Program-made: the position numbers and the translations under genes | Shown: in pieces, positions 1 to 64,000 of the stretch | How positions within the stretch are numbered: position 1 is the first letter of the stretch | Layout of the letters: every line of letters starts with the position of its first letter | NCBI RefSeq assembly: GCF_000350165.1 | Contig: NZ_CAUI01000005.1 | Coordinates: forward strand, 620,001 to 684,000 | Reading direction: 5' to 3' | Source: Halanaerobium saccharolyticum subsp. saccharolyticum DSM 6643 | GTDB taxonomy: Bacteria; Bacillota; Halanaerobiia; Halanaerobiales; Halanaerobiaceae | DNA: 64,000 nt | Notes under the pieces: model-generated | Told to the model about the DNA's origin: nothing | Databases searched by the model: none | What the model saw: the letters and a program-made list of their open reading frames with translations, nothing else

Positions 1-1281
1 GATGGTGTTTATGTTCCTTCTTTATTTAGTGAAGAATATGGAGACAGTGGAGAAATTTTAGCCTTAAATTCTGCTGAAGGCGAAAAAGAAAGAGTGAAAA
101 AGCAGGTGGTTCAAAATTTAGATCAGGCTTTTTATCCAACTGATTTTATTGTTCCTTATCGAGATACAGTTCATGAGCGAGTAGTATTAGAGATTTCTCG
201 AGGTTGTACCAGAAGCTGTAGATTTTGTGCAGCTGGAATGGCCTACAGACCGGTTAGAGAACGCAGTGTTGAGCGTTTGATGGATCTGGCTGAAAAAGCT
301 TTAAAATCAACTGGCTATGATGAAATTTCTTTAACTTCTTTAAGTACAGTAGATTATACCGAGGCCAAAAAATTGGTACAGGCAATGACTGAGAGATTTA
401 GCGATCAGATGATAAGTGTATCTTTATCTTCACTTCGAGTCGATAAGTTTTCTGTGGAGCTGGCAGAAGAAGTTAATAAAGTTAGAAAAACTGGATTGAC
501 TTTTGCTCCAGAAGCAGGAACTCAGCGCTTAAGAGATGTGATCAATAAAAACATTAGTGAAGATGATATTTACAGTGCAGCACGCTCCGCTTTTGAAAAT
601 GGTTGGTCCAAGATAAAACTATATTTCATGATTGGTCTACCAACTGAAACTATGGAGGATGTAAAGGGAATTGCAGAAATGGCTCAAAAGATAAAAGACA
701 TTGGTCAGGAAGTTCGCCGTAACACAAAGGAAAGAATGCGTAGGATTGAAGTTTCAGTCAGCGCCTCCACCTTTGTTCCCAAAGTTTTTACACCTTTTCA
801 GTGGCATAAAATGGATGATATTGAAACAATCATCAAAAAACATGACTATTTAAGAGCTAACATTAAGGGCCGCAGTTTTTCTTTTAGCTGGAATGATCCA
901 GAACTTTCGCGTTTGGAAGGGGTACTTGCCAGAGGCGATAGAAGATTATCAAAGGTTATTGCTTCAGCTTGGGAAAAGGGAAGTCGTTTTGAAGGCTGGC
1001 ATGAGTGTTTTGAACCAAGAATTTGGGGAGAGGCTTTTAGAGAAAATAATATTCAACCTGAAGATTATTTAAGAGAAAGAGGAGAAGCAGAAATTTTCTC
1101 CTGGGAAAAATTAGATATTGGTATTTCTAAATCTTTTTTAATCAATGAATATAAAAATGCACATAATGAAGTATTGATTGATGACTGCAGATTTGCTGAC
1201 TGTCATGGTTGCGGAGTTTGTGGAAATTTTGAAGTTGATTTAGAGTTAGTAGGTGGTAGAAGCAATGAATTACAGAATTAA
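1..1281 (+). CDS. TIGR03960-type radical SAM protein, 5' end outside window
   Basis: The reading frame is open from base 1, so the start lies upstream of the window; the GTG at 94 is an internal codon. A radical SAM CxxxCxxC motif (CTRSCRFC) sits at 205-228 and should hold a 4Fe-4S cluster. A second cysteine group (CRFADCHGCGVC) lies close to the C terminus. Family knowledge: TIGR03960 proteins are B12-binding-domain radical SAM enzymes of unknown substrate that sit beside a DUF2344 partner and upstream of RNase G, as here. The C terminus overlaps the next gene by 17 bases, which suggests translational coupling. The N-terminal B12-like domain would be outside the window, so I cannot check it. 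Confidence 0.85.
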   Translation, partial: DGVYVPSLFSEEYGDSGEILALNSAEGEKERVKKQVVQNLDQAFYPTDFIVPYRDTVHERVVLEISRGCTRSCRFCAAGMAYRPVRERSVERLMDLAEKALKSTGYDEISLTSLSTVDYTEAKKLVQAMTERFSDQMISVSLSSLRVDKFSVELAEEVNKVRKTGLTFAPEAGTQRLRDVINKNISEDDIYSAARSAFENGWSKIKLYFMIGLPTETMEDVKGIAEMAQKIKDIGQEVRRNTKERMRRIEVSVSASTFVPKVFTPFQWHKMDDIETIIKKHDYLRANIKGRSFSFSWNDPELSRLEGVLARGDRRLSKVIASAWEKGSRFEGWHECFEPRIWGEAFRENNIQPEDYLRERGEAEIFSWEKLDIGISKSFLINEYKNAHNEVLIDDCRFADCHGCGVCGNFEVDLELVGGRSNELQN

Positions 1282-1966
1282 ATTTGCTAAATTAGAAGAT
1301 TTAATGTATATTTCTCATTTAGAGGTCATTAAAACACTGAGGAGGATAATTAGAAGGGCAGAACTGCCCGCAGCTTTTTCTCAGGGATATAATCCAAGGA
1401 TAAATCTTGCAATTGGTCCTCCGCTTGCTGTTGGTCTAATTAGTAAGGGAGAATATTTTGATCTAGAATTAGAGGAAGAAATGGAGCCCGAAAAATTAAT
1501 TGAGGCTTTAAATACTGCCTCACCTAAAGATTTAAGATTTTTAAAAGCAGCTGCAGTACCAGATGATATAAGATCACTGTCATCACTTTTAGATACAGCA
1601 ATTTATACAATTAATTTTGATTACGCTGCCGAAAAAAGTTTAGAAGAAGCAGAGGCAATGTTAAAAGAATTTATGGGACAGGAAGAAATTATGATAATAA
1701 GACATAGACGAAAGAAATCGGACAGAAAAATAGATTTAAAGAAAAGAATATTTTCTGCAGAAATAGTAGATAAAAACAATTGGAAATTTGCAGTTGTAAC
1801 AGGGAGTAGAGGTAATGTGAGACCTGAGGAACTTAACAGGGCTTTAAGAGAAAAGTATCCAGAAATTAAGGACTTTTCACCGCTACAAGTTATTAGAGAG
1901 GGAGTTTTTGTTAGAGATGGAGAAGAATTCAAGCCTCCCTATGCAGAAAAATTCATCGGGAGTTGA
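1265..1966 (+). CDS. DUF2344 / TIGR03936 radical-SAM-associated protein
   Basis: This protein of about 233 residues begins MNYRIKFAKLEDLMYISHLE and contains the AFSQGYNPRINLAIGPPLAVG segment typical of DUF2344. A GTG at 1253 is possible, but it lies inside the Shine-Dalgarno AGGTGG (1251-1256), so ATG 1265 is the better start. The family is a partner of the radical SAM protein encoded just upstream; in some organisms the two are fused. Its function is not established. The RNase G gene starts 5 bases after the stop, so all three genes are probably one transcript. Confidence 0.85.
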   Translation: MNYRIKFAKLEDLMYISHLEVIKTLRRIIRRAELPAAFSQGYNPRINLAIGPPLAVGLISKGEYFDLELEEEMEPEKLIEALNTASPKDLRFLKAAAVPDDIRSLSSLLDTAIYTINFDYAAEKSLEEAEAMLKEFMGQEEIMIIRHRRKKSDRKIDLKKRIFSAEIVDKNNWKFAVVTGSRGNVRPEELNRALREKYPEIKDFSPLQVIREGVFVRDGEEFKPPYAEKFIGS

Positions 1967-1971
1967 AATAG

Positions 1972-3654
1972 ATGAGCAGACAAATAATTATTAATTCGGA
2001 ATACAGAGAAAGAAGAGCGGCTTTATTAAATAATAATTCTTTAGAAGATCTCTTTTTTGAAAGAGATACCTATCAAAAAATAGCTGGGAATGTTTATCGA
2101 GGGAGAGTACAGGATGTGCTGCCAGGTATGCAGGCAGCTTTTGTTGATATTGGAATCTCACGCAATGCTTTTATTCACTTAAATGATTTATATCCAATTT
2201 TAAATAATGAGCAGAAAAAGAAGTTGAGCAAAAAAGAATTAAATGTTAAGCATGTATTACAGCCTGGACAATGGTTGATGGTTCAGGTAGTTAAAGAACC
2301 AATGGGGTCTAAAGGGGCAAAAGTTACCTGTAAGATTTCTATTCCAGGAAGATTCTTTGTTTATATACCATCTGATAATAAAATTGGTATTTCTCGCAGA
2401 ATCAATGATGATGGTGAGCGTGGACGCTTAAAATCTATTGGTCAGGATTTAAAAAGTGGTAGTGAAGGGCTGATTATTAGAACTAACGCTCGTGATGAAA
2501 GTTATACAAAATTACAGAATGATTATAACTTTTTATCAGGAACCTGGAAAAGAATTCGTAATGACTTTTTCAAAAAAAATGATATAGATATTTTATATCA
2601 AGAAGAAGATTTACTCAAAAATTTAATTAGAGATTATTTAGATGAAAATATTGATCGAGTAGTAGTAGATGATCAAAAAGACTATCAGCGTTTAATAGAC
2701 TTAACTTCAGTTTTTGCACCAGATTTAAAAAATAGAATTGCGCTTTATCAGCGTAATGTACCTATTTTAGCAGCATATAATATTGAAAAAGAAATAGAAA
2801 GTTTGCTGCAGCGTAAGGTATGGCTGAAATCAGGTGGCTATCTGGTTATTGATCAGACTGAAGCATTAGTCTCAATTGATATTAATACAGGTAAATTTAC
2901 CGGTAAAAAGAACCTACAGGATACCATAGTTAAAACAAATAAAGAAGCTGTTGCCGAAATAGCCCGTCAGATAAAATTAAGAGATATCGGTGGAATCATT
3001 ATTATTGATTTTATAGATATGAACAATCAATCTGATCAGCAGTCAGTAACTGATCTTTTAGCAAATGAGCTGGCAAAAGATAGAACAAAAACCTCTATTT
3101 TAGGTTTTACTCAGCTTGGCCTGCTGGAGATGACTCGTAAAAAGGTTAGAGAAGGTTTTGGTTCACTAATGCAGAAGGATTGTCCTGTTTGTGGAGGAAC
3201 TGGTAAAGTTTTATCAGAATCGACAGTAGCGATGAAGGTAATTCGTAAAATTGATGAGATTACCAGCAGAAAAAAATATCCAGCCGTATCTTTAGAACTG
3301 CATCCAGAAGTAGCAGCAGTTTTAATTGGTGCTGGAGGGGAAAAACTGCAGGAGCTTGAAGATAAGTTTGGCATTGATATTTTTATCAGTGGAAATGCTG
3401 AATTAAAATATGAAGACATGATAATTGAAAAAGGAACTAAAGAAGATTTACAACCTGAGATTTTAGAATTAGATGCAGGTGATAGAATTAAAGTTAAAAT
3501 TGAAGATCAGCATGCCAGTAACGAAGAAGCGGGTATAGCACGAATTGATGGTTATATTATCATTGTTAACGGTGCCGGGAATATGGTTGATAATGAAGTT
3601 GAGATTATAATTGATGATATGCATCGAACTTACGCTAGAGCTCACCTAGCATAA
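1972..3654 (+). CDS. rng: Ribonuclease G/E family endoribonuclease
   Basis: A 560-residue single-strand endoribonuclease of the RNase E/G family, cytoplasmic, expected to act in rRNA maturation and mRNA decay. An S1 RNA-binding domain lies near residues 36-110 (GNVYRGRVQDVLPGMQAAFV). The catalytic metal ligands appear as D303 and N305 in SIDINTG and D346 in IIIDFIDM. The Zn-link motif CPVCGGTG starts at C404. These are the same residue numbers as in E. coli RNase E. The last 60 or so residues (GIARIDGYIIIVNGAGNM, ending in YARAHL) look like a TRAM RNA-binding domain, which E. coli RNase G lacks. Start ATG 1972 follows GGGAG with good spacing. Confidence 0.95.
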   Translation: MSRQIIINSEYRERRAALLNNNSLEDLFFERDTYQKIAGNVYRGRVQDVLPGMQAAFVDIGISRNAFIHLNDLYPILNNEQKKKLSKKELNVKHVLQPGQWLMVQVVKEPMGSKGAKVTCKISIPGRFFVYIPSDNKIGISRRINDDGERGRLKSIGQDLKSGSEGLIIRTNARDESYTKLQNDYNFLSGTWKRIRNDFFKKNDIDILYQEEDLLKNLIRDYLDENIDRVVVDDQKDYQRLIDLTSVFAPDLKNRIALYQRNVPILAAYNIEKEIESLLQRKVWLKSGGYLVIDQTEALVSIDINTGKFTGKKNLQDTIVKTNKEAVAEIARQIKLRDIGGIIIIDFIDMNNQSDQQSVTDLLANELAKDRTKTSILGFTQLGLLEMTRKKVREGFGSLMQKDCPVCGGTGKVLSESTVAMKVIRKIDEITSRKKYPAVSLELHPEVAAVLIGAGGEKLQELEDKFGIDIFISGNAELKYEDMIIEKGTKEDLQPEILELDAGDRIKVKIEDQHASNEEAGIARIDGYIIIVNGAGNMVDNEVEIIIDDMHRTYARAHLA

Positions 3655-3723
3655 TGACTATAAAAATTTGAAATCTTTTTAAATACCGCAGATAATAAAA
3701 GCTAACTCATTTCAGCCATTCCC

Positions 3724-3752
3724 TTGACTATGGAGCTGATTTATGCTAGAAT
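3724..3752 (+). promoter_or_regulatory. Promoter of the rplU operon
   Basis: TTGACT (3724-3729), a 17-base spacer, then TAGAAT (3747-3752) preceded by TGC, an extended -10. The start of transcription should be near 3759, at the first hairpin of the L21 leader. Confidence 0.8.
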
Positions 3753-3758
3753 TTATAT

Positions 3759-3881
3759 CTGGAGTTATTTATCCAGCCTTCATTTTGAAGGTGCCAAAAC
3801 CGCACGGTATAGGCTGACAAATCTCTTGTAATAAAGAGTGCCTCATCCGGCGAGTCTGAGGTAAGGGAGGTGTAACATATA
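3759..3881 (+). ncRNA. Ribosomal protein L21 leader RNA
   Basis: The 5' UTR of rplU folds into a series of hairpins: CTGGA/TCCAG (3759-3763 with 3772-3776), CCTTC/GAAGG, CTCTT/AAGAG, and CCTCA/TGAGG just before the ribosome site AAGGGAGG. The segment AACCGCACGGTATAGGCTGA resembles the conserved core of the Firmicute L21 leader family. In that family the leader is thought to allow autogenous control by L21. The assignment rests on position and motif; I did not run a covariance model. Confidence 0.7.
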
Positions 3882-4193
3882 ATGTACGCTATTATTAAAA
3901 CTGGCGGTAAACAGTACCGCGTTGAAGAAGGTCAAATAATTAAAATTGAAAAGCTTTCTGCTGAGGAAGGCGAAAATGTAGAATTTGATCAGATTTTAGC
4001 TGTATCTGATGATGATGGTTTAAAAGCAGGTTCTCCAATGATTGAAGGAGCTTCTGTAAAGGGAAAGGTAATCGATCAAGGTAAAAATAAAAAGATTGTC
4101 GTTTTTAAGTATAAACCAAAGATTAGATATCGCAAGAAAACTGGTCATAGACAGCCTTACACTAGAGTTTTAATCGAAGACATTAATGCTTAA
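3882..4193 (+). CDS. rplU: 50S ribosomal protein L21
   Basis: 103 residues, the normal L21 length. It opens [20 protein letters not shown] and ends with the [19 protein letters not shown] tail that contacts 23S rRNA. It is the first gene after the L21 leader, with ribosome site GGGAGG upstream. The next gene is rpmA; the 97-base gap between them has no room for prp (ysxB), which normally sits there in Firmicutes. Confidence 0.98.
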
Positions 4194-4290
4194 TTTTATA
4201 TATTATGTAAATAAGCAGTAATATTGGCTTTAAAGCTAATATTAACTTTTAAATATTTTAAAAATTTATTTTCTAAGGGGGTGGAGTTAA

Positions 4291-4569
4291 ATGTCCCAGA
4301 AGAAGGGTGTTGGTAGTTCCCGGAATGGTCGTGATAGTGAATCGAATCGGCTAGGTGTTAAGGAATTCGACGGTGAATTTGTATCAGCTGGTAGTATTTT
4401 AGTACGTCAGAGAGGTACTAAGTTTAAGCCAGGTTTAAATGTTGGCCGTGGAAATGATGATACTTTATTCTCCAAGGTTGACGGTTATGTTAAATTTGAA
4501 AGAAAAGGTAGAAAGAATCGTCAAATCAGTGTGTATACAGAAGATCAGGTAGCAGCTATTGCTAACTAA
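4291..4569 (+). CDS. rpmA: 50S ribosomal protein L27 without N-terminal extension
   Basis: 92 residues starting [19 protein letters not shown]. The core begins almost at once, so the mature N terminus that reaches the peptidyl transferase centre is made directly. Most Firmicute L27 proteins carry a prepeptide of about 9 residues ending in FF, removed by the protease Prp. Here both the prepeptide and the prp gene are missing from the locus. The Shine-Dalgarno GGGGGTGGAG lies before ATG 4291. A terminator follows at 4586. Confidence 0.97.
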
Positions 4570-4585
4570 TATTATTGTATAATAT

Positions 4586-4616
4586 CCCTCAGTGCTTTAG
4601 GTGCTGAGGGTTTTTT
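4586..4616 (+). terminator. Intrinsic terminator after rpmA
   Basis: CCCTCAG (4586-4592) pairs with CTGAGGG (4604-4610), followed directly by TTTTTT. It separates the ribosomal protein genes from obgE, so readthrough or a separate promoter must feed obgE. Confidence 0.85.
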
Positions 4617-4618
4617 AA

Positions 4619-5920
<1,302 letters not shown>

Positions 5921-5938
5921 AAAAAGAAGGTGTTATTA

Positions 5939-6226
5939 ATGTTAACAGGTAAAAATAGAAGTTATCTTAGAGGAGAAGCTAATTCTTTAGATCCAATAGT
6001 TCATGTTGGTAAAGAAGGAATTAACGAATCTGTAATTGAGCAGCTAGATAAAGCTTTAGAAGATCATGAGCTTTTAAAAGTAAGAATTTTAGAGAGCACA
6101 GGTAGAACAACTCGTTCTGCTGCGGAAGAACTAGCTACAGCAACTGGAGCCAATGTTGTCCAAGTAATTGGTGGTATTGCTGTCTTGTTCCGTCAGCGTG
6201 ACGAGGATTCAAATTTTAAACTTTAA
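5939..6226 (+). CDS. yhbY: YhbY-family RNA-binding protein (CRS1/YhbY domain)
   Basis: A 95-residue KH-like RNA-binding protein that starts MLTGKNRSYLRGEANSLDPI and carries the GKEGINESV loop of the CRS1/YhbY fold. In E. coli the family associates with pre-50S particles. GTG 5930 is part of the ribosome site GAAGGTG, so ATG 5939 is the likely start. It lies 18 bases after obgE and so is probably cotranscribed and linked to ribosome assembly. Confidence 0.93.
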   Translation: MLTGKNRSYLRGEANSLDPIVHVGKEGINESVIEQLDKALEDHELLKVRILESTGRTTRSAAEELATATGANVVQVIGGIAVLFRQRDEDSNFKL

Positions 6227-6270
6227 GTAAATATTAAACCCGGGGGAGAGTTTCACAGGGAGGATTTATT

Positions 6271-7143
6271 ATGTCAAAAGTTAAAATAATAACAGATAGT
6301 TGTTCTGATTTACCAAAAGAGATTGTGGACAGCTATGATATAGAATTTTTAAATATAAAAGTAAATATTAATAATCAAGTCTATTATGATCGTCATGATT
6401 TACAGCCTAAAGATTTTTATCGCTTAATTAATCAGGGAGATGAAGTTCCAAAAACTTCAAGAATAACTCCTGAAAAATTTAAAGACACTTACAAAAAAGC
6501 TTTAGCAGAACATGACCATGTTTTAGTAATTGCTTTCTCTTCAAAATTGAGCGGTATTTTAGAATCAGCAGTTATGGCAAAAAGAGAAATGGATAGCGAT
6601 AAAATTACTATAATTGATACTAAAGCTGCTTCAGTTGGTCAGGGGCTTTTAGTATATCAAGCAGCAAAGTGGCTGCAGGCTGGAAAGTCAGTCGAAGCTG
6701 TTGTGCAGGATTTATTGGCAGCTGCATCTAAATTAGAACACATCTTTGCGGTTGGTGATATTGAAATGCTTAAGCGTGGAGGTCGGATTTCTAAAACCAA
6801 AGCTGTGATGGCTAATGTTTTAAATATTAAACCCATTCTTCATATTCAAGATGGTGAGATTTTACCATATGATAAAATAAGAGGTAAAAAAAGAATGATC
6901 TCTTATTTATTAGAAGAATTAGAAAAAAAAGCAGATAAACCGGAATCGCAAATTATAGCTATAACTTATTCAGAAAATGAAGAATACGCCTTGAAGTTAA
7001 GTAAAGAAATTGAAGCTAGATTTAAGCCCCAAGAAATTTTTATCAGTGAAATTGGAGCAGCAGTTGGTTCTCATGCCGGACCTGGGACGCTGGCTTTGGT
7101 TTTTCAAAATAGTGAAAAAACTGCCAAGCCAGAAGTATATTAG
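6271..7143 (+). CDS. DegV family protein (fatty-acid binding, FakB-like)
   Basis: 290 residues, full length for the DegV family. The N-terminal MSKVKIITDSCSDLPKEIV and the segments TSRITPEKF and FSSKLSGI form the fatty-acid carboxylate pocket in known structures. The C-terminal half has IAVGDIEMLKRGGRISK and the GAAVGSHAGPGTLAL signature. Family members bind a fatty acid and present it to the kinase FakA; no fakA gene is nearby. Start ATG 6271 follows AGGGAGG. Confidence 0.9.
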   Translation: MSKVKIITDSCSDLPKEIVDSYDIEFLNIKVNINNQVYYDRHDLQPKDFYRLINQGDEVPKTSRITPEKFKDTYKKALAEHDHVLVIAFSSKLSGILESAVMAKREMDSDKITIIDTKAASVGQGLLVYQAAKWLQAGKSVEAVVQDLLAAASKLEHIFAVGDIEMLKRGGRISKTKAVMANVLNIKPILHIQDGEILPYDKIRGKKRMISYLLEELEKKADKPESQIIAITYSENEEYALKLSKEIEARFKPQEIFISEIGAAVGSHAGPGTLALVFQNSEKTAKPEVY

Positions 7144-7210
7144 TTATTATTTTTAATTAGACTAATTTATATTATTAAATTATAAAGATAAAAGAAATGT
7201 GTGATTTTAT

Positions 7211-9148
7211 ATGGCTATTTTAAATATTAATAATCTAAAAAAAGAATATGGAATTGAGACTGTACTTAAGGATTTTTCTTTAAATGTAAATCAGGGAGAG
7301 TCAGTGGCTTTAATTGGGCCGAATGGTTCGGGCAAAACCACGATTTTTAGAATTATCACTGACCAGGAACATTTTTCTGAAGGTACAGTTTCAATTAGAA
7401 ATGATATTGAAGTAGGATATTTAGATCAGTTACCTGACTTTAAAGCCAAATTAACAATTTATCAGGAATTAGAAAAAGTTTTTGCAGATGTAAAAAAACA
7501 AATTAAAGAAATGCAGAGGCTTGAAGAAAAAATAGCTCACCATGGAGAAAGAGTAGATGAATCTGAAATTCATTCTGATAATTTAGAAGCAACTATGCGG
7601 GAATATAGTCTGCTGCAGAGGCAATTCGAAAAAGGAGTAGGCTATGAGTACCAAAGTAAAATTCGTCAGGTTGCTGCTGGTATGGGCTTTGACGAAGAGG
7701 AAATACACGAAAAAACTTTAGACCAGCTAAGTGGTGGGGAAAAAACAAGAGTTGGACTTGCTAAATTGCTATTAATTGAGCCGGATTTACTTCTTTTAGA
7801 TGAGCCTACAAACCATCTTGATTTGAAATCAGTAGAGTGGCTTGAAAATTATCTTAATTCTTATCAGGGTAGTCTCTTAATTATTTCTCATGATAGATAT
7901 TTCTTAGATAACACGATTGAAAGAATAGTAGAAATAAAAAATGGAAAAAATGAGGATTATAGCGGTAATTACAGCTACTATCAAAAAGAGAGAAAAAGAA
8001 GATATGAACAGAGGCTGAGGGAATATAAAAATCAGCAGAAAAAAATTAAAGAACTTGAAGATGCAATAGAACAGCTTTATATCTGGGGTCGTTCCCGGGA
8101 TAGTGAAAAAATGTTTAAAAGGGCCAAGGCAATGGAGAAAAGGCTGGAAAGAATTGATCGGCTTGAAAAGCCACGCCTTAAAGGTAAAAAGATGAAATTA
8201 GATCTTGATGCTGATATTAGAGGTGGCGATGATGTTTTATTTGTAGAAAATTTAAGCAAGAGTTTTGAAGATTTAACTCTTTTTGCAGAAATAAATTTTG
8301 AACTCCATCGAAGAGATAAAGCGGCAATTATAGGTGATAATGGTACAGGAAAATCAACCATTTTAAGAATTATCATGGGAGAAATAACTGCTGATCAGGG
8401 AAAAGTTAAGATTGGTACAAATATTTACCCTGCCTATTATCGTCAAGAATTTGAGGGTTTTAAACCTGAAGATGATTTAATTACTGCTCTGCAGAGGGAA
8501 ACCGCTGTAACTAACTCTAAAGCGAGAGATATGTTGGCTTCATTTTTATTTACTGGGGAAGATGTTTTTAAAAAAGTTCATCAATTAAGTGGTGGAGAAA
8601 AAAGTAGATTAAGACTGCTGCAGTTGATGAGTGGAAATTACAATTTTTTAATTCTTGATGAGCCAACAAACCATCTTGATCTAGCTTCGCGTGAGGTACT
8701 CGAAGATGCTCTAAAAGATTATCCAGGCACTGTTTTAATTGTATCTCATGATCGTTATTTTTTAGATAAGGTAATTGATTATATTTACGAATTAGACAAT
8801 CAGGAACTAAATAAATACTTTGGAGATTATAGTTATTATAAAGAAAAAAAGAAAAATGAAATTTCTAAGCAGCTGGATAAAGAAAAAAAAGAAGAAAAAA
8901 ACGAAGGCAAGTTGGATTATGAGGCTCAAAAAGAAGCCCGTAGTCGTGAAATGAAACGACAAAAAAGATTAGAAGAAATTGAATCTGATATAGAAAAATT
9001 AGAAAAAAAATTAAATTATTTAGAAAATGAGATGACAGCTGAAAAAAATATTGATAACTTTGAAGTACTGCAGCAATTAAAAGAGGAATACGAATCGAAA
9101 AATAATAAGTTAGAAAAATTATATCAGGAATGGGAAACTTTAATTTAA
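7211..9148 (+). CDS. ABC-F family ATPase (YdiF/Uup-like)
   Basis: 645 residues with two ATPase cassettes and no membrane segments. The first has Walker A GPNGSGKT (36-43), LSGGEKTRVGLAKLL and LLLLDEPTNHLD. The second has GDNGTGKST (375-383), LSGGEKSRLRLL and LDEPTNHLD. A charged linker separates them, and the C-terminal 90 or so residues are strongly coiled-coil. ABC-F proteins act on the ribosome, as translation factors or in antibiotic protection. The domain plan is closest to housekeeping YdiF/YfmM types, and nothing here points to a resistance gene. Start ATG 7211 has only a weak ribosome site. Confidence 0.9.
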   Translation: MAILNINNLKKEYGIETVLKDFSLNVNQGESVALIGPNGSGKTTIFRIITDQEHFSEGTVSIRNDIEVGYLDQLPDFKAKLTIYQELEKVFADVKKQIKEMQRLEEKIAHHGERVDESEIHSDNLEATMREYSLLQRQFEKGVGYEYQSKIRQVAAGMGFDEEEIHEKTLDQLSGGEKTRVGLAKLLLIEPDLLLLDEPTNHLDLKSVEWLENYLNSYQGSLLIISHDRYFLDNTIERIVEIKNGKNEDYSGNYSYYQKERKRRYEQRLREYKNQQKKIKELEDAIEQLYIWGRSRDSEKMFKRAKAMEKRLERIDRLEKPRLKGKKMKLDLDADIRGGDDVLFVENLSKSFEDLTLFAEINFELHRRDKAAIIGDNGTGKSTILRIIMGEITADQGKVKIGTNIYPAYYRQEFEGFKPEDDLITALQRETAVTNSKARDMLASFLFTGEDVFKKVHQLSGGEKSRLRLLQLMSGNYNFLILDEPTNHLDLASREVLEDALKDYPGTVLIVSHDRYFLDKVIDYIYELDNQELNKYFGDYSYYKEKKKNEISKQLDKEKKEEKNEGKLDYEAQKEARSREMKRQKRLEEIESDIEKLEKKLNYLENEMTAEKNIDNFEVLQQLKEEYESKNNKLEKLYQEWETLI

Positions 9149-9203
9149 TCTAATTGAGCAGTCTGTTGTAATAGTAACGGTCTAAAAAATGAAAGGTAAT
9201 GAA

Positions 9204-11102
9204 ATGAATGATATTTTAGATCAAATAGAAATTGATGTTAATAATATAAAAATAACTGATGCTACTTTAAATCAATGGCAGCATATATTAGATATGTTTG
9301 TTGAATTTTCTGAGGTTCAAGATGCCCTAATTAACAATTATCAAGCACCTTATTTAAAAGTAACTAAGGGTAGTTCTAATTCGGAAAATTTATTTTCTGA
9401 AGGAGATCAATTTAAAGTTGAAGGGCTTTATTGTGAAGACGTTATTAAGGACAAAAAGAAATTAGAAGTTAATAATGCAGCTTCAATAAAAAAATGGGAA
9501 AATTCTATTTATATGGATAATGGATTAATTTCTTATTTAGGTTATCCAATTTTATGGCCTAATGGTAAAATTTATGGTACAATTTGTATTCATGACAATC
9601 AAGAAAGATATTTTAGTGATTCATTAAAAAAACAGATTGAATTTATAAGAGATTTAATAGAAAATAATTTGGAAACAATGTATCAGAATCATTTAAATAA
9701 TAACCTGCGTCAATATTATTTAGAATTAATTGATATTTTACCGGTTGGGGTAATGATTGAAAATAAAGAGGGTAAGATTTTAAAAGTTAATAAAGAAATG
9801 GTTAATATAACGGGCTATTCTAGAAAACAGCTTTTAGATTCTTCAGTTTTTGAGATATTAGTACCAGCAGAACAAAATGAAATTGCAAGAGAAAATATAG
9901 ATAAAATTTTAGCTGGAGAAGTTTTAATACATGAGCTGCCATACAATAACAGCAGCGGTGAAAGAAGATATATTCGCTTACAGGAAAGAAAAATAAACCT
10001 GCCTAATAATGAGGCTGGTATTATCTCTATTCAGACAGATGTTACTGATAAAATAAAAAGTGAAGAAAAAATTAAATATGCGAGTTATCATGATAGTTTA
10101 ACTGATTTATATAATCGTTCTTATCTGGAAAAGAAAATTCAAAAACTAAATAGATCTGCTAAGTTACCAGTTGCAATAATTATGGCTGATTTGAATGGTC
10201 TAAAATTAGTTAATGATACATATGGTCATGCTGAAGGTGATAAACTTTTAAAGAAAATGGCAGATATATTAAGTTCCAGCTGCAGGGATGATGATTTAAT
10301 TGCGCGCTGGGGTGGTGACGAATTTGTTATAATATTACCTGGTTCAGATTGTAAAACAGTAAAAAAAATTGTTAAAAGAATTAACAAAAAAATTGCTAAT
10401 CAATATTTAGAATTTGAAGATGGAAGCAAATTACCTTTATCAGCTGCTTTAGGCTATGAAGTTAAAGAAAATAAATTTGAAGATATTTTAGAAATTTTAG
10501 ATGAAGCTGAATCTAGAATGTACAAAAACAAGCTAACTGAAAGTAGAAGTATTAAAAGTAACATTTTAAATACACTTTTAAAAACTTTAAGTGAAAAAAG
10601 TCAAGAAACCTCAAGCCATTCAAATCGGATGGCAGATTTAGCTAAAAAATTAGCTAAAAAACTTAAATTAAGCCAGAATGAAATTAATAAGTTGACTTTG
10701 GTTGCTAAGCTGCATGATATAGGCAAAACTGTAGTTTCGGAAAATATTTTAAATAAAAAAGAAAAGTTAACCGAAACTGAATGGAAAGAAATTAAAACTC
10801 ATCCTGCTGTTGGCCATCGTATTTTAAATGCAACAGAGGAGTTTTCTCATATTTCAGAAGAAGTTTTATCACATCATGAAAAATGGGATGGCAGTGGTTA
10901 TCCCAGGGGCTTAAAAGAAGAAGAAATACCACTGTTAGCCAGAATAATTGCAATTGTAGATGCTTATGATGTAATGACAACTAAACAGGTTTATAAAAAA
11001 GCGGTTTCTAAAGCAGAAGCCTTAAAAGAAATTAAAAAACATGCTGGAACTCAATTTGATCCTGAGTTAGTTGAGCTATTTGTTGATTTAATGTCTGCTT
11101 AG
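9204..11102 (+). CDS. GAF-PAS-GGDEF-HD-GYP cyclic-di-GMP protein
   Basis: About 632 residues and soluble, with no membrane helix. A GAF-like sensor comes first (to about residue 150), then a PAS domain (about 165-285; GVMIENKEGKILKVN). Next is a GGDEF domain with intact GGDEF at 370-374, then an HD-GYP domain with HD at 504-505, HHE at 557-559 and a GSGYP motif. It therefore has both a cyclase signature and a phosphodiesterase signature for cyclic di-GMP; which dominates cannot be read from sequence. ATG 9204 follows AAAGG at 9192-9196; ATG 9189 is an alternative start with a poorer ribosome site. Confidence 0.9.
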   Translation: MNDILDQIEIDVNNIKITDATLNQWQHILDMFVEFSEVQDALINNYQAPYLKVTKGSSNSENLFSEGDQFKVEGLYCEDVIKDKKKLEVNNAASIKKWENSIYMDNGLISYLGYPILWPNGKIYGTICIHDNQERYFSDSLKKQIEFIRDLIENNLETMYQNHLNNNLRQYYLELIDILPVGVMIENKEGKILKVNKEMVNITGYSRKQLLDSSVFEILVPAEQNEIARENIDKILAGEVLIHELPYNNSSGERRYIRLQERKINLPNNEAGIISIQTDVTDKIKSEEKIKYASYHDSLTDLYNRSYLEKKIQKLNRSAKLPVAIIMADLNGLKLVNDTYGHAEGDKLLKKMADILSSSCRDDDLIARWGGDEFVIILPGSDCKTVKKIVKRINKKIANQYLEFEDGSKLPLSAALGYEVKENKFEDILEILDEAESRMYKNKLTESRSIKSNILNTLLKTLSEKSQETSSHSNRMADLAKKLAKKLKLSQNEINKLTLVAKLHDIGKTVVSENILNKKEKLTETEWKEIKTHPAVGHRILNATEEFSHISEEVLSHHEKWDGSGYPRGLKEEEIPLLARIIAIVDAYDVMTTKQVYKKAVSKAEALKEIKKHAGTQFDPELVELFVDLMSA

Positions 11103-11163
11103 TTTTATTAGAATGTTATACTTAAAAATATTATACTTAAATTTTTAATAATTTTAAAAAGAA

Positions 11164-11203
11164 AAATCCCTGCCGAGAGAAGGATGTAACTTGGCAGGGA
11201 TTT
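11164..11203. terminator. Bidirectional terminator between convergent genes
   Basis: AAATCCCTGCC (11164-11174) pairs with GGCAGGGATTT (11193-11203). A-rich and T-rich flanks let it act on both strands, ending the cyclic-di-GMP gene on the plus strand and the PII gene on the minus strand. Confidence 0.85.
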
Positions 11204-11258
11204 CTTATATTATAATATTATTATTTATATGATAGTTTAATAATATTATTAAATTTGA

Positions 11259-11597
11259 TTAAAGAGCAACAGTTCCTTCTTCACCGGTTCTAATTCTAAT
11301 TACATTTTCAATATCAGAGACAAATATTTTTCCATCTCCAACTTCACCAGTTTGAACCGCCTCTTTAATTGCTTCAACAATTTTATCAACTTCAGTATAT
11401 TCAACAATAATTTCAACTTTTATTTTCTTTCTAAGTCTGATTCTATAAGTTACACCTCTATAAGTTTCTGAATGGCCTTTTTGAGAACCATAACCCTTAA
11501 TCTCTGTGATATTTAAACCACTAATTCCAATTGACTCGAGTCGGTCGATTAATTTATCAGTTTTTTCAGGTCTGATAATCGCTTCAATTCTTTTCAT
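11259..11597 (-). CDS. glnK: Nitrogen regulatory protein PII (GlnK/GlnB)
   Basis: A 112-residue PII signal protein. The T-loop contains Y51 (RGVTY), the residue uridylylated in proteobacterial PII. The B-loop TGEVGDGKIFV binds ATP/ADP, and the C-terminal IRTGEEG is the second PII signature. It lies 14 bases downstream of amtB on the same strand, so its likely partner is the AmtB channel, which GlnK plugs when ammonium is plentiful. Good Shine-Dalgarno (CCTCC at 11606-11610 on the plus strand). The gene is named glnK because of the amtB linkage. Confidence 0.96.
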   Translation of the reverse strand: MKRIEAIIRPEKTDKLIDRLESIGISGLNITEIKGYGSQKGHSETYRGVTYRIRLRKKIKVEIIVEYTEVDKIVEAIKEAVQTGEVGDGKIFVSDIENVIRIRTGEEGTVAL

Positions 11598-11611
11598 ATG
11601 AGTTTCCTCCT

Positions 11612-12952
11612 TTAATTTTTAGCTTTAATATTTACCATAAAATCAGGATAAGATTCCGCACCGTGTTCTGAGTAATCGAGACCTTCAATTTCATCTTCTT
11701 CGGTTACTCTGAGTCCTATTAAAGCATCGATAGCTTTAAAGAGTACAAAACCAAGTCCAAACGCCCAGAAGAAAACAGTTACCACTCCAATTAATTGAGT
11801 AATAAACAGACTGATTCCACCACCAAATAAAAGACCTCCATCTGTGGCAAAAATTCCAACCGCTAGAGTTCCAAAAGCTCCACAAACTCCATGGACAGAG
11901 ACTGCACCAACAGGATCATCAATTTGTAATCTATCAAAAAATTCAACAGAATAAATAACTATCATACCTGCAATTGCACCGATAATTACAGCTGAAAGAT
12001 TTCCAACATTGGCTGTACCTGCTGTAATACCAACTAAGCCTGCTAGAGCACCATTTAAAGTCATGCTTACATCTGCTTTTCCATATTTAATCCAGCTAAC
12101 AATCATAGCCATAACTGCACCAGCTGCAGCAGCCAGGTTAGTTGTTACCGCAATAGAAGCAATAGATAAATCTGTACCAGCTACAGTAGAACCAGGGTTA
12201 AACCCAAACCAGCCAAACCAAAGAATAAATACACCAAGAGCTGCCATCAATAAATTGTGGCCTGGGAGAGCATTAGCACTGCCATCTTCATTATATTTAC
12301 CAATTCTAGGTCCTAAAACAATTGCCCCAGCTAAGGCAGCCCAGCCTCCAACAGAGTGGACAACAGTTGATCCAGCAAAGTCTATAATACCCATTTCAGC
12401 TAACCAGCCACCACCCCAGATCCAGTGTCCTACAACAGGATAGATAAATGCAGTAATCACAACACTGTAAGCTAAATAACCAGAGAAATTTGTTCTTTCA
12501 GCCATTGCACCTGAAACTATAGTAGCTGCTGTTGCCGCGAAAACAGTTTGGAAGATAAAAAATGCTGCTATAGGAATATCAAGGCCTAAATTTGCAAATG
12601 AATCCTGCAGAAAATAACCTGTAGTTCCTATAAAGCTGTTACCGGAACCAAACATGAAAGCAAAACCAACAGCCCAGAAAACTAAAGAACCTGAAGCAAA
12701 ATCCATCATGTTTTTCATAATAATGTTACCTGCATTTTTAGCTCTGGTAAAACCAGCCTCAACCATTGCAAAGCCTGCCTGCATAAAGAAAACCAGAAAA
12801 GCTGCAATTAAAGTCCAAACTGTATCAATTGCAACTGCATTAGCTGCAGCCTGATCTTGCTGAGCAAAAGCCATTCCACTAAATAAAATTACCAATAATA
12901 AAGTCATAAAAATTACTTTCGAAAATTCACTACTCATTACTCTAATACTCAT
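11612..12952 (-). CDS. amtB: Ammonium transporter AmtB
   Basis: 446 residues. A signal peptide ends near residue 30 (MAFA|QQ) and 11 membrane helices are expected. Family signatures include MQAGFAMVEAGFTRAKN, FQTVFAATAATIVSGAMAER and VHSVGGWAALAGAIVLGPR, with the pore histidines in VHSVGG and VSVHGVCGAFG. It conducts ammonium and is regulated by PII, encoded directly downstream. The GGAGG ribosome site lies 8 bases before the ATG at 12950-12952. A strong promoter with overlapping inverted repeats lies upstream, as expected for nitrogen-controlled expression. Confidence 0.97.
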   Translation of the reverse strand: MSIRVMSSEFSKVIFMTLLLVILFSGMAFAQQDQAAANAVAIDTVWTLIAAFLVFFMQAGFAMVEAGFTRAKNAGNIIMKNMMDFASGSLVFWAVGFAFMFGSGNSFIGTTGYFLQDSFANLGLDIPIAAFFIFQTVFAATAATIVSGAMAERTNFSGYLAYSVVITAFIYPVVGHWIWGGGWLAEMGIIDFAGSTVVHSVGGWAALAGAIVLGPRIGKYNEDGSANALPGHNLLMAALGVFILWFGWFGFNPGSTVAGTDLSIASIAVTTNLAAAAGAVMAMIVSWIKYGKADVSMTLNGALAGLVGITAGTANVGNLSAVIIGAIAGMIVIYSVEFFDRLQIDDPVGAVSVHGVCGAFGTLAVGIFATDGGLLFGGGISLFITQLIGVVTVFFWAFGLGFVLFKAIDALIGLRVTEEDEIEGLDYSEHGAESYPDFMVNIKAKN

Positions 12953-12977
12953 AATAATTTCCTCCTTGTGTTAGGTA

Positions 12978-13024
12978 TATGTTAACTATGGCTAAATTAT
13001 ATATATAGCTAACATAAAAAGCAA
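12978..13024 (-). promoter_or_regulatory. amtB promoter with overlapping inverted repeat
   Basis: On the minus strand TTGCTT (13019-13024), a 17-base spacer and TATAAT (12996-13001) form a promoter for amtB. An inverted repeat TATGTTAACTAT (12978-12989) / ATAGCTAACATA (13005-13016), 11 of 12 bases matched, brackets the -10 box. One arm lies in the spacer and the other at the expected transcription start. This is a good place for a repressor dimer or a pair of bound half-sites. Confidence 0.7.
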
Positions 13025-13043
13025 GGATTTTGTAGTTTATATA

Positions 13044-13055
13044 ACTGTATACAGT
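13044..13055. promoter_or_regulatory. Palindromic site ACTGTATACAGT
   Basis: A perfect 12-bp palindrome located about 20 bases upstream of the amtB -35 box and just after the nadE stop. Its core TGTATACA recurs twice between glnA and gltB, so it is a candidate binding site for a nitrogen regulator. The regulator is unknown. Confidence 0.45.
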
Positions 13056-13062
13056 AATTCAA

Positions 13063-13845
13063 TTAAAAATTAGGAATTGCTGGAAGTTCTAATTTGTGTT
13101 GGTTGCTGGCAGCTATTTTCTCTATTTTGGCTGCAGTTTCAGCATCAGCTTTTCCGTCTACAATGTAGTAGTCAATTTCTCTATAACTTAATCCGATTTC
13201 ATCCTGATCATTTTGTCCATTCCAGAGACCTGCCGAGGGTTTTTTAGTTATAATTTTTTGATCAATTTTCATTTCTCTGGCCAAACCTCTAACTTCAAGT
13301 TTAACTAAGTTACCAAGAGGAGCAATGTCTATGCCCCCATCTCCATATTTAGTAAAGTAACCTAATTTCAATTCACTACGATTATCAGTTCCAACTACCA
13401 GATAATTATTTAAATTTGCATAATAATAAAGTAGAGTCATTCTCAATCGAGGCTTCATGTTGGCAAGAGCAAGTTTAATCTTATCTTCAGCAGCAGCTAA
13501 ATTTTTATTATTTATCACCTCTTCTAAATTAATTTCTGGATCACTGCTATCAATTGTCTGCATAAATTTTTGATAAAGATCACTTAAATCAATTTCTTTG
13601 TAGTTAATTCCAAATTTCTCTGCGTGTTTAATCGCATCAACTTTATCTTCGGGATTACTTAAACAGGGCATAATAATTCCTAAAGTGTTTTCCGGAAAAG
13701 CTTTTTGGCAGAGGAGAGAGGTAACAGAAGAATCAATACCTCCCGATAACCCAATAACTGCTCCCTTGCAGCCGGCATCATTAACTTTTTTTCTTATCCA
13801 AGCAATTAAATCTTTTTCTATTTTCTTATAATTTCTATCTAACAT
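13063..13845 (-). CDS. nadE: NAD+ synthetase, ammonia-dependent
   Basis: 260 residues, which is the ammonia-using single-domain NadE and lacks the glutaminase domain. It makes NAD+ from nicotinate adenine dinucleotide, ATP and ammonia. The P-loop SGGIDSS is at 34-40; GTDNRSELKLGYFTKYGDGG and KKPSAGLWNGQNDQDEIG are family signatures. The start is taken as ATG at 13843-13845; the GTG at 13852-13854 overlaps the ribosome site GAGGTG. Its place between amtB and glnA is notable because it consumes ammonia. Confidence 0.95.
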   Translation of the reverse strand: MLDRNYKKIEKDLIAWIRKKVNDAGCKGAVIGLSGGIDSSVTSLLCQKAFPENTLGIIMPCLSNPEDKVDAIKHAEKFGINYKEIDLSDLYQKFMQTIDSSDPEINLEEVINNKNLAAAEDKIKLALANMKPRLRMTLLYYYANLNNYLVVGTDNRSELKLGYFTKYGDGGIDIAPLGNLVKLEVRGLAREMKIDQKIITKKPSAGLWNGQNDQDEIGLSYREIDYYIVDGKADAETAAKIEKIAASNQHKLELPAIPNF

Positions 13846-13942
13846 TTTTAGCACCTCATCTTATAAGATATCTAAATTATAAAATATCTAAATTATTATC
13901 TTAAATTAATTTTACAAATCCAAACTATTATAAAAACATTAA

Positions 13943-13969
13943 CCTCCCAGAGAATATTCAACTGGGAGG
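13943..13969 (-). terminator. Probable terminator after glnA
   Basis: CCTCCCAG (13943-13950) pairs with CTGGGAGG (13962-13969). On the minus strand it is followed by a T-rich stretch (TTAATGTTTTTAT), so it could end the glnA transcript before nadE. The T tract is interrupted. Confidence 0.65.
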
Positions 13970-14029
13970 CCTTTATTATAGGGGAGGTTTATGCATTTAA
14001 GTTCTCAATTATTAATAAGTTCTTAATTA

Positions 14030-15367
14030 TTAAAATGTAGAGAGATATTTGTCTAATTCCCACTGGCTGACTTGGGTTCTGTATTCATCCCATTCTACTT
14101 TCTTTGCAGCCACAAAATGTTCTAAAACATGTTCACCTAATACACTTGTAATTACATCATCTTCTAAGAGAAGATTAACAGCTTCATTGATATTTGCTGG
14201 TAAACTTTCAATACTTTTTTCGGCTTTTTTAGCTGCTGTCATTTCATAAATATTTTCTAAAACTTCTTCAGGTGGTTCGATTTTATTTTTAATTCCATCC
14301 AAACCAGCTTTTAACATTACAGCAATTGCCAGATAAGGGTTAGCAGTAGGATCAGGGTTTCTTAATTCTAATCTTGTACCTGCACCACGAGCAGCTGGAA
14401 TTCTGATTAAAGCACTTCTATTAGCACTTGACCAGGCCACATAAACCGGTGCTTCATAACCAGGAACCAGACGTTTATATGAGTTAATAGAGGGGTTAGT
14501 AATTGCAGTTATTGCTCTAGCATGTTTTAATAAGCCACCAATATAGTAATAACCAGTTTGACTTAAGCCCAAGCGATCATTTTCATCATAAAAAACATTT
14601 TTTCCATCTTTAAATAATGACTGATGGACATGCATTCCAGAACCATTTTCACCAAAAATAGGTTTAGGCATAAAGGTTGCATGAAGACCGTGCTCATGAG
14701 CAATAGATTTTGTTACAAACTTAAAAGTAGCAATGTTATCTGCAGTTTCTAAGGCAGGAGCATATTTAAAATCAATTTCATGCTGGCCAGGTGCTACCTC
14801 ATGGTGAGAAGCTTCAACTTCAAATCCCATTTCTTCTAATGCTAAAACAATACTCCGGCGGGCATTAATACCTTTATCAAGTGGTCCTAAATCAAAATAA
14901 CCACCATTGTCATGAGTTATTGTAGTAGCATCACCTTTTTCATCCAATTGGAAAAGGAAAAATTCTGGCTCAGGTCCAACATTCATTTCATATCCCATTT
15001 CTTCAGCTTCTTTTAAAGCTTTCTTTAATACATTACGAGGTCCACCAGAAAAAGGTTCTCCATCTGGCTTATACACATCACAGATCAAACGCGCTACTAC
15101 TCCACCTTCTTCTGGGCGCCATGGGAAAATAGTAAAAGTATCATAATCTGGTCTTAAATACATATCAGATTCCTGAATCCGGGTGAAACCATCAATGGAA
15201 GAACCATCAAACATAATTTTGTTATCCAGTGCATCCTCAAGCTGTTTAACTGTGATTGCAACATTTTTAACTATTCCCAGGATATCAGTAAATTGCATTC
15301 TGATAAACCTAACATTCTTTTCTTCGGCCATCTTTAAAATATCTTCTTTACTGTACTTTGACATCAT
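14030..15367 (-). CDS. glnA: Glutamine synthetase type I
   Basis: 445 residues, the short GSI-alpha size seen in Firmicutes, without the adenylylation segment of the GSI-beta form. It makes glutamine from glutamate, ammonia and ATP. Signatures are [38 protein letters not shown] and [10 protein letters not shown]. The C-terminal [10 protein letters not shown] resembles the Bacillus tail that contacts GlnR/TnrA, so feedback through a GlnR-type regulator is possible. ATG at 15365-15367 follows AGGAG by 7 bases. It has its own promoter and is transcribed divergently from gltB. Confidence 0.97.
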
Positions 15368-15409
15368 AATCACTCTCCTAATAATTTTTCAATTTCAATT
15401 TCTGACTTA

Positions 15410-15438
15410 AGTATAATCCTTTTTCAAATTAAGGTCAA
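15410..15438 (-). promoter_or_regulatory. glnA promoter
   Basis: On the minus strand TTGACC (15433-15438), a 17-base spacer and TATACT (15410-15415), about 45 bases upstream of the glnA start. Confidence 0.75.
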
Positions 15439-15529
15439 CTACTAAGAAATCTCTTTAAAAACAGCTTTAATCCCTGTCATATCAACATTCAGACTTCAAA
15501 ATCCAAGATAATCTCTATTTTTTAATCCA

Positions 15530-15605
15530 TGTATACAGATATTATGAATGTCTATTAAGCAGTTTCAATATATCCAAATTAAATATAATATAATCCCTGT
15601 ATACA
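15530..15605. promoter_or_regulatory. glnA-gltB control region with two TGTATACA palindromes
   Basis: The 356-base divergent region (15368-15723) holds no gene. Besides the two promoters it contains TGTATACA at 15530-15537 and again at 15598-15605. The second copy is about 30 bases upstream of the gltB -35 box, much like the copy upstream of amtB. I found no riboswitch in the rest. Confidence 0.45.
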
Positions 15606-15635
15606 AGTATAGAAATTCTTAAAACTATTTACAGC

Positions 15636-15665
15636 TTGACTTTTTGACTTTATACTAAGTAATAC
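15636..15665 (+). promoter_or_regulatory. Probable gltB promoter
   Basis: TTGACT (15636-15641), an 18-base spacer and TAATAC (15660-15665), with the gltB ATG about 60 bases further on. A second TTGACT at 15644 has no well-spaced -10 box. Confidence 0.55.
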
Positions 15666-15723
15666 ACCTTTAAAACATAGGTACCGGTCACTTTCAAATC
15701 TAAAAAAGAAGGAATGATAAATT

Positions 15724-18700
15724 ATGACTTTTACAAAAATGCCTAAAAAGCAGGGATTATACAGTCCAGAATTTGAACATGATGCCTGTGGTATGGGATT
15801 TGTAAGCCATATTAAAGGAAAGAAATCTCATCAGATAGTTGAACAAGCTTTAGAAGTACTTGTTAATTTAAGACACAGAGGAGCAAGTGGTAGTGAAGAG
15901 AATACTGGTGATGGTGCTGGAATTCTAATTCAGCTTCCTGATAGTTTTTTAAGACATAAAATGGAAACAACGGATATAGTTTTGCCGAATGAAGGTAATT
16001 ATGGGGTTGGAATGGTTTTTTTGCCCCCCCAAAAAGATAAAAGAGAAAAAGTTAAAAAAATTGTAGAATCTGTTATAGAAAGTGAAGGTCAGCAGCTTTT
16101 AGGCTGGCGGGAAGTACCTGTTAATTCAACTGAAATTGGAAAATCAGCTTTAGAGGTTATGCCTCATTTTTCGCAAATTTTTATTGAGAAGTCAAAAGAA
16201 GTTGAGCAGGGAATAGATTTTGAACGCAAATTATATTTAATTCGTAAGAAAATAGAAAATAAGATGCGTAATTCTGAGCATCAGGGAGAATTATATTTTG
16301 CATCACTTTCCAGTCGCACTTTAGTTTATAAAGGGATGCTTACTCCGGGACAGCTTGAAGGATTTTTTCCTGATTTAACTGAGCCAGATTTAAAGACAGC
16401 AATTGCTTTAGTCCATTCTCGATTTAGTACCAACACGTTTCCAAGCTGGGAAAGAGCACATCCAAACCGTTATCTGATTCATAATGGTGAGATTAATACC
16501 ATGCTGGGTAATCAAAACTGGATGCGGGCTAGAGAAGGGATTTTCGAAAGTGATCTTTTCAGTGATGATTTAAAAGAACTGCTGCCAGTTATAGCTCCTG
16601 AAGGCAGTGATTCAGCTCGTTTTGATAATGTGCTTGAATTTTTAGCTTTAACTGGACGCTCATTGGCTCATTCAATAATGATGATGATTCCAGAACCCTG
16701 GGAACATAATCAACAGATGGAAAAGAAAAAACGTGATTTTTATCATTATCACAGTACCTTAATGGAAGCCTGGGATGGGCCAGCTGCAATGGCTTTTACT
16801 GATGGATCTCAGGTTGGAGCAGTGCTTGACCGGAATGGTTTAAGACCATCAAGATATTATATAACTAAAGATGATTTGCTAATTCTTTCTTCTGAAGTTG
16901 GTGTTTTAGAGCTGCCAGAAGCTGAGGTTATTAGCAAACAGCGTTTGGAGCCGGGAAAAATGCTGCTTTTAGATACCGAAAAAGGAAGAATTATTAATGA
17001 TAAAGAAATAAAAACTGATATTGCAGCAGCAGAGCCCTATGGTGATTGGCTTGATCAGAATCTGATAGAATTAAAAGATTTAAAATCTGATCTGAGTAAT
17101 AAGCAAGCTGAAGGGGAAAAAGAAAATTTGAAGATAAAGGATTTACAGTCCCCTAAACTTGTTACAATGCAGAAAAGTTTTGGTTACAGTTATGAAAATT
17201 TACAGAAAATTTTAATTCCAATGGCCCGAGATGGTGTTGATCCGATTGGTTCAATGGGTAATGATGCCGCATTGGCAGTTTTATCTGACCAACCCCAGCT
17301 GTTATATAATTATTTTAAGCAGCGTTTTGCTCAGGTAACCAACCCTCCAATTGATTCTATTAGAGAAAAGTTAATTACAGCAACAAATACTTTTATCGGT
17401 TCAGAAGGTAATTTGCTGCAGCCTAATTCAAAAAGCTGCAGACAGTTGGAATTAGAACATCCTCTTTTAAAAAATAAAGAACTGGATCATATTAAAAATA
17501 TGGATCAACCTGGTTTTAAAACAGCAGTCCTCGATATTGTCTTTAATAAGACTGAAGAAACTGGAACTCTATCTGCAAGAATGGAAGAATTATTTGCTGA
17601 AGCAGAAAAATTGATTGCTAATGGAGTCAATATTATTATTCTCTCTGATCGGAGTGTAAACAGCAGCAAAATTGCTATCCCTGCTCTCCTGGCAGTAAGT
17701 GGTCTTCATCATTATTTGATTAAAAAGAGTTTAAGAACAAAAGTTAGTTTGATTTTAGAATCAGGTGAGCCAAGAGAAGTTCATCATTTTTCAGCTTTAA
17801 TTGGTTATGGTCTGGATGCAGTTAATCCTTATCTGGCTTATGCAACTGTTGAGCAGTTAGTAGAAGCAGGCCATTTAAAATCTACTAAAGAGCAGGCAGT
17901 TCAAAAATATATTAAGGCAGCAGTCAAAGGTGTTGTCAAAGTTATGGCTAAAATGGGAATTTCTACAGTTCAAAGTTATAGAGGTGCCCAAATTTTTGAG
18001 GCTATTGGAATTTCTGAATCAGTAATTGATAAATATTTTTGCCGAACAGCCTCTCGAATTGGTGGGATTGGAATAGATGAAATTGAAAAAGAAAGTATTA
18101 TGAGACATGACAGTGCTTATAAGGGAATTAAAGTTGAAAAAGAAACACTTGATGCCGGTGGTAATTTTAGTTGGCGCAAAGATGAAGAAGAACATCTTTA
18201 TGATCCAGAAACTATTTATCTACTGCAGCGGGCAGTAAGAGAAAATAATTATGAGCTATTTAAAGAATATAGTTCAAAACTGAATGATCAGAGTTCTAAA
18301 ATGCTGACTTTGCGTGGTCTTTTAGAACCAAAATACCAGCAGGAAGCTATTCCATTAGAGGAAGTTGAGCCAGCTGAAAATATTATGAAACGTTTTAAAA
18401 CAGGAGCTATGTCTTATGGTTCTATCAGTCAGGAAGCCCATGAGGCACTGGCAATTGCTATGAATAGAATAGGTGGTAAAAGTAATACTGGAGAAGGGGG
18501 AGAAAATCCAGATCGTTTTACTCCTGATGCAAATGGAGATCTACGCAGCAGCGCAATTAAACAGGTTGCTTCTGGTCGTTTTGGAGTGAATTCTCATTAT
18601 TTGGTTAATGCAAAAGAAATACAAATTAAAATGGCCCAGGGAGCAAAACCTGGAGAAGGAGGACAACTTCCTGGTAAAAAGGTATATCCCTGGATCGCAG

Positions 18701-20349
18701 AAACTCGAGGCACAACCCCTGGGGTAGGACTTATTTCACCACCCCCACATCATGATATTTATTCTATTGAAGATTTGGCTCAGCTGATTCATGATTTAAA
18801 AAATGCAAATCGTGAGGCCCGAATTAATGTTAAACTTGTATCTGAAGTTGGAGTTGGTACAGTTGCTGCTGGTGTAGCTAAAGGTAAGGCAGATGTTATT
18901 TTGATCAGCGGTTATGATGGTGGTACCGGTGCTTCTCCTAGAACAAGTATCCGGCATGCCGGTCTCCCCTGGGAACTTGGACTTTCAGAGACTCATCAGA
19001 CACTCGTTTTAAATGATTTAAGAGACCGGGTAACATTAGAGACTGACGGTAAGATAATGACCGGAAAAGACTTAGCAGTTGCAGCAATGCTGGGAGCAGA
19101 AGAATTTGGTTTTGCAACAACACCCTTAGTTGCTTTAGGCTGTGTGATGATGAGAGTCTGCAGTAAAAATACCTGTCCAGTTGGGGTTGCAACTCAGGAC
19201 CCTGAACTGCGTAAAAAATTTCAGGGTAAGCCAGAACATGTGGTTAATTTTATGCGTTTTATTGCTGAAGATTTCCGCCGTGAATTAGCAGCTTTAGGAT
19301 TTAGCTCAGTCAATGAATTAGTTGGTAGGATTGATAAATTGAGACAGGATAAGAGTCGAGAACACTGGAAAGCAAAGGGTCTTGATTATTCTTCTATCTT
19401 ATATCAGCCAAAAATTGCTCGTAATAAAGCTGTTTACTGTCAGCAAAAACAGGAACACGGACTGGAGAAGAGCCTTGATTTTAGAGAACTCCTTGAACTG
19501 ACAAAAGAAGCAGTAGAAAATGGAGCTCAGCTGCAAAAAGATCTAAAAATAAAGAATACAGATCGGGTTGTCGGAACTATTTTAGGTAGTGAGATAACTA
19601 AACGTTATGGAGCAGAAGGGCTGCCTGAAGATACAATTCAGCTCAATTTTGAAGGATCAGCGGGTCAAAGTTTTGCCGCTTATCTGCCCCAAGGAGTTAG
19701 CTTTAGACTTAAAGGGGACAGCAATGATTATCTGGGCAAAGGACTTTCAGGTGCAAAAATTATTGTTGAAAAAGCAGTTGAATCTAAATTTAGGGCTGAA
19801 GAAAATATCATTATTGGTAATGTAGCCTTTTTTGGTGCTACAGCTGGAAAAGCATATATAGAAGGAAAAGCAGGTGAGCGCTTTTGTGTTCGTAACAGTG
19901 GTGTTGAGGCTGTTGTTGAAGGTTTAGGAGATCACGGCTGCGAATATATGACAGGTGGAAAAGTTGTTGTGCTGGGCCAGGTTGGGCGCAATTTTGCGGC
20001 CGGGATGACAGGTGGAACTGCCTATGTATTTGATTTAGAATCTGATTTTAAAGATAGAGTAAATGGCGAGATGGTTGAACTAAATTATTTAACAGAAACA
20101 GAAGATGAGATAATGGTTAAAAAAATGATACAAGAACATTTAAAATATACCGGTAGTGATCGAGCTGCAGAAATTTTAAATAACTGGCAGAGCTATAAAT
20201 CTAAATTTATTCGAGTTATGCCTTGTGATTATCAGCGGATGATTAAAGCTATCAATAATTTTAAAGCTCAAGGATTAAGTAAAAATGATGCTTTAATGAA
20301 AGCCTTTGAAGAAAATGCTCAAAATAAAGCTAGAGTTAGCGGTAACTAG
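15724..20349 (+). CDS. gltB: Glutamate synthase large subunit
   Basis: 1541 residues, the full length of the GOGAT alpha chain. It transfers the amide nitrogen of glutamine to 2-oxoglutarate. A short propeptide precedes C22 (HDACGMGF), the glutaminase nucleophile that would become the N terminus. The central and FMN synthase domains follow, with the 3Fe-4S cysteines C1140, C1146 and C1151 in [15 protein letters not shown]. The C-terminal beta-helix has repeated glycine motifs ([17 protein letters not shown]). It lies 18 bases before gltD, so the pair is an operon. Confidence 0.97.
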
Positions 20350-20367
20350 GACAGAGGAGGAGACAAA

Positions 20368-21840
20368 ATGGGTAAAGCAACTGGATTTATGGAGTATCAG
20401 CGGGAAGTTCCTAAAGAACGTCCGCCTAAAGATAGAATAAATGATTGGAAAGAATTTAAAAATATATTTACGGATAAAGCAGCTAAAATTCAGGGCGCTC
20501 GGTGTATGGAATGTGGAATTCCTTTCTGTCACAGTGGTTTGGAGATTGGTGGTATGGTGTCCGGCTGTCCTGTTAATAATCTGATTCCGGAGTGGAATGA
20601 TTTAATTTATAAAGGAAAGTGGGAAGAAGCAGTTAGAAGACTTTTAAAAACTAATAATTTTCCTGAGTTTACCGGCAGAGTTTGTCCTGCTCCCTGTGAG
20701 GGCTCCTGCACTGTAGGCTTAAATGACCCAGCAGTGACAATTAAAGCAAATGAATATCAAATAATTGAGAAAGCCTTTGCAGAAGGCTGGATTCAGCCAG
20801 AACCACCAGAGTTTAGAACTGGAAAATCAGCAGCAGTAGTTGGCTCTGGACCGGCTGGATTGGCAGCAGCTGATCAGTTAAATAAACTAGGGCATCAGGT
20901 TAAAGTTTATGAGCGTCAGGATAGAATTGGAGGTCTTTTAGTTTATGGAATTCCAAATATGAAGTTAGATAAAGAAAAAGTGCTGCAGCGGCGCTTAGAT
21001 ATTATGGAAGCCGAAGGAGTAGAATTTATAACAGGGACTGAAATAGGAAGTGAGATTAGTTTAGACAATCTAAAAAATGATTTTGATGCAGTTGTAATTG
21101 CAGGTGGGGCAACTAAGCCTAGAGATTTAGAGGTTCCAGGCCGAGAAGCAGAGGGTGTTCATTTTGCAGTTGATTATCTTAAAGCTAATACAGAGTATAT
21201 ACTAAGTAATAATAATAAGGACTACATTTCTGCTGAGGATAAAAATGTAATTGTAATCGGTGGTGGAGATACAGGAACTGACTGTGTAGCAACTGCTATC
21301 AGACAAGGTGCTAAATCAGTTAATCAGTTTGAGATTATGCCCAAAGCACCGGATGCAAGACAGGCTAATAATCCATGGCCGGAGTGGCCTAAAACACTTA
21401 AAGTTGATTATGGTCAGGAAGAAGCAATAGAAGTTTTTGGATCTGATCCAAGAGAGTTTCTAATAATGACCGAAGAAATAATTACTGAAGAAGTTGCGGG
21501 TCAAGAAACTGTCTCGGGAGTAAAAACTATTAAAATCAACTGGGAGAAAAATGAAAACAATAGATTTGTACCTATTAAGCAGGCAGATACTCAAAAAATT
21601 TGGCCTGCCGACCTAATTTTAATTGCAATGGGATTTTTAGGACCTGAAAATAATCTGATAAAATCTGCAGGGCTTGAACTGGATGGACGCTCAAATGTTA
21701 AGGCAGATTATGATGATTTTAAAACAAACATTGAAGGAGTTTTTGCTGCTGGTGACATGAGGCGTGGCCAGAGTTTGGTAGTTAACGCTATTGATGAAGG
21801 ACGCAAAGCAGCAATTAAAGTTGATGAATATTTAAGTTAA
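20368..21840 (+). CDS. gltD: Glutamate synthase small subunit
   Basis: 490 residues. The N-terminal Fe-S domain has CMECGIPFC (C46, C49, C54), CPVNNLIPEW and CPAPCEGSC, which together carry two 4Fe-4S clusters. An FAD-binding GSGPAGLAAADQL motif and a second dinucleotide motif VIGGGDTGTDC for NADPH follow, and GVFAAGDMRRGQS closes the FAD site. It supplies electrons from NADPH to GltB. The strong Shine-Dalgarno GAGGAGG lies before ATG 20368. Confidence 0.97.
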   Translation: MGKATGFMEYQREVPKERPPKDRINDWKEFKNIFTDKAAKIQGARCMECGIPFCHSGLEIGGMVSGCPVNNLIPEWNDLIYKGKWEEAVRRLLKTNNFPEFTGRVCPAPCEGSCTVGLNDPAVTIKANEYQIIEKAFAEGWIQPEPPEFRTGKSAAVVGSGPAGLAAADQLNKLGHQVKVYERQDRIGGLLVYGIPNMKLDKEKVLQRRLDIMEAEGVEFITGTEIGSEISLDNLKNDFDAVVIAGGATKPRDLEVPGREAEGVHFAVDYLKANTEYILSNNNKDYISAEDKNVIVIGGGDTGTDCVATAIRQGAKSVNQFEIMPKAPDARQANNPWPEWPKTLKVDYGQEEAIEVFGSDPREFLIMTEEIITEEVAGQETVSGVKTIKINWEKNENNRFVPIKQADTQKIWPADLILIAMGFLGPENNLIKSAGLELDGRSNVKADYDDFKTNIEGVFAAGDMRRGQSLVVNAIDEGRKAAIKVDEYLS

Positions 21841-21975
21841 ATATCTTTATCTGTTCCATTTACTGTGATATACTAAATATAGTTAATACAATTATAAATA
21901 TTAATTAAACAAAATAATAACTATAGTATATAAATGCCGCTAGTGGAAATTATTAAGAGATAGGTGGTGTTAAAC

Positions 21976-22302
21976 TTGGATCAGGAGCTTTTAGATGGCA
22001 TCAGGCAGATAATAAGGGAAGAAATATCTGGGGTTGAAAGTGATGTTTCAACTTTAAAAACTGACGTTTCATCACTAAAAAATGATGTTGCCGAAATGAA
22101 GCCACAGCTTAAGGAAAATACAGATATGCTTAGAGTTTTGCTTGCTAATTCTGAGACACACGGAGCGGAAATTAAACAGTTAAATCACCGTGTTGCTAAA
22201 ATAGAAGGAATTAACAAACGACAGGATAAATTAGAAAGTGGTCTTCTAAATCATCGACATGAAGTAGTTTTCAAAATAGGAGAAGCAGTATTTGAGGATT
22301 AG
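21976..22302 (+). CDS. Small coiled-coil protein of unknown function
   Basis: About 108 residues, starting at TTG 21976 after AGGTGG (21962-21967); GTG 21964 or 21967 are alternatives. The sequence is highly charged. It has heptad-like repeats (VSTLKTD, VSSLKND, VAEMKPQ, then HRVAKIEGINKRQDKLE) that predict a long coiled coil, and a short tail HRHEVVFKIGEAVFED. There is no signal peptide or membrane helix. I recognise no characterised family. It stands alone between gltD and the T-box leader, with AT-rich spacers on each side. Confidence 0.6.
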   Translation: MDQELLDGIRQIIREEISGVESDVSTLKTDVSSLKNDVAEMKPQLKENTDMLRVLLANSETHGAEIKQLNHRVAKIEGINKRQDKLESGLLNHRHEVVFKIGEAVFED

Positions 22303-22322
22303 TCAGATTTCAATTCTGATTC

Positions 22323-22351
22323 TTGACAATTTTCAAAAAATAATATATAAT
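22323..22351 (+). promoter_or_regulatory. Promoter of the T-box/ilvB transcript
   Basis: TTGACA (22323-22328), a 17-base spacer and TATAAT (22346-22351): both hexamers match consensus. Transcription should begin near 22358. Confidence 0.85.
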
Positions 22352-22357
22352 TAAGCA

Positions 22358-22668
22358 AATTAGAAAACTAAATAATTAAAAGTTATGAGAGGGAGGAAAA
22401 TAAGATATATTGATTACAGAGAATCGGAATTGCTGAGAACCGATATCTAAAAATTATTTTTGTAGCCCTTGAACTGCAGTGTTGAAAGTAGTAAATGCTG
22501 TCGGAATCTTTTTAATGCATCCGTTATCAAATGCAGAAGTATAAATGATTATTCATCAGGCGTACTTAAGAGACTGTATACCAGTAAATTTGGGTGGTAC
22601 CACGTGAGATAACTCTCGTCCCTATTGATAGTTTAACTATTAGTAGAGATGAGAGTTTTATTTTTTTA
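22358..22668 (+). ncRNA. T-box leader upstream of acetolactate synthase
   Basis: The T-box sequence TGGGTGGTACCACG is at 22591-22604. Upstream, CAGAGAATCGG followed by TGCTGAGAACCGAT (about 22427-22444) matches the Stem I arm of T-box RNAs. Downstream, AACTCTC (22611-22617) pairs with GAGAGTT (22651-22657), followed by a T run: the terminator that competes with the antiterminator. The TGGT bulge would pair with an ACCA tRNA end, as in Val, Ile and Leu tRNAs. By alignment to the usual Stem I pattern the specifier may be GTA (valine) at 22462-22464; this part is tentative. Confidence 0.88.
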
Positions 22669-22718
22669 AACAGTTTTAAGTTTAGATCATTATTTTATCT
22701 TAAAAAGGAGTGAGCAGT

Positions 22719-24473
22719 ATGAGTAATAATGATAAAGAAATGATGAGTGGAGCAGAAATTTTTGTAAAGTCATTAGAAGCAGAAGGTGTAGAGACTATAT
22801 TCGGCTATATTGGGGCAAAGGTTATAGATATTTATGATAAGTTATACGATTCAAAAATAAGACATATTATGCCTCATCACGAACAGGGTGGAGTACATGC
22901 AGCAGATGGATATGCACGTTCTAGTGGTAAAACTGGAGTTTGTATAGCAACCTCTGGCCCTGGTGCAGCAAATATGGTAACAGCTTTAGCAACTGCAAAT
23001 ATGGATTCAGTTCCTTTAGTTGCTTTTACAGGCCAGGTACCCAATAATATGATTGGTACTGATGGTTTTCAGGAAGCAGATATCAAAGGTGTTACTATGC
23101 CTATTACTAAAAATAATTATATTGTTAATGATGTTAAAGATTTATCAAGAATAATTAAAGAGGCTTTTCATATTGCTGCTACAGGTCGGCCTGGTCCAGT
23201 AGTAGTTGATATTCCATCAAATATTTTAAAAGATAAAGCTAAATTTTGTTATCCCAAAGAAGTTGACCTGCCAGGATATAATCCAACATATGAGGCAAAT
23301 AAATTACAGTTAAATAGAGCAGCAGAGTTAATAAATAATTCTAATAAACCAATTATATATGCTGGTGGGGGTTCAATAATTTCTGGAGCAGATAAGGAAA
23401 TAAATGAACTTGCAGCAAAAGCAGAGATACCTGTAACAACAACTTTAAATGGAATAGGTGTTTTTGATGAAAATAATTATCTAGCTTTAGGTATGCTGGG
23501 AATGCATGGAACAACAGAGGCTAATCTGGCAATTACAAATTCTGATTTAATTATTGCCCTTGGAGCTCGATTTGATGATCGTGTAACAGGTAAATTAGAG
23601 GAGTTTGCAGTTGATGCAGATGTGATTCATATAGACATTGATCCAGCCGAAATAGCAAAAATTGTAGAGACCAAGGTTCCAATTACAGCAGATGTTAAAC
23701 TGGCTCTGGATAAGTTAATACCTAAAATTAAAGAGGTAAAAAGACCAGCCTGGTTAAAAGAAATAAAAGAATGGAAAAAAATTGACCAAAAAGCAGATCC
23801 AGAAAAAAATCAGAAATTACTACCATCAGAAATAATAGAAACTCTTTATGATTTAACTGCTGGTAAAGCAATTATTACAGCTGGTGTAGGACAGCATCAA
23901 ATGTGGGCTGCTCAGTACTATAAATACTCAAAGCCGAGAACATTTATTAGTTCAGGCGGTTTAGGAACAATGGGTTATGGTTTTCCAGCTGCTATTGGAG
24001 CCAAAATTGCTAATCCAGAAAAAGATATTTTCGCTCTTGTAGGAGATGGGAGTTTTCAGATGAATATTCAAGAGTTGGCAACTGCAGCTAAAAATCATAT
24101 TGCAGTTAAAATAATAATTTTCAACAATCAATATCTAGGGATGGTTCGCCAATGGCAGGAACTATTTTATGATAAAAGATATGCTGCAACATGTCTAAGA
24201 AAACAGAGCGGTTGTCCTTCCCAATGTTCTGGCCCCAATAAAAATTGTCCCGAAATAATTCCGGATTTTATTCAGGTGGCAAAAGGTTATGGTATCAAAG
24301 GAGAAACTATTACTGAGCGCAAAGATATTAAATCAGCACTTAAAAATGCAATCAAAGCTGATGAACCATATATTCTTAATTTTATGATTGAAGAAGAAGA
24401 AAATGTATTTCCAATGGTTTCTGCGGGAGGAAGTTTAAAAGATATGATTTTACGAAAAGATAGAAAAAATTAA
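22719..24473 (+). CDS. ilvB: Acetolactate synthase large subunit
   Basis: 584 residues, a ThDP enzyme joining two pyruvates (or pyruvate plus 2-oxobutyrate) in valine, leucine and isoleucine synthesis. The catalytic glutamate lies in PHHEQGG, and the ThDP motif GDGSFQMNIQELATAAKN is present. An odd feature is a cysteine cluster C492-x6-C499-x3-C503-x6-C510 (TCLRKQSGCPSQC...NCP), absent from well-studied enzymes as far as I recall. No ilvN regulatory subunit or other ilv gene follows. It is preceded by a T-box leader. ATG 22719 lies downstream of AAGGAG; GTG 22710 is an alternative. Confidence 0.92.
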   Translation: MSNNDKEMMSGAEIFVKSLEAEGVETIFGYIGAKVIDIYDKLYDSKIRHIMPHHEQGGVHAADGYARSSGKTGVCIATSGPGAANMVTALATANMDSVPLVAFTGQVPNNMIGTDGFQEADIKGVTMPITKNNYIVNDVKDLSRIIKEAFHIAATGRPGPVVVDIPSNILKDKAKFCYPKEVDLPGYNPTYEANKLQLNRAAELINNSNKPIIYAGGGSIISGADKEINELAAKAEIPVTTTLNGIGVFDENNYLALGMLGMHGTTEANLAITNSDLIIALGARFDDRVTGKLEEFAVDADVIHIDIDPAEIAKIVETKVPITADVKLALDKLIPKIKEVKRPAWLKEIKEWKKIDQKADPEKNQKLLPSEIIETLYDLTAGKAIITAGVGQHQMWAAQYYKYSKPRTFISSGGLGTMGYGFPAAIGAKIANPEKDIFALVGDGSFQMNIQELATAAKNHIAVKIIIFNNQYLGMVRQWQELFYDKRYAATCLRKQSGCPSQCSGPNKNCPEIIPDFIQVAKGYGIKGETITERKDIKSALKNAIKADEPYILNFMIEEEENVFPMVSAGGSLKDMILRKDRKN

Positions 24474-24612
24474 TAATAAACAGTTTATCTTCAATTTTAG
24501 CTTTATCTTATCATTAAAGATCCTAAAATTATTTTAATTTAGCATTGCATCTGAGCTAAAAAAAACATAACATTAAGTTAAGGAGTAAATATTATTTTAG
24601 GAGAGTTATAAA

Positions 24613-26490
24613 TTGAGATATTTTAATAGATTGAGTTTTAAAAAGAAAACTATATACTTCTTTTTGATGCTTGGATTTTTAATAAAATATAATTATTTTA
24701 ACTGGCAGATATTTCAATTAAATTCAATTTATATATTAATAACAAAAAATTTAGTAATAATCTTAATCTCGATAATCAGTATAAATTTCTTTTTAAAAAA
24801 TACAAAAAGAATATATCTTACATTTTTTATCTATTTGCTGTTTACATTATTTTTCTTTGGGAATCTGTGGTATAATAAATATTTTGCTAATTATTTAAGT
24901 TTAGCAGATATCACAATGGGCCAGGGAATAAGACCTTTTAAAGTCATATTCAGACAATTAATTGGTTGGTTAGACCTGCTTTTTGTTTTTGAAATACCAA
25001 TCTTAAGTTTTTTGATATTTTTTAAATCAGATTTTAAAGTAGAAAAGATATCTATGTCAAAAAACAAAAAATATAGAGAAAACATTTTGATAATTTTGTT
25101 GTTAATTTTAGTGATTTTAGGGATTCATATACATCATATAAATAATCTTTATGCAATAAACGGGTTTTTTGAATTATATGAACACAGTACTTCTGCTTTT
25201 GTCAGTGTTTATGGAATTGTACCCTTATATATAGCAGAATATTTTAGCATGCAGAATCTGGAGCAAGGAAATGTCGACCAGTTAAGTAATGAAAAAATAG
25301 TAGGAGATAAAAATTTAACTCATAAACACAAATTAAAATCTGTTAAAAACATTATAGTTGTGCAGCTTGAATCATTTGATGAAAAAATAATAGATTATCG
25401 CTATAAAGGACAGGAAGTTACTCCATTTTTAAATAAAATTAAGCAAAAATCATTGTATTTCGAAAACATTTATGCCCAGCATATTAATGGAAGTTTTGAT
25501 GCTGAATTTTCTTTTTTGACTTCTCTTTATCCTAAAAATAAAAATTATGCTTTTAAAACTAATGATATGTCAGAGTTTAATTCTATTATTAAAGCCCTAA
25601 AAGCTAAAGATTATCAATTTTTAGCTTTTCACGGAAATAAGGGGGATTTCTTTTATCGAGATCAAGCTTATCCGGAAATAGGATTTGATAAATTCTATCA
25701 TAAAGATTACTTTACAACCCAAGATGCTAAAATAGGCACAGAAAGTTATTTAGGCATTAATGACTATGATTTTTTTGACCAATCTATTGATTATCTGCAA
25801 AAAGCTAAAGAACCATTTTTTGCTTTTTATATCACTGTGACCAGCCATACTCCTTTTGATTTTTATCCAAAAGAATACAGTCAAAAAATATTTGATGATT
25901 TAAAACCAACTATTGTAAAAGATTATTTTAATTCAGTTTATTTTACTGATCAGGCAATTGAACACTTTTTTGAACGTTTAAAAGCAAAAGGCTTATATCA
26001 AGATACTCTCTTTGTTTTTTATTCTGATCACAGTTCTGATATAAAAAAAGAAAGCTATCATTCAGCTGATAATTTTGTAATGGAAGCTAATGTTAAGGAA
26101 CCAGAAAATATTCCTCTAATGATTTTTCATCCGAAACTTGACTCTGAAAAAATAACTAAAACTGGAACTCATACTGATATTGCACCAACTGTTTTGGATA
26201 TTTTAGGTTATAAAGAAAAACCAAAAGGCTTTTTAGGGGTTTCATTATTAAAAGAAAAAGAAAATCCAGTTCTTTTTTTACATGAAACCCCCCAAATTTT
26301 ATATAATAACAATTTATTTTTAAGAATGCCAATGAGTCCAGAAGAAAAAAATGAATTTAAAAGAATAGCATATAAAAATGAAAAAAGCAAAGAAATTTCT
26401 TTACCAGAAACGGAAAAAGAGAGGATGTTAAAGATAATAGATTATATGCAAAATATTATGAAAAAAAATATTATAAAAAAAGATTCATAA
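24613..26490 (+). CDS. LtaS/MdoB-like membrane sulfatase-fold phosphotransferase
   Basis: 625 residues. About five membrane helices lie in the first 180, followed by an extracytoplasmic alkaline-phosphatase-fold domain. Expected metal and catalytic positions are VVQLESFDE, the nucleophile segment NGSFDAEF (S294) and YSDHSSD. In S. aureus LtaS the nucleophile is threonine; here serine is at the matching place. Family members polymerise or transfer glycerol phosphate onto lipids, or onto periplasmic glucans in diderms. The start is TTG 24613 with AGGAG upstream. The next gene follows 19 bases later and may work with it. Confidence 0.82.
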   Translation: MRYFNRLSFKKKTIYFFLMLGFLIKYNYFNWQIFQLNSIYILITKNLVIILISIISINFFLKNTKRIYLTFFIYLLFTLFFFGNLWYNKYFANYLSLADITMGQGIRPFKVIFRQLIGWLDLLFVFEIPILSFLIFFKSDFKVEKISMSKNKKYRENILIILLLILVILGIHIHHINNLYAINGFFELYEHSTSAFVSVYGIVPLYIAEYFSMQNLEQGNVDQLSNEKIVGDKNLTHKHKLKSVKNIIVVQLESFDEKIIDYRYKGQEVTPFLNKIKQKSLYFENIYAQHINGSFDAEFSFLTSLYPKNKNYAFKTNDMSEFNSIIKALKAKDYQFLAFHGNKGDFFYRDQAYPEIGFDKFYHKDYFTTQDAKIGTESYLGINDYDFFDQSIDYLQKAKEPFFAFYITVTSHTPFDFYPKEYSQKIFDDLKPTIVKDYFNSVYFTDQAIEHFFERLKAKGLYQDTLFVFYSDHSSDIKKESYHSADNFVMEANVKEPENIPLMIFHPKLDSEKITKTGTHTDIAPTVLDILGYKEKPKGFLGVSLLKEKENPVLFLHETPQILYNNNLFLRMPMSPEEKNEFKRIAYKNEKSKEISLPETEKERMLKIIDYMQNIMKKNIIKKDS

Positions 26491-26509
26491 TAAATTAGGG
26501 GGAGAAAAA

Positions 26510-27796
26510 ATGAAAAAATTCTTTAAAAAGATATCAACTTATCTTTTGTTGATGTTATTTGTGGCTGCAATTATTTTTGCAATTAATTACTATTATGGAC
26601 AAAAAATAGCTGAAGATGTAAAATTAGAAATTACAGAAATAGCGGAGACAAATAATTATCAGCTTCGTTTTTTAGAAGTAGAGAGTAATCCATTATTACA
26701 AAAAATTAATATCAGAGATTTAAATTTAACTAAAGCTGACGAATTTAATCTAATTATTAATCAGGCAGAAGTTAATTTTAGCTGGCAGCAAATACTAAAT
26801 TATATTCGCAGTCAAGATCTTGAACTTGATAAAAATTTAGATAGTGATATTGCTCAAATTAATTATTCAAATTTAAATGATAATTATCAAATAAATATTA
26901 AAGAAGCTAAGCTTAAATACCAGGGTAATTTACCAGAAGAAAAGCTTTCGGAGATAATAAATGAAGAAAATTTGCAGCTTTTATTAGAAAATGACCATCA
27001 ATTAGATTTTACTGCAGCTGAATTGAAATATGATTTTCCCTATTATAGACGTTATGGTTTAAATGATGAGGAATGGAATAAATTATCAACTTTTAATAAC
27101 TTTGTACTGCGGACAAATTATGATCAAGAGACTAGAGCCTATAATGTTGAAGAATTTAATTTGAGTAGTGAAGTTTTAAAAATGATTTATAATTTTGATT
27201 CAGTAATTAATTATGAAGATGAGTCTCAACAAATTGTTTTTGAAGAGATAAGTGGAAAATATGATTTTCTTTTAACAGCAGAAGATTTAGATTTTAATGC
27301 TAATACACTTTATCAAGATTTAGAATTTAAACAAATTAACTTTAATGGAAATTTTGATCTTTTAAATGAAGAAGAAAGATTGAAGGCTAATCAGCTTGAT
27401 TTTAATTTAAACTTAAAAGAATTCAAACTGGTATTGACAGAAATTTTAGCTAAAGAGTTAAACAAAAATAGTTTCGGTATCTTGGCTGAAAATAATCAAT
27501 TTGAGATCTTAATTAACGAGTTTAATTATCAGCAGGAATATAGTTATCCGAATGGAAGCAGTAGTTCGGAATTGGACTCATCTATGCTTAAAGCTGAGTT
27601 TAAAGCAGAATATAATTACAGTCAGGAAATACCTTATATTAGTACTGCCGAATTAAGATATAAACCTCAAACTGCTAAGGCAGAACAGCTTAATTCTTTT
27701 CTGCAGCTTGCTTTAGGCGAAAAAATAACTAAAGATGAAGCTGGCTATTATCAATTGAAATTCTGGGGCCAAATAGATGATTTGAACTTTGAATAA
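26510..27796 (+). CDS. Single-pass membrane-anchored protein, possibly AsmA-like
   Basis: 428 residues. One N-terminal membrane segment (about residues 9-29, YLLLMLFVAAIIFAINYYYG) anchors a long, acidic, beta-rich extracytoplasmic region. The opening segment (PLLQKINIRDLNLTKADEFN, then INQAEVNFSWQQIL) is reminiscent of AsmA/DUF945-type proteins, but I cannot assign a family with certainty. It has no cysteines and no catalytic motif that I recognise. It sits 19 bases after the LtaS-like gene with a GGGGGAG ribosome site, so the two are probably cotranscribed and may act on the envelope together. Confidence 0.7.
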   Translation: MKKFFKKISTYLLLMLFVAAIIFAINYYYGQKIAEDVKLEITEIAETNNYQLRFLEVESNPLLQKINIRDLNLTKADEFNLIINQAEVNFSWQQILNYIRSQDLELDKNLDSDIAQINYSNLNDNYQINIKEAKLKYQGNLPEEKLSEIINEENLQLLLENDHQLDFTAAELKYDFPYYRRYGLNDEEWNKLSTFNNFVLRTNYDQETRAYNVEEFNLSSEVLKMIYNFDSVINYEDESQQIVFEEISGKYDFLLTAEDLDFNANTLYQDLEFKQINFNGNFDLLNEEERLKANQLDFNLNLKEFKLVLTEILAKELNKNSFGILAENNQFEILINEFNYQQEYSYPNGSSSSELDSSMLKAEFKAEYNYSQEIPYISTAELRYKPQTAKAEQLNSFLQLALGEKITKDEAGYYQLKFWGQIDDLNFE

Positions 27797-27857
27797 GCTA
27801 AATTAGATATTTTTTGTTGTTTTAAAAAATGAATTATATAATATTTTGTGAAAACAC

Positions 27858-27886
27858 TTTACAAGTTCTATTTAAAATGCTAAAAT
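27858..27886 (+). promoter_or_regulatory. Promoter of the riboflavin operon
   Basis: TTTACA (27858-27863), a 17-base spacer ending in TGC, then TAAAAT (27881-27886), an extended -10 promoter. Transcription would start just before the FMN aptamer. Confidence 0.75.
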
Positions 27887-27908
27887 ATAACTAGAAAATT
27901 TAATATAA

Positions 27909-28014
27909 CTAACGAGGATGGGTGAGATTCCCTACCGGTGGTAAAAGTCCACAAATCCATTTGGATTGATCTGATGCAATGCAGAACCGACAGTAAAGTC
28001 TGGAAGGGAGTTAG
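27909..28014 (+). ncRNA. FMN riboswitch (RFN element)
   Basis: The conserved FMN aptamer segments are present in order: AGGATGGGTGAGATTCCCTA, then CCGGTGGTAAAAGTCCAC, then GCAGAACCGACAGTAAAGTC and TGGAAGGGAG. The closing stem P1 pairs CTAAC (27909-27913) with GTTAG (28010-28014). When FMN is bound, expression of the riboflavin genes is expected to fall by termination at 28117-28147. The AAGTCTGGAAGGGAG segment can also pair with the 5' arm of that terminator, the usual switch design. Confidence 0.95.
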
Positions 28015-28116
28015 GTTATAGGTTTATTAATCTAATTTGTTTATTTACTATTTTATTTATTTAAAATGTTAAATAAACTTAGATAATATACTTATATTAT
28101 AATATTTGACTATTAA

Positions 28117-28147
28117 AGTCCTTCCAGTTTTGGAGGGGCTTTTTTTT
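28117..28147 (+). terminator. FMN-controlled intrinsic terminator
   Basis: AGTCCTTCCA (28117-28126) pairs, with two G-T pairs, with TGGAGGGGCT (28131-28140), followed by a T run. It lies between the aptamer and ribD. The TCCTTCCAG arm is complementary to CTGGAAGGG at the aptamer 3' end, which supports an antiterminator alternative. Confidence 0.85.
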
Positions 28148-28198
28148 AATTGTAAAATTAACTTCAAATTTTTAGATTTATTTATAGGGAGGTATATG

Positions 28199-29326
28199 AT
28201 GCAGAAATTTTCTGATGCTGATCAAAGATATATGGCAAGAGCTTTAGAATTAGCAAAATTGGGTGAGGGCAGCACATCTCCTAACCCGATGGTTGGAGCA
28301 GTAGTTGTCAAAGATGGAAAGATAGTGGGTGAAGGTTATCACCAGAAATATGGTGGCCCTCATGCCGAAGTTTTTGCAATAGAAGAAGCGGGAGAAAAAG
28401 CTATAGGAGCAGATATTTATGTAAGTCTTGAACCATGCAGTCATTACGGCAAAACTCCTCCCTGTGCTCAAAAGCTGATTGATACTGGAATAAAAAGAGC
28501 AATTATTGCGATGGTTGATCCCAATCCAGATGTTGCCGGCAGAGGGATTGAAATGCTTAGAGAAGCAGGAATTGAAGTAGAGCTTGGACTATTAAAAAAG
28601 GAAGCTCAAAATTTAAATGAAATTTTCTTAAAATATATTCAAAGTGATTATCCTTTTGTTTATTTAAAAAAAGCTCAGACTTTGGATGGCTATATTGCAA
28701 GTTCAAGTGGGGATTCAAAATGGATTACAAATTCAGCTGCCCGACTGGAAGGGCATAAGTTAAGGCACCGATCAGATGCAATTATGGTAGGGATTGGAAC
28801 AGTACTAGCAGATGATCCTTCTTTAACAGCAAGATTAGAATCAAAAAAAGGGATTGATCCTATCCGAATAATTCTAGATCCATTATTAGAAATACCACTT
28901 ACTGCAAAAATTATAAATCAAAAATCAACGGCTAAAACTCTAATTATTACAGCAGATAATTTAAATAACTCAGCTGCTCAAATAAAAAAAGAAAAATTAT
29001 TAAAAAAGAAAAAGGTAGAAATTCTAGATTTTGAAACAGATAATACAAACTATTTTAATTTAAAAAAACTGTTAATGCAGTTAAGGGAAAGAAAAATCAG
29101 CAGTATTTTGGTTGAAGGTGGAGCAAAGTTGAGTCATACGTTTTTAAAAGAAAATCTGGTTGATAAATTTTACTATTTTATTGCACCTAAGATCTATGGT
29201 GGCAGTGATGGTATAGCTTCTTTCTGTGGAGAAGGGCCAAAAATGATGTCAGATGCAGTGGAATTAGAAATTTTAGAGCAAAAAAATATTGATAATAATA
29301 TTTTATTAATAGCCAAAAAAAAATAA
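28199..29326 (+). CDS. ribD: Bifunctional riboflavin deaminase/reductase
   Basis: 375 residues. The N-terminal deaminase has the zinc motif HAE (GGPHAEVFA) and PCSHYGKTPPC. The C-terminal reductase domain begins near residue 150 (VYLKKAQTLDGYIA) and has the NADPH-binding ILVEGGAKL. It carries out the second and third steps from GTP to the pyrimidine precursor of riboflavin. ATG 28199 is 6 bases after GGGAGG; an in-frame ATG at 28196 is too close to it. A longer frame that opens upstream runs through the riboswitch terminator and is unlikely to be used. Confidence 0.96.
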   Translation: MQKFSDADQRYMARALELAKLGEGSTSPNPMVGAVVVKDGKIVGEGYHQKYGGPHAEVFAIEEAGEKAIGADIYVSLEPCSHYGKTPPCAQKLIDTGIKRAIIAMVDPNPDVAGRGIEMLREAGIEVELGLLKKEAQNLNEIFLKYIQSDYPFVYLKKAQTLDGYIASSSGDSKWITNSAARLEGHKLRHRSDAIMVGIGTVLADDPSLTARLESKKGIDPIRIILDPLLEIPLTAKIINQKSTAKTLIITADNLNNSAAQIKKEKLLKKKKVEILDFETDNTNYFNLKKLLMQLRERKISSILVEGGAKLSHTFLKENLVDKFYYFIAPKIYGGSDGIASFCGEGPKMMSDAVELEILEQKNIDNNILLIAKKK

Positions 29327-29369
29327 TATAATTTAAAAATGGAATAGAATCTACAAGGAGGTGGGCCAA

Positions 29370-30023
29370 TTGTTTAGCGGCATCATTCAAGAAAAAGGGA
29401 AATTTATCCGCAAATTTAAGGGTAATAATAAATATCAACTTGAAATAAAGGCAAAAAAAGTTTTAGAAAATATAAAAAAAGGAGACAGCATAGCTGTCAA
29501 TGGAGTCTGTCTGACAGCTGTTGATTATGGCAGCGATTATTTTAGAGCTGATGTAATGCCTGAAACACTTAAAGCAACTAATTTAGGTGATCTACAGCGG
29601 GATTCAATTTTAAATTTAGAACAGTCATTAAAAGCTAATGATTTTATCGGCGGTCATTTTGTTACAGGACATGTAGATTCAACAGCAGTAGTAAGATCAA
29701 TTAAGAGAGAAAACAATGCTCAAATAATAAAAATGGAAGTGGACCAGCAAACAGAAAAATTTATAGTTCATAAGGGTTCAGTTGCTCTCAATGGAGTCAG
29801 CCTGACAGTAATGGGGATCAAAAATGGGATTTTAACAATATCCTTGATTCCAGAGAGCTGGTCAGAAACCAATTTATCACTTTTAAGTGCTGGAGATATA
29901 GTTAATATCGAGACAGATATGCTGGGGAAATATGTTTATAAGATGCTAAATAATTCAAGTGAACAGGATCAGAAAAAAAGCAAAATATCCGAAAGTTTTT
30001 TAGCTGAAAATGGATTTATCTAA
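29370..30023 (+). CDS. ribE: Riboflavin synthase alpha chain
   Basis: 217 residues with the two lumazine-binding repeats: N-terminal FSGIIQEKGKF and GDSIAVNGVCLTAV, second half GSVALNGVSLTVMG. It converts two molecules of dimethylribityllumazine to riboflavin. TTG 29370 gives the family-typical start MFSGIIQE and sits 9 bases after AAGGAGG; GTG 29361 lies inside the ribosome site. The C terminus has a short extra tail (KISESFLAENGFI). Confidence 0.95.
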   Translation: MFSGIIQEKGKFIRKFKGNNKYQLEIKAKKVLENIKKGDSIAVNGVCLTAVDYGSDYFRADVMPETLKATNLGDLQRDSILNLEQSLKANDFIGGHFVTGHVDSTAVVRSIKRENNAQIIKMEVDQQTEKFIVHKGSVALNGVSLTVMGIKNGILTISLIPESWSETNLSLLSAGDIVNIETDMLGKYVYKMLNNSSEQDQKKSKISESFLAENGFI

Positions 30024-30114
30024 TCTAGAAAAAATTGAATTTTTTAAAATATTATTATGTAAAAATTATAAAATAATTTCATAAATATATAAATAATCTG
30101 AAAGGAGAGTTGAA

Positions 30115-31311
30115 ATGGATAAAATTGAAGCTGCAATAGAAGATATAAAAGCTGGAAAAATGATAGTAGTTGTTGACGATGAAGATCGGGAAAATGAGGG
30201 TGATTTATTAATGGCAGCTGAAAAGGTAGATAGAGAGGCCATTAATTTTATGATCACAGAGGCTAGAGGTCTTGTCTGCACCCCCGTAGAAAAAGAGGTA
30301 AGTAAAAGACTTGATTTAGAAATGATGGTAGAAAAAAATACAGAATCTCATGGAACAGCTTTTACTGTCTCAGTTGATCATAAAGATGTTACGACTGGAA
30401 TTTCGGCGCAGGAAAGAGCATTAACTATTCAAAAACTTGTTGATTCTGATTCAAAGGCGGAAGATTTTATGAGACCTGGTCACATCTTTCCTTTAGTTGC
30501 AAAAAAAGGGGGAGTTTTGAGAAGAGCAGGTCATACTGAGGCAGCTGTTGATTTAGCTAGATTGGCAGGTCTAAAACCAGCAGGAGTAATTTGTGAAATA
30601 ATCAAGGAAGATGGAGAAATGGGGAGGCTGCCTTATTTAAAAAAATTCGCTCAAAAATATGATTTAAAGTTAATCTCAATTGAGGATTTAATTAACTACA
30701 GAAAGCAAAAAGATAAACTTATAAGTCTAGAGGCAGAGGCAGAACTGCCAACTGATTATGGTGATTTTAAAATTAAAGTATTTACAACAAATATTGATGA
30801 TAAAGAGCATATAGCTATTATTAAAGGAGATATAAAGGATCAAGAAGATGTTTTAGTTAGAGTTCATTCTCAATGTATTACAGGAGATATTTTTGCTTCC
30901 AAAAGATGTGATTGTGGTGAACAGCTGGCAGCTGCTTTACAACTTATTGAAGATGAAGGTAGTGGAGTAGTTTTATATATGCGTCAGGAAGGAAGAGGGA
31001 TTGGCTTAGCAAATAAAATCAAAGCATATAAGCTTCAAGATCAAGGAATGGATACTGTAGAGGCGAACGTGGCTCTAGGTTTTGATCCAGATTTAAGAGA
31101 TTATGGTATAGGAGCTCAGATATTGACTGAACTTGGCTTATCAACAATTCGTCTACTGACAAATAATCCCACTAAAATTGTCGGTCTGGAAGGCTATGGT
31201 TTAAAAGTAACTGAAAGAATTCCTTTAGAAATAGACCCTAATCAGGAAAATGAATTTTATTTAAAAGTTAAGAAAGATAAAATGGGTCACCTCCTGGATT
31301 TTGATCATTAA
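30115..31311 (+). CDS. ribBA: Bifunctional DHBP synthase / GTP cyclohydrolase II
   Basis: 398 residues. The N-terminal DHBP synthase has [11 protein letters not shown] and [20 protein letters not shown]. The C-terminal GTP cyclohydrolase II has the zinc cysteines in [15 protein letters not shown] and the [13 protein letters not shown] motif. It feeds both branches of riboflavin synthesis, from ribulose 5-phosphate and from GTP. ATG 30115 follows AAAGGAGAG. Confidence 0.97.
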
Positions 31312-31448
31312 AGCAGAGTTGATTTAGAAGATAAAAATCAATTTTTTTAAACTTGTTTTGATCTGATAAAAATAAATAATTAAAAATTTAAGCAGCTAAA
31401 ATATTAACAAACAAAATATTAAAATAATTTAAAAGGAGAATGATAATA

Positions 31449-31913
31449 ATGAGAACTATTGAAGGAAAATTAAATGCAGCGGGAATGAAAACTGCAATTA
31501 TAGTAGGTCGTTTTAATGAATTTATATCAGGGAAACTACTTGAAGGGGCAGTAGACGCTTTAAAAAGACATGGGATGGATGAGCAGGATATTGATGTAGT
31601 CTGGGTTCCTGGAGCTTTTGAAATACCCTTAACAGCCAAGAAATTAGCTGTTAAAGAAGAATATGATGGAGTTATTGCTTTAGGTGCAGTCATTAGAGGT
31701 GAAACTCCTCATTTTGATTATGTATCTGCAGAAGTTTCAAAAGGAGTTGCTGGTGTGGGACTTGATACTGAAAAACCAGTTATATTTGGAGTTCTAACAA
31801 CCGACACGATTGAGCAGGCAATTTCAAGAGCAGGTACTAAATCTGGTAATAAAGGTTATGATGCAGCAGTTTCCATGATTGAAATGGTAAATCTTTTTAA
31901 AGAAATTGAATAA
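31449..31913 (+). CDS. ribH: 6,7-dimethyl-8-ribityllumazine synthase
   Basis: 154 residues. [30 protein letters not shown] and [14 protein letters not shown] (with the catalytic histidine) identify lumazine synthase, which forms large capsids with or without RibE. ATG 31449 is preferred to ATG 31440, which touches the ribosome site GGAG (31435-31438). It is the last gene of the riboflavin operon; a terminator follows. Confidence 0.97.
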
Positions 31914-31922
31914 ATTTAAACT

Positions 31923-31966
31923 ATCCTCTTTAGTGAAGAAATTTTGATTGATCTAAAGAGGATTTT
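31923..31966 (+). terminator. Terminator of the riboflavin operon
   Basis: ATCCTCTTTAG (31923-31933) pairs with CTAAAGAGGAT (31953-31963), followed by a short T-rich tail. Confidence 0.8.
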
Positions 31967-31980
31967 CTGATTTATCTTTA

Positions 31981-32009
31981 TTGAATTAAAGTTGGAAATT
32001 ATGTATACT
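31981..32009 (+). promoter_or_regulatory. Promoter of the GGDEF-EAL gene
   Basis: TTGAAT (31981-31986), a 17-base spacer ending in TG, then TATACT (32004-32009), about 40 bases before the start codon. Confidence 0.65.
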
Positions 32010-32047
32010 AATATACAAATAGAGATAAAATGAAGGTAGGTTAGATA

Positions 32048-33775
32048 ATGCAGAGGAAAAAACATTTTTCATTTTTAAAAAATGAAATTAAAAATATAAA
32101 TATCAAAGATTTTAAAGACAATAAGTTTTTTATTTTACTAAACAGTTTTTATTTACTAACTGCAGTTCTTTTAATTTTGAGTAATTCGATAAATATTAAG
32201 AGCTTTAACTTGTCATTTGATACAATACGAGGATTAATATCTCAAATACAGATTTTAATACTTTTGTATTTAAGTTTAAAATTTAATAAAATTGGTATCG
32301 TATCTGCTTTAATTTTAAATGTTTTTTCACAATCTTCAATGATTGCAATTATGATTATGGAAAACACATTTGTATATATGCCTGGTATTATTGCTTATTC
32401 AACATTTTTAATTGTTATCTTTTTGATTTATAATTACCAGCAAGAAATAAATCTAAAGGTTGAGGAGTTAGAAAAAGAAAAAGAAAAACTTAAACATTTA
32501 GCATATTATGATAGTTTAACTGAGATTGCTAATAGAGAAATGTTGATCAAAGAACTTGACCAGCTATCAGTAATAGCCAAAAATAATTCAGCAAGTTATA
32601 AATTAATCATTATTGATTTTAAAAATTTCAAAAGAATAAATGAATCCTGGGGCTTTGAAATCGGAGATTATATTTTAAAAGAAAGTGCCAATCGATTAAA
32701 AAATATAGTTACCGGATCTGATTTAATTGGACGCCTGGGTGGAGATGAATTTGCAGTTATAGTTCACAGAGAATTAACTGAAAAAGAGTTAAATAGATAT
32801 ATTAGAAGTATAAAAAGAGAACTTGAAAAACCATATAGATATGATAATCAAGAAGTAGTTTTAAATAGTAATTTTGGTATTTCAAGTTTTCCGCAAGATG
32901 GTAAAAACAGTAAGGAAATAATTAGAAGTGCTGATATTGCTATGTATAAGGCAAAAAATAGTATAGAAAAAGAAATAGAGTTCTTTTCCAAGCACATGGA
33001 AAAAGAAGTAGTAATGAATGTGCAAATGGAAGATGCTTTAAAAAAAGCTCTCAAAAATCAAGAGTTTTTTCTTATGTTTCAGCCTCAGTATAAAACTGAT
33101 GGCAAACATTTAAGAGGTTTTGAAGTGCTTTTAAGATGGCATTCATCAGAACTGGGAACTGTTAGCCCGGCAAAGTTTATTCCTGAAGCCGAAAAAACTG
33201 GATTGATCAAAGAAATAGGTGAGTGGGTAATCAGAAAAGCTATTAAGAGATTTAATGATTTAGAAAAATATTTTGATAAAAAATTAGTTTTATCTATCAA
33301 TATTTCAGTAGTTCAGCTGACAGAGCCAGGATTTTTAGAACAAGTAAAGGATATAATAGATTCAGAAGGTTTGAATGGTTTCAGACTTGAATTTGAAATA
33401 ACAGAATCCCATTTCATTTCAGATCAGGAGCATGTAATAGATGTCTTATATAAGCTTAAAGATTTGGGGATTAATATTGCCTTAGATGATTTTGGCACAG
33501 GTTATGCTTCCTTGAGTCATTTACAGCATATACCACTTGATATTTTAAAAATTGATAAATCTTTTATTGATTTAATAGCTAATAATTCAAATAAAGAAAA
33601 AATGATGGTGGTGCCTTTAATAGAAATGTCCCATCAATGGGGGATAGAAGTTGTTGCAGAAGGAGTAGAAACAATAGATCAACTTCATTATCTGGAGGAT
33701 CATAATTGTGATTATTTACAGGGCTTTCTTTTTAATAAACCTTTAACTGAAGCTCAAATCATTGAATCTTTTTAG
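32048..33775 (+). CDS. Membrane GGDEF-EAL cyclic-di-GMP protein
   Basis: 575 residues. Four or so membrane helices occupy residues 25-135, followed by a short coiled linker. The GGDEF domain has the intact signature at 231-235 (GRLGGDEF). The EAL domain carries EVL at 359-361 in place of EAL, and has DDFGTGYASL, LKIDKSFI, FEITESHF and EGVET. These suggest a working phosphodiesterase, though both activities are possible. Its signal is unknown. It is a single gene between terminators and promoters. Confidence 0.9.
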   Translation: MQRKKHFSFLKNEIKNINIKDFKDNKFFILLNSFYLLTAVLLILSNSINIKSFNLSFDTIRGLISQIQILILLYLSLKFNKIGIVSALILNVFSQSSMIAIMIMENTFVYMPGIIAYSTFLIVIFLIYNYQQEINLKVEELEKEKEKLKHLAYYDSLTEIANREMLIKELDQLSVIAKNNSASYKLIIIDFKNFKRINESWGFEIGDYILKESANRLKNIVTGSDLIGRLGGDEFAVIVHRELTEKELNRYIRSIKRELEKPYRYDNQEVVLNSNFGISSFPQDGKNSKEIIRSADIAMYKAKNSIEKEIEFFSKHMEKEVVMNVQMEDALKKALKNQEFFLMFQPQYKTDGKHLRGFEVLLRWHSSELGTVSPAKFIPEAEKTGLIKEIGEWVIRKAIKRFNDLEKYFDKKLVLSINISVVQLTEPGFLEQVKDIIDSEGLNGFRLEFEITESHFISDQEHVIDVLYKLKDLGINIALDDFGTGYASLSHLQHIPLDILKIDKSFIDLIANNSNKEKMMVVPLIEMSHQWGIEVVAEGVETIDQLHYLEDHNCDYLQGFLFNKPLTEAQIIESF

Positions 33776-33844
33776 TGTGGATTTTCAGCATGTTGATAAA
33801 TAAGATATAAAGTTAAAAATGAAAAAAAGAAGTGGAGTGATTTT

Positions 33845-35371
33845 ATGTCAGGGATCAAATGGAAAAAATTATTAAGTGGTACAGATGTTAGAGGTAAGGC
33901 AATTTCAGATCAGAAAAAAAAGGCTAATTTAACAGAAGATGCTGCTGCTGGTATTGGTTTTTCTTTTGTAAAGTGGCTTGCAGTTGAATTAGATAAAGAG
34001 GCCAAAGAACTTAAGATAGCAGTTGGGCATGATTCTAGATTAAGTGCTGATAAATTAAAAAAAGCTCTTGCCAAAGGTATGGAAATTGCAGGTGCAGAGT
34101 GTTTAAGTGCAGATCTAGCTTCAACTCCTGCCATGTTTATGTCAACAGTTTTAGCAGGACATCAGTATGATGGAGCAATTATGATTACAGCAAGTCATTT
34201 ACCTTCTGATAAAAATGGATTTAAGTTTTTTACTAAAAAAGGTGGATTGGAAAAGGAAAATGTAATAGAAATTCTTGATATTGCTGCTGCTAATGAAAGT
34301 GAATTTTTAAATAAAAGTGACTCAAAAATTGATGATCTTAAAAGTATTAATTTAATTTCTGATTATGCTGAACACATTAAAAGTATCATTCGCCAGAATT
34401 TAAATCCTGAGGTTAATCAGCAAAAACCTCTGGCTGGATTCAAAATTATAGTTGATGCAGGAAACGGATCAGGTGGTTTTTTTGCAGATAAAATACTAAA
34501 AGATCTGGGAGCAGACACTGAAGGTAGTCAATTTTTAGAACCAGATGGTAACTTCCCAAATCATGCACCAAATCCGGAAAATAAGGAAGCCATGCATTCA
34601 ACTCAAAAAGCTGTTTTAAATAATAATGCTGATTTAGGAATCATATTTGATACAGATGTTGATCGGGCTGCAGTAGTAGACAGCAGTGGTCAGGAAATTA
34701 ATAGAAACAAATTGATTGCTCTGGCATCTACAATTGTTTTAGAAAATAATCCAGGAGCAACTATTGTTACTGATTCAGTTACTTCTGTTGGTTTAAAAGA
34801 TTTTATTGAAAACAAATTAAAAGGAGTACACCATCGTTTTAAAAGAGGCTATAAAAATGTAATCAATGAAGCAAAAAGACTGGAAGCAGAAGGAACTAAG
34901 GCTCCACTTGCAATAGAAACTTCTGGTCATGCAGCCTTTAAAGAAAATTATTTTCTTGATGATGGGGCCTATTTAGTTGCAAAAATATTAATTAAAATGG
35001 CAAATTTAAATGCAGAATCAGAGAAAAAAATTGGTGAGCTAATTTCAGATTTAGAAGAAGCTGAAATTAAAGAGGAATATAGAATGAATATTGACTTAGA
35101 TGATTTCAAAGATTATGGCCAAAGTATATTAGATGATTTAAAAGGGTTTGTTGCGCAAAAAGAAGGCTGGCAAATTGCACCAAAAAATTACCAGGGAGTA
35201 CGAGTAAATTGTGGTGGTAATGATTGGTTTTTACTCAGAATGTCTTTGCATGATCCAGTATTAGTTTTAAATATAGAATGTGATCAACAGCAAAGCTTAA
35301 AAAATATTTTGAAAAATATTAGAGGATTTTTAAATAACTATGATAAACTGCAAATTGATATTATAGATTAA
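33845..35371 (+). CDS. Phosphoglucomutase/phosphomannomutase family protein
   Basis: 508 residues, an alpha-D-phosphohexomutase. The phosphoserine loop TASHLPSDKNGF has S117, the metal loop is DTDVDRAAV, and the sugar loop is ETSGHAAF. The phosphate-binding site near the C terminus is RVNCGGNDWFLLRMSLHDP. It interconverts hexose 1- and 6-phosphates; the exact sugar (glucose, mannose or both) cannot be read. It begins with ATG 33845 after AGTGGAG and is followed by an aldo/keto reductase. Confidence 0.88.
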   Translation: MSGIKWKKLLSGTDVRGKAISDQKKKANLTEDAAAGIGFSFVKWLAVELDKEAKELKIAVGHDSRLSADKLKKALAKGMEIAGAECLSADLASTPAMFMSTVLAGHQYDGAIMITASHLPSDKNGFKFFTKKGGLEKENVIEILDIAAANESEFLNKSDSKIDDLKSINLISDYAEHIKSIIRQNLNPEVNQQKPLAGFKIIVDAGNGSGGFFADKILKDLGADTEGSQFLEPDGNFPNHAPNPENKEAMHSTQKAVLNNNADLGIIFDTDVDRAAVVDSSGQEINRNKLIALASTIVLENNPGATIVTDSVTSVGLKDFIENKLKGVHHRFKRGYKNVINEAKRLEAEGTKAPLAIETSGHAAFKENYFLDDGAYLVAKILIKMANLNAESEKKIGELISDLEEAEIKEEYRMNIDLDDFKDYGQSILDDLKGFVAQKEGWQIAPKNYQGVRVNCGGNDWFLLRMSLHDPVLVLNIECDQQQSLKNILKNIRGFLNNYDKLQIDIID

Positions 35372-35455
35372 TTGATATTATAGTTCAAATTTCATATAAT
35401 TGTTAATGGAAAACTTCTAGAATATAATAAAAATTTATTTTATGGGGGTTTCAAA

Positions 35456-36412
35456 ATGAAGTATAATTATCTAGGAAATTCGAACCTTAAGGTTTCTGCA
35501 GTTGGTTTAGGAACTTGGGCTTATGGTAATGATACATTCGGTAAGGTTGAAGACCAGCAGTCAATTAAAGCAATTAGAGCTGCAGTTGATTCTGGTATAA
35601 ATCTAATTGACACTGCTCCTGCCTATGGTGATGGTCATGCAGAAGAAGTGGTCGGCAGGGCAATTGAAGGAATAAGAGATCAAGTTATTATTGCTTCTAA
35701 ATGTGGTACTCACCGAGAAGGCGAAAAATATGTTATGGATTTAAGTCCTCAAAGAATTAGAAAAGAAATGGAAAACTCTTTAAGACGATTAAATGTAGAA
35801 CAGATAGATATTTATCAAATTCATTGGCCAGATCCAGATACTCCTTTAAAAGAAAGTGTAGAAGAATTATTAAAGTTGAAACAAGAAGGTAAATTCAAAT
35901 ATCTTGCAGTGTGTAATTTTGGGGAAGAATTACTGAAGGAAATTTCAGAGATGACTGATATAATTTCATTACAGCCTCAATATTCATTACTCAAAAGAGA
36001 TATTGAAAATAAAACAATTCCTTATATTTTAGATAACAATTTAGGAATTTTAAGTTATGGAACTCTTGGTGGCGGTATTTTGAGCGGAAAATATGAAGAA
36101 AGACCTCAATTTGATGATGAAAAAGACAATAGAGCTGGGTTTTATCCATTCTTTAGAAAAGAAAATTGGGATCAGACACAAAGCTTAATTAAACTAATAA
36201 AAGAAATTGCTGATAAGCATAATCAAAGTCCTGCTCAAGTAGCAATCAATTGGGCAATTAATCGTTCTGGTGTTACAACTGCTTTAGTTGGTGCAAAAAG
36301 CGAAAAACAGGCGCGCGAAAATGCAGCAGCAGCAGATTTTAAATTAAGTGGAGAAGAAATGATTGCTTTAACTAAAAAATCAGATGAAGTTATTAAAAAT
36401 TTAAAGGTTTAA
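35456..36412 (+). CDS. Aldo/keto reductase
   Basis: 318 residues, a TIM barrel. The family catalytic tetrad is visible as D and Y in DTAPAYGDGHAEEVVGRAI, K in IIASKCG and H in IYQIHWPDPD. The NADPH-binding part near the C terminus includes VTTALVGAKSEKQARENA. Substrate unknown; it is expected to reduce small aldehydes or sugars. A strong terminator follows at 36433. Confidence 0.88.
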   Translation: MKYNYLGNSNLKVSAVGLGTWAYGNDTFGKVEDQQSIKAIRAAVDSGINLIDTAPAYGDGHAEEVVGRAIEGIRDQVIIASKCGTHREGEKYVMDLSPQRIRKEMENSLRRLNVEQIDIYQIHWPDPDTPLKESVEELLKLKQEGKFKYLAVCNFGEELLKEISEMTDIISLQPQYSLLKRDIENKTIPYILDNNLGILSYGTLGGGILSGKYEERPQFDDEKDNRAGFYPFFRKENWDQTQSLIKLIKEIADKHNQSPAQVAINWAINRSGVTTALVGAKSEKQARENAAAADFKLSGEEMIALTKKSDEVIKNLKV

Positions 36413-36432
36413 ACTAGATATTAAAAATAAAC

Positions 36433-36459
36433 CCCCGAGTTAATTTACTCGGGGTTTTT
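36433..36459. terminator. Bidirectional terminator
   Basis: CCCCGAGT (36433-36440) pairs with ACTCGGGG (36447-36454), followed by TTTTT on the plus strand and preceded by A bases that serve the minus strand. It separates the aldo/keto reductase from the convergent ytfJ. Confidence 0.9.
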
Positions 36460-36478
36460 AATTGGTTTGCTCCGTAAA

Positions 36479-36865
36479 TTATTCTGATTTATCTGTTTCA
36501 GAGTTTTCCTTCTTTTCAGCTGCTTTATCTTTTTTTTCTTTATTAGCTTCTATTTTATCGATTAATTCAGGTACTTTTTCTATCAATTTATCCAGAGAGC
36601 TTTTATTTTTAACGGGCATCATTTCTACATCGCTGCCCCTAATTACTAAAATAGCATCAGAGGAAATTTTGCAGCCGACTCCTCCACCGCCTCCTCCAGA
36701 ATTATCTTCTTCTCCAATTCCACCGCCGAGGCCAAAAGATGCTGTAATAATAGGAATTAATTTTACATCTCCCACCTCAATTATTTCCCCAATCACTGTT
36801 TCAGTTTTTAAAAAATTATCAAGCTTATCATACATAGACTCCAGAACTTTTTCAGTGCTTTGCAT
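36479..36865 (-). CDS. ytfJ: GerW family sporulation protein YtfJ
   Basis: About 128 residues. The core has ETVIGEIIEVGDVKLIPIIT, ASFGLGGGIGE, a run of glycines (GGGGGGVGCKIS) and SSDAILVIRGSDVEMMPV, all typical of YtfJ. The tail is a charged Lys/Glu stretch. In Bacillus YtfJ (GerW) acts in spore germination; here it is paired with YtfI as in Bacillus. ATG at 36863-36865 fits the ribosome site AAGG better than the ATG at 36872-36874. Confidence 0.85.
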   Translation of the reverse strand: MQSTEKVLESMYDKLDNFLKTETVIGEIIEVGDVKLIPIITASFGLGGGIGEEDNSGGGGGGVGCKISSDAILVIRGSDVEMMPVKNKSSLDKLIEKVPELIDKIEANKEKKDKAAEKKENSETDKSE

Positions 36866-36870
36866 TAGAA

Positions 36871-37563
36871 TCATCCTTTCTTATATTTTAATTGATAGAG
36901 GCTCCAAAAAAATTTCAAACTTTTAAGTGATAGAATGAATTTAAAAACCTGCCAGATAATTTTAATTGGTATTATTTTGCCACCTGCATAAGCTTCAGCT
37001 TCAAAAATCACCTCCTGCCAGTTGATTCTGGCTTTAATATCTGGATAATCAAATAACTCTTTAAAGGTGTAATAATAGGCTAGAAAAAGACCATTGAAAT
37101 AAGGGTCAGCAAAGGAAAAAACAAAGTTTAATTTTAAATAATCCATTTTTAGATTTTTTATAATTTCTACAATAAATTTAAAAATATGATTTAAAAATTC
37201 TTTATTAATGAGTTTAAAATAAAATTTAAATCCAGCCTTTTCTCTTTTTTCTTTTTTATCTACAGTAGTTTTATTTATTATTTTTTCTTTAATTATTTTT
37301 TTTGATTTATTTTCAATAAATCCAGCTATTTTATTATTATCATCTAAATTAAATTCTTTTTTTAAGTTAAAGATTTCTAAGTCTATATATTTTTTGTTAG
37401 TATCACCTTTAAAAATAACTTTTAAAAAAATTACCGAAACGGAAAAGCTATAAATCAAATTTTCTTTAAATTTGAAGCTTAAAGCATAGTGATAGGGAAA
37501 AGTTATCAACAAAACAATTAAGAAAATTAAGAAAATTATAAATAAAAACAAAAACTGCAGCAA
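36871..37563 (-). CDS. ytfI: DUF2953 protein, YtfI-like
   Basis: 230 residues. An N-terminal membrane helix (LFLFIIFLIFLIVLLITFP, about 4-22) is followed by a lysine-rich middle and a second hydrophobic region. The segment KMDYLKLNFVFSFADPYF with FLAYYYTFKELF resembles DUF2953. Start is TTG at 37561-37563 after GGGGGAAA. It lies directly upstream of ytfJ on the same strand, with ends only a few bases apart, as in Bacillus. Confidence 0.8.
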   Translation of the reverse strand: MLQFLFLFIIFLIFLIVLLITFPYHYALSFKFKENLIYSFSVSVIFLKVIFKGDTNKKYIDLEIFNLKKEFNLDDNNKIAGFIENKSKKIIKEKIINKTTVDKKEKREKAGFKFYFKLINKEFLNHIFKFIVEIIKNLKMDYLKLNFVFSFADPYFNGLFLAYYYTFKELFDYPDIKARINWQEVIFEAEAYAGGKIIPIKIIWQVFKFILSLKSLKFFWSLYQLKYKKG

Positions 37564-37589
37564 TTTAATTTCCCCCTTTCCCCATTTAT

Positions 37590-37618
37590 ATTATATCTAA
37601 AAAAAGAATGTTTGTATA
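37590..37618 (-). promoter_or_regulatory. Possible ytfI-ytfJ promoter
   Basis: On the minus strand TATACA (37613-37618), a 17-base spacer and TATAAT (37590-37595), about 30 bases upstream of the ytfI start. The -35 box is weak. Confidence 0.45.
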
Positions 37619-37631
37619 GTTAAATAATTAA

Positions 37632-37660
37632 TAGACATCAACAGTTACTTTCGATATAAT
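37632..37660 (+). promoter_or_regulatory. thrC promoter
   Basis: TAGACA (37632-37637), a 17-base spacer and TATAAT (37655-37660), about 50 bases before the thrC start. Confidence 0.65.
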
Positions 37661-37709
37661 AAACTATAGTTACCAGTTTAGAAGTAAAATTTTAGTGGAG
37701 GTAGAGAGT

Positions 37710-39206
37710 ATGGAGTATATTAGTACAAGAAATAATTATAAAAAAGTTAATTCAGCTGCAGCAATTAGTTTAGGGATGGTTCCAGAAGGTGGATTATTTG
37801 TACCTAAGCAAATTACTGAATTTACTACAGAAAAAATAATGGCAATGAAAAATAAGGATTATCAAGAGCTTGCAGTTTGGATTTTTAAAGAGTTTTTAAG
37901 TGATTTTACTGAAGCAGAAATAAAGGAATCAGTTGCTGAAGCTTATAATAGCGATAATTTTCCTGTTGAAGAAAAAACTCCTTTAGTTAAATTGAACGAT
38001 AATACTTATATTTTAGAATTATGGCATGGTCCAACTGCAGCTTTTAAAGATATGGCACTACAGATTTTACCACAGCTGCTGTTGAAATCAGTTGAAAAAT
38101 TAGAAATTAAAAATGAAATTGTAATTTTAGTTGCTACTTCTGGTGATACAGGCAAAGCTGCTCTAGAAGGTTTTAAAGATTTAGAGGGAGTTAAAATTAT
38201 TGTTTTTTATCCCGAAGATGGTGTCAGCAGAGTTCAGGAAGATCAGATGAAAACAACAACTGGTAATAATACAGCAGTGGTTTCTTTAAAAGGAAATTTT
38301 GATGATTGCCAAACAGCTGTGAAAGAGATTTTTGCAGATAAAGATTTTAAAGCAAAAATGGAAAATAATAATTATCAATTTTCCTCAGCAAATTCTATCA
38401 ATTGGGGGCGACTACTGCCGCAGATTGTATATTATTTTAAAGCATATTTTGATACAATTAAGCAAAATGGAATTAAGGCAGGAGAAAAGATTAATATAAC
38501 TGTTCCAACAGGTAACTTTGGTAATATCCTGGCTGGGTATTATGCTTATAAAATGGGTTTACCTGTTAACAAATTTATCTGTGCTTCAAATGATAATAAA
38601 GTGTTAACCGACTTTTTTGAAACTGGAGTTTACGATATTGAAAGAGATTTTATAAAAACAATCAGTCCTTCAATGGATATTTTGATTTCTTCAAATTTGG
38701 AACGATTTTTATTTGAAATGACTGATCATGACAGCCAAAAAATATGTAACTGGTATCAAGAGCTTAAGCAAAATAATAAATTTGAAATTGATCAGCAGAC
38801 AAAAGAAAAAATGCAAAATCTTTTCAGCGGTCATTATTGTACTGAAGCTGAGGCAAAAACTCAAATAAAATCAACTTATGATAAATTTAATTATTTGCTT
38901 GATCCACATACAGCTGTAGCTGTGAATTCTACAAAAAAATATCGAAAACAAAATCATGATTTAAAAACAGCTGTAATTACTTCAACTGCAAATCCATATA
39001 AATTTAGTCGGGCTGTTTTAGAATCCTTAAAAGAAGAAAAATTATCTAAAGATGAATATAGGATTATCGAGGAGTTAGAAGAATTAACTGCTGTTGAAAT
39101 TCATAGAGGAATCAAAGATTTAGAAAATAAGCAGAGCCGACATGATCATAGTTCAAATAAAGATTCTCTCAAAGAAAAGATAACTGAGATTCTTGAACTT
39201 AACTAA
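37710..39206 (+). CDS. thrC: Threonine synthase
   Basis: 498 residues, the longer class-I threonine synthase. It converts O-phosphohomoserine to threonine with pyridoxal phosphate. The PLP lysine is in HGPTAAFKDMALQ; other signatures are TSGDTGKAAL, the N-terminal GLFVPK and the PTGNFGNILAGYYA cofactor loop. ATG 37710 sits 8 bases after GGAGG, and GTG 37695 lies too close to that site. No hom or thrB gene is adjacent. Confidence 0.93.
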   Translation: MEYISTRNNYKKVNSAAAISLGMVPEGGLFVPKQITEFTTEKIMAMKNKDYQELAVWIFKEFLSDFTEAEIKESVAEAYNSDNFPVEEKTPLVKLNDNTYILELWHGPTAAFKDMALQILPQLLLKSVEKLEIKNEIVILVATSGDTGKAALEGFKDLEGVKIIVFYPEDGVSRVQEDQMKTTTGNNTAVVSLKGNFDDCQTAVKEIFADKDFKAKMENNNYQFSSANSINWGRLLPQIVYYFKAYFDTIKQNGIKAGEKINITVPTGNFGNILAGYYAYKMGLPVNKFICASNDNKVLTDFFETGVYDIERDFIKTISPSMDILISSNLERFLFEMTDHDSQKICNWYQELKQNNKFEIDQQTKEKMQNLFSGHYCTEAEAKTQIKSTYDKFNYLLDPHTAVAVNSTKKYRKQNHDLKTAVITSTANPYKFSRAVLESLKEEKLSKDEYRIIEELEELTAVEIHRGIKDLENKQSRHDHSSNKDSLKEKITEILELN

Positions 39207-39278
39207 TGAAACAGGGGAAATATTTTGCTTTTTTTGATCTAATCTATAACTTAAGAATATGATAATAGGAGACTAAAA

Positions 39279-40667
39279 ATGGTACTGTTCATGTCTTATC
39301 TACCACTTTGGAAAGAAGCTTTAACTCTTGCCTGGCCGGTAATGCTAAATCACATATTTACTACAGCAATGAGAACAACAGATATGATATTAATGGGGTA
39401 TTTTGGTCCGGCTGCAGTTACCGCTGTTGGACTGGGAGATGTCTGGGAAAGTATCATTTTAAGAATTGCACTTGGTTTGGGAACCGGGAGTATTTCCTTA
39501 ATTTCTCAAGAAAGCGGAACAAATACGGCTGCTGCAGAGGCCAATAAAGATACAATATTGTCTCAGGTAATTTTAATTTCATTTATTATCGGAATTCCTT
39601 TTGTTTTTATCGCTTTCTTTTTTGCAGAAAAAATGATTTCGATACTGGGGGCTGCGCCTAGAGTTATAGAGCTTGGAGCTCAGTATCTTTTAATAATTTT
39701 TGCAGCCGCTCCTTTTAGAATCATTGCAATTGTTGCTGCTAGGGCCCTGCAGGGAAGTGGAGATACCAGAACGCCAATGGTTGTCGAGATTTTTTCAAAC
39801 TTGATTAACATTATTTTGTCAGTTGGATTATCTCTGGGAATTGGGATTTTTCCTCAAATTGGTGTGCCTGGGGTAGGTATCGGAACCTTTACTGCTAAAA
39901 CAATGTCAGCGATTATATATATTTTAATTTTTTTAAGTCCTAAAAGTGAATTTAATTTAAAAAACCCTATCAAAAATTTTAATTTTATTTTAATTAAACA
40001 ATTATTTAAAGTAAGTTCACCTAAAATTGCTCAAGGGCTTTATCAAAGTTTTATTACTTTTCCTTTTAATTCTATTGTACTTCTTTTTGGAACAGAAGCT
40101 GCAGCCGCCTACCACATCGCTCGTAGAGTTTTCCAACAGTTGATAGCGCCAATGCACCGCTCATATTATACGGTAACTGCTATTTTGAGCGGACAAAAAA
40201 TTGGGGCAGCTAAAATAGAAGAAAGCAAAAAAACAGTTGAGGCGATGTTAATTTTGACAATTGTATCTATTGGAAGTTTTTCACTTTTAATCTATTTTGG
40301 ATCACCTGATTTAGTTAGATTATTTGGTGATAATCCAGAAACCTTAAAAATTGCTGTTCGATTTTTAAAAGCCTTAAGCCTTGGAGGGCCAGTTATTACT
40401 ATTTATGGAGTTTTAGCCGGTCATTTAAATGGGGCTGGAAATACTAATTCAGCTTTTTTTGCAAATGTGATCTCCCAAACTTTATTAAAACTTGCTTTGG
40501 CTTATTTACTTGCTGTATATTTTGAGCTTGGATTACTTGGTATTTTAATAGCTCTTCCAGCTGATTTTTTTGGTCGAGCAATCTGGGTAGGAAGAAAATA
40601 TTTAAGTAATGACTGGATAGCCGAAGCTGATATTCTAATTTCTGAAAGAAGAAAATATAGTAATTAA
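39279..40667 (+). CDS. MATE family multidrug exporter
   Basis: 462 residues with about 12 membrane helices in two repeats. The family-like helix-1 region is WKEALTLAWPVMLNHIF, and the repeat loop ALQGSGDTRTP recurs as LNGAGNTNS in the second half. These proteins export cationic drugs or metabolites using sodium or proton gradients. ATG 39279 follows AGGAG. No regulator is adjacent. Confidence 0.9.
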   Translation: MVLFMSYLPLWKEALTLAWPVMLNHIFTTAMRTTDMILMGYFGPAAVTAVGLGDVWESIILRIALGLGTGSISLISQESGTNTAAAEANKDTILSQVILISFIIGIPFVFIAFFFAEKMISILGAAPRVIELGAQYLLIIFAAAPFRIIAIVAARALQGSGDTRTPMVVEIFSNLINIILSVGLSLGIGIFPQIGVPGVGIGTFTAKTMSAIIYILIFLSPKSEFNLKNPIKNFNFILIKQLFKVSSPKIAQGLYQSFITFPFNSIVLLFGTEAAAAYHIARRVFQQLIAPMHRSYYTVTAILSGQKIGAAKIEESKKTVEAMLILTIVSIGSFSLLIYFGSPDLVRLFGDNPETLKIAVRFLKALSLGGPVITIYGVLAGHLNGAGNTNSAFFANVISQTLLKLALAYLLAVYFELGLLGILIALPADFFGRAIWVGRKYLSNDWIAEADILISERRKYSN

Positions 40668-40715
40668 TGCAGGTTAAAATGGTTTTAGATAGAATTATAT
40701 AACGAGGTGAAAATA

Positions 40716-41219
40716 GTGGATTTTAAGCAGACTGAAATAAAAGATATTCCTCAGATAATGGAGATTATAAAAGCTGCTCAAAATTATTTAAAGAGTAAAG
40801 GCATTGATCAGTGGCAGAATAATTATCCAAACTCTGAAACACTAAAAGAAGATATAAAAAATAATAATTCCTATATTATTACAGATGGAGATAAAATTAT
40901 TGCAGTCGCAGCAATAATTTTTGGTGATGATCCTACTTACGATTATATAGAAGGTGGCAAATGGTTGAGTTCAGGCAATTATGGAGTTATTCATCGAGCA
41001 GCAGTTATAAAAGAATATAAGGGGCGAGGTATTGCCTCAGAAATATTTTCACAAACTTTTGAGTTTGCAAAAAAGAGAGGGATTACAAGTATTCGAATTG
41101 ATACACATCCAGATAATGAAGCGATGAAGCGGGCAATAAAAAAAGAAAAATTTAATTATTGTGGTATTATTTATACAGAATCTGGTGGTAAAAGATTAGC
41201 TTATGAAAAAATATTATAA
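40716..41219 (+). CDS. GNAT family N-acetyltransferase
   Basis: 167 residues. The acetyl-CoA motif is visible as IHRAAVIKEYKGRGIASEIF, followed by IRIDTHPDNEAMKRAIKK. Start is GTG 40716 after GAGG; GTG 40707 falls in the ribosome site. Substrate unknown. It lies 48 bases after the MATE gene and 54 before fbp. Confidence 0.85.
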   Translation: MDFKQTEIKDIPQIMEIIKAAQNYLKSKGIDQWQNNYPNSETLKEDIKNNNSYIITDGDKIIAVAAIIFGDDPTYDYIEGGKWLSSGNYGVIHRAAVIKEYKGRGIASEIFSQTFEFAKKRGITSIRIDTHPDNEAMKRAIKKEKFNYCGIIYTESGGKRLAYEKIL

Positions 41220-41273
41220 TTTTTAAAGAAAAATAAAATATAGTTATTTTATCGTCTTAGAAAGGAGAATTTA

Positions 41274-43226
41274 ATGAAAGATTTAAAGTACCTAAAACTT
41301 TTATCAGAACAGTTTCCAAACATTCCTGAAGTTAGTACTGAAATTATTAACTTGAAGGCTATTTTAAACCTACCAAAAAGCACTGAACACTTTTTAACTG
41401 ACTTACATGGAGAAGCTGAGGCTTTTAAATATATGTTAAAAACAGCTTCTGGTGTTATTGAATATAAGATAGATCAAATTTTTGGCGATGAATTAAAAGA
41501 TACTGAAAAAAGAGAGCTGGCAACTTTAATTTTTTATCCTAAATCAAAGATGAAAGAACTAGATGAAAGAGGTGGGATACCACCGGAATGGTATAAAGAA
41601 GCCTTAGATTATATGGTGCGTATTTCTCAAGAAGTTTCTTCGATCTATACCAGATCAAAGGTTAGAAAAGCTTTACCAGAAAAATTTGCTTATATTATCG
41701 AGGAGCTGCTGCATATTAAAGTATGTGATCCCAATAAAAAAGATTATAAAAATCAAATTTTGACAACTATAATTGAGGTTGGACAGGCTAAAGATTTTAT
41801 TATAGCATTATCAGAGTTAATTCAGAGTTTTGCAGTTGATAAACTCCATATTATCGGTGATATTTATGATCGAGGACCTTCTCCAGATATTATTATGGAT
41901 GTTTTAAAATCACATCATAATGTTGATATTCAGTGGGGAAATCATGATATTTTATGGATGGGAGCTGCTCTGGGACAAAAATCTTTAGTTGCTACAGCTT
42001 TAAGGATTGCTCTACGTTATGGCAATTTAGAATTTTTAGAAGAAAGATATGGAGTTAATATGAGGCCTCTGGCAAGATTTGCGATGAACTATTATCCTGA
42101 TCCAGATCCAGAATTATTCAATCCTCATCTGATTGATAGAGAATTAGATGAAAATGAAATTAAAATAATGTCTCAAATGCAGAAAGCTATTGCAATAATT
42201 CAATTTAAACTGGAAGGACAGCTAATTAAAAAACATCCTGAATTTAAAATGAATGAAGCCCTATATTTAGAAAAAATTGATTATGATAACTATATTTTAA
42301 AGTTAAACGGAAAAGAATATGAATTAACTGATCAAGACCTACCAACAATTGTTGCCGAGGATCCTTATTGCTTAAGTGGCTGGGAAGAAGAAGTTATAAA
42401 TCAGTTAAGTTATTCTTTTAGAAATAATGATAAACTACAGGAAGACATTAGATATTTATTTAATAATGGCAGTATGTATAAAGAATACAATGGTAATCTT
42501 TTATATCACGGCTGTATTCCAATGACAGAAGAGGGAGAGTTTTCTACAATTAAGGTTGATGGTGAAACCTATAGTGGCAAAAAATTAATGGACTTTTTTG
42601 ATGATATTGTGCGGCGCAGCTATTCAAGTCAAAAAGAAGATGCTGACTTTAAAGATTGGCTTTGGTATCTCTGGCGCGGAGAGTATTCACCTTTATTTGG
42701 TAAGGATCGGATGACAACGTTTTTAAGATACTTTACAGATGAAGATGAGCCAGCACTTTATCAGGAAAATAAAAATCCATATTATCAGGCTCGCGAAAAC
42801 GAAGATATTTGCAAAAAAATACTTTCAGAATTTGAACTAGATACTGAACACGGTCATATTATTAACGGCCATACACCTGTAGCTCAGAAAAAAGGCGAAA
42901 GTCCTATTAAAGGTAATGGAAGACTGCTTGTTATTGATGGAGGTATATCTGCTGCTTATCACGAAAAAACCGGGATAGCAGGTTACACTTTAACCTACAG
43001 TAATACCAAAATGCGTTTAATTTCGCATGAGCCATTTATCAGTAAAAAAGAAGCTCTGCATAAAGACAGCAGAGATACTATTTCTGCAGTAGAAGTATTA
43101 AAGTTTGATAAGCCGCAAAAGATAGCTGATACAGATATTGGAGAAAAATTAAGTGAAGATGTTAAATATTTAATGCAGCTGCTGGAAGCCTATCAAGATG
43201 GTATTATTAAAGAAAAATATAATTAG
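41274..43226 (+). CDS. fbp: Fructose-1,6-bisphosphatase, class III
   Basis: 650 residues, the Firmicute-type Fbp. Metallophosphoesterase motifs are TDLHGEAEAF, GDIYDRGPSPD and WGNHDILWMGAA, with DGGISAAYHEKTGIAG and INGHTPV in the second half. It hydrolyses fructose 1,6-bisphosphate in gluconeogenesis. ATG 41274 follows AAAGGAG. A complex terminator lies 42 bases after the stop. Confidence 0.95.
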   Translation: MKDLKYLKLLSEQFPNIPEVSTEIINLKAILNLPKSTEHFLTDLHGEAEAFKYMLKTASGVIEYKIDQIFGDELKDTEKRELATLIFYPKSKMKELDERGGIPPEWYKEALDYMVRISQEVSSIYTRSKVRKALPEKFAYIIEELLHIKVCDPNKKDYKNQILTTIIEVGQAKDFIIALSELIQSFAVDKLHIIGDIYDRGPSPDIIMDVLKSHHNVDIQWGNHDILWMGAALGQKSLVATALRIALRYGNLEFLEERYGVNMRPLARFAMNYYPDPDPELFNPHLIDRELDENEIKIMSQMQKAIAIIQFKLEGQLIKKHPEFKMNEALYLEKIDYDNYILKLNGKEYELTDQDLPTIVAEDPYCLSGWEEEVINQLSYSFRNNDKLQEDIRYLFNNGSMYKEYNGNLLYHGCIPMTEEGEFSTIKVDGETYSGKKLMDFFDDIVRRSYSSQKEDADFKDWLWYLWRGEYSPLFGKDRMTTFLRYFTDEDEPALYQENKNPYYQARENEDICKKILSEFELDTEHGHIINGHTPVAQKKGESPIKGNGRLLVIDGGISAAYHEKTGIAGYTLTYSNTKMRLISHEPFISKKEALHKDSRDTISAVEVLKFDKPQKIADTDIGEKLSEDVKYLMQLLEAYQDGIIKEKYN

Positions 43227-43267
43227 AATTTTATTAAATTATTTACAGTAAAAATAAATTTTAGCTG

Positions 43268-43343
43268 AAGACCAGAGGATACTGCTTTAAAATAGCAGGT
43301 AGGAGATTATTTAAAAACTCCTGCAAATCCTCTGGTCTTTTTT
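43268..43343 (+). terminator. Branched (three-way) terminator after fbp
   Basis: An outer 13-bp stem AAGACCAGAGGAT (43268-43280) / ATCCTCTGGTCTT (43327-43339) encloses two smaller hairpins, CTGCT/AGCAG (43282-43298) and AGGAG/CTCCT (43301-43322). A T run follows. It is longer and more branched than an ordinary terminator. Confidence 0.75.
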
Positions 43344-43463
43344 ATGTATATTCCAGATCAAAGTAAAAAAAATATCAACTTTTAATAATTTAAAGGATTA
43401 AAAAATTGGAATGAAATAAATAAAAGCAACATTGATATAAAAGACAAAATTGAAGATTATAAA

Positions 43464-43502
43464 TTCTGTCATTTATTATAGATGACAGAACTATTTTTCT
43501 TT
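43464..43502 (+). terminator. Hairpin with T-rich tail
   Basis: TTCTGTCAT (43464-43472) pairs with ATGACAGAA (43482-43490), followed by CTATTTTTCTTTT. It could end a short transcript beginning after the fbp terminator. No reading frame of note lies in between. Confidence 0.5.
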
Positions 43503-43665
43503 TCCTTGTTATTTAAGCAGTTAAGGAATAAAATTAACTTAGAAATTAAGAAGTCGAATAAAATAATTCTGCACATAAGTGACATAATTTAATAAGAGCA
43601 GTATAACTTGATAATTTAAACTTTCTTAATTTTGAAAATTAGTAATTATCAGTTTTTAATTAAAA

Positions 43666-43679
43666 CTTTTGGCCAAAAG
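43666..43679. promoter_or_regulatory. 14-bp palindrome overlapping the mtlR-like ribosome site
   Basis: CTTTTGGCCAAAAG is a perfect palindrome directly upstream of the start at 43691; its right end overlaps the AAAAGGAG ribosome site. It may be an operator. The gap from 43227 holds nothing else but AT-rich sequence and the two hairpins noted. Confidence 0.4.
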
Positions 43680-43690
43680 GAGTATTTACT

Positions 43691-45787
43691 ATGAAAATTA
43701 GTTCTAGAACTAAAAAGATTATCAAAATTCTAATTGAAAATGATGATTATATTGTGACTGATCAAATTGCAGAACAACTGGAAGTAAGTACCAGAACAAT
43801 ATTAAGAGAACTGAAAAAAGTAGAAAAATGGCTGCAAAAAAATAATGTTTTACTGGATAAAAAGAAGGGTACAGGTATTAGATTAAACTGCAGTTCAAAA
43901 GAAAAAAGAAGAATTAATGAGATTCTAGAATTTCAAAGTGTGGATAAACATTATTCACCAGATGAAAGAAAAATGATTATTTTAGCAGAACTTCTTAAAG
44001 ATCAAAGGCCAAATAAATTATATGCCTTTACCAGAATCTGCAATGTTTCGGAAGCCACAATCAGCAATGATTTAGATGAGATTGAAAATTGGGTTGAAGA
44101 TTATCAGTTAAAACTGATCAGAAAACCAGGTTTGGGTGTTTATCTTAAAGGTAGAGAAAGAGATATTCGAAAGGCCAGCATCAATCTTCTCTATCAAAAT
44201 TTTAATTTAGAAGAAATATTACTGCTGTTACAGGATAAATATTCTGAAAAAGAGCAGTCATTAAGAAAAACTCTTTCTAAAAATAGACTATTAAACTTAA
44301 TTGGACTTGATACAATAAACCTTTTAGATGATTATATTAAGGAACTAGAAAAAAATATGAACTACAGGCTGGCTGATGACTCATATGCGGCTTTAATGGT
44401 TCATCTTGCAATTGCTTTAAAAAGAATTAAAGATGGAGATCAGATTATAATAGATCAAAAACTTTTAGAAAATATTAGATCAAATGATGAATTTTTAATA
44501 GCTAGAAATTTAGTCAACTCTATTGCGGCTGCATTTAATGTAGAAATTCCAGAAGCAGAAGTTGCTTATGTGACAATGCATTTAATGGGCAGCAAAGGTA
44601 GAGGTGGAATTTATAATGACGAAATTTCAATGACAGAAGATTATCATTTAGTCTATATTACCAGAAAAATGATTGAAGAAGCTGAAATTGAATTAGGAAT
44701 CTATTTAGAAGATGATGAAGAACTTTTAATTGGATTGGTTCGTCATTTAGAGCCTACAATTAATAGAATAAAATTAAATTTAGATATTCGCAATCCACTT
44801 TTAGAAGAAATAAAAGAAAAATACAGCAAATTATTTGAAGTATCAAAAAAATGTGCTGCTATTTTGGCAAAAGAGGAAGGGATTGAAGTGCCAGAATCTG
44901 AAGCAGCATATATTGCAATGCATCTTGGATCAGCAGTTGAAAGAAAGAGTAAACCTCAGCAAAAATTTAGGGCCGCTGTTGCCTGTACCAGTGGAATTGG
45001 GGCTTCAAGGCTTCTGGCTTCAAGGCTTAACAAGGAATTTAAAAATATTGAAGTGACTTTCTTGATTTCAACTCTGGATTTCAACAATCAAGAAATAGAA
45101 GAATTAAATTTAGATTTAATAATATCTACAGTAGCAATTCCCGAAAGTAAGATTCCTGTAATTGTGGTAAATCCACTGCTAAATGAAAAACAACAGCAGG
45201 AAATCAATGATTTTCTCTTAAATCACCCGGCAAAAAAAAGAAATAGAAGTGAAAAAATAACTTTAAAAGAAAAACTAGAAATGATTAATAACTATAATCA
45301 AGGAATTTTAGAAGTTTTAAATAATTTCCAGCTTAAAAATGATTATCACTATGTAGATAATAATAAATTAATTAAAGATGCTGGTCAAATGCTGGCAGCT
45401 TCGGAGCTCAGAAGAAAGGAAATTGAAAAAGACTTAAGTTTAAGAGAAGAAAAAGGAAGTACAATATTAAAACACAATCAGATTATGCTTTTACACTGTC
45501 AGAGTAGAGCAGTAAAGGAGTTATACTTTTCGGTAATTAGACCAAAGAATAGTTTTCAAGTTTCGGCTGAAAATGGTGAAATGACAAAAATCAAAATTGT
45601 GATTCTAATGGCAGCTCCACTTAAAGGTAGTACCCAAGGAAGAGAAGTTTTGAGTGAAATTAGTCATTTGCTAATTGAAAATCGAAATTTTATTGATGCT
45701 GTAAATAGGGGTAGTAGAGAAGATATTTATTATGATCTTGCAGAGCATTTTGATTATTTTTTACAGCAAAAAAGTACTGTTAAATAG
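43691..45787 (+). CDS. MtlR/BglG-type PRD transcriptional activator
   Basis: 698 residues in the order HTH, second helix region, PRD1 (VHLAIALKRI), PRD2 (VRHLEPTI, IAMHLGSAVE), EIIB-like domain (AVACTSGIGASRLLA with its cysteine) and EIIA-like domain (LLHCQSRAVKEL with its histidine). In the Bacillus MtlR family, phosphorylation of these residues by the PTS tells the activator whether sugar is present. It is followed 18 bases later by the EIICBA gene, so it most likely controls that transporter and the genes after it. Confidence 0.9.
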   Translation: MKISSRTKKIIKILIENDDYIVTDQIAEQLEVSTRTILRELKKVEKWLQKNNVLLDKKKGTGIRLNCSSKEKRRINEILEFQSVDKHYSPDERKMIILAELLKDQRPNKLYAFTRICNVSEATISNDLDEIENWVEDYQLKLIRKPGLGVYLKGRERDIRKASINLLYQNFNLEEILLLLQDKYSEKEQSLRKTLSKNRLLNLIGLDTINLLDDYIKELEKNMNYRLADDSYAALMVHLAIALKRIKDGDQIIIDQKLLENIRSNDEFLIARNLVNSIAAAFNVEIPEAEVAYVTMHLMGSKGRGGIYNDEISMTEDYHLVYITRKMIEEAEIELGIYLEDDEELLIGLVRHLEPTINRIKLNLDIRNPLLEEIKEKYSKLFEVSKKCAAILAKEEGIEVPESEAAYIAMHLGSAVERKSKPQQKFRAAVACTSGIGASRLLASRLNKEFKNIEVTFLISTLDFNNQEIEELNLDLIISTVAIPESKIPVIVVNPLLNEKQQQEINDFLLNHPAKKRNRSEKITLKEKLEMINNYNQGILEVLNNFQLKNDYHYVDNNKLIKDAGQMLAASELRRKEIEKDLSLREEKGSTILKHNQIMLLHCQSRAVKELYFSVIRPKNSFQVSAENGEMTKIKIVILMAAPLKGSTQGREVLSEISHLLIENRNFIDAVNRGSREDIYYDLAEHFDYFLQQKSTVK

Positions 45788-45805
45788 CACAAGGAGGAAA
45801 ATTAA

Positions 45806-47719
45806 ATGCAAAAAAGTAGTTTTCAAAATAAAGTTCAGAGTTTTGGAAGGTTTTTAAGTGGAATGGTAATGCCTAATATTGGTGCTTTTATCGCCTGGGG
45901 TTTAATTACAGCTTTCTTTATTCCAACAGGGTGGATACCAAATGAAGGTCTGGCAGGTCTTGTTGGACCAATGATCACCTATTTATTACCTCTTTTAATA
46001 GCTTTTTCTGGTGGGCGTCTGGTTGCCGGAATTAGGGGTGGAGTAATTGGTGCAGTAGCTACTATGGGTGTTATTGTTGGTTCTGACATTCCAATGTTTA
46101 TTGGAGCAATGGTTATGGGGCCATTTGGTGGTTGGACTATTAAAAAAGTTGATCAAATATTTGAAGGTAAAATTAAGTCCGGTTTTGAAATGCTGGTTAA
46201 TAACTTTTCAGCTGGTATAGTTGGTGGCCTACTGGCAATATTAGCCTATCAGATTATTGGCCCGGTTGTTGGAGGGTTAAATGAAGCTTTAAGATTAGGA
46301 GTAAATGCATTTGTAAGTCGCGGTTTGTTACCCTTAGCTTCAATCTTTATTGAACCTGCCAAAATTTTATTTTTAAATAATGCCATAAATCATGGTGTTT
46401 TGGGACCTTTAGGAATTCAGGAAGCAGCAGAGACAGGAAAATCAATATTTTTTATGCTGGAAACAAACCCCGGACCTGGACTTGGAATTTTACTAGCATA
46501 TTGGATTTTTGCTAAAGGAATGGTCAAACAATCTGCACCTGGTGCAATTATAATTCATTTCTTTGGCGGAATTCACGAAATTTATTTCCCTTATGTTTTA
46601 ATGAAACCTTCTCTTTTATTAGCAGTTATTGGTGGAGGCGCAAGTGGTATCTTTACATTTAGATTATTTAATACAGGTTTAGTCGCAACACCTTCTCCTG
46701 GTAGTATTTTTGCTTATCTGGCAATGACACCAAGAGGAAATTATTTGGGAGTATTTGCCGGTATTTTAGTTGCAACAGCAGTATCTTTTTTAATTGCTTC
46801 GGCTTTAATTAAAAGATCAGTCGCCAGAGGAGATACCATGGAATTTGAATCTGCTCAGTCTAAGGTGAGAGAACAAAAAGGTAAAGATCTGCACATGGAA
46901 AAAGGAGCAAAAAAAGTAACTGCCTCAGAAGTAAATAAAATTGTTTTTGCCTGTGATGCAGGTATGGGTTCCAGTGCTATGGGAGCAGGTAAATTGCGCA
47001 AGAAAATTGAAGCAGCGGGCTTAGATATTGAAGTTGTTAATAAAGCAATTAATGAAATACCTGAAGATGCTCAAATTGTGATTACTCATCAGAATTTAAC
47101 AAGCAGAGCAAAGGAAAAAGCACCTCAGGCCGAGCATATTTCAATTCAGGATTTTCTACAGACACCAGCCTATGATCAATTAGTTGAAAGATTGACTAGA
47201 GAAGGAGCCGATTCAAAAAAGGAAAGCAAAAATGAAAGTAAAACATTAGAAGAAAAAGAAACTGAGTCCAGTTCATCTAAGTCGGTTTCCTCTAATCAAG
47301 AAATTTTAAAGAAAGAAAATATAAAACTAGGTTTAGATAGTGTTGAAAGAAATGAAGCAATTAAAATGGCAGGAGAACTGCTGGTAGAAAGTGGATATGT
47401 TGATCAAGATTATATTGAAGCAATGCTAGATCGCGAACAAGAAATGACCACCTATATCGGCCAGGGAGTAGCAATTCCTCATGGTGTAGGTAGTGCTAAA
47501 AAGAAAATTAATAAAACAGGAATTTCAATACTTCAATTTCCGGATGGAGTTGATTTTGAAGGAGAAAAGGCTTATCTTGTAATTGCAATTGCTGGTGTTG
47601 GCAATGAACATCTTAAAGTTCTGGCAAATCTTTCTGAATTAATTGAAGAAAATTCCACAGCGGAAAAGCTAAGAACTACAGATGACCTTGATTATTTTTA
47701 TGAAAAATTTACACTATAA
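45806..47719 (+). CDS. mtlA: PTS mannitol-family EIICBA
   Basis: 637 residues. The N-terminal membrane EIIC (about 1-345) has FGRFLSGMVMPNIGAFIAWG and FGGIHEIYFPYVLM. EIIB has C383 in VFACDAGMGSSAMG. A Ser/Glu/Lys-rich linker (about residues 470-505) leads to EIIA with H559 in GQGVAIPHGVG. It takes up and phosphorylates a sugar alcohol; mannitol is the family default but the exact substrate is not fixed by sequence. ATG 45806 follows AAGGAGG. Confidence 0.92.
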   Translation: MQKSSFQNKVQSFGRFLSGMVMPNIGAFIAWGLITAFFIPTGWIPNEGLAGLVGPMITYLLPLLIAFSGGRLVAGIRGGVIGAVATMGVIVGSDIPMFIGAMVMGPFGGWTIKKVDQIFEGKIKSGFEMLVNNFSAGIVGGLLAILAYQIIGPVVGGLNEALRLGVNAFVSRGLLPLASIFIEPAKILFLNNAINHGVLGPLGIQEAAETGKSIFFMLETNPGPGLGILLAYWIFAKGMVKQSAPGAIIIHFFGGIHEIYFPYVLMKPSLLLAVIGGGASGIFTFRLFNTGLVATPSPGSIFAYLAMTPRGNYLGVFAGILVATAVSFLIASALIKRSVARGDTMEFESAQSKVREQKGKDLHMEKGAKKVTASEVNKIVFACDAGMGSSAMGAGKLRKKIEAAGLDIEVVNKAINEIPEDAQIVITHQNLTSRAKEKAPQAEHISIQDFLQTPAYDQLVERLTREGADSKKESKNESKTLEEKETESSSSKSVSSNQEILKKENIKLGLDSVERNEAIKMAGELLVESGYVDQDYIEAMLDREQEMTTYIGQGVAIPHGVGSAKKKINKTGISILQFPDGVDFEGEKAYLVIAIAGVGNEHLKVLANLSELIEENSTAEKLRTTDDLDYFYEKFTL

Positions 47720-47783
47720 TTTATGAAAAATTAACACAATAAAGATAAGCTTAAATTATTATAAAGTAAAAATAAATAATATA

Positions 47784-47844
47784 GCTTCCCTATTTAAGTC
47801 CAGGTCTCAGAAATTAATTTAACCGGGCTATTAAATAGGGGAGC
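47784..47844 (+). promoter_or_regulatory. Long RNA hairpin upstream of the kinase gene
   Basis: GCTTCCCTATTTAA (47784-47797) pairs with TTAAATAGGGGAGC (47831-47844), with one G-T pair. The stem continues with GTCCAGG / CCGGGC (bulged A) around a loop of 18 bases. There is no T run, so it is not a simple terminator. It ends 12 bases before the ribosome site of the kinase gene and may control processing or translation. Confidence 0.6.
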
Positions 47845-47869
47845 AAAACTTAAATAAGGGTTGATAATG

Positions 47870-48799
47870 ATGATTAAAACAGTGACCTTAAATCCAGCAG
47901 TTGATAAGACAATAATAGTTGAGAGCTTTAAAATCAATCATCTCAATAGAATAAAAAAGGTGCATAAGGATGCTGGAGGTAAGGGGATTAATGTTTCTAA
48001 AATGTTAAAAAATTTAGGTCAGCAGAGTACAGCAGCAGGATTTTTAGGTGGAGCAGCAGGTAATTATATTCAAAAAGAAGTTGAAAAGCTTGGAATTAAA
48101 ACTGAATTTATAGAAACTGAAGATGAAACCAGAACAAATACAAAAATGGTGGATCAAATCAATAACACTTTTACTGATTTAAATGAAGCCGGGGCTGATA
48201 TTTCTGAGAAAAATATTTCAGAGTTAAAGAAAAAAATATTTACTGATTTAAAAACTGGAGACATTTTAATTTTGGCAGGTAGTGTACCAGCTGGAATTAA
48301 AAATAATATTTATTCAAAATTGATAACAACTGCTAAAAAAAGAGGTATTAAAACAATATTGGATGCTGATGGAGTTCTTTTTAGAGAAGGAATTAAAGCA
48401 GCTCCAACACTAATTAAACCAAATGAACACGAACTGGCTCTGCATTTTAAAGAGGAATTTAAAGATTTGAAGACAATGATCAGAAAAGCTGAGAGTCTTT
48501 TGGATACGGGAATAGAGATGATTATGTTGTCTTTGGGAAAAGAAGGAGCCATTTTTATTACAGCAGATGATAAATATAAAATCAAGCCATTAAAATTAAA
48601 TGTTAAAAGTACAGTTGGAGCTGGTGATGCAATGGTTGCTGGTCTGGCATATGGCTTAGAAAATGAACTAAAATTAGAAAAAATGCTTAAAACTGCAGCT
48701 GCCTGCAGCAGTGCTACTCTAATTAAAGTGGGTACAGAGATGGGAAGCAGAGAAGATGTAGAAAAACTTAGAAAAGAGATAAAAGTAATGAAATTTTAA
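47870..48799 (+). CDS. fruK: 1-phosphofructokinase-family kinase (PfkB)
   Basis: About 309 residues. MIKTVTLNPAVDKTI and DAGGKGINVSKMLKNLG are FruK/LacC-type openings, and the PfkB catalytic motif is VGAGDAMVAGLA. It phosphorylates fructose 1-phosphate, or possibly tagatose 6-phosphate, to the bisphosphate. ATG 47870 lies 9 bases after AAGGG; ATG 47867 is an alternative. It follows the EIICBA gene and precedes a polyol dehydrogenase. Confidence 0.85.
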   Translation: MIKTVTLNPAVDKTIIVESFKINHLNRIKKVHKDAGGKGINVSKMLKNLGQQSTAAGFLGGAAGNYIQKEVEKLGIKTEFIETEDETRTNTKMVDQINNTFTDLNEAGADISEKNISELKKKIFTDLKTGDILILAGSVPAGIKNNIYSKLITTAKKRGIKTILDADGVLFREGIKAAPTLIKPNEHELALHFKEEFKDLKTMIRKAESLLDTGIEMIMLSLGKEGAIFITADDKYKIKPLKLNVKSTVGAGDAMVAGLAYGLENELKLEKMLKTAAACSSATLIKVGTEMGSREDVEKLRKEIKVMKF

Positions 48800-48838
48800 T
48801 TTTCTCGAAAATTTAAAACTTAAAAAGGATGATTAATA

Positions 48839-50098
48839 ATGAAAACAAGAGCAGTAAGAATATATGGTGAAAATGATCTTAGATTAGAAGAATTTGAATT
48901 ACCAGAAATTAAAGATGATGAAATTTTAGCTAGAATAGTTTCTAACAGTATCTGTATGTCAACTTATAAAGCAGTTATTCAGGGTGGCCGCCATAAAAGA
49001 GTACCAGATGATGTAGCTGAAAAACCAACTATTACCGGCCACGAATTTGCCGGAGAAATTATTAAGGTAGGTAAAAAGTGGCAGGATCAGTTTGAGCCAG
49101 GAGAAAAATTTGCAGTTCAGCCGGCTTTAAATTATAAAGGAAGTCCTTATGCACCAGGTTATTCCTATCAATATTTTGGTGGAAATACTGAATATACAAT
49201 AATTCCACAGGAAGTTATGGAATTGGGATATCTCTTAAAATATGAGGGAGATGGTTTTTATGAGGCTTCACTTTCAGAACCAATGTCCTGTATTGTAGGG
49301 GGTTATCATGCAGTTTACCACACAGAAAGCAATAACTATATTCACAAAATGGGTATTGTTGAAGGTGGAAAAGTTGCGCTCTTGGGTGCAGCTGGACCAA
49401 TGGGCCTGGGTGCAATCGACTATGCTCTGCATGCAGATCGCAAACCTGCAGTAGTTGTAGTAACTGATATTAACCAGGATCGTTTGGATCGAGCAGCTGC
49501 CTTATTTACTCCAGAAGAAGCCAAAAAGCAGGGAGTAGAACTTCATTATATAAACACAGCTGAGATGGAAGATGTACCTGCCGAATTGAAAAGCTTAGTT
49601 GAGGGAGAGGGCTATGATGATGTATTTGTCTACGCTCCAGTTAGAGCACTGGCTGAACAGGGTGATCAAATTTTAGGAAAAGATGGCTGTATGAACTTTT
49701 TTGCAGGTCCAACTGATAAAGAACTTTCCGCAGAATTTAATTTATACAATATTCATTATTCGCCAACTCATATTATGGGTTCTACAGGTGGTAATGATGA
49801 TGATATGCGCGAATCATTAAAACTCTCTGCGGCAGGAAGATTAAATCCGGCAACAATGATTACTCATGTTGGAGGACTGGACAGTGCAGCAGATACTATT
49901 CAAAATTTACCAAAGATTCCAGGTGGTAAAAAACTAATTTATAACGCTGTTGATCTGGAATTAACTGCTTTAGAAGACTTTGCTAAAAAAGGAGAACAAG
50001 ATCCTAAATATGCTGAGTTGGCAGAAATTATTGCAGATAATAAGGGACTTTGGTCAGCAAAAGCAGAAAAATATTTACTTGACAATTTTTCTAAATAA
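48839..50098 (+). CDS. Zinc-type sugar/polyol-phosphate dehydrogenase, SorE-like
   Basis: 419 residues, a medium-chain dehydrogenase with extra length. The zinc-site segments are SNSICMSTYKAV, TGHEFAGEI and SLSEPMSCIVGGY, and the NAD(P) motif is ALLGAAGPMGLGAIDYA. The overall plan resembles L-sorbose-1-phosphate reductase (SorE), larger than ordinary polyol dehydrogenases. In this operon it probably interconverts a polyol phosphate and a ketose phosphate. It is not the MtlD-type mannitol-1-phosphate 5-dehydrogenase. Confidence 0.8.
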   Translation: MKTRAVRIYGENDLRLEEFELPEIKDDEILARIVSNSICMSTYKAVIQGGRHKRVPDDVAEKPTITGHEFAGEIIKVGKKWQDQFEPGEKFAVQPALNYKGSPYAPGYSYQYFGGNTEYTIIPQEVMELGYLLKYEGDGFYEASLSEPMSCIVGGYHAVYHTESNNYIHKMGIVEGGKVALLGAAGPMGLGAIDYALHADRKPAVVVVTDINQDRLDRAAALFTPEEAKKQGVELHYINTAEMEDVPAELKSLVEGEGYDDVFVYAPVRALAEQGDQILGKDGCMNFFAGPTDKELSAEFNLYNIHYSPTHIMGSTGGNDDDMRESLKLSAAGRLNPATMITHVGGLDSAADTIQNLPKIPGGKKLIYNAVDLELTALEDFAKKGEQDPKYAELAEIIADNKGLWSAKAEKYLLDNFSK

Positions 50099-50144
50099 AA
50101 TAAGACTTCAAGTTAAAATTATAGCTCTAGAAGGAGTGAATAAA

Positions 50145-50423
50145 TTGAAAAAAGCAGAATTCATATTAGAACATGAAGAAGGATTTCATGCCAGACCAGC
50201 CGGAATATTTTCCAAGTTAGCTGGTAAGTTTAAATCAGATATAGTATTATTTAAAAATGGTAATGAAGAAAAAGAATATAACCCTAAAAGCATAATTTCA
50301 ATTATGACTATGGGAGCAACAAAAAATGATAAAATTACAATTCAGGCAGACGGTAGTGATGAAGAAGAGGCAGTGACTTCACTGCTTGATTTAGTAGCAA
50401 ATGATTTTAAATTAGCTGAATAA
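50145..50423 (+). CDS. ptsH: HPr phosphocarrier protein
   Basis: 92 residues. H15 in EEGFHARPAG is the phosphorylation site used by Enzyme I; S49 in NPKSIISIMTMGA matches the HPr-kinase serine (Ser46 in Bacillus). The sequence before it is about three residues longer than in Bacillus HPr. Start is TTG 50145 after AAGGAG. Being encoded at the end of a PTS sugar operon, it could be a dedicated HPr; whether the genome has another is unknown. A terminator follows. Confidence 0.88.
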   Translation: MKKAEFILEHEEGFHARPAGIFSKLAGKFKSDIVLFKNGNEEKEYNPKSIISIMTMGATKNDKITIQADGSDEEEAVTSLLDLVANDFKLAE

Positions 50424-50468
50424 ATTCAGTTAATTTAATTATAGAGTTACAGCAATAATATATTGAAA

Positions 50469-50502
50469 GGCCCATCATTGTGGACAGGTGATGGGTCTTT
50501 TT
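50469..50502 (+). terminator. Terminator of the PTS cluster
   Basis: GGCCCATCA (50469-50477) pairs, with one G-T pair, with TGATGGGTC (50489-50497), followed by TTTTT. Confidence 0.85.
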
Positions 50503-50646
50503 AGATTTATGTTCAGCTTAACTGAAATGTCATATTATGTCGAAAAAACAATAATTTTAGAAAAAATCAATAAAAAAAGCAGGAATCGTGAAATTTATAA
50601 TGAATAATATATAGTATCGATAAAAATTTAAATAGGGAGGGTTATT

Positions 50647-51477
50647 GTGAGAGGAAAGTGGAGTTATTTATTATTTTTACCAGCTGTATTATTTATAATA
50701 TCCTTTTTAGTAGTACCTATCTTACTGACTATGGTCAGCACAGTTCAGGTAGATGGCGGCTGGACATTAAGTGGATACACTAATTTTTTTAAAGATTACT
50801 ACTTAAGAGATATCTATTTTAGAACACTCAAGATCGCTGGGATAACAACTATTTTAGCGGCTTTTTTAGGTTTTCCTACCTCATATTATATTTCAAGATC
50901 TGCTAAGAAATATAGAGGTATTTTTTTAGTTCTAGCAGTTTTTCCACTGCTGACAAGTCCAGTGGTTCGTTCATTTAGCTGGATGATAATTTTAGGAAAA
51001 AATGGGATTATTAATGATATTTTAATGACTTTATCATTAGTCGATGAGCCCCTAAATTTGCTTTACACCGAGTTTTCTGTAATCACAGGTCTTTTATATC
51101 TATTTCTACCGCTAATGATTTTATCACTGGTAGGAGTTATGGAAAATATTGATGGAGAATTAATTAGAGCAGCCGAAAGTCTGGGAGCCTCAAAATTTAA
51201 GGCATTTATGAAAATAGTTTTTCCTTTAAGTTTACCAGGCTTAATCATTGGTACAGCCCTTGTTTTTACAGGCAGTTTTACAGCTTATACTACCCCAATG
51301 CTTTTAGGTGGAGATAAGACAAGAGTTTTATCAACTTTGATATATGAAAATGCACTGTCATTATTTAACTGGGAGCAGGCATCAATAATTGCTGCAGTAA
51401 TGATTATAACTACCTTTACCATAGTTATTTTAATCAATTATTTCTCAGATAAGCTTAATCCAGGAGGTGTAAAATAG
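50647..51477 (+). CDS. ABC transporter permease, PotB-like
   Basis: 276 residues with six membrane helices. The EAA loop region is AESLGASKFKAFMKIVFPLS, with a typical GxxxxxxxFP pattern. It forms the importer pore together with the next gene. GTG 50647 follows AGGGAGGG. The stop overlaps the next start by one base, so the two permeases are translationally coupled. Upstream is a 144-base AT-rich stretch; I see no riboswitch there. Confidence 0.88.
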   Translation: MRGKWSYLLFLPAVLFIISFLVVPILLTMVSTVQVDGGWTLSGYTNFFKDYYLRDIYFRTLKIAGITTILAAFLGFPTSYYISRSAKKYRGIFLVLAVFPLLTSPVVRSFSWMIILGKNGIINDILMTLSLVDEPLNLLYTEFSVITGLLYLFLPLMILSLVGVMENIDGELIRAAESLGASKFKAFMKIVFPLSLPGLIIGTALVFTGSFTAYTTPMLLGGDKTRVLSTLIYENALSLFNWEQASIIAAVMIITTFTIVILINYFSDKLNPGGVK

Positions 51478-52265
51478 TGAATGAAAAAGGTAAAACTTTG
51501 AGTATTTTTACTTTATTAGTTTATTTTTTCTTAATTGCACCACTTTTAATAATTGCAGTCACCGCTTTTGGAGAGTCTGAATTTCTAAAATTTCCTCCTG
51601 ATGCTTTTTCAATCAGGTGGTTTATTAATGTTTTACAGACTGAAATGTTTATTAATACATTTATTATAAGTTTAAAAGTTGCTGTTATTTCTACATTTTT
51701 AGCACTTTTAATGGGGATTCCCGCTTCTTATATTATCAGTAGAGGTAATTTTAAACACAAAAGATTAGTAGAATCATTCTTTTTATCACCGGTTTTAATT
51801 CCACAGATAGTCTTTGGATTTTCATTATTTAATTTTTTAATAATTAAATTGAAGCTGCCGGTATTTACCAGTCTTTTAATCGGCCACACTATTTTTATAA
51901 TTCCTTACATAATTAGAGTAATTTCTGCCAACTTAGAGAATTTTGATTATGAAATAGAAGAGGCAGCAGTTATTTTTGGGGCCAGCCCCTTAAAAACATT
52001 TTTTATTATAGTATTACCAAATATCAGTTCAGGAGTCATAGCAAGTTTTATCCTGGCTTTTATTAATTCTTTTAATAATGTTCCTATCTCAGTTTTTCTA
52101 ACCGGTCCGGGAATCAGTACCCTGCCGATTCAGATGATGAGCTATGTCGAATATTATTTTGATCCCACAGTTGCAGCACTTTCTGTTTTACTAATGCTGA
52201 TGACTACAGTTTTGATGTTTATTATAGAAAGAAGTTTAGGTCTAAATTATTTTGTAGAAAATTAG
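51477..52265 (+). CDS. ABC transporter permease, PotC-like
   Basis: 262 residues and six membrane helices. The EAA loop reads EEAAVIFGASPLKTFFIIVLP. GTG 51477 overlaps the last base of the preceding stop codon. It pairs with the PotB-like permease and the PotA-like ATPase downstream. Confidence 0.88.
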   Translation: MNEKGKTLSIFTLLVYFFLIAPLLIIAVTAFGESEFLKFPPDAFSIRWFINVLQTEMFINTFIISLKVAVISTFLALLMGIPASYIISRGNFKHKRLVESFFLSPVLIPQIVFGFSLFNFLIIKLKLPVFTSLLIGHTIFIIPYIIRVISANLENFDYEIEEAAVIFGASPLKTFFIIVLPNISSGVIASFILAFINSFNNVPISVFLTGPGISTLPIQMMSYVEYYFDPTVAALSVLLMLMTTVLMFIIERSLGLNYFVEN

Positions 52266-52278
52266 TAGGAGGTAAGAG

Positions 52279-53331
52279 ATGTCTTTTCTTTCATTAGAGA
52301 ACTTAAAAGTTGCATATGGTAAAAATACAGTTTTAGAAGATTTTAATCTGAGCATTAATCAGGGAGAATTTGTCTCATTATTAGGTCCCAGCGGCTGTGG
52401 TAAAACAACCACTTTAAGATCAATAGCTGGTTTTGTCAAAGCGCAAAAGGGTAAAATAATGTTTAAGGGTCAAGATTTTACAGATGTACCAGTACATAAA
52501 AAACACTTTGGTTTTGTCTTTCAAAATTACGCCTTATTTCCCCATTTAAATGTTTTTGACAATGTTGCTTTTGGACTTAAAATGCAGAAAACAGCAGAAA
52601 AAGAGATCAAAGAAAGAGTAGAAAAAATGATAGAGCTGGTAGGCTTAAGTGGTTTTTTAAAAAGATATCCAGCAGAATTATCAGGAGGCCAGCAGCAGCG
52701 GGTTGCTTTAGCTAGAGCCTTAGTAATTGAGCCAGACTTACTGCTTTTAGATGAGCCTTTAAGTAATCTTGATGCTAAACTGCGGGTGGAAATGAGAGTT
52801 GAAATTAGAAATATTCAGCAGAAATTAGGACTGACCACAGTTTATGTAACCCATGACCAGGAAGAATGTTTTTCGATTTCCGACCGAGTAGTAGTTATGA
52901 AAGATGGCGAAATAGAGCAGTTAGACAGTCCTGAAAAAATATATAGGAAACCAGAAACAGAATTTGTCGCAGATTTTGTAGGTTTTGAAAACTTCTTTGA
53001 TCTTTTTCAAGCAGAAGAGGCCTTTAAAACAGCTAAAGGTGAATTATTTAAAGTAAGTTCTGCTGATTTAAATACCAATATAGATAAGTTCCGGGCATCA
53101 ATTCGCCCTAATGATATAGAAATTACTTTGGCTGGAGGTGAGGAAAAAGAAAATACTATCAGCGGAGAAATTAAAATCAGTACTTTTTTAGGTGAAAAAT
53201 ATCAGTATAATGTTAAAACAGAGTATGGAGAATTTGTTGTCAATGCAGCCACTGAAAAACGAATTGAAAATAATAAAAAAGTTAATTTATATTTTCCAGA
53301 AGAAAAAATAATTCTTGTCAGGGAGGAATAA
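52279..53331 (+). CDS. ABC transporter ATPase, PotA-like
   Basis: 350 residues. Walker A GPSGCGKT is at 36-43, the signature is LSGGQQQRVALARAL and Walker B is LLLLDEPLSNLD; the Q-loop reads FVFQNYALFPHLNVFDN. A C-terminal TOBE-like regulatory domain begins near residue 240. This is the CUT1/Pot-type importer ATPase. ATG 52279 follows AGGAGG. Confidence 0.92.
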   Translation: MSFLSLENLKVAYGKNTVLEDFNLSINQGEFVSLLGPSGCGKTTTLRSIAGFVKAQKGKIMFKGQDFTDVPVHKKHFGFVFQNYALFPHLNVFDNVAFGLKMQKTAEKEIKERVEKMIELVGLSGFLKRYPAELSGGQQQRVALARALVIEPDLLLLDEPLSNLDAKLRVEMRVEIRNIQQKLGLTTVYVTHDQEECFSISDRVVVMKDGEIEQLDSPEKIYRKPETEFVADFVGFENFFDLFQAEEAFKTAKGELFKVSSADLNTNIDKFRASIRPNDIEITLAGGEEKENTISGEIKISTFLGEKYQYNVKTEYGEFVVNAATEKRIENNKKVNLYFPEEKIILVREE

Positions 53332-53332
53332 A

Positions 53333-54373
53333 ATGTTTAAAAAATACTTACCGATTTTCTTAATTACTATTTTTGTTCTGTCAATTGTTTTATCGTCAGC
53401 AGTAATGGCTAAAGAAACACTCGTAATCTCAACCTGGGGTTATAATGAGGATCTTTTATGGAAGAATCTTTATCAACCATTTGAAGAAAAATATGATTGT
53501 GAAATTCAATTAGAAGTAGGAAACAACTCGACTCGTTTAAACAAAGTTAAAATGCGTCAGGGATCAACAGTAGATGTAATTTATTTAGCAGAATCTTATG
53601 CACTTGATGCCATCAATTCAGGCATGATTGCTGAGCTAAATAGAGATAACATTCCTAATATCGAAAAATTATATCCAGTTGCAAAAGCTCCACATGGTGA
53701 GCAGTATGGACCTGCTTATACATTGGTTAAGCTGGGTATTATTTATGATCAAAATGCTGTAGACGAGCCTATTGAATCCTGGTTTGATCTCTGGAATCAA
53801 TCTTTTGAAGATAATGTTTCAATTCCAGACTTTAATACTACTGCCGGGCCAGCAATGTTAATCATGGCTGCCGAAAAAGCAGGAGTAGAGCTTGCTGAAA
53901 ATCCTGATCAAGCTTTTGCTGAATTAGAAAAAATGAAAGAAAATGTTGTTAAAAATTATTCTCGCTCATCTGATGTAGCAAATATGTTTGCTCAAGGAGA
54001 AATTGCTGCAGCACCTGCAATGGACTTTGCTTTCTTTAGAGTTAAAGATGCTGTTGATGGAGCAGTCTGGTTAAATCCTGAAGAAGGTTCTTTTGCTAAC
54101 TTTAATACTTTAAATATTGTTAAAGGCAGTGATAATCAGGAGCTGGCTGAGAAATTCATCAACTATGCCATCAGTGAAGAAGTACAGACTAAAATGGCTA
54201 TGGATAAGGTTGAATCTCCTTTAAATACAGAAGTTGAATTAACTGCAGCTGAGGCTGAAGGTTTAACTTATGGTGCAGAATTAATTAATAGCTTAAACAC
54301 AATTGACTGGAATTTAATCAATGAAAACAAAGAAGCCTGGATGCAGCGCTGGAACAGAATGTTTGCTTATTAA
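53333..54373 (+). CDS. Extracellular solute-binding protein, PotD-like
   Basis: 346 residues. The signal peptide (about residues 1-27, ending SSAVMAKE) has no lipobox cysteine that I can see. The mature part begins ETLVISTWGYNEDLLWKNLY and is the polyamine-binding type fold. The substrate cannot be read from the sequence. The gene starts 1 base after the ATPase stop, at an ATG with GGGAGG upstream (53321-53326). It is followed by purine salvage genes rather than polyamine genes. Confidence 0.88.
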   Translation: MFKKYLPIFLITIFVLSIVLSSAVMAKETLVISTWGYNEDLLWKNLYQPFEEKYDCEIQLEVGNNSTRLNKVKMRQGSTVDVIYLAESYALDAINSGMIAELNRDNIPNIEKLYPVAKAPHGEQYGPAYTLVKLGIIYDQNAVDEPIESWFDLWNQSFEDNVSIPDFNTTAGPAMLIMAAEKAGVELAENPDQAFAELEKMKENVVKNYSRSSDVANMFAQGEIAAAPAMDFAFFRVKDAVDGAVWLNPEEGSFANFNTLNIVKGSDNQELAEKFINYAISEEVQTKMAMDKVESPLNTEVELTAAEAEGLTYGAELINSLNTIDWNLINENKEAWMQRWNRMFAY

Positions 54374-54448
54374 AATCAAAAAAATGAAATATTTGAAAAG
54401 AAATTTAATAAATTACAAAAATAATCAAATAGCAGTTTAGGGGGATTT

Positions 54449-56176
54449 ATGGTGGAAGAAGTAGATATCTTATTTAAAAATGCAAATATATATAATAGTT
54501 ATTTCAAAAAGTTCTTTCAGGGACATTTAGCAGTAAAAAATAAAAAGATTGTATATACTGCAGAAAAATATCCAAAAAACATTAAGGCAAAAAAAGAAAT
54601 AGAGGCGGCAGGGAAGTTTATTATTCCAGGTTTAATTGATATTCACATGCATATAGAAAGTTCAATGGCAGCACCAAAGCAGTTTGCAGCCGAAATTATT
54701 AAACACGGTATAACAACTATTGTTTCTGAGCCCCACGAAATAGCAAATGTTTTTGGAATTGAAGGTATTAAAGCAATGATTAAAGCTGGAGAAGAGGCAG
54801 CAGTAGATATTTACTATGCTATTCCCAGTTCTGTTCCTTCCACCTCCTCAAAACTGGAAACAACAGGTGCCAAAATCTCCGTTCAAGAAGTTAAAGAACT
54901 AATAACAGAAGAAAAAGTTGTCTGTCTGGGTGAGGTAATGAACAATGAAGCTGTTTTAACTGGAGATCAGAGCCTGCCGATTAATAAAATTTTAAGTTTT
55001 TTAAATAAAAATCATCCAGATTATATTATTGAGGGACACATTCCATCTTTGCTGGGGGAAGAGCTGGCTCAATTTGCAGCAGCCGGAATTAATTCTGACC
55101 ATTGTCTGCAGTCAGTCGAAAGACTAAAGGATAGAATCTATAATGGAATTTTTGTAGAAATCCAGGAAAAATCACTGCGCCCTGAAGTCATTAATTATAT
55201 TATCCAAAATGATTTGTATGAACACCTAGCTTTAGTAACTGATGATGTAATGGCTGATACTTTAGTAAAAAAAGGTCATTTAGATCATATCTTAAGAAAA
55301 ATTGTTAAAATGGGAGTTAGTATCGAAAATGCTATCTATATGGCAACTTATACTCCAGCAAGGAGAATGAGATTATCTGATCGCGGCAGTTTAGCTCCTA
55401 ACAAAAGAGCAGATTTTATTATCTTAGATGATTTAGAGTCATTTGAAATTGCAGAGGTTTATACAGAGGGTAAAAAAGTTTATAATCAGGCTCAAGCAAA
55501 AACTGAAAATTATGCTAAAGCTTTTCCAGCTAAATTTTATAAGTCAGTTAAGATTGATAAATTGACTAAAGAAAAATTGCAGATAAAACATTTTTCAAAT
55601 AAAGAAAAAGTTAAGTGCCGAATCATTGAAGTTAAATCCGAAAGTACTTATACAGCAGAAAAAACTGCAGAATTAAAACTAAAAAATGGATTTTTAGACT
55701 GGGAGAATAGTGAATATAATTTAGCAGCAGTAATCTCTCGCTATGGTAACCATAATTTTGCTAAAGGCTTAATTACAGGCAGCACTATTAAAAAAGGAGC
55801 CATTGCCACTACTTATGCCCATGACCACCATAATTTATATTTAATTGCTGCCAATATGGAGGATGCTTTACTAGCTGCTAACTGGGTAATCGAAAATCAG
55901 GGCGGATACTGTGTGGTAGAAAACGGGGAAATTAAAGCCTCACTCCAGCTTGAGGTAGCCGGGATTTTAACAGAAAAACCGCTAGATTTACTGGCAGAAA
56001 AAATTTCAAAAATTCGAGAAGCGATGATTGAACTTGGTTATCAACACTATAACCCAATCATGTCCTTAAGCACCAACACCTTACCGGTAAGTCCAGCTTT
56101 AAAAATTACTGATAGAGGTTTAATAGATGTAGAAAAAATGGAAATTGTTAATTTAATTATTGATGAGGAGGAATAA
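54449..56176 (+). CDS. adeC: Adenine deaminase
   Basis: 575 residues, an amidohydrolase. Metal-binding HMHIESS (following IPGLIDI), then EGHIPSLLG, and the VTDDVMADTL aspartate region mark the AdeC type. It converts adenine to hypoxanthine. ATG 54449 follows GGGGG. It lies 75 bases after the PotD-like gene, with no terminator I can see, so it may share the transcript. The phosphorylase begins 6 bases after it. Confidence 0.92.
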   Translation: MVEEVDILFKNANIYNSYFKKFFQGHLAVKNKKIVYTAEKYPKNIKAKKEIEAAGKFIIPGLIDIHMHIESSMAAPKQFAAEIIKHGITTIVSEPHEIANVFGIEGIKAMIKAGEEAAVDIYYAIPSSVPSTSSKLETTGAKISVQEVKELITEEKVVCLGEVMNNEAVLTGDQSLPINKILSFLNKNHPDYIIEGHIPSLLGEELAQFAAAGINSDHCLQSVERLKDRIYNGIFVEIQEKSLRPEVINYIIQNDLYEHLALVTDDVMADTLVKKGHLDHILRKIVKMGVSIENAIYMATYTPARRMRLSDRGSLAPNKRADFIILDDLESFEIAEVYTEGKKVYNQAQAKTENYAKAFPAKFYKSVKIDKLTKEKLQIKHFSNKEKVKCRIIEVKSESTYTAEKTAELKLKNGFLDWENSEYNLAAVISRYGNHNFAKGLITGSTIKKGAIATTYAHDHHNLYLIAANMEDALLAANWVIENQGGYCVVENGEIKASLQLEVAGILTEKPLDLLAEKISKIREAMIELGYQHYNPIMSLSTNTLPVSPALKITDRGLIDVEKMEIVNLIIDEEE

Positions 56177-56182
56177 CTAAAA

Positions 56183-56923
56183 GTGGACTACGATAAAACA
56201 TTACAAAAACATATTCGTTGTAAAAAAGGAGATGTAGCTAAATACGTTTTAATTCCGGGTGATCCAGGCCGGGCAGAACGAATTGCAGCTAAATTTGATC
56301 AGGCAGAAAAAATAGCTGTTAATAGAGAATATACTGTTTTTACAGGTGAGAAAGATGGAGTAGAATTAACTGTCTGCTCAACTGGTATTGGTGGTCCTTC
56401 CGCAGCTATTGCGATGGAAGAGCTGGCTAAACTGGGAGCAGATACCTTTATTCGAGTTGGTTCAGCTGGCGGCAGAAAAGAGGAGATGCCGGTTGGTAGT
56501 GTAGCAGTTATTAATTCCGCCTATCGCGGCGAAGGAACTTCTTTTGAATATTTAGCAGCCAATTACCCGGCTGTTGCCGATGATACAATTACTGATGCCC
56601 TTAAAAAAGCTGCTGCAGACTTAGGAGAAGATGTCTATATTGGCGGCAGTTATACCAGAGATGCTTATTATATGCAGGATCAGGAATTGAACCAGGAACT
56701 TTTAAATACCCAGATGATAGTTTCAGAAATGGAATGTGCCACTTTATTTATAGTAGCTGCCAAAAGAAATTTGAAGGTTGGAGCTATTGTAGGTACTGAT
56801 TCTAATATTATTAAGAAAAAACAGTTCAGCCTTGAAGAAAAGGATAGACTATTTAAAGAGGCTGAGTCTAAATCAATTGAGATTGCAATTCAGGCATTAG
56901 TTGATTTAGCAAAAACAGAATAA
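56183..56923 (+). CDS. Nucleoside phosphorylase (uridine/purine type)
   Basis: 246 residues, NP-I family. IPGDPGRAERIAAKFDQ binds phosphate, FIRVGSAGG is in the core, and VSEMECATLFIVA holds the ribose-binding Met/Glu. The pattern is near uridine phosphorylase, but purine use is possible. Start GTG 56183. Together with AdeC it would release and convert bases from nucleosides. A bidirectional terminator follows. Confidence 0.9.
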   Translation: MDYDKTLQKHIRCKKGDVAKYVLIPGDPGRAERIAAKFDQAEKIAVNREYTVFTGEKDGVELTVCSTGIGGPSAAIAMEELAKLGADTFIRVGSAGGRKEEMPVGSVAVINSAYRGEGTSFEYLAANYPAVADDTITDALKKAAADLGEDVYIGGSYTRDAYYMQDQELNQELLNTQMIVSEMECATLFIVAAKRNLKVGAIVGTDSNIIKKKQFSLEEKDRLFKEAESKSIEIAIQALVDLAKTE

Positions 56924-56945
56924 TAATCTAAAATTATTTTAATTT

Positions 56946-56990
56946 AAAAGCTCATGTCTGCAGATAATATATCTGCCTGCATGAGCTTTT
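56946..56990. terminator. Bidirectional terminator
   Basis: AAAAGCTCATG (56946-56956) pairs with CATGAGCTTTT (56980-56990), with an inner stem CAGATA/TATCTG. It serves the phosphorylase on the plus strand and the convergent membrane protein gene on the minus strand. Confidence 0.9.
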
Positions 56991-57043
56991 CTATTTGCTA
57001 GTTGAATTTATCTAATTCTATTTAGGATATTTGGCCTGTCCTA

Positions 57044-57715
57044 TTAAAAACCCTTTTTTTGACCGTCCCAGGGAGGCTCTTTTCCTTCTTTAAATTCATC
57101 TACTCCAGGACCACCTAAATCATTTAGTCGCCAAATTCCATAGATGTAGCTGATAGTTAAAACAACAATAATAGCTGGCCAGCCTAAAAGAATATTTACC
57201 CAGGCTAAGTTTAGTACTGCCTCACTAAAAAATAATCTAAGCTGAATAGTAAGCCTGAGAGCAAAGTAAACTGCCCATAAAATTGTTACCTCTCTGTAAG
57301 CAGGTTTAACATCCTGCCGCCAAAACCATTCTAAAGGCCAACCGCGGCTTAAATGACTGGCCCAGGCTGCAAGTGGTTTTCCAATCAGCACTGTTATTAC
57401 TGAAGCCAACAGAAAAAGAGTAGAAGATGTCAGAGCCGGAATAAAATAATTACTGGCGTTGTTACTCAAATATGCAAAAGAAGAAGCAAAAATTACTCCA
57501 ATTAATCCTGCTAGAGAATATTTCCAATTTTCTTTTTTAATAATTCTTCTACTAAAATTTATTAAAGCCGTAGTTACTGCCAGAATAACGGCAGTTTGAA
57601 GTCCAAAAATAGAATTGCTGACTGCATAAATTAAAGGAGGCAGCAGGGCATCAAAAGTTTTATTTAAAAAGATTGAATGTAATTCTTCTAAAATATCTTC
57701 TTTTTTAAATTCCAT
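57044..57715 (-). CDS. DUF3159-like membrane protein
   Basis: 223 residues with about six membrane helices (LLPPLIYAVSNSIFG, LAGLIGVIFASSFAYL, ALTSSTLFLLASVITVLIG and others). The C-terminal motif NDLGGPGVDEF resembles DUF3159/VC0807-type proteins, whose function is unknown. Start ATG at 57713-57715. It is a single gene between a terminator and a divergent GGDEF gene, and ends with a charged tail. Confidence 0.65.
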   Translation of the reverse strand: MEFKKEDILEELHSIFLNKTFDALLPPLIYAVSNSIFGLQTAVILAVTTALINFSRRIIKKENWKYSLAGLIGVIFASSFAYLSNNASNYFIPALTSSTLFLLASVITVLIGKPLAAWASHLSRGWPLEWFWRQDVKPAYREVTILWAVYFALRLTIQLRLFFSEAVLNLAWVNILLGWPAIIVVLTISYIYGIWRLNDLGGPGVDEFKEGKEPPWDGQKKGF

Positions 57716-57908
57716 AGGCTCAGCTCCTTATTAAATTAAAATATTTTTATTATTCTTAAAAACAGTATACATAAATTATTAAAATTTAGCAAAAATATAA
57801 AGGAATTATTTAGTTAATAAAGAATAATTAATATATAATGACATTATAATAATATAAGAGAACATTATTATAATTAAAAAAATAAAGATGAGCTGGAGAT
57901 GAGATAAG

Positions 57909-58772
57909 ATGGAACTGAGATTAGAAAAATTTAAGGTTAAATTTATTTATAGTTTAATTTACATAATTTTCTTTATTTTATTTTTTAGATTTATTTTTAT
58001 ACATATTGATGACACAGCAGATTATCTTTTTGGGCTGGCCTATTTGGGGATATTAATCCTAACAGTTCAATACATATTAAAAAATTATTATAGTCAAAAA
58101 GCCTTAATAATTTGGCTAACACAGTTAATTGTTTATATTCCTCTTTTGTTTTTAGAATACTACAATATAATTAAGATTTTCATTATAATTCAAATTTTTA
58201 TCGGAATTATTTTAAATCATCAGCAGATTAATTTATTAAAAAAGAAAAATGAAGAAATAAAGTATTTAAGCTTTCATGATGAAATGACCGGTTTATATAA
58301 TAGAAGATATTTTGAAAACAAACTGGGAGAATTAAATGATCCAGCAGAACATAATCTATCTGTAATTATTGCAGATATCAATAATCTTAAAAAAATTAAT
58401 GATAATCAGGGCCATAAAAAGGGGGATTATTATATAAAAGCAGCAGCGAATTTATTAAAATCTGAGTTAAGAGAAGAAGATATCATTTCTCGAATTGGTG
58501 GGGATGAATTTGCAATAATTCTGCCCCATACAGATAAAGCAAAATGCAAAAAAATTGTAAACAGGTTAAAAACTAAAATTGAAAATCACCCTGAAAAACA
58601 TCTTAGTATTGCTTTTGGATATGTTCATCATAATCAGCAGTATAATAGTTTAGAAGAAATGATAAAAAATGCAGATAAAAATATGTATTATAATAAAAAG
58701 AAATTTAAAGAGGAAATTAATAGAAGAAAAAACCATGTTTATCATGTTAGTAACTATAATATCTTTTATTAA
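57909..58772 (+). CDS. Membrane diguanylate cyclase
   Basis: 287 residues. Five or so membrane helices fill residues 10-105, then a GGDEF domain with intact GGDEF at 197-201 (SRIGGDEFAIILP). No sensory domain other than the membrane part is visible, and no EAL or HD-GYP domain. It probably makes cyclic di-GMP in response to an unknown membrane signal. ATG 57909. It is the third cyclic-di-GMP gene in the window. Confidence 0.9.
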   Translation: MELRLEKFKVKFIYSLIYIIFFILFFRFIFIHIDDTADYLFGLAYLGILILTVQYILKNYYSQKALIIWLTQLIVYIPLLFLEYYNIIKIFIIIQIFIGIILNHQQINLLKKKNEEIKYLSFHDEMTGLYNRRYFENKLGELNDPAEHNLSVIIADINNLKKINDNQGHKKGDYYIKAAANLLKSELREEDIISRIGGDEFAIILPHTDKAKCKKIVNRLKTKIENHPEKHLSIAFGYVHHNQQYNSLEEMIKNADKNMYYNKKKFKEEINRRKNHVYHVSNYNIFY

Positions 58773-58803
58773 AATAAAATATATAACTTGATTTTAGATC
58801 CAG

Positions 58804-58879
58804 GCATTTGTTTAACTACTTTTTCGAATTATTGGTTTTCAACTAATAAATTCAGAAGTGTTAGGCAAATGCTTTTTTT
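58804..58879 (+). terminator. Large terminator hairpin after the GGDEF gene
   Basis: GCATTTG (58804-58810) pairs with CAAATGC (58866-58872). The stem extends inward through TTTAAC/GTTAGG and an upper arm near GAATTATTGG/CTAATAAATTC. TTTTTTT follows. Confidence 0.75.
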
Positions 58880-58949
58880 GTATAATTATTAAAAAATCTT
58901 TAAATATGCTTGCCTGAATCAGATTATTAAGTTATACTGTAAATAATTA

Positions 58950-58967
58950 ATTAAAGCTTTTAATTAA
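58950..58967. promoter_or_regulatory. 18-base near-palindrome, copy 1
   Basis: ATTAAAGCTTTTAATTAA lies about 70 bases upstream of the AEC permease. The same 18 bases recur at 60179-60196 upstream of the dehydrogenase gene. It is A/T rich and near-palindromic about AAAGCTTT, as expected of an operator. Confidence 0.5.
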
Positions 58968-59033
58968 CATCCAATTTTTTATTAATTGATAGATTATTAG
59001 ATAAATAATTTTATTTACGGGGGAATGTAAAAA

Positions 59034-59942
59034 ATGGGAAATGTCAATCAAATATTTATTATATCACTAGCAGTTATCTTACTTGGTTATTTTTTGAAAA
59101 AATTAAAGATTTTAAATAAAAATGATGGGAATTCATTGGTAAAAATAATAATGAATATCACACTGCCAGCTCTAATAATAACAGTTTTTATAGATCTTGA
59201 TTTAAATGCTAATTTAATAATACTACCGCTAACAAACATTGTTTATGGATTCTTGGCCTATTTTTTAGCTAAGAAACTATTTAAAGATATTAAAATAGAA
59301 GATGCTGGTAGTTTAATTATCTCACTTCTTGGTTTTAACATAGGCTTATTTGCTTATCCTTTTATAGAAAATATCTGGGGTAAAACCGGTCTGCAGTATA
59401 TGGCATTTTTTGATATGGGAAATGCAGTTATAATATTTGGTTTAGCTTATATAACTGCAGCAAGTTATGGTCCTAAAAGAAATGAATTATCTGCGACAGT
59501 TATTACAAAAAAGCTGCTGACCTTTATTCCTCTAATGAGTTATTTATTAGCACTTTTACTTAATATCTTTAATTTTGAACTTAATTTTTATTTATTTTCG
59601 GTTCTAAAAAAAGTAGCAGGGATTAATGGGGTTTTGGTTTTACTTGTTTTAGGTATTTATTTAGAATTTAAACTTGATAGATCAGAGCTTAAAAAAATAT
59701 CAAAAGCAGTTATTGTTAAATATAGTTTTGGATTATTAGTGGGAATAGCATTGTATTTAATCTTACCATTTGGGAAACTTTTTAATGGTGTTATTTTGTT
59801 AGGAGTTGTTATGCCAACTGGCATGGCAGTAATTCCATATTCAATCGAAAATAAGTTAAACACCAAAATCAGTGGTAGTTTAGTAAATCTAACTAATATT
59901 TTAAGCTTTATATTTATGTGGCTTATTTTCAAGTTTATCTAA
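59034..59942 (+). CDS. AEC family permease
   Basis: 302 residues with about ten membrane helices, the auxin-efflux-carrier type. Signatures include NITLPALIITVFIDLD near residues 40-55, the SLLGFNIGLFAYPF segment and VVMPTGMAVIPYSIEN near the end. Bacterial members carry malate or other organic acids. ATG 59034 follows GGGGG. It stands upstream of a hydroxyacid dehydrogenase gene and shares a sequence element with it. Confidence 0.85.
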   Translation: MGNVNQIFIISLAVILLGYFLKKLKILNKNDGNSLVKIIMNITLPALIITVFIDLDLNANLIILPLTNIVYGFLAYFLAKKLFKDIKIEDAGSLIISLLGFNIGLFAYPFIENIWGKTGLQYMAFFDMGNAVIIFGLAYITAASYGPKRNELSATVITKKLLTFIPLMSYLLALLLNIFNFELNFYLFSVLKKVAGINGVLVLLVLGIYLEFKLDRSELKKISKAVIVKYSFGLLVGIALYLILPFGKLFNGVILLGVVMPTGMAVIPYSIENKLNTKISGSLVNLTNILSFIFMWLIFKFI

Positions 59943-60000
59943 AATAGTCATTAATTTTTAAATAAAAATAAAATTATTTTGATTTTTTTTAATATTCTTA

Positions 60001-60029
60001 TTGACATCTAAAAATTATTATCCTATAAT
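60001..60029 (+). promoter_or_regulatory. Consensus promoter with a long leader
   Basis: TTGACA (60001-60006), a 17-base spacer and TATAAT (60024-60029), both perfect. The dehydrogenase gene begins 240 bases later. The 326-base gap (59943-60268) contains no gene; the AT-rich leader has AAAAGAGTT/AACTCTTTT (60045-60053 with 60088-60096) and the copy-2 repeat. Confidence 0.75.
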
Positions 60030-60178
60030 ATAAACAAGTTAATTAAAAGAGTTAATCAATATCAAATATAGTAAAACTTAATTAATAAACTCTTTTATAA
60101 AGTTTTAAAGGTTCAAAAAAGATGATGAGTTATTATATTCATAATTTTATTTTTAATTATATTTTTTTTGAGAGTTTG

Positions 60179-60196
60179 ATTAAAGCTTTTAATTAA
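60179..60196. promoter_or_regulatory. 18-base near-palindrome, copy 2
   Basis: ATTAAAGCTTTTAATTAA, identical to copy 1 at 58950-58967, lies about 150 bases downstream of the promoter and 73 bases before the dehydrogenase start. Confidence 0.5.
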
Positions 60197-60268
60197 ACCT
60201 ATTTCAAAAGTTGAATTAGTTTTAGGAAAACAGTTAAATATTTTAATAATTAGTGGGAGGTTCTAAAG

Positions 60269-61132
60269 ATGAATAAGATTGGTTTTATTGGTCTGGGAAT
60301 TATGGGAGAGTCAATGTGTGCAAATTTGCTAAAAAAAAGAGATGAAGAAATTTTAGTTTATGACCTCAATGAAGAAAAAATTGAAATGATGGTTAAACAG
60401 GGTGCTGTCAGAGCAGCTTCTAATCAAGACTTAGCAGCAAAGGCAGATATTATAATTTCTATGGTACCAAAAGGAGAGCATGTAAAGGCAGTTTATAATG
60501 AAATTGCTGAAGAATTAAATGAAGATAAAATTTGGATTGATATGAGTACTATAAATCCAGCTATTTCAAAAGATATTGCAGCAGAAGTAAAGAAAAAGGG
60601 ATCAGTAATGGTTGAGGCTCCAGTAGTTAAAAGTAAATCTGCAGCAGAAGCTGGTACTTTAGGTATATATTTTGGTGGAGATAAAGAAGTTTATAATCAG
60701 GTCAAAGATCTCCTATTATGTATGGGAGAAAACATAATTCATCTTGGCGATAACGGTTCTGGTTTAATGATGAAAATTTGCCATAATATGTTGGTTGGAG
60801 AGGTTCAAAATGCAGTTAATGAGATGATGACTCTGGCCCAAAAATCAGATATTGAAATTGATGATTTTGCTAAAGCAATTTCATATGGTGGAGGCCAAAA
60901 CTTTTATTTAGATGCTAAGGCAGAAAGTATTAAAAACAGAGACTTCAGCACAGCTTTTTCTGTAGAAAACATGAATAAAGATGTAAACATTGCAGCTGAA
61001 ATTAAAGAAGATTTAAATCTTAACTTACCTGGAATTGATCTGGTAAAAGATGTTTATCAGAAGGCAATGGAAGAAAATTATGGGAAAGAAGACTTTTCAG
61101 CTTCTATTAAAGCGGTAGAAAAAAGACTTTAA
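60269..61132 (+). CDS. 3-hydroxyisobutyrate dehydrogenase-family reductase
   Basis: 287 residues. The Rossmann motif is GFIGLGIMGESMC (5-17), the substrate motif APVVKSKSAAEAGTLG is in the middle, and the catalytic lysine is K169 in MKICHNM. The family includes tartronate semialdehyde reductase (GarR) and sulfolactaldehyde reductase as well as the namesake. The substrate is open. ATG 60269 follows GGGAGG. The isomerase-like gene starts 77 bases later. Confidence 0.88.
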   Translation: MNKIGFIGLGIMGESMCANLLKKRDEEILVYDLNEEKIEMMVKQGAVRAASNQDLAAKADIIISMVPKGEHVKAVYNEIAEELNEDKIWIDMSTINPAISKDIAAEVKKKGSVMVEAPVVKSKSAAEAGTLGIYFGGDKEVYNQVKDLLLCMGENIIHLGDNGSGLMMKICHNMLVGEVQNAVNEMMTLAQKSDIEIDDFAKAISYGGGQNFYLDAKAESIKNRDFSTAFSVENMNKDVNIAAEIKEDLNLNLPGIDLVKDVYQKAMEENYGKEDFSASIKAVEKRL

Positions 61133-61209
61133 TTTAAAATAAATCATTTAATTTTAAAAATTAATAGATATATCTTTTAATTAATATTATAATGTGGAGG
61201 AAGACAATT

Positions 61210-62526
61210 ATGAAAAAGGAAATTAAATTAGGAATTGTTTGTTTAGGTAGAAAAACATTTGATTTCGAAGCAGCGAAAGATTTATATGCTGATATTCAAA
61301 AAGACATAAAAGAAATCGAGAATATAGAGTATACAATAATTGAAGAATTGGTAATCGAGGTAGAAGATGCTCAGGCAGCAGCAGAAAAATTAAATTCAGC
61401 TAATGTTGATGCAGTAGCAGTAATTAGCGGAACTTTTCATTTAGGTCATCTGATCCTTGAGATTGATAAAGTCTTAAGAAAACCAATACTTTTATGGGGA
61501 TTAAATGAACTACCTTATAATGGTGGTAAAATTAGATTAAATTCAGTCTGTGGAGTTAATTTAAATTCATCCAACCTTTATAAATCAGGTAATAGAAAAT
61601 ACCACGTTAATATTGGGGATAAAATTGATGAAGATTGGATTGATGCAATTAGAATAAATACTGCCTTAAAAAATGCTAAAATTGGTATTTTAGGCTATAG
61701 AGCCAAAGGCTTTTTTAATCTTTCAATGGACGAATTAAATAGTTTTGATCAAACAGGACTTTTAATCGACCATTATGAATTAAGTGATTTAATGAATTAT
61801 CAAGTTAGTGATGATGAAGTTAAAGCGCGAGAAGAACAGCTTAAAGATATTTTTGATATCTCAGGGATTAATGAAACTCAGCTAAACAAAGTTGCAAACT
61901 TAAGTGCCAAATTTAAAAACTTTATTGATGATAATAATTTATCTGCACTTGCAGTTAGATGCTGGCCGGAGTTTGCTGATAATTTTGGTATTTCTCCCTG
62001 TGCGGCAATGTCACTGCTGCAGTCAGAAGATTATATTATAGCCTGTGAAGGTGATGTAGAAGGCGCAATGTCAATGTTAGCTCATCAGGCCGTTGGTGCA
62101 GAAACACCATTTTTGGCAGATTTATCACAAGTTGATCTCGAAGAAGACTATGCTCTTTTATGGCACTGTGGAGTAGCTCCCTGTAATTTATGGGATGGCA
62201 AATGTAATATTGCTCTTGATAGTTATTTTGCTGGAGGTAGAGGAGTTACAGCAGACTTTGTAATGAAAAGTGATGATTTTTCTGTACTAAGATTTGATTC
62301 TGCTCAGGGAAAATATCGAGTCTTTTTACAAAAAGGTGAAGGTATTGAAATGGAAAAAGAATTAAAAGGTACCTACTTTAAAGGTAGATTTGAAAAGAAT
62401 ATTAATGAAGTCCTGGATATGGTAGTCAAAAAAGGGGTAGCACATCATATTTCTGTAGTTTATGGAGATTACACAGCAGCTTTTGAGATATTTGCAGATC
62501 TTAAAAATTGGGAAGTAATTAGATAA
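61210..62526 (+). CDS. L-fucose/arabinose isomerase-like protein
   Basis: 438 residues. Conserved acidic positions E280 (ACEGDVEG) and D304 (TPFLADL) are 24 apart, as E337 and D361 are in E. coli FucI; H319 (LWHCG) is nearby. The protein is shorter than FucI (591). It may isomerise a sugar or sugar acid between aldose and ketose forms. ATG 61210 is used because ATG 61192 overlaps the GGAGG site (61196-61200). It lies next to a reductase and a symporter gene. Confidence 0.8.
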   Translation: MKKEIKLGIVCLGRKTFDFEAAKDLYADIQKDIKEIENIEYTIIEELVIEVEDAQAAAEKLNSANVDAVAVISGTFHLGHLILEIDKVLRKPILLWGLNELPYNGGKIRLNSVCGVNLNSSNLYKSGNRKYHVNIGDKIDEDWIDAIRINTALKNAKIGILGYRAKGFFNLSMDELNSFDQTGLLIDHYELSDLMNYQVSDDEVKAREEQLKDIFDISGINETQLNKVANLSAKFKNFIDDNNLSALAVRCWPEFADNFGISPCAAMSLLQSEDYIIACEGDVEGAMSMLAHQAVGAETPFLADLSQVDLEEDYALLWHCGVAPCNLWDGKCNIALDSYFAGGRGVTADFVMKSDDFSVLRFDSAQGKYRVFLQKGEGIEMEKELKGTYFKGRFEKNINEVLDMVVKKGVAHHISVVYGDYTAAFEIFADLKNWEVIR

Positions 62527-62561
62527 CTAATATAATTTTATTATAAAACTAAAAAATACAT

Positions 62562-62583
62562 ACAATTAATCATGATTAATTGT
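62562..62583. promoter_or_regulatory. Perfect 22-bp palindrome upstream of symporter gene
   Basis: The segment 62562-62583 (ACAATTAATCA then its exact inverse TGATTAATTGT) reads the same on both strands. It lies about 125 bases before the symporter ATG and 56 bases before a possible TATAAT (62639-62644). It is a likely regulator binding site. Confidence 0.55.
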
Positions 62584-62707
62584 TATTAGCTTAAGTTGAA
62601 AAAATTTAATTGGAAAAAAATAATAATTTAGCCCTCTCTATAATAATAATAAGAATAATACAAGATGAGAGTTCAAAAAATACTCATTATTAACAGGGGG
62701 AATAAAA

Positions 62708-64000
62708 ATGGATATAACTTACACATTAGTAACAGCAGCGATTTTTATGGGATTGGTTGCCTGGGTTTCTTATATAAAAACAAAAGGTGAAGTTTCAGAT
62801 TCAGATGGATATTTTTTAGCTGGTAGAGGTTTAACTGGAATTTTTATTGCAGGTTCATTACTTTTGACAAATTTATCGGCAGAACAATTAATTGGCTTAA
62901 ATGGCCAGTCATATCGTTTAAACTTATCAAATATGGGCTGGGAAGTTACAGCTGGAGTAGCAATTATTATCTTTGCTCTTTATCTACTTCCTAAATATTT
63001 AAGAGGGGCTTTTACAACCTTACCTGGTTTTTTAAGTGATCGTTATGATGAGGGTGTAAGAAGACTTTCGGTATATTTATTTATGATGGGTTATGTTTTT
63101 GTAACTATCCCTTCAGTCTTATATTCCGGCTCACTTGCAGTCTTAAGATTATTTGATGTACCAACATTATTCAATATATCTTATGCACAATCAGTCTGGG
63201 TAGTAGTCTGGATTGTAGGAATTATCGGATCAATTTATGCAATCTTTGGAGGCCTTAAGGCGGTTGCAGTTTCTGATACAATTAACGGAATGGGACTTTT
63301 AATAATTGGTATTTTAATGCCGATCCTTGGCTTTGCCGCGCTTGGTGATGGCAGTGTGATAGAGGGTATGAAATATATTACAATTAATCACGCAGATAAG
63401 TTAAATGCAATCGGTGGTCCCAATGATTCAATTCCATTTGGAACCTTATTTACCGGGATGATTTATGCTAACTTATTTTACTGGGGTACCAACCAGTATG
63501 TAATTCAGAGAACTTTAGGTGCTAAAGATCTGGCTCAAGGTCAGAAAGGTGTTATCATTACAGGATTCTTTAAAATCTTAGTACCATTTATGATGATGAT
63601 TCCTGGAGTTATTGCCTTTCACCTTTATGGAGCCGATATGGCCTCAGTTGACTTAGCTTTTCCAACCTTAGTCAGTGATTTATTACCAACTGCCTTATCT
63701 GGTTTCTTCCTAGCTGTGCTTTTAGGAGCGGTCTTAAGTTCATTTAACTCACTTTTAAACAGTGCTGCTACAATGTTTGTTTTAGATATTTATAAACCAC
63801 ATTTTAATCCAGATGCAGATGATGCAAAGCAGATAAAAGTAAGTAAGATTTTTGGAATTATTGTTGCTCTGATTTCCTTTGTAGTTTCTCCAATGCTGAT
63901 GCACGCCCCAGATGGAGTTTGGGATTTAATTAGAAGTTTCACCGGTTTTTTCAATATCCCAATTATAGTTCTTGTAATGGTTGGAGTTTTAACCAGAAAA
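62708..64000 (+). CDS. SSS family sodium:solute symporter, 3' end outside window
   Basis: 431 codons are open to the window end, so the gene continues beyond it. About ten membrane helices are visible. The SGLT-type stretch FYWGTNQYVIQRTLGAKDL and the Na-site-like SSFNSLLNSAATMFVLDIY helix identify the family. It imports a sugar or related solute with sodium. ATG 62708 follows GGGGGG. It probably serves the isomerase/reductase module just upstream. Confidence 0.9.
   Translation, partial: MDITYTLVTAAIFMGLVAWVSYIKTKGEVSDSDGYFLAGRGLTGIFIAGSLLLTNLSAEQLIGLNGQSYRLNLSNMGWEVTAGVAIIIFALYLLPKYLRGAFTTLPGFLSDRYDEGVRRLSVYLFMMGYVFVTIPSVLYSGSLAVLRLFDVPTLFNISYAQSVWVVVWIVGIIGSIYAIFGGLKAVAVSDTINGMGLLIIGILMPILGFAALGDGSVIEGMKYITINHADKLNAIGGPNDSIPFGTLFTGMIYANLFYWGTNQYVIQRTLGAKDLAQGQKGVIITGFFKILVPFMMMIPGVIAFHLYGADMASVDLAFPTLVSDLLPTALSGFFLAVLLGAVLSSFNSLLNSAATMFVLDIYKPHFNPDADDAKQIKVSKIFGIIVALISFVVSPMLMHAPDGVWDLIRSFTGFFNIPIIVLVMVGVLTRK

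Follow-up and report, generated by a model that had tools for sequence, protein, structure and literature searches.

Gene content of the cluster

The window, a stretch of 64,000 nucleotides from Halanaerobium saccharolyticum subsp. saccharolyticum DSM 6643, ends within a group of genes that begins at 59034 with an AEC permease and continues with a reductase, an isomerase and a sodium:solute symporter (SSS), followed past the window end by genes for a GH31 protein, a DUF4867 protein, a kinase, a class II aldolase and a ROK-family protein. The genes that the argument needs are as follows.

59034–59942, + strand: AEC-type permease (PF03547; Pfam 39.6 bits, cut-off 25.7)
60269–61132, + strand: NAD-dependent reductase of the 3-hydroxyisobutyrate/tartronate semialdehyde/sulfolactaldehyde reductase superfamily (NCBIfam matches below the equivalog cut-offs)
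61210–62526, + strand: proposed SqvD/SftI-like sulfoquinovose isomerase (fucose isomerase C-terminal family; NF048012 212.1 bits, cut-off 700)
62708–64000, + strand: SSS symporter, extending beyond the window end (PF00474; NF007790 706.6 bits for the full protein, cut-off 401)
69579–70775 on the window's scale (15580–16776 of L004), outside the window, at the opposite end of the cluster: ROK-family regulator gene, working name SqvR

Judged from their sequences, these genes probably form a cluster of the sulfo-EMP2 type for sulfoquinovose (SQ), a sulfur-containing sugar that plants and algae produce. The GH31 protein scored 1026.9 bits against NF007746, a model that takes its name from E. coli YihQ (cut-off 553), and 902 bits against E. 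coli YihQ itself, and when aligned with solved sulfoquinovosidases it was identical at R301, W304, Y508 and D472, which we take to be sulfonate-binding or catalytic residues of YihQ. The cluster also encodes a class II aldolase (PF01116, 327.4 bits), a PfkB/ketohexokinase-type kinase (PF25270, 253.1 bits; its solved relatives are weak) and the DUF4867 protein (PF16161, 252.3 bits), which would correspond to SqvB, a putative AllA-like mutarotase. Because their scores fell below curated equivalog cut-offs, the names of the isomerase and reductase are proposals: the reductase reached 175.1 bits against the sulfolactaldehyde reductase model (cut-off 348), a superfamily match only, and its best solved relative was tartronate semialdehyde reductase at 152.4 bits, with sulfolactaldehyde reductase 6sm7 at 134.4 bits, while the isomerase was also slightly under the cut-off of PF02952 (27.8 versus 29.3 bits). 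We took the isomerase start as 61210 (the ORF tool lists 61192). Close homologues of the reductase were present in 3 of 41 relatives, the genome itself included.

Published sulfo-EMP2 clusters of Bacillus urumqiensis and Megamonas rupellensis contain YihQ, an SqvD isomerase of the fucose-isomerase family, a kinase (SqiK) and a class II aldolase (SqiA), with reduction to dihydroxypropanesulfonate (DHPS) in anaerobes, as described in the available portions of two reviews (PMC9594981, PMC12890257). The Halanaerobium gene set matches this type and differs by its SSS symporter, a candidate importer, and by its AEC permease, which may export the sulfonate end product, DHPS. Of the 82 surveyed loci (the best 80 of 132 relatives plus 2), 7 had an AEC homologue next to the SQ isomerase, in bacteria and archaea alike: the window's cluster, L011, L027, L043, L064, L075 and L087.

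An 18-base repeat and its 21-bp near-palindrome

The initial annotation had pointed to an identical 18-base element upstream of the permease and the reductase, and we recovered ATTAAAGCTTTTAATTAA at 58950–58967 and 60179–60196, both copies on the + strand and intergenic, with gaps of 66 bases to the permease start (59034) and 72 bases to the reductase start (60269). Rather than many copies scattered through coding DNA, a scan of all 2,871,925 bases of the genome, allowing one mismatch, found these two exact copies only, together with a single one-mismatch copy (L003) inside a coding frame. With up to three mismatches allowed, the window held 9 matches against 1.96 expected, a count that 0 of 100 shuffles reached. 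The argument that an exact match of 18 bases is in itself unlikely was overstated, since the window contains four direct exact pairs of at least 18 bases (mean 0.36 and maximum 3 in 200 first-order resamples); this pair is the only one less than 2 kb apart (0.04 expected). The other three pairs, of 18–19 bases (24523/56928, 28981/41135 and 40000/53042), lie 12–32 kb apart and are probably chance repeats.

A 21-bp near-palindrome, TTRATTAAA-N3-TTTAATYAA, has the 18-mer as its core; its 9-bp arms flank three bases, and this longer pattern has a third copy (O_R1) that was absent from the initial list. The predicted operators and the promoters beside them are the following.

58910–58938, + strand: sigma-70-like promoter of the AEC permease (TTGCCT-17-TATACT, 9/12 consensus matches)
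58947–58967, no strand assigned: predicted operator O_P (TTAATTAAA-GCT-TTTAATTAA; perfect 9-bp arms, 0 mismatches), containing the first 18-mer
60001–60029, + strand: putative promoter of the reductase operon (TTGACA-17-TATAAT, 12/12 consensus matches)
60039–60059, no strand assigned: predicted operator O_R1 (TTAATTAAAAGAGTTAATCAA; 1 mismatch to TTRATTAAANNNTTTAATYAA)
60176–60196, no strand assigned: predicted operator O_R2 (TTGATTAAA-GCT-TTTAATTAA; 0 mismatches), containing the second 18-mer

A fourth, weaker copy (two mismatches) lies 25 nt before the start of the ROK gene, about 9.3 kb past the second copy. Because a scan of 58700–60300 returned 13 promoter-like sites versus 13.1 in shuffles, the match of the permease promoter alone proves nothing, and the argument is its position 8 bases before O_P. 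The geometry is the same at both promoters, with O_P beginning 8 bases and O_R1 beginning 9 bases after the respective −10 hexamer, and both operators would thus be expected to cover the transcription start. The centers of O_R1 and O_R2 are 137 bp apart; we do not claim DNA looping between paired sites, as the corresponding distances of 137 (window), 85 (L027) and 152 bp (L011) have no common helical phase.

Searching the genome with TTRATTAAANNNTTTAATYAA at up to two mismatches returned 34 places (2 with no mismatch, 6 with one and 26 with two), and the two perfect ones were O_P and O_R2. As for further copies before related genes, for which the initial annotation had proposed to look, 4 of the 34 places fall in this cluster, all before genes. 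The pattern written backwards matched 26 places in the same genome, and most two-mismatch places outside the cluster are therefore background. A wider regulon in this genome was rejected: four of the five one-mismatch places outside the cluster lie in, at the end of or overlapping coding frames (L017, L018 and L019 in or at the end of frames, L016 overlapping the end of a guaB-like frame), and the only intergenic one, L015, which precedes a 5′-nucleotidase-like gene, was left out of the proposed regulon.

Two other repeats lie near these genes. At 58804–58879 an inverted repeat (GCATTTGTTTAAC ... GTTAGGCAAATGC) with a loop too long for the scanner is followed by seven T and is probably the terminator of the upstream GGDEF gene, and a perfect AT-rich palindrome, CAATTAATCATGATTAATTG, stands between the isomerase and SSS genes (8569–8588 of L004, about 62568–62587) in a layout unlike that of the operator.

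Sites in other sulfoquinovose-isomerase loci

For a survey across species we searched with an alignment of the isomerase and took the best 80 of 132 relatives plus L004 and L011 (82 loci; L010 was dropped as a duplicate of L027), counting as a site any match to the 21-bp pattern with up to two mismatches and as a close ROK any homologue of at least 130 bits. Among these 82 loci, the 17 with a close ROK contained 35 sites (0.85 expected), distributed over 16 of the 17, and all 35 were intergenic, although intergenic bases make up 9.7% of the sequence. The other 65 loci contained 5 sites in 5 loci, comprising 1 site in the 20 loci with a weaker ROK (0.4 expected) and 4 in the 45 without a ROK (1.1 expected). 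L055 has a ROK at 292 bits and no site. The threshold of 130 bits was set after we had seen that L033 and L076, with ROK scores of 105–110 bits, were free of sites; counting both as close-ROK loci gives sites in 16 of 19 loci versus 5 of 63. Nor are the loci independent of one another, L100 and L102 being near relatives. Intergenic GC was 0.28 in the close-ROK loci versus 0.45 in the rest, and when the comparison was confined to loci with GC below 0.43 the association was clear but weaker (16/16 versus 4/14; Fisher P 3e-5, kinship ignored). In L048, one of those four exceptions, the contig is truncated immediately upstream of a transaldolase gene and carries the site at base 71; its ROK may therefore lie off the contig.

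Two controls addressed the pattern itself. In intergenic DNA only, and with the training locus left out, the pattern had 31 sites in 30.7 kb, whereas palindromes with permuted arms (1000 draws, 543 distinct) had a mean of 0.8 and none reached 31; the highest-scoring permutations (29, 29 and 27 sites) were near-copies of the real arm. Varying the spacer from 0 to 8 gave 31 sites at a spacer of 3 and 0–4 at every other length.

Each of the 35 sites has a gene starting beside it. Some of these genes encode the ROK protein, reductase, isomerase and permease; others include genes for transaldolase/FSA, transketolase, RpiB-like isomerase, iron-ADH, aldehyde dehydrogenase, TauE and solute-binding proteins (the gene labels were partly seeded from genes beside sites, with independent support from Pfam for 10 proteins). 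The families of this second group are reported for the sulfo-TAL and sulfo-TK pathways in the available portions of PMC9594981, PMC12890257 and PMC11659671. Sites thus stand before genes of all three pathway types, sulfo-EMP2, sulfo-TAL and sulfo-TK. The ROK gene itself is preceded by sites in L004, L027, L029, L030, L034 and L089. In H. kushneri (L010/L027), sites with one or two mismatches stand before the reductase operon (two) and before the ROK gene (two, overlapping), and in the genome G025 (L011) two perfect sites stand before the reductase operon, directly after the ROK gene, one of them before the promoter and the other about 100 bp after it, which shows that operator geometry varies. 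The permease gene of both relatives lies inside the reductase operon without a site of its own, whereas the window's permease has its own promoter and its own site.

Of the 22 places with at most one mismatch in eight whole genomes from which these loci come, 13 fell in SQ loci, which span 152 kb of about 26.7 Mb (0.57%); G042 had no such place, and G047 had two, both outside SQ loci. In a blind test the ROK protein was the sole query against 206 genomes from the family to which G045 belongs; it gave five hits, three of them new. In these three genomes 5 of the 6 genome-wide places were no more than 5 kb away from the ROK gene. Clear SQ genes were present at two of the three loci, and in the stretch taken the third (L123) showed only an RpiB-like gene. 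The evidence rests on the location of the sites and not on their number, because the backwards pattern had 9 matches versus 6 for the real pattern in the blind test and 26 versus 34 in the window's genome.

A candidate ROK repressor of sulfoquinovose catabolism

The product of the ROK gene at the far end of the cluster scored 168.4 bits against PF00480 (cut-off 22.9), with winged-helix matches at its N terminus, and is 54–56% identical to two relatives, the helix-turn-helix being conserved. Among 38 genomes from the order, 4 had close homologues; a phylum-wide search at E 1e-60 hit 1 of 299 genomes, namely its own, in a sparse sample. The closest solved relative of a three-sequence ROK profile was Lmo0178 of Listeria (5f7p, 5f7q, 5f7r; 161.7 bits), for which we know of no link to SQ.

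The initial annotation had suggested that the permease and reductase genes answer to a single regulator, naming neither it nor its substrate. That suggestion is supported by the recurrence, in many anaerobic bacteria, of the same pattern before SQ genes beside a homologous ROK gene. From the sites we observed, where they lie, how they are conserved and how they occur together with this ROK subfamily, we infer both names: we put at roughly 85% the probability that the 18-mer is the core of a palindromic operator for the cluster's ROK repressor, which would be lifted by SQ or sulfofructose and serve SQ catabolism. When substrate is absent, a ROK dimer would occupy the operators that closely follow the −10 hexamers at the permease and reductase promoters, blocking transcription, and would also bind upstream of its own gene, giving autoregulation. 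Import of SQ or sulfoquinovosyl glycerol would let SQ or sulfofructose bind the kinase-like domain, whereupon the repressor would leave and the operon would be expressed; the sulfoquinovosidase, isomerase, kinase, class II aldolase and reductase would then degrade SQ by a route of the sulfo-EMP2 type, and the AEC permease may export DHPS. That the regulator represses and is released by a sugar is suggested by the sites over the expected transcription starts, by the predicted autoregulation and by the habits of ROK regulators as given in the available portions of PMC3750489 and PMC2873477.

It is unlikely that the palindrome is instead the operator of a regulator encoded elsewhere, the ROK neighbor being incidental. 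Binding of the operator by this ROK protein is our deduction, the genome encodes at least five further ROK-like proteins (the next best paralogue at 31% identity), and paralogues might share similar AT-rich sites; however, the sites track the close ROK homologue (16/17 versus 5/65 of the 82 loci, the best 80 of 132 relatives plus 2), they precede the ROK gene itself in several species, and searches of new genomes with the ROK protein alone reach the same sites. An operator-like site with two mismatches (449711–449731 of contig C5 of genome G000; L021) does lie between the ROK paralogue of 31% identity and galE, and related ROK proteins may therefore share the motif or use similar sites.

About as unlikely is that the ROK pairing is right but the cluster serves a sugar or sulfonate other than SQ. 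The reductase, isomerase and aldolase score below curated equivalog cut-offs and the kinase has weak solved relatives, but the GH31 protein exceeds the YihQ cut-off (1026.9 versus 553 bits), aligns with E. coli YihQ at 902 bits and has R301, W304 and Y508 in place. In other species, moreover, genes for this isomerase and for DUF4867 are accompanied by those for transaldolase, transketolase, RpiB-like isomerase, iron-ADH and TauE, families reported for sulfo-TAL and sulfo-TK.

An action of the element in RNA, as a leader hairpin, is very improbable. The leader copy at 60166–60206 folds at −7.9 kcal/mol (z −3.07), and a DNA palindrome will in any case fold once transcribed; we rejected an RNA element because folding of the two remaining copies is weak (−1.5 and −2.4 kcal/mol) and no Rfam family matched at the gathering threshold in 57000–64000. 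The asymmetric center also occurs in both orientations relative to the gene, sites stand between divergent genes, and one site of L011 lies before the promoter and not in a leader. Chance repetition in AT-rich DNA, for which the four direct pairs of exact 18-mers or longer in the window might speak, was rejected as barely credible, because corresponding positions in other species carry the element and because the survey and the permuted-arm and spacer controls speak against it.

The proposed regulator resembles known ROK sugar repressors (XylR of Firmicutes; XylR, TreR, GluR, BglR, ManR, IolR and ChiR of Thermotoga), which also combine a winged helix with a kinase-like domain, and which likewise are encoded inside the cluster they regulate and have AT-rich inverted-repeat operators before transport and catabolic operons. 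The XylR consensus of C. acetobutylicum, C. beijerinckii and A. metalliredigens, ACTTattAAAnnnnnTTTaaAAAgt (available portion of PMC2873477), has the AAA-gap-TTT core in common with the pattern described here, with a gap of 5 rather than 3 and a different arm. The repressors covered in the part of PMC3750489 available serve xylose, glucose, trehalose and inositol, in contrast to the sulfosugar catabolism proposed here. CsqR/YihW of the E. coli yih genes is likewise the local transcription factor of an SQ cluster that includes YihQ, but it belongs to the DeoR family and governs a non-orthologous sulfo-EMP enzyme set (available portions of PMC5816610 and PMC10991401).

We regard it as likely that one ROK subfamily and one 21-bp operator control the sulfo-EMP2, sulfo-TAL and sulfo-TK pathways from Halanaerobia to Clostridia, the enzymes having been swapped and the switch kept. 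Because the three pathway types share only SQ and sulfofructose as intermediates, one of these is probably the inducer. If this reading is right, the conserved operator offers a direct test of pathway membership and a sensor for SQ, and it could help to locate SQ genes and exporters that annotation has missed; among transporters of no known role it points to the AEC permease and the SSS symporter. The proposed regulon would belong to a known kind, the local ROK regulon. The openly accessible papers that we searched described no ROK-family or NagC-type SQ regulator. The words regulator and repressor are absent from the sulfo-EMP2 reviews PMC9594981 and PMC12890257, as is ROK from the latter; in PMC12965863 SQ and ROK both appear, ROK there denoting kinases; the text seen of PMC11659671 describes a repressor candidate in a sulfo-TK/TAL cluster with its family unnamed; and among the matches listed in a search on SQ regulons, the SQ-titled papers concern E. 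coli.

The survey also turned up nine contigs assigned to Asgard-archaeal MAGs, eight from Lokiarchaeota/Lokiarchaeia and one from Sigynarchaeota (L040, L041, L043, L046, L056, L064, L075, L080 and L096). Literature naming sulfoquinovose and Lokiarchae together carried titles on other subjects. The isomerase of these contigs is 56–62% identical to the SQ isomerase, and in six of the nine a YihQ-like GH31 gene directly follows it.
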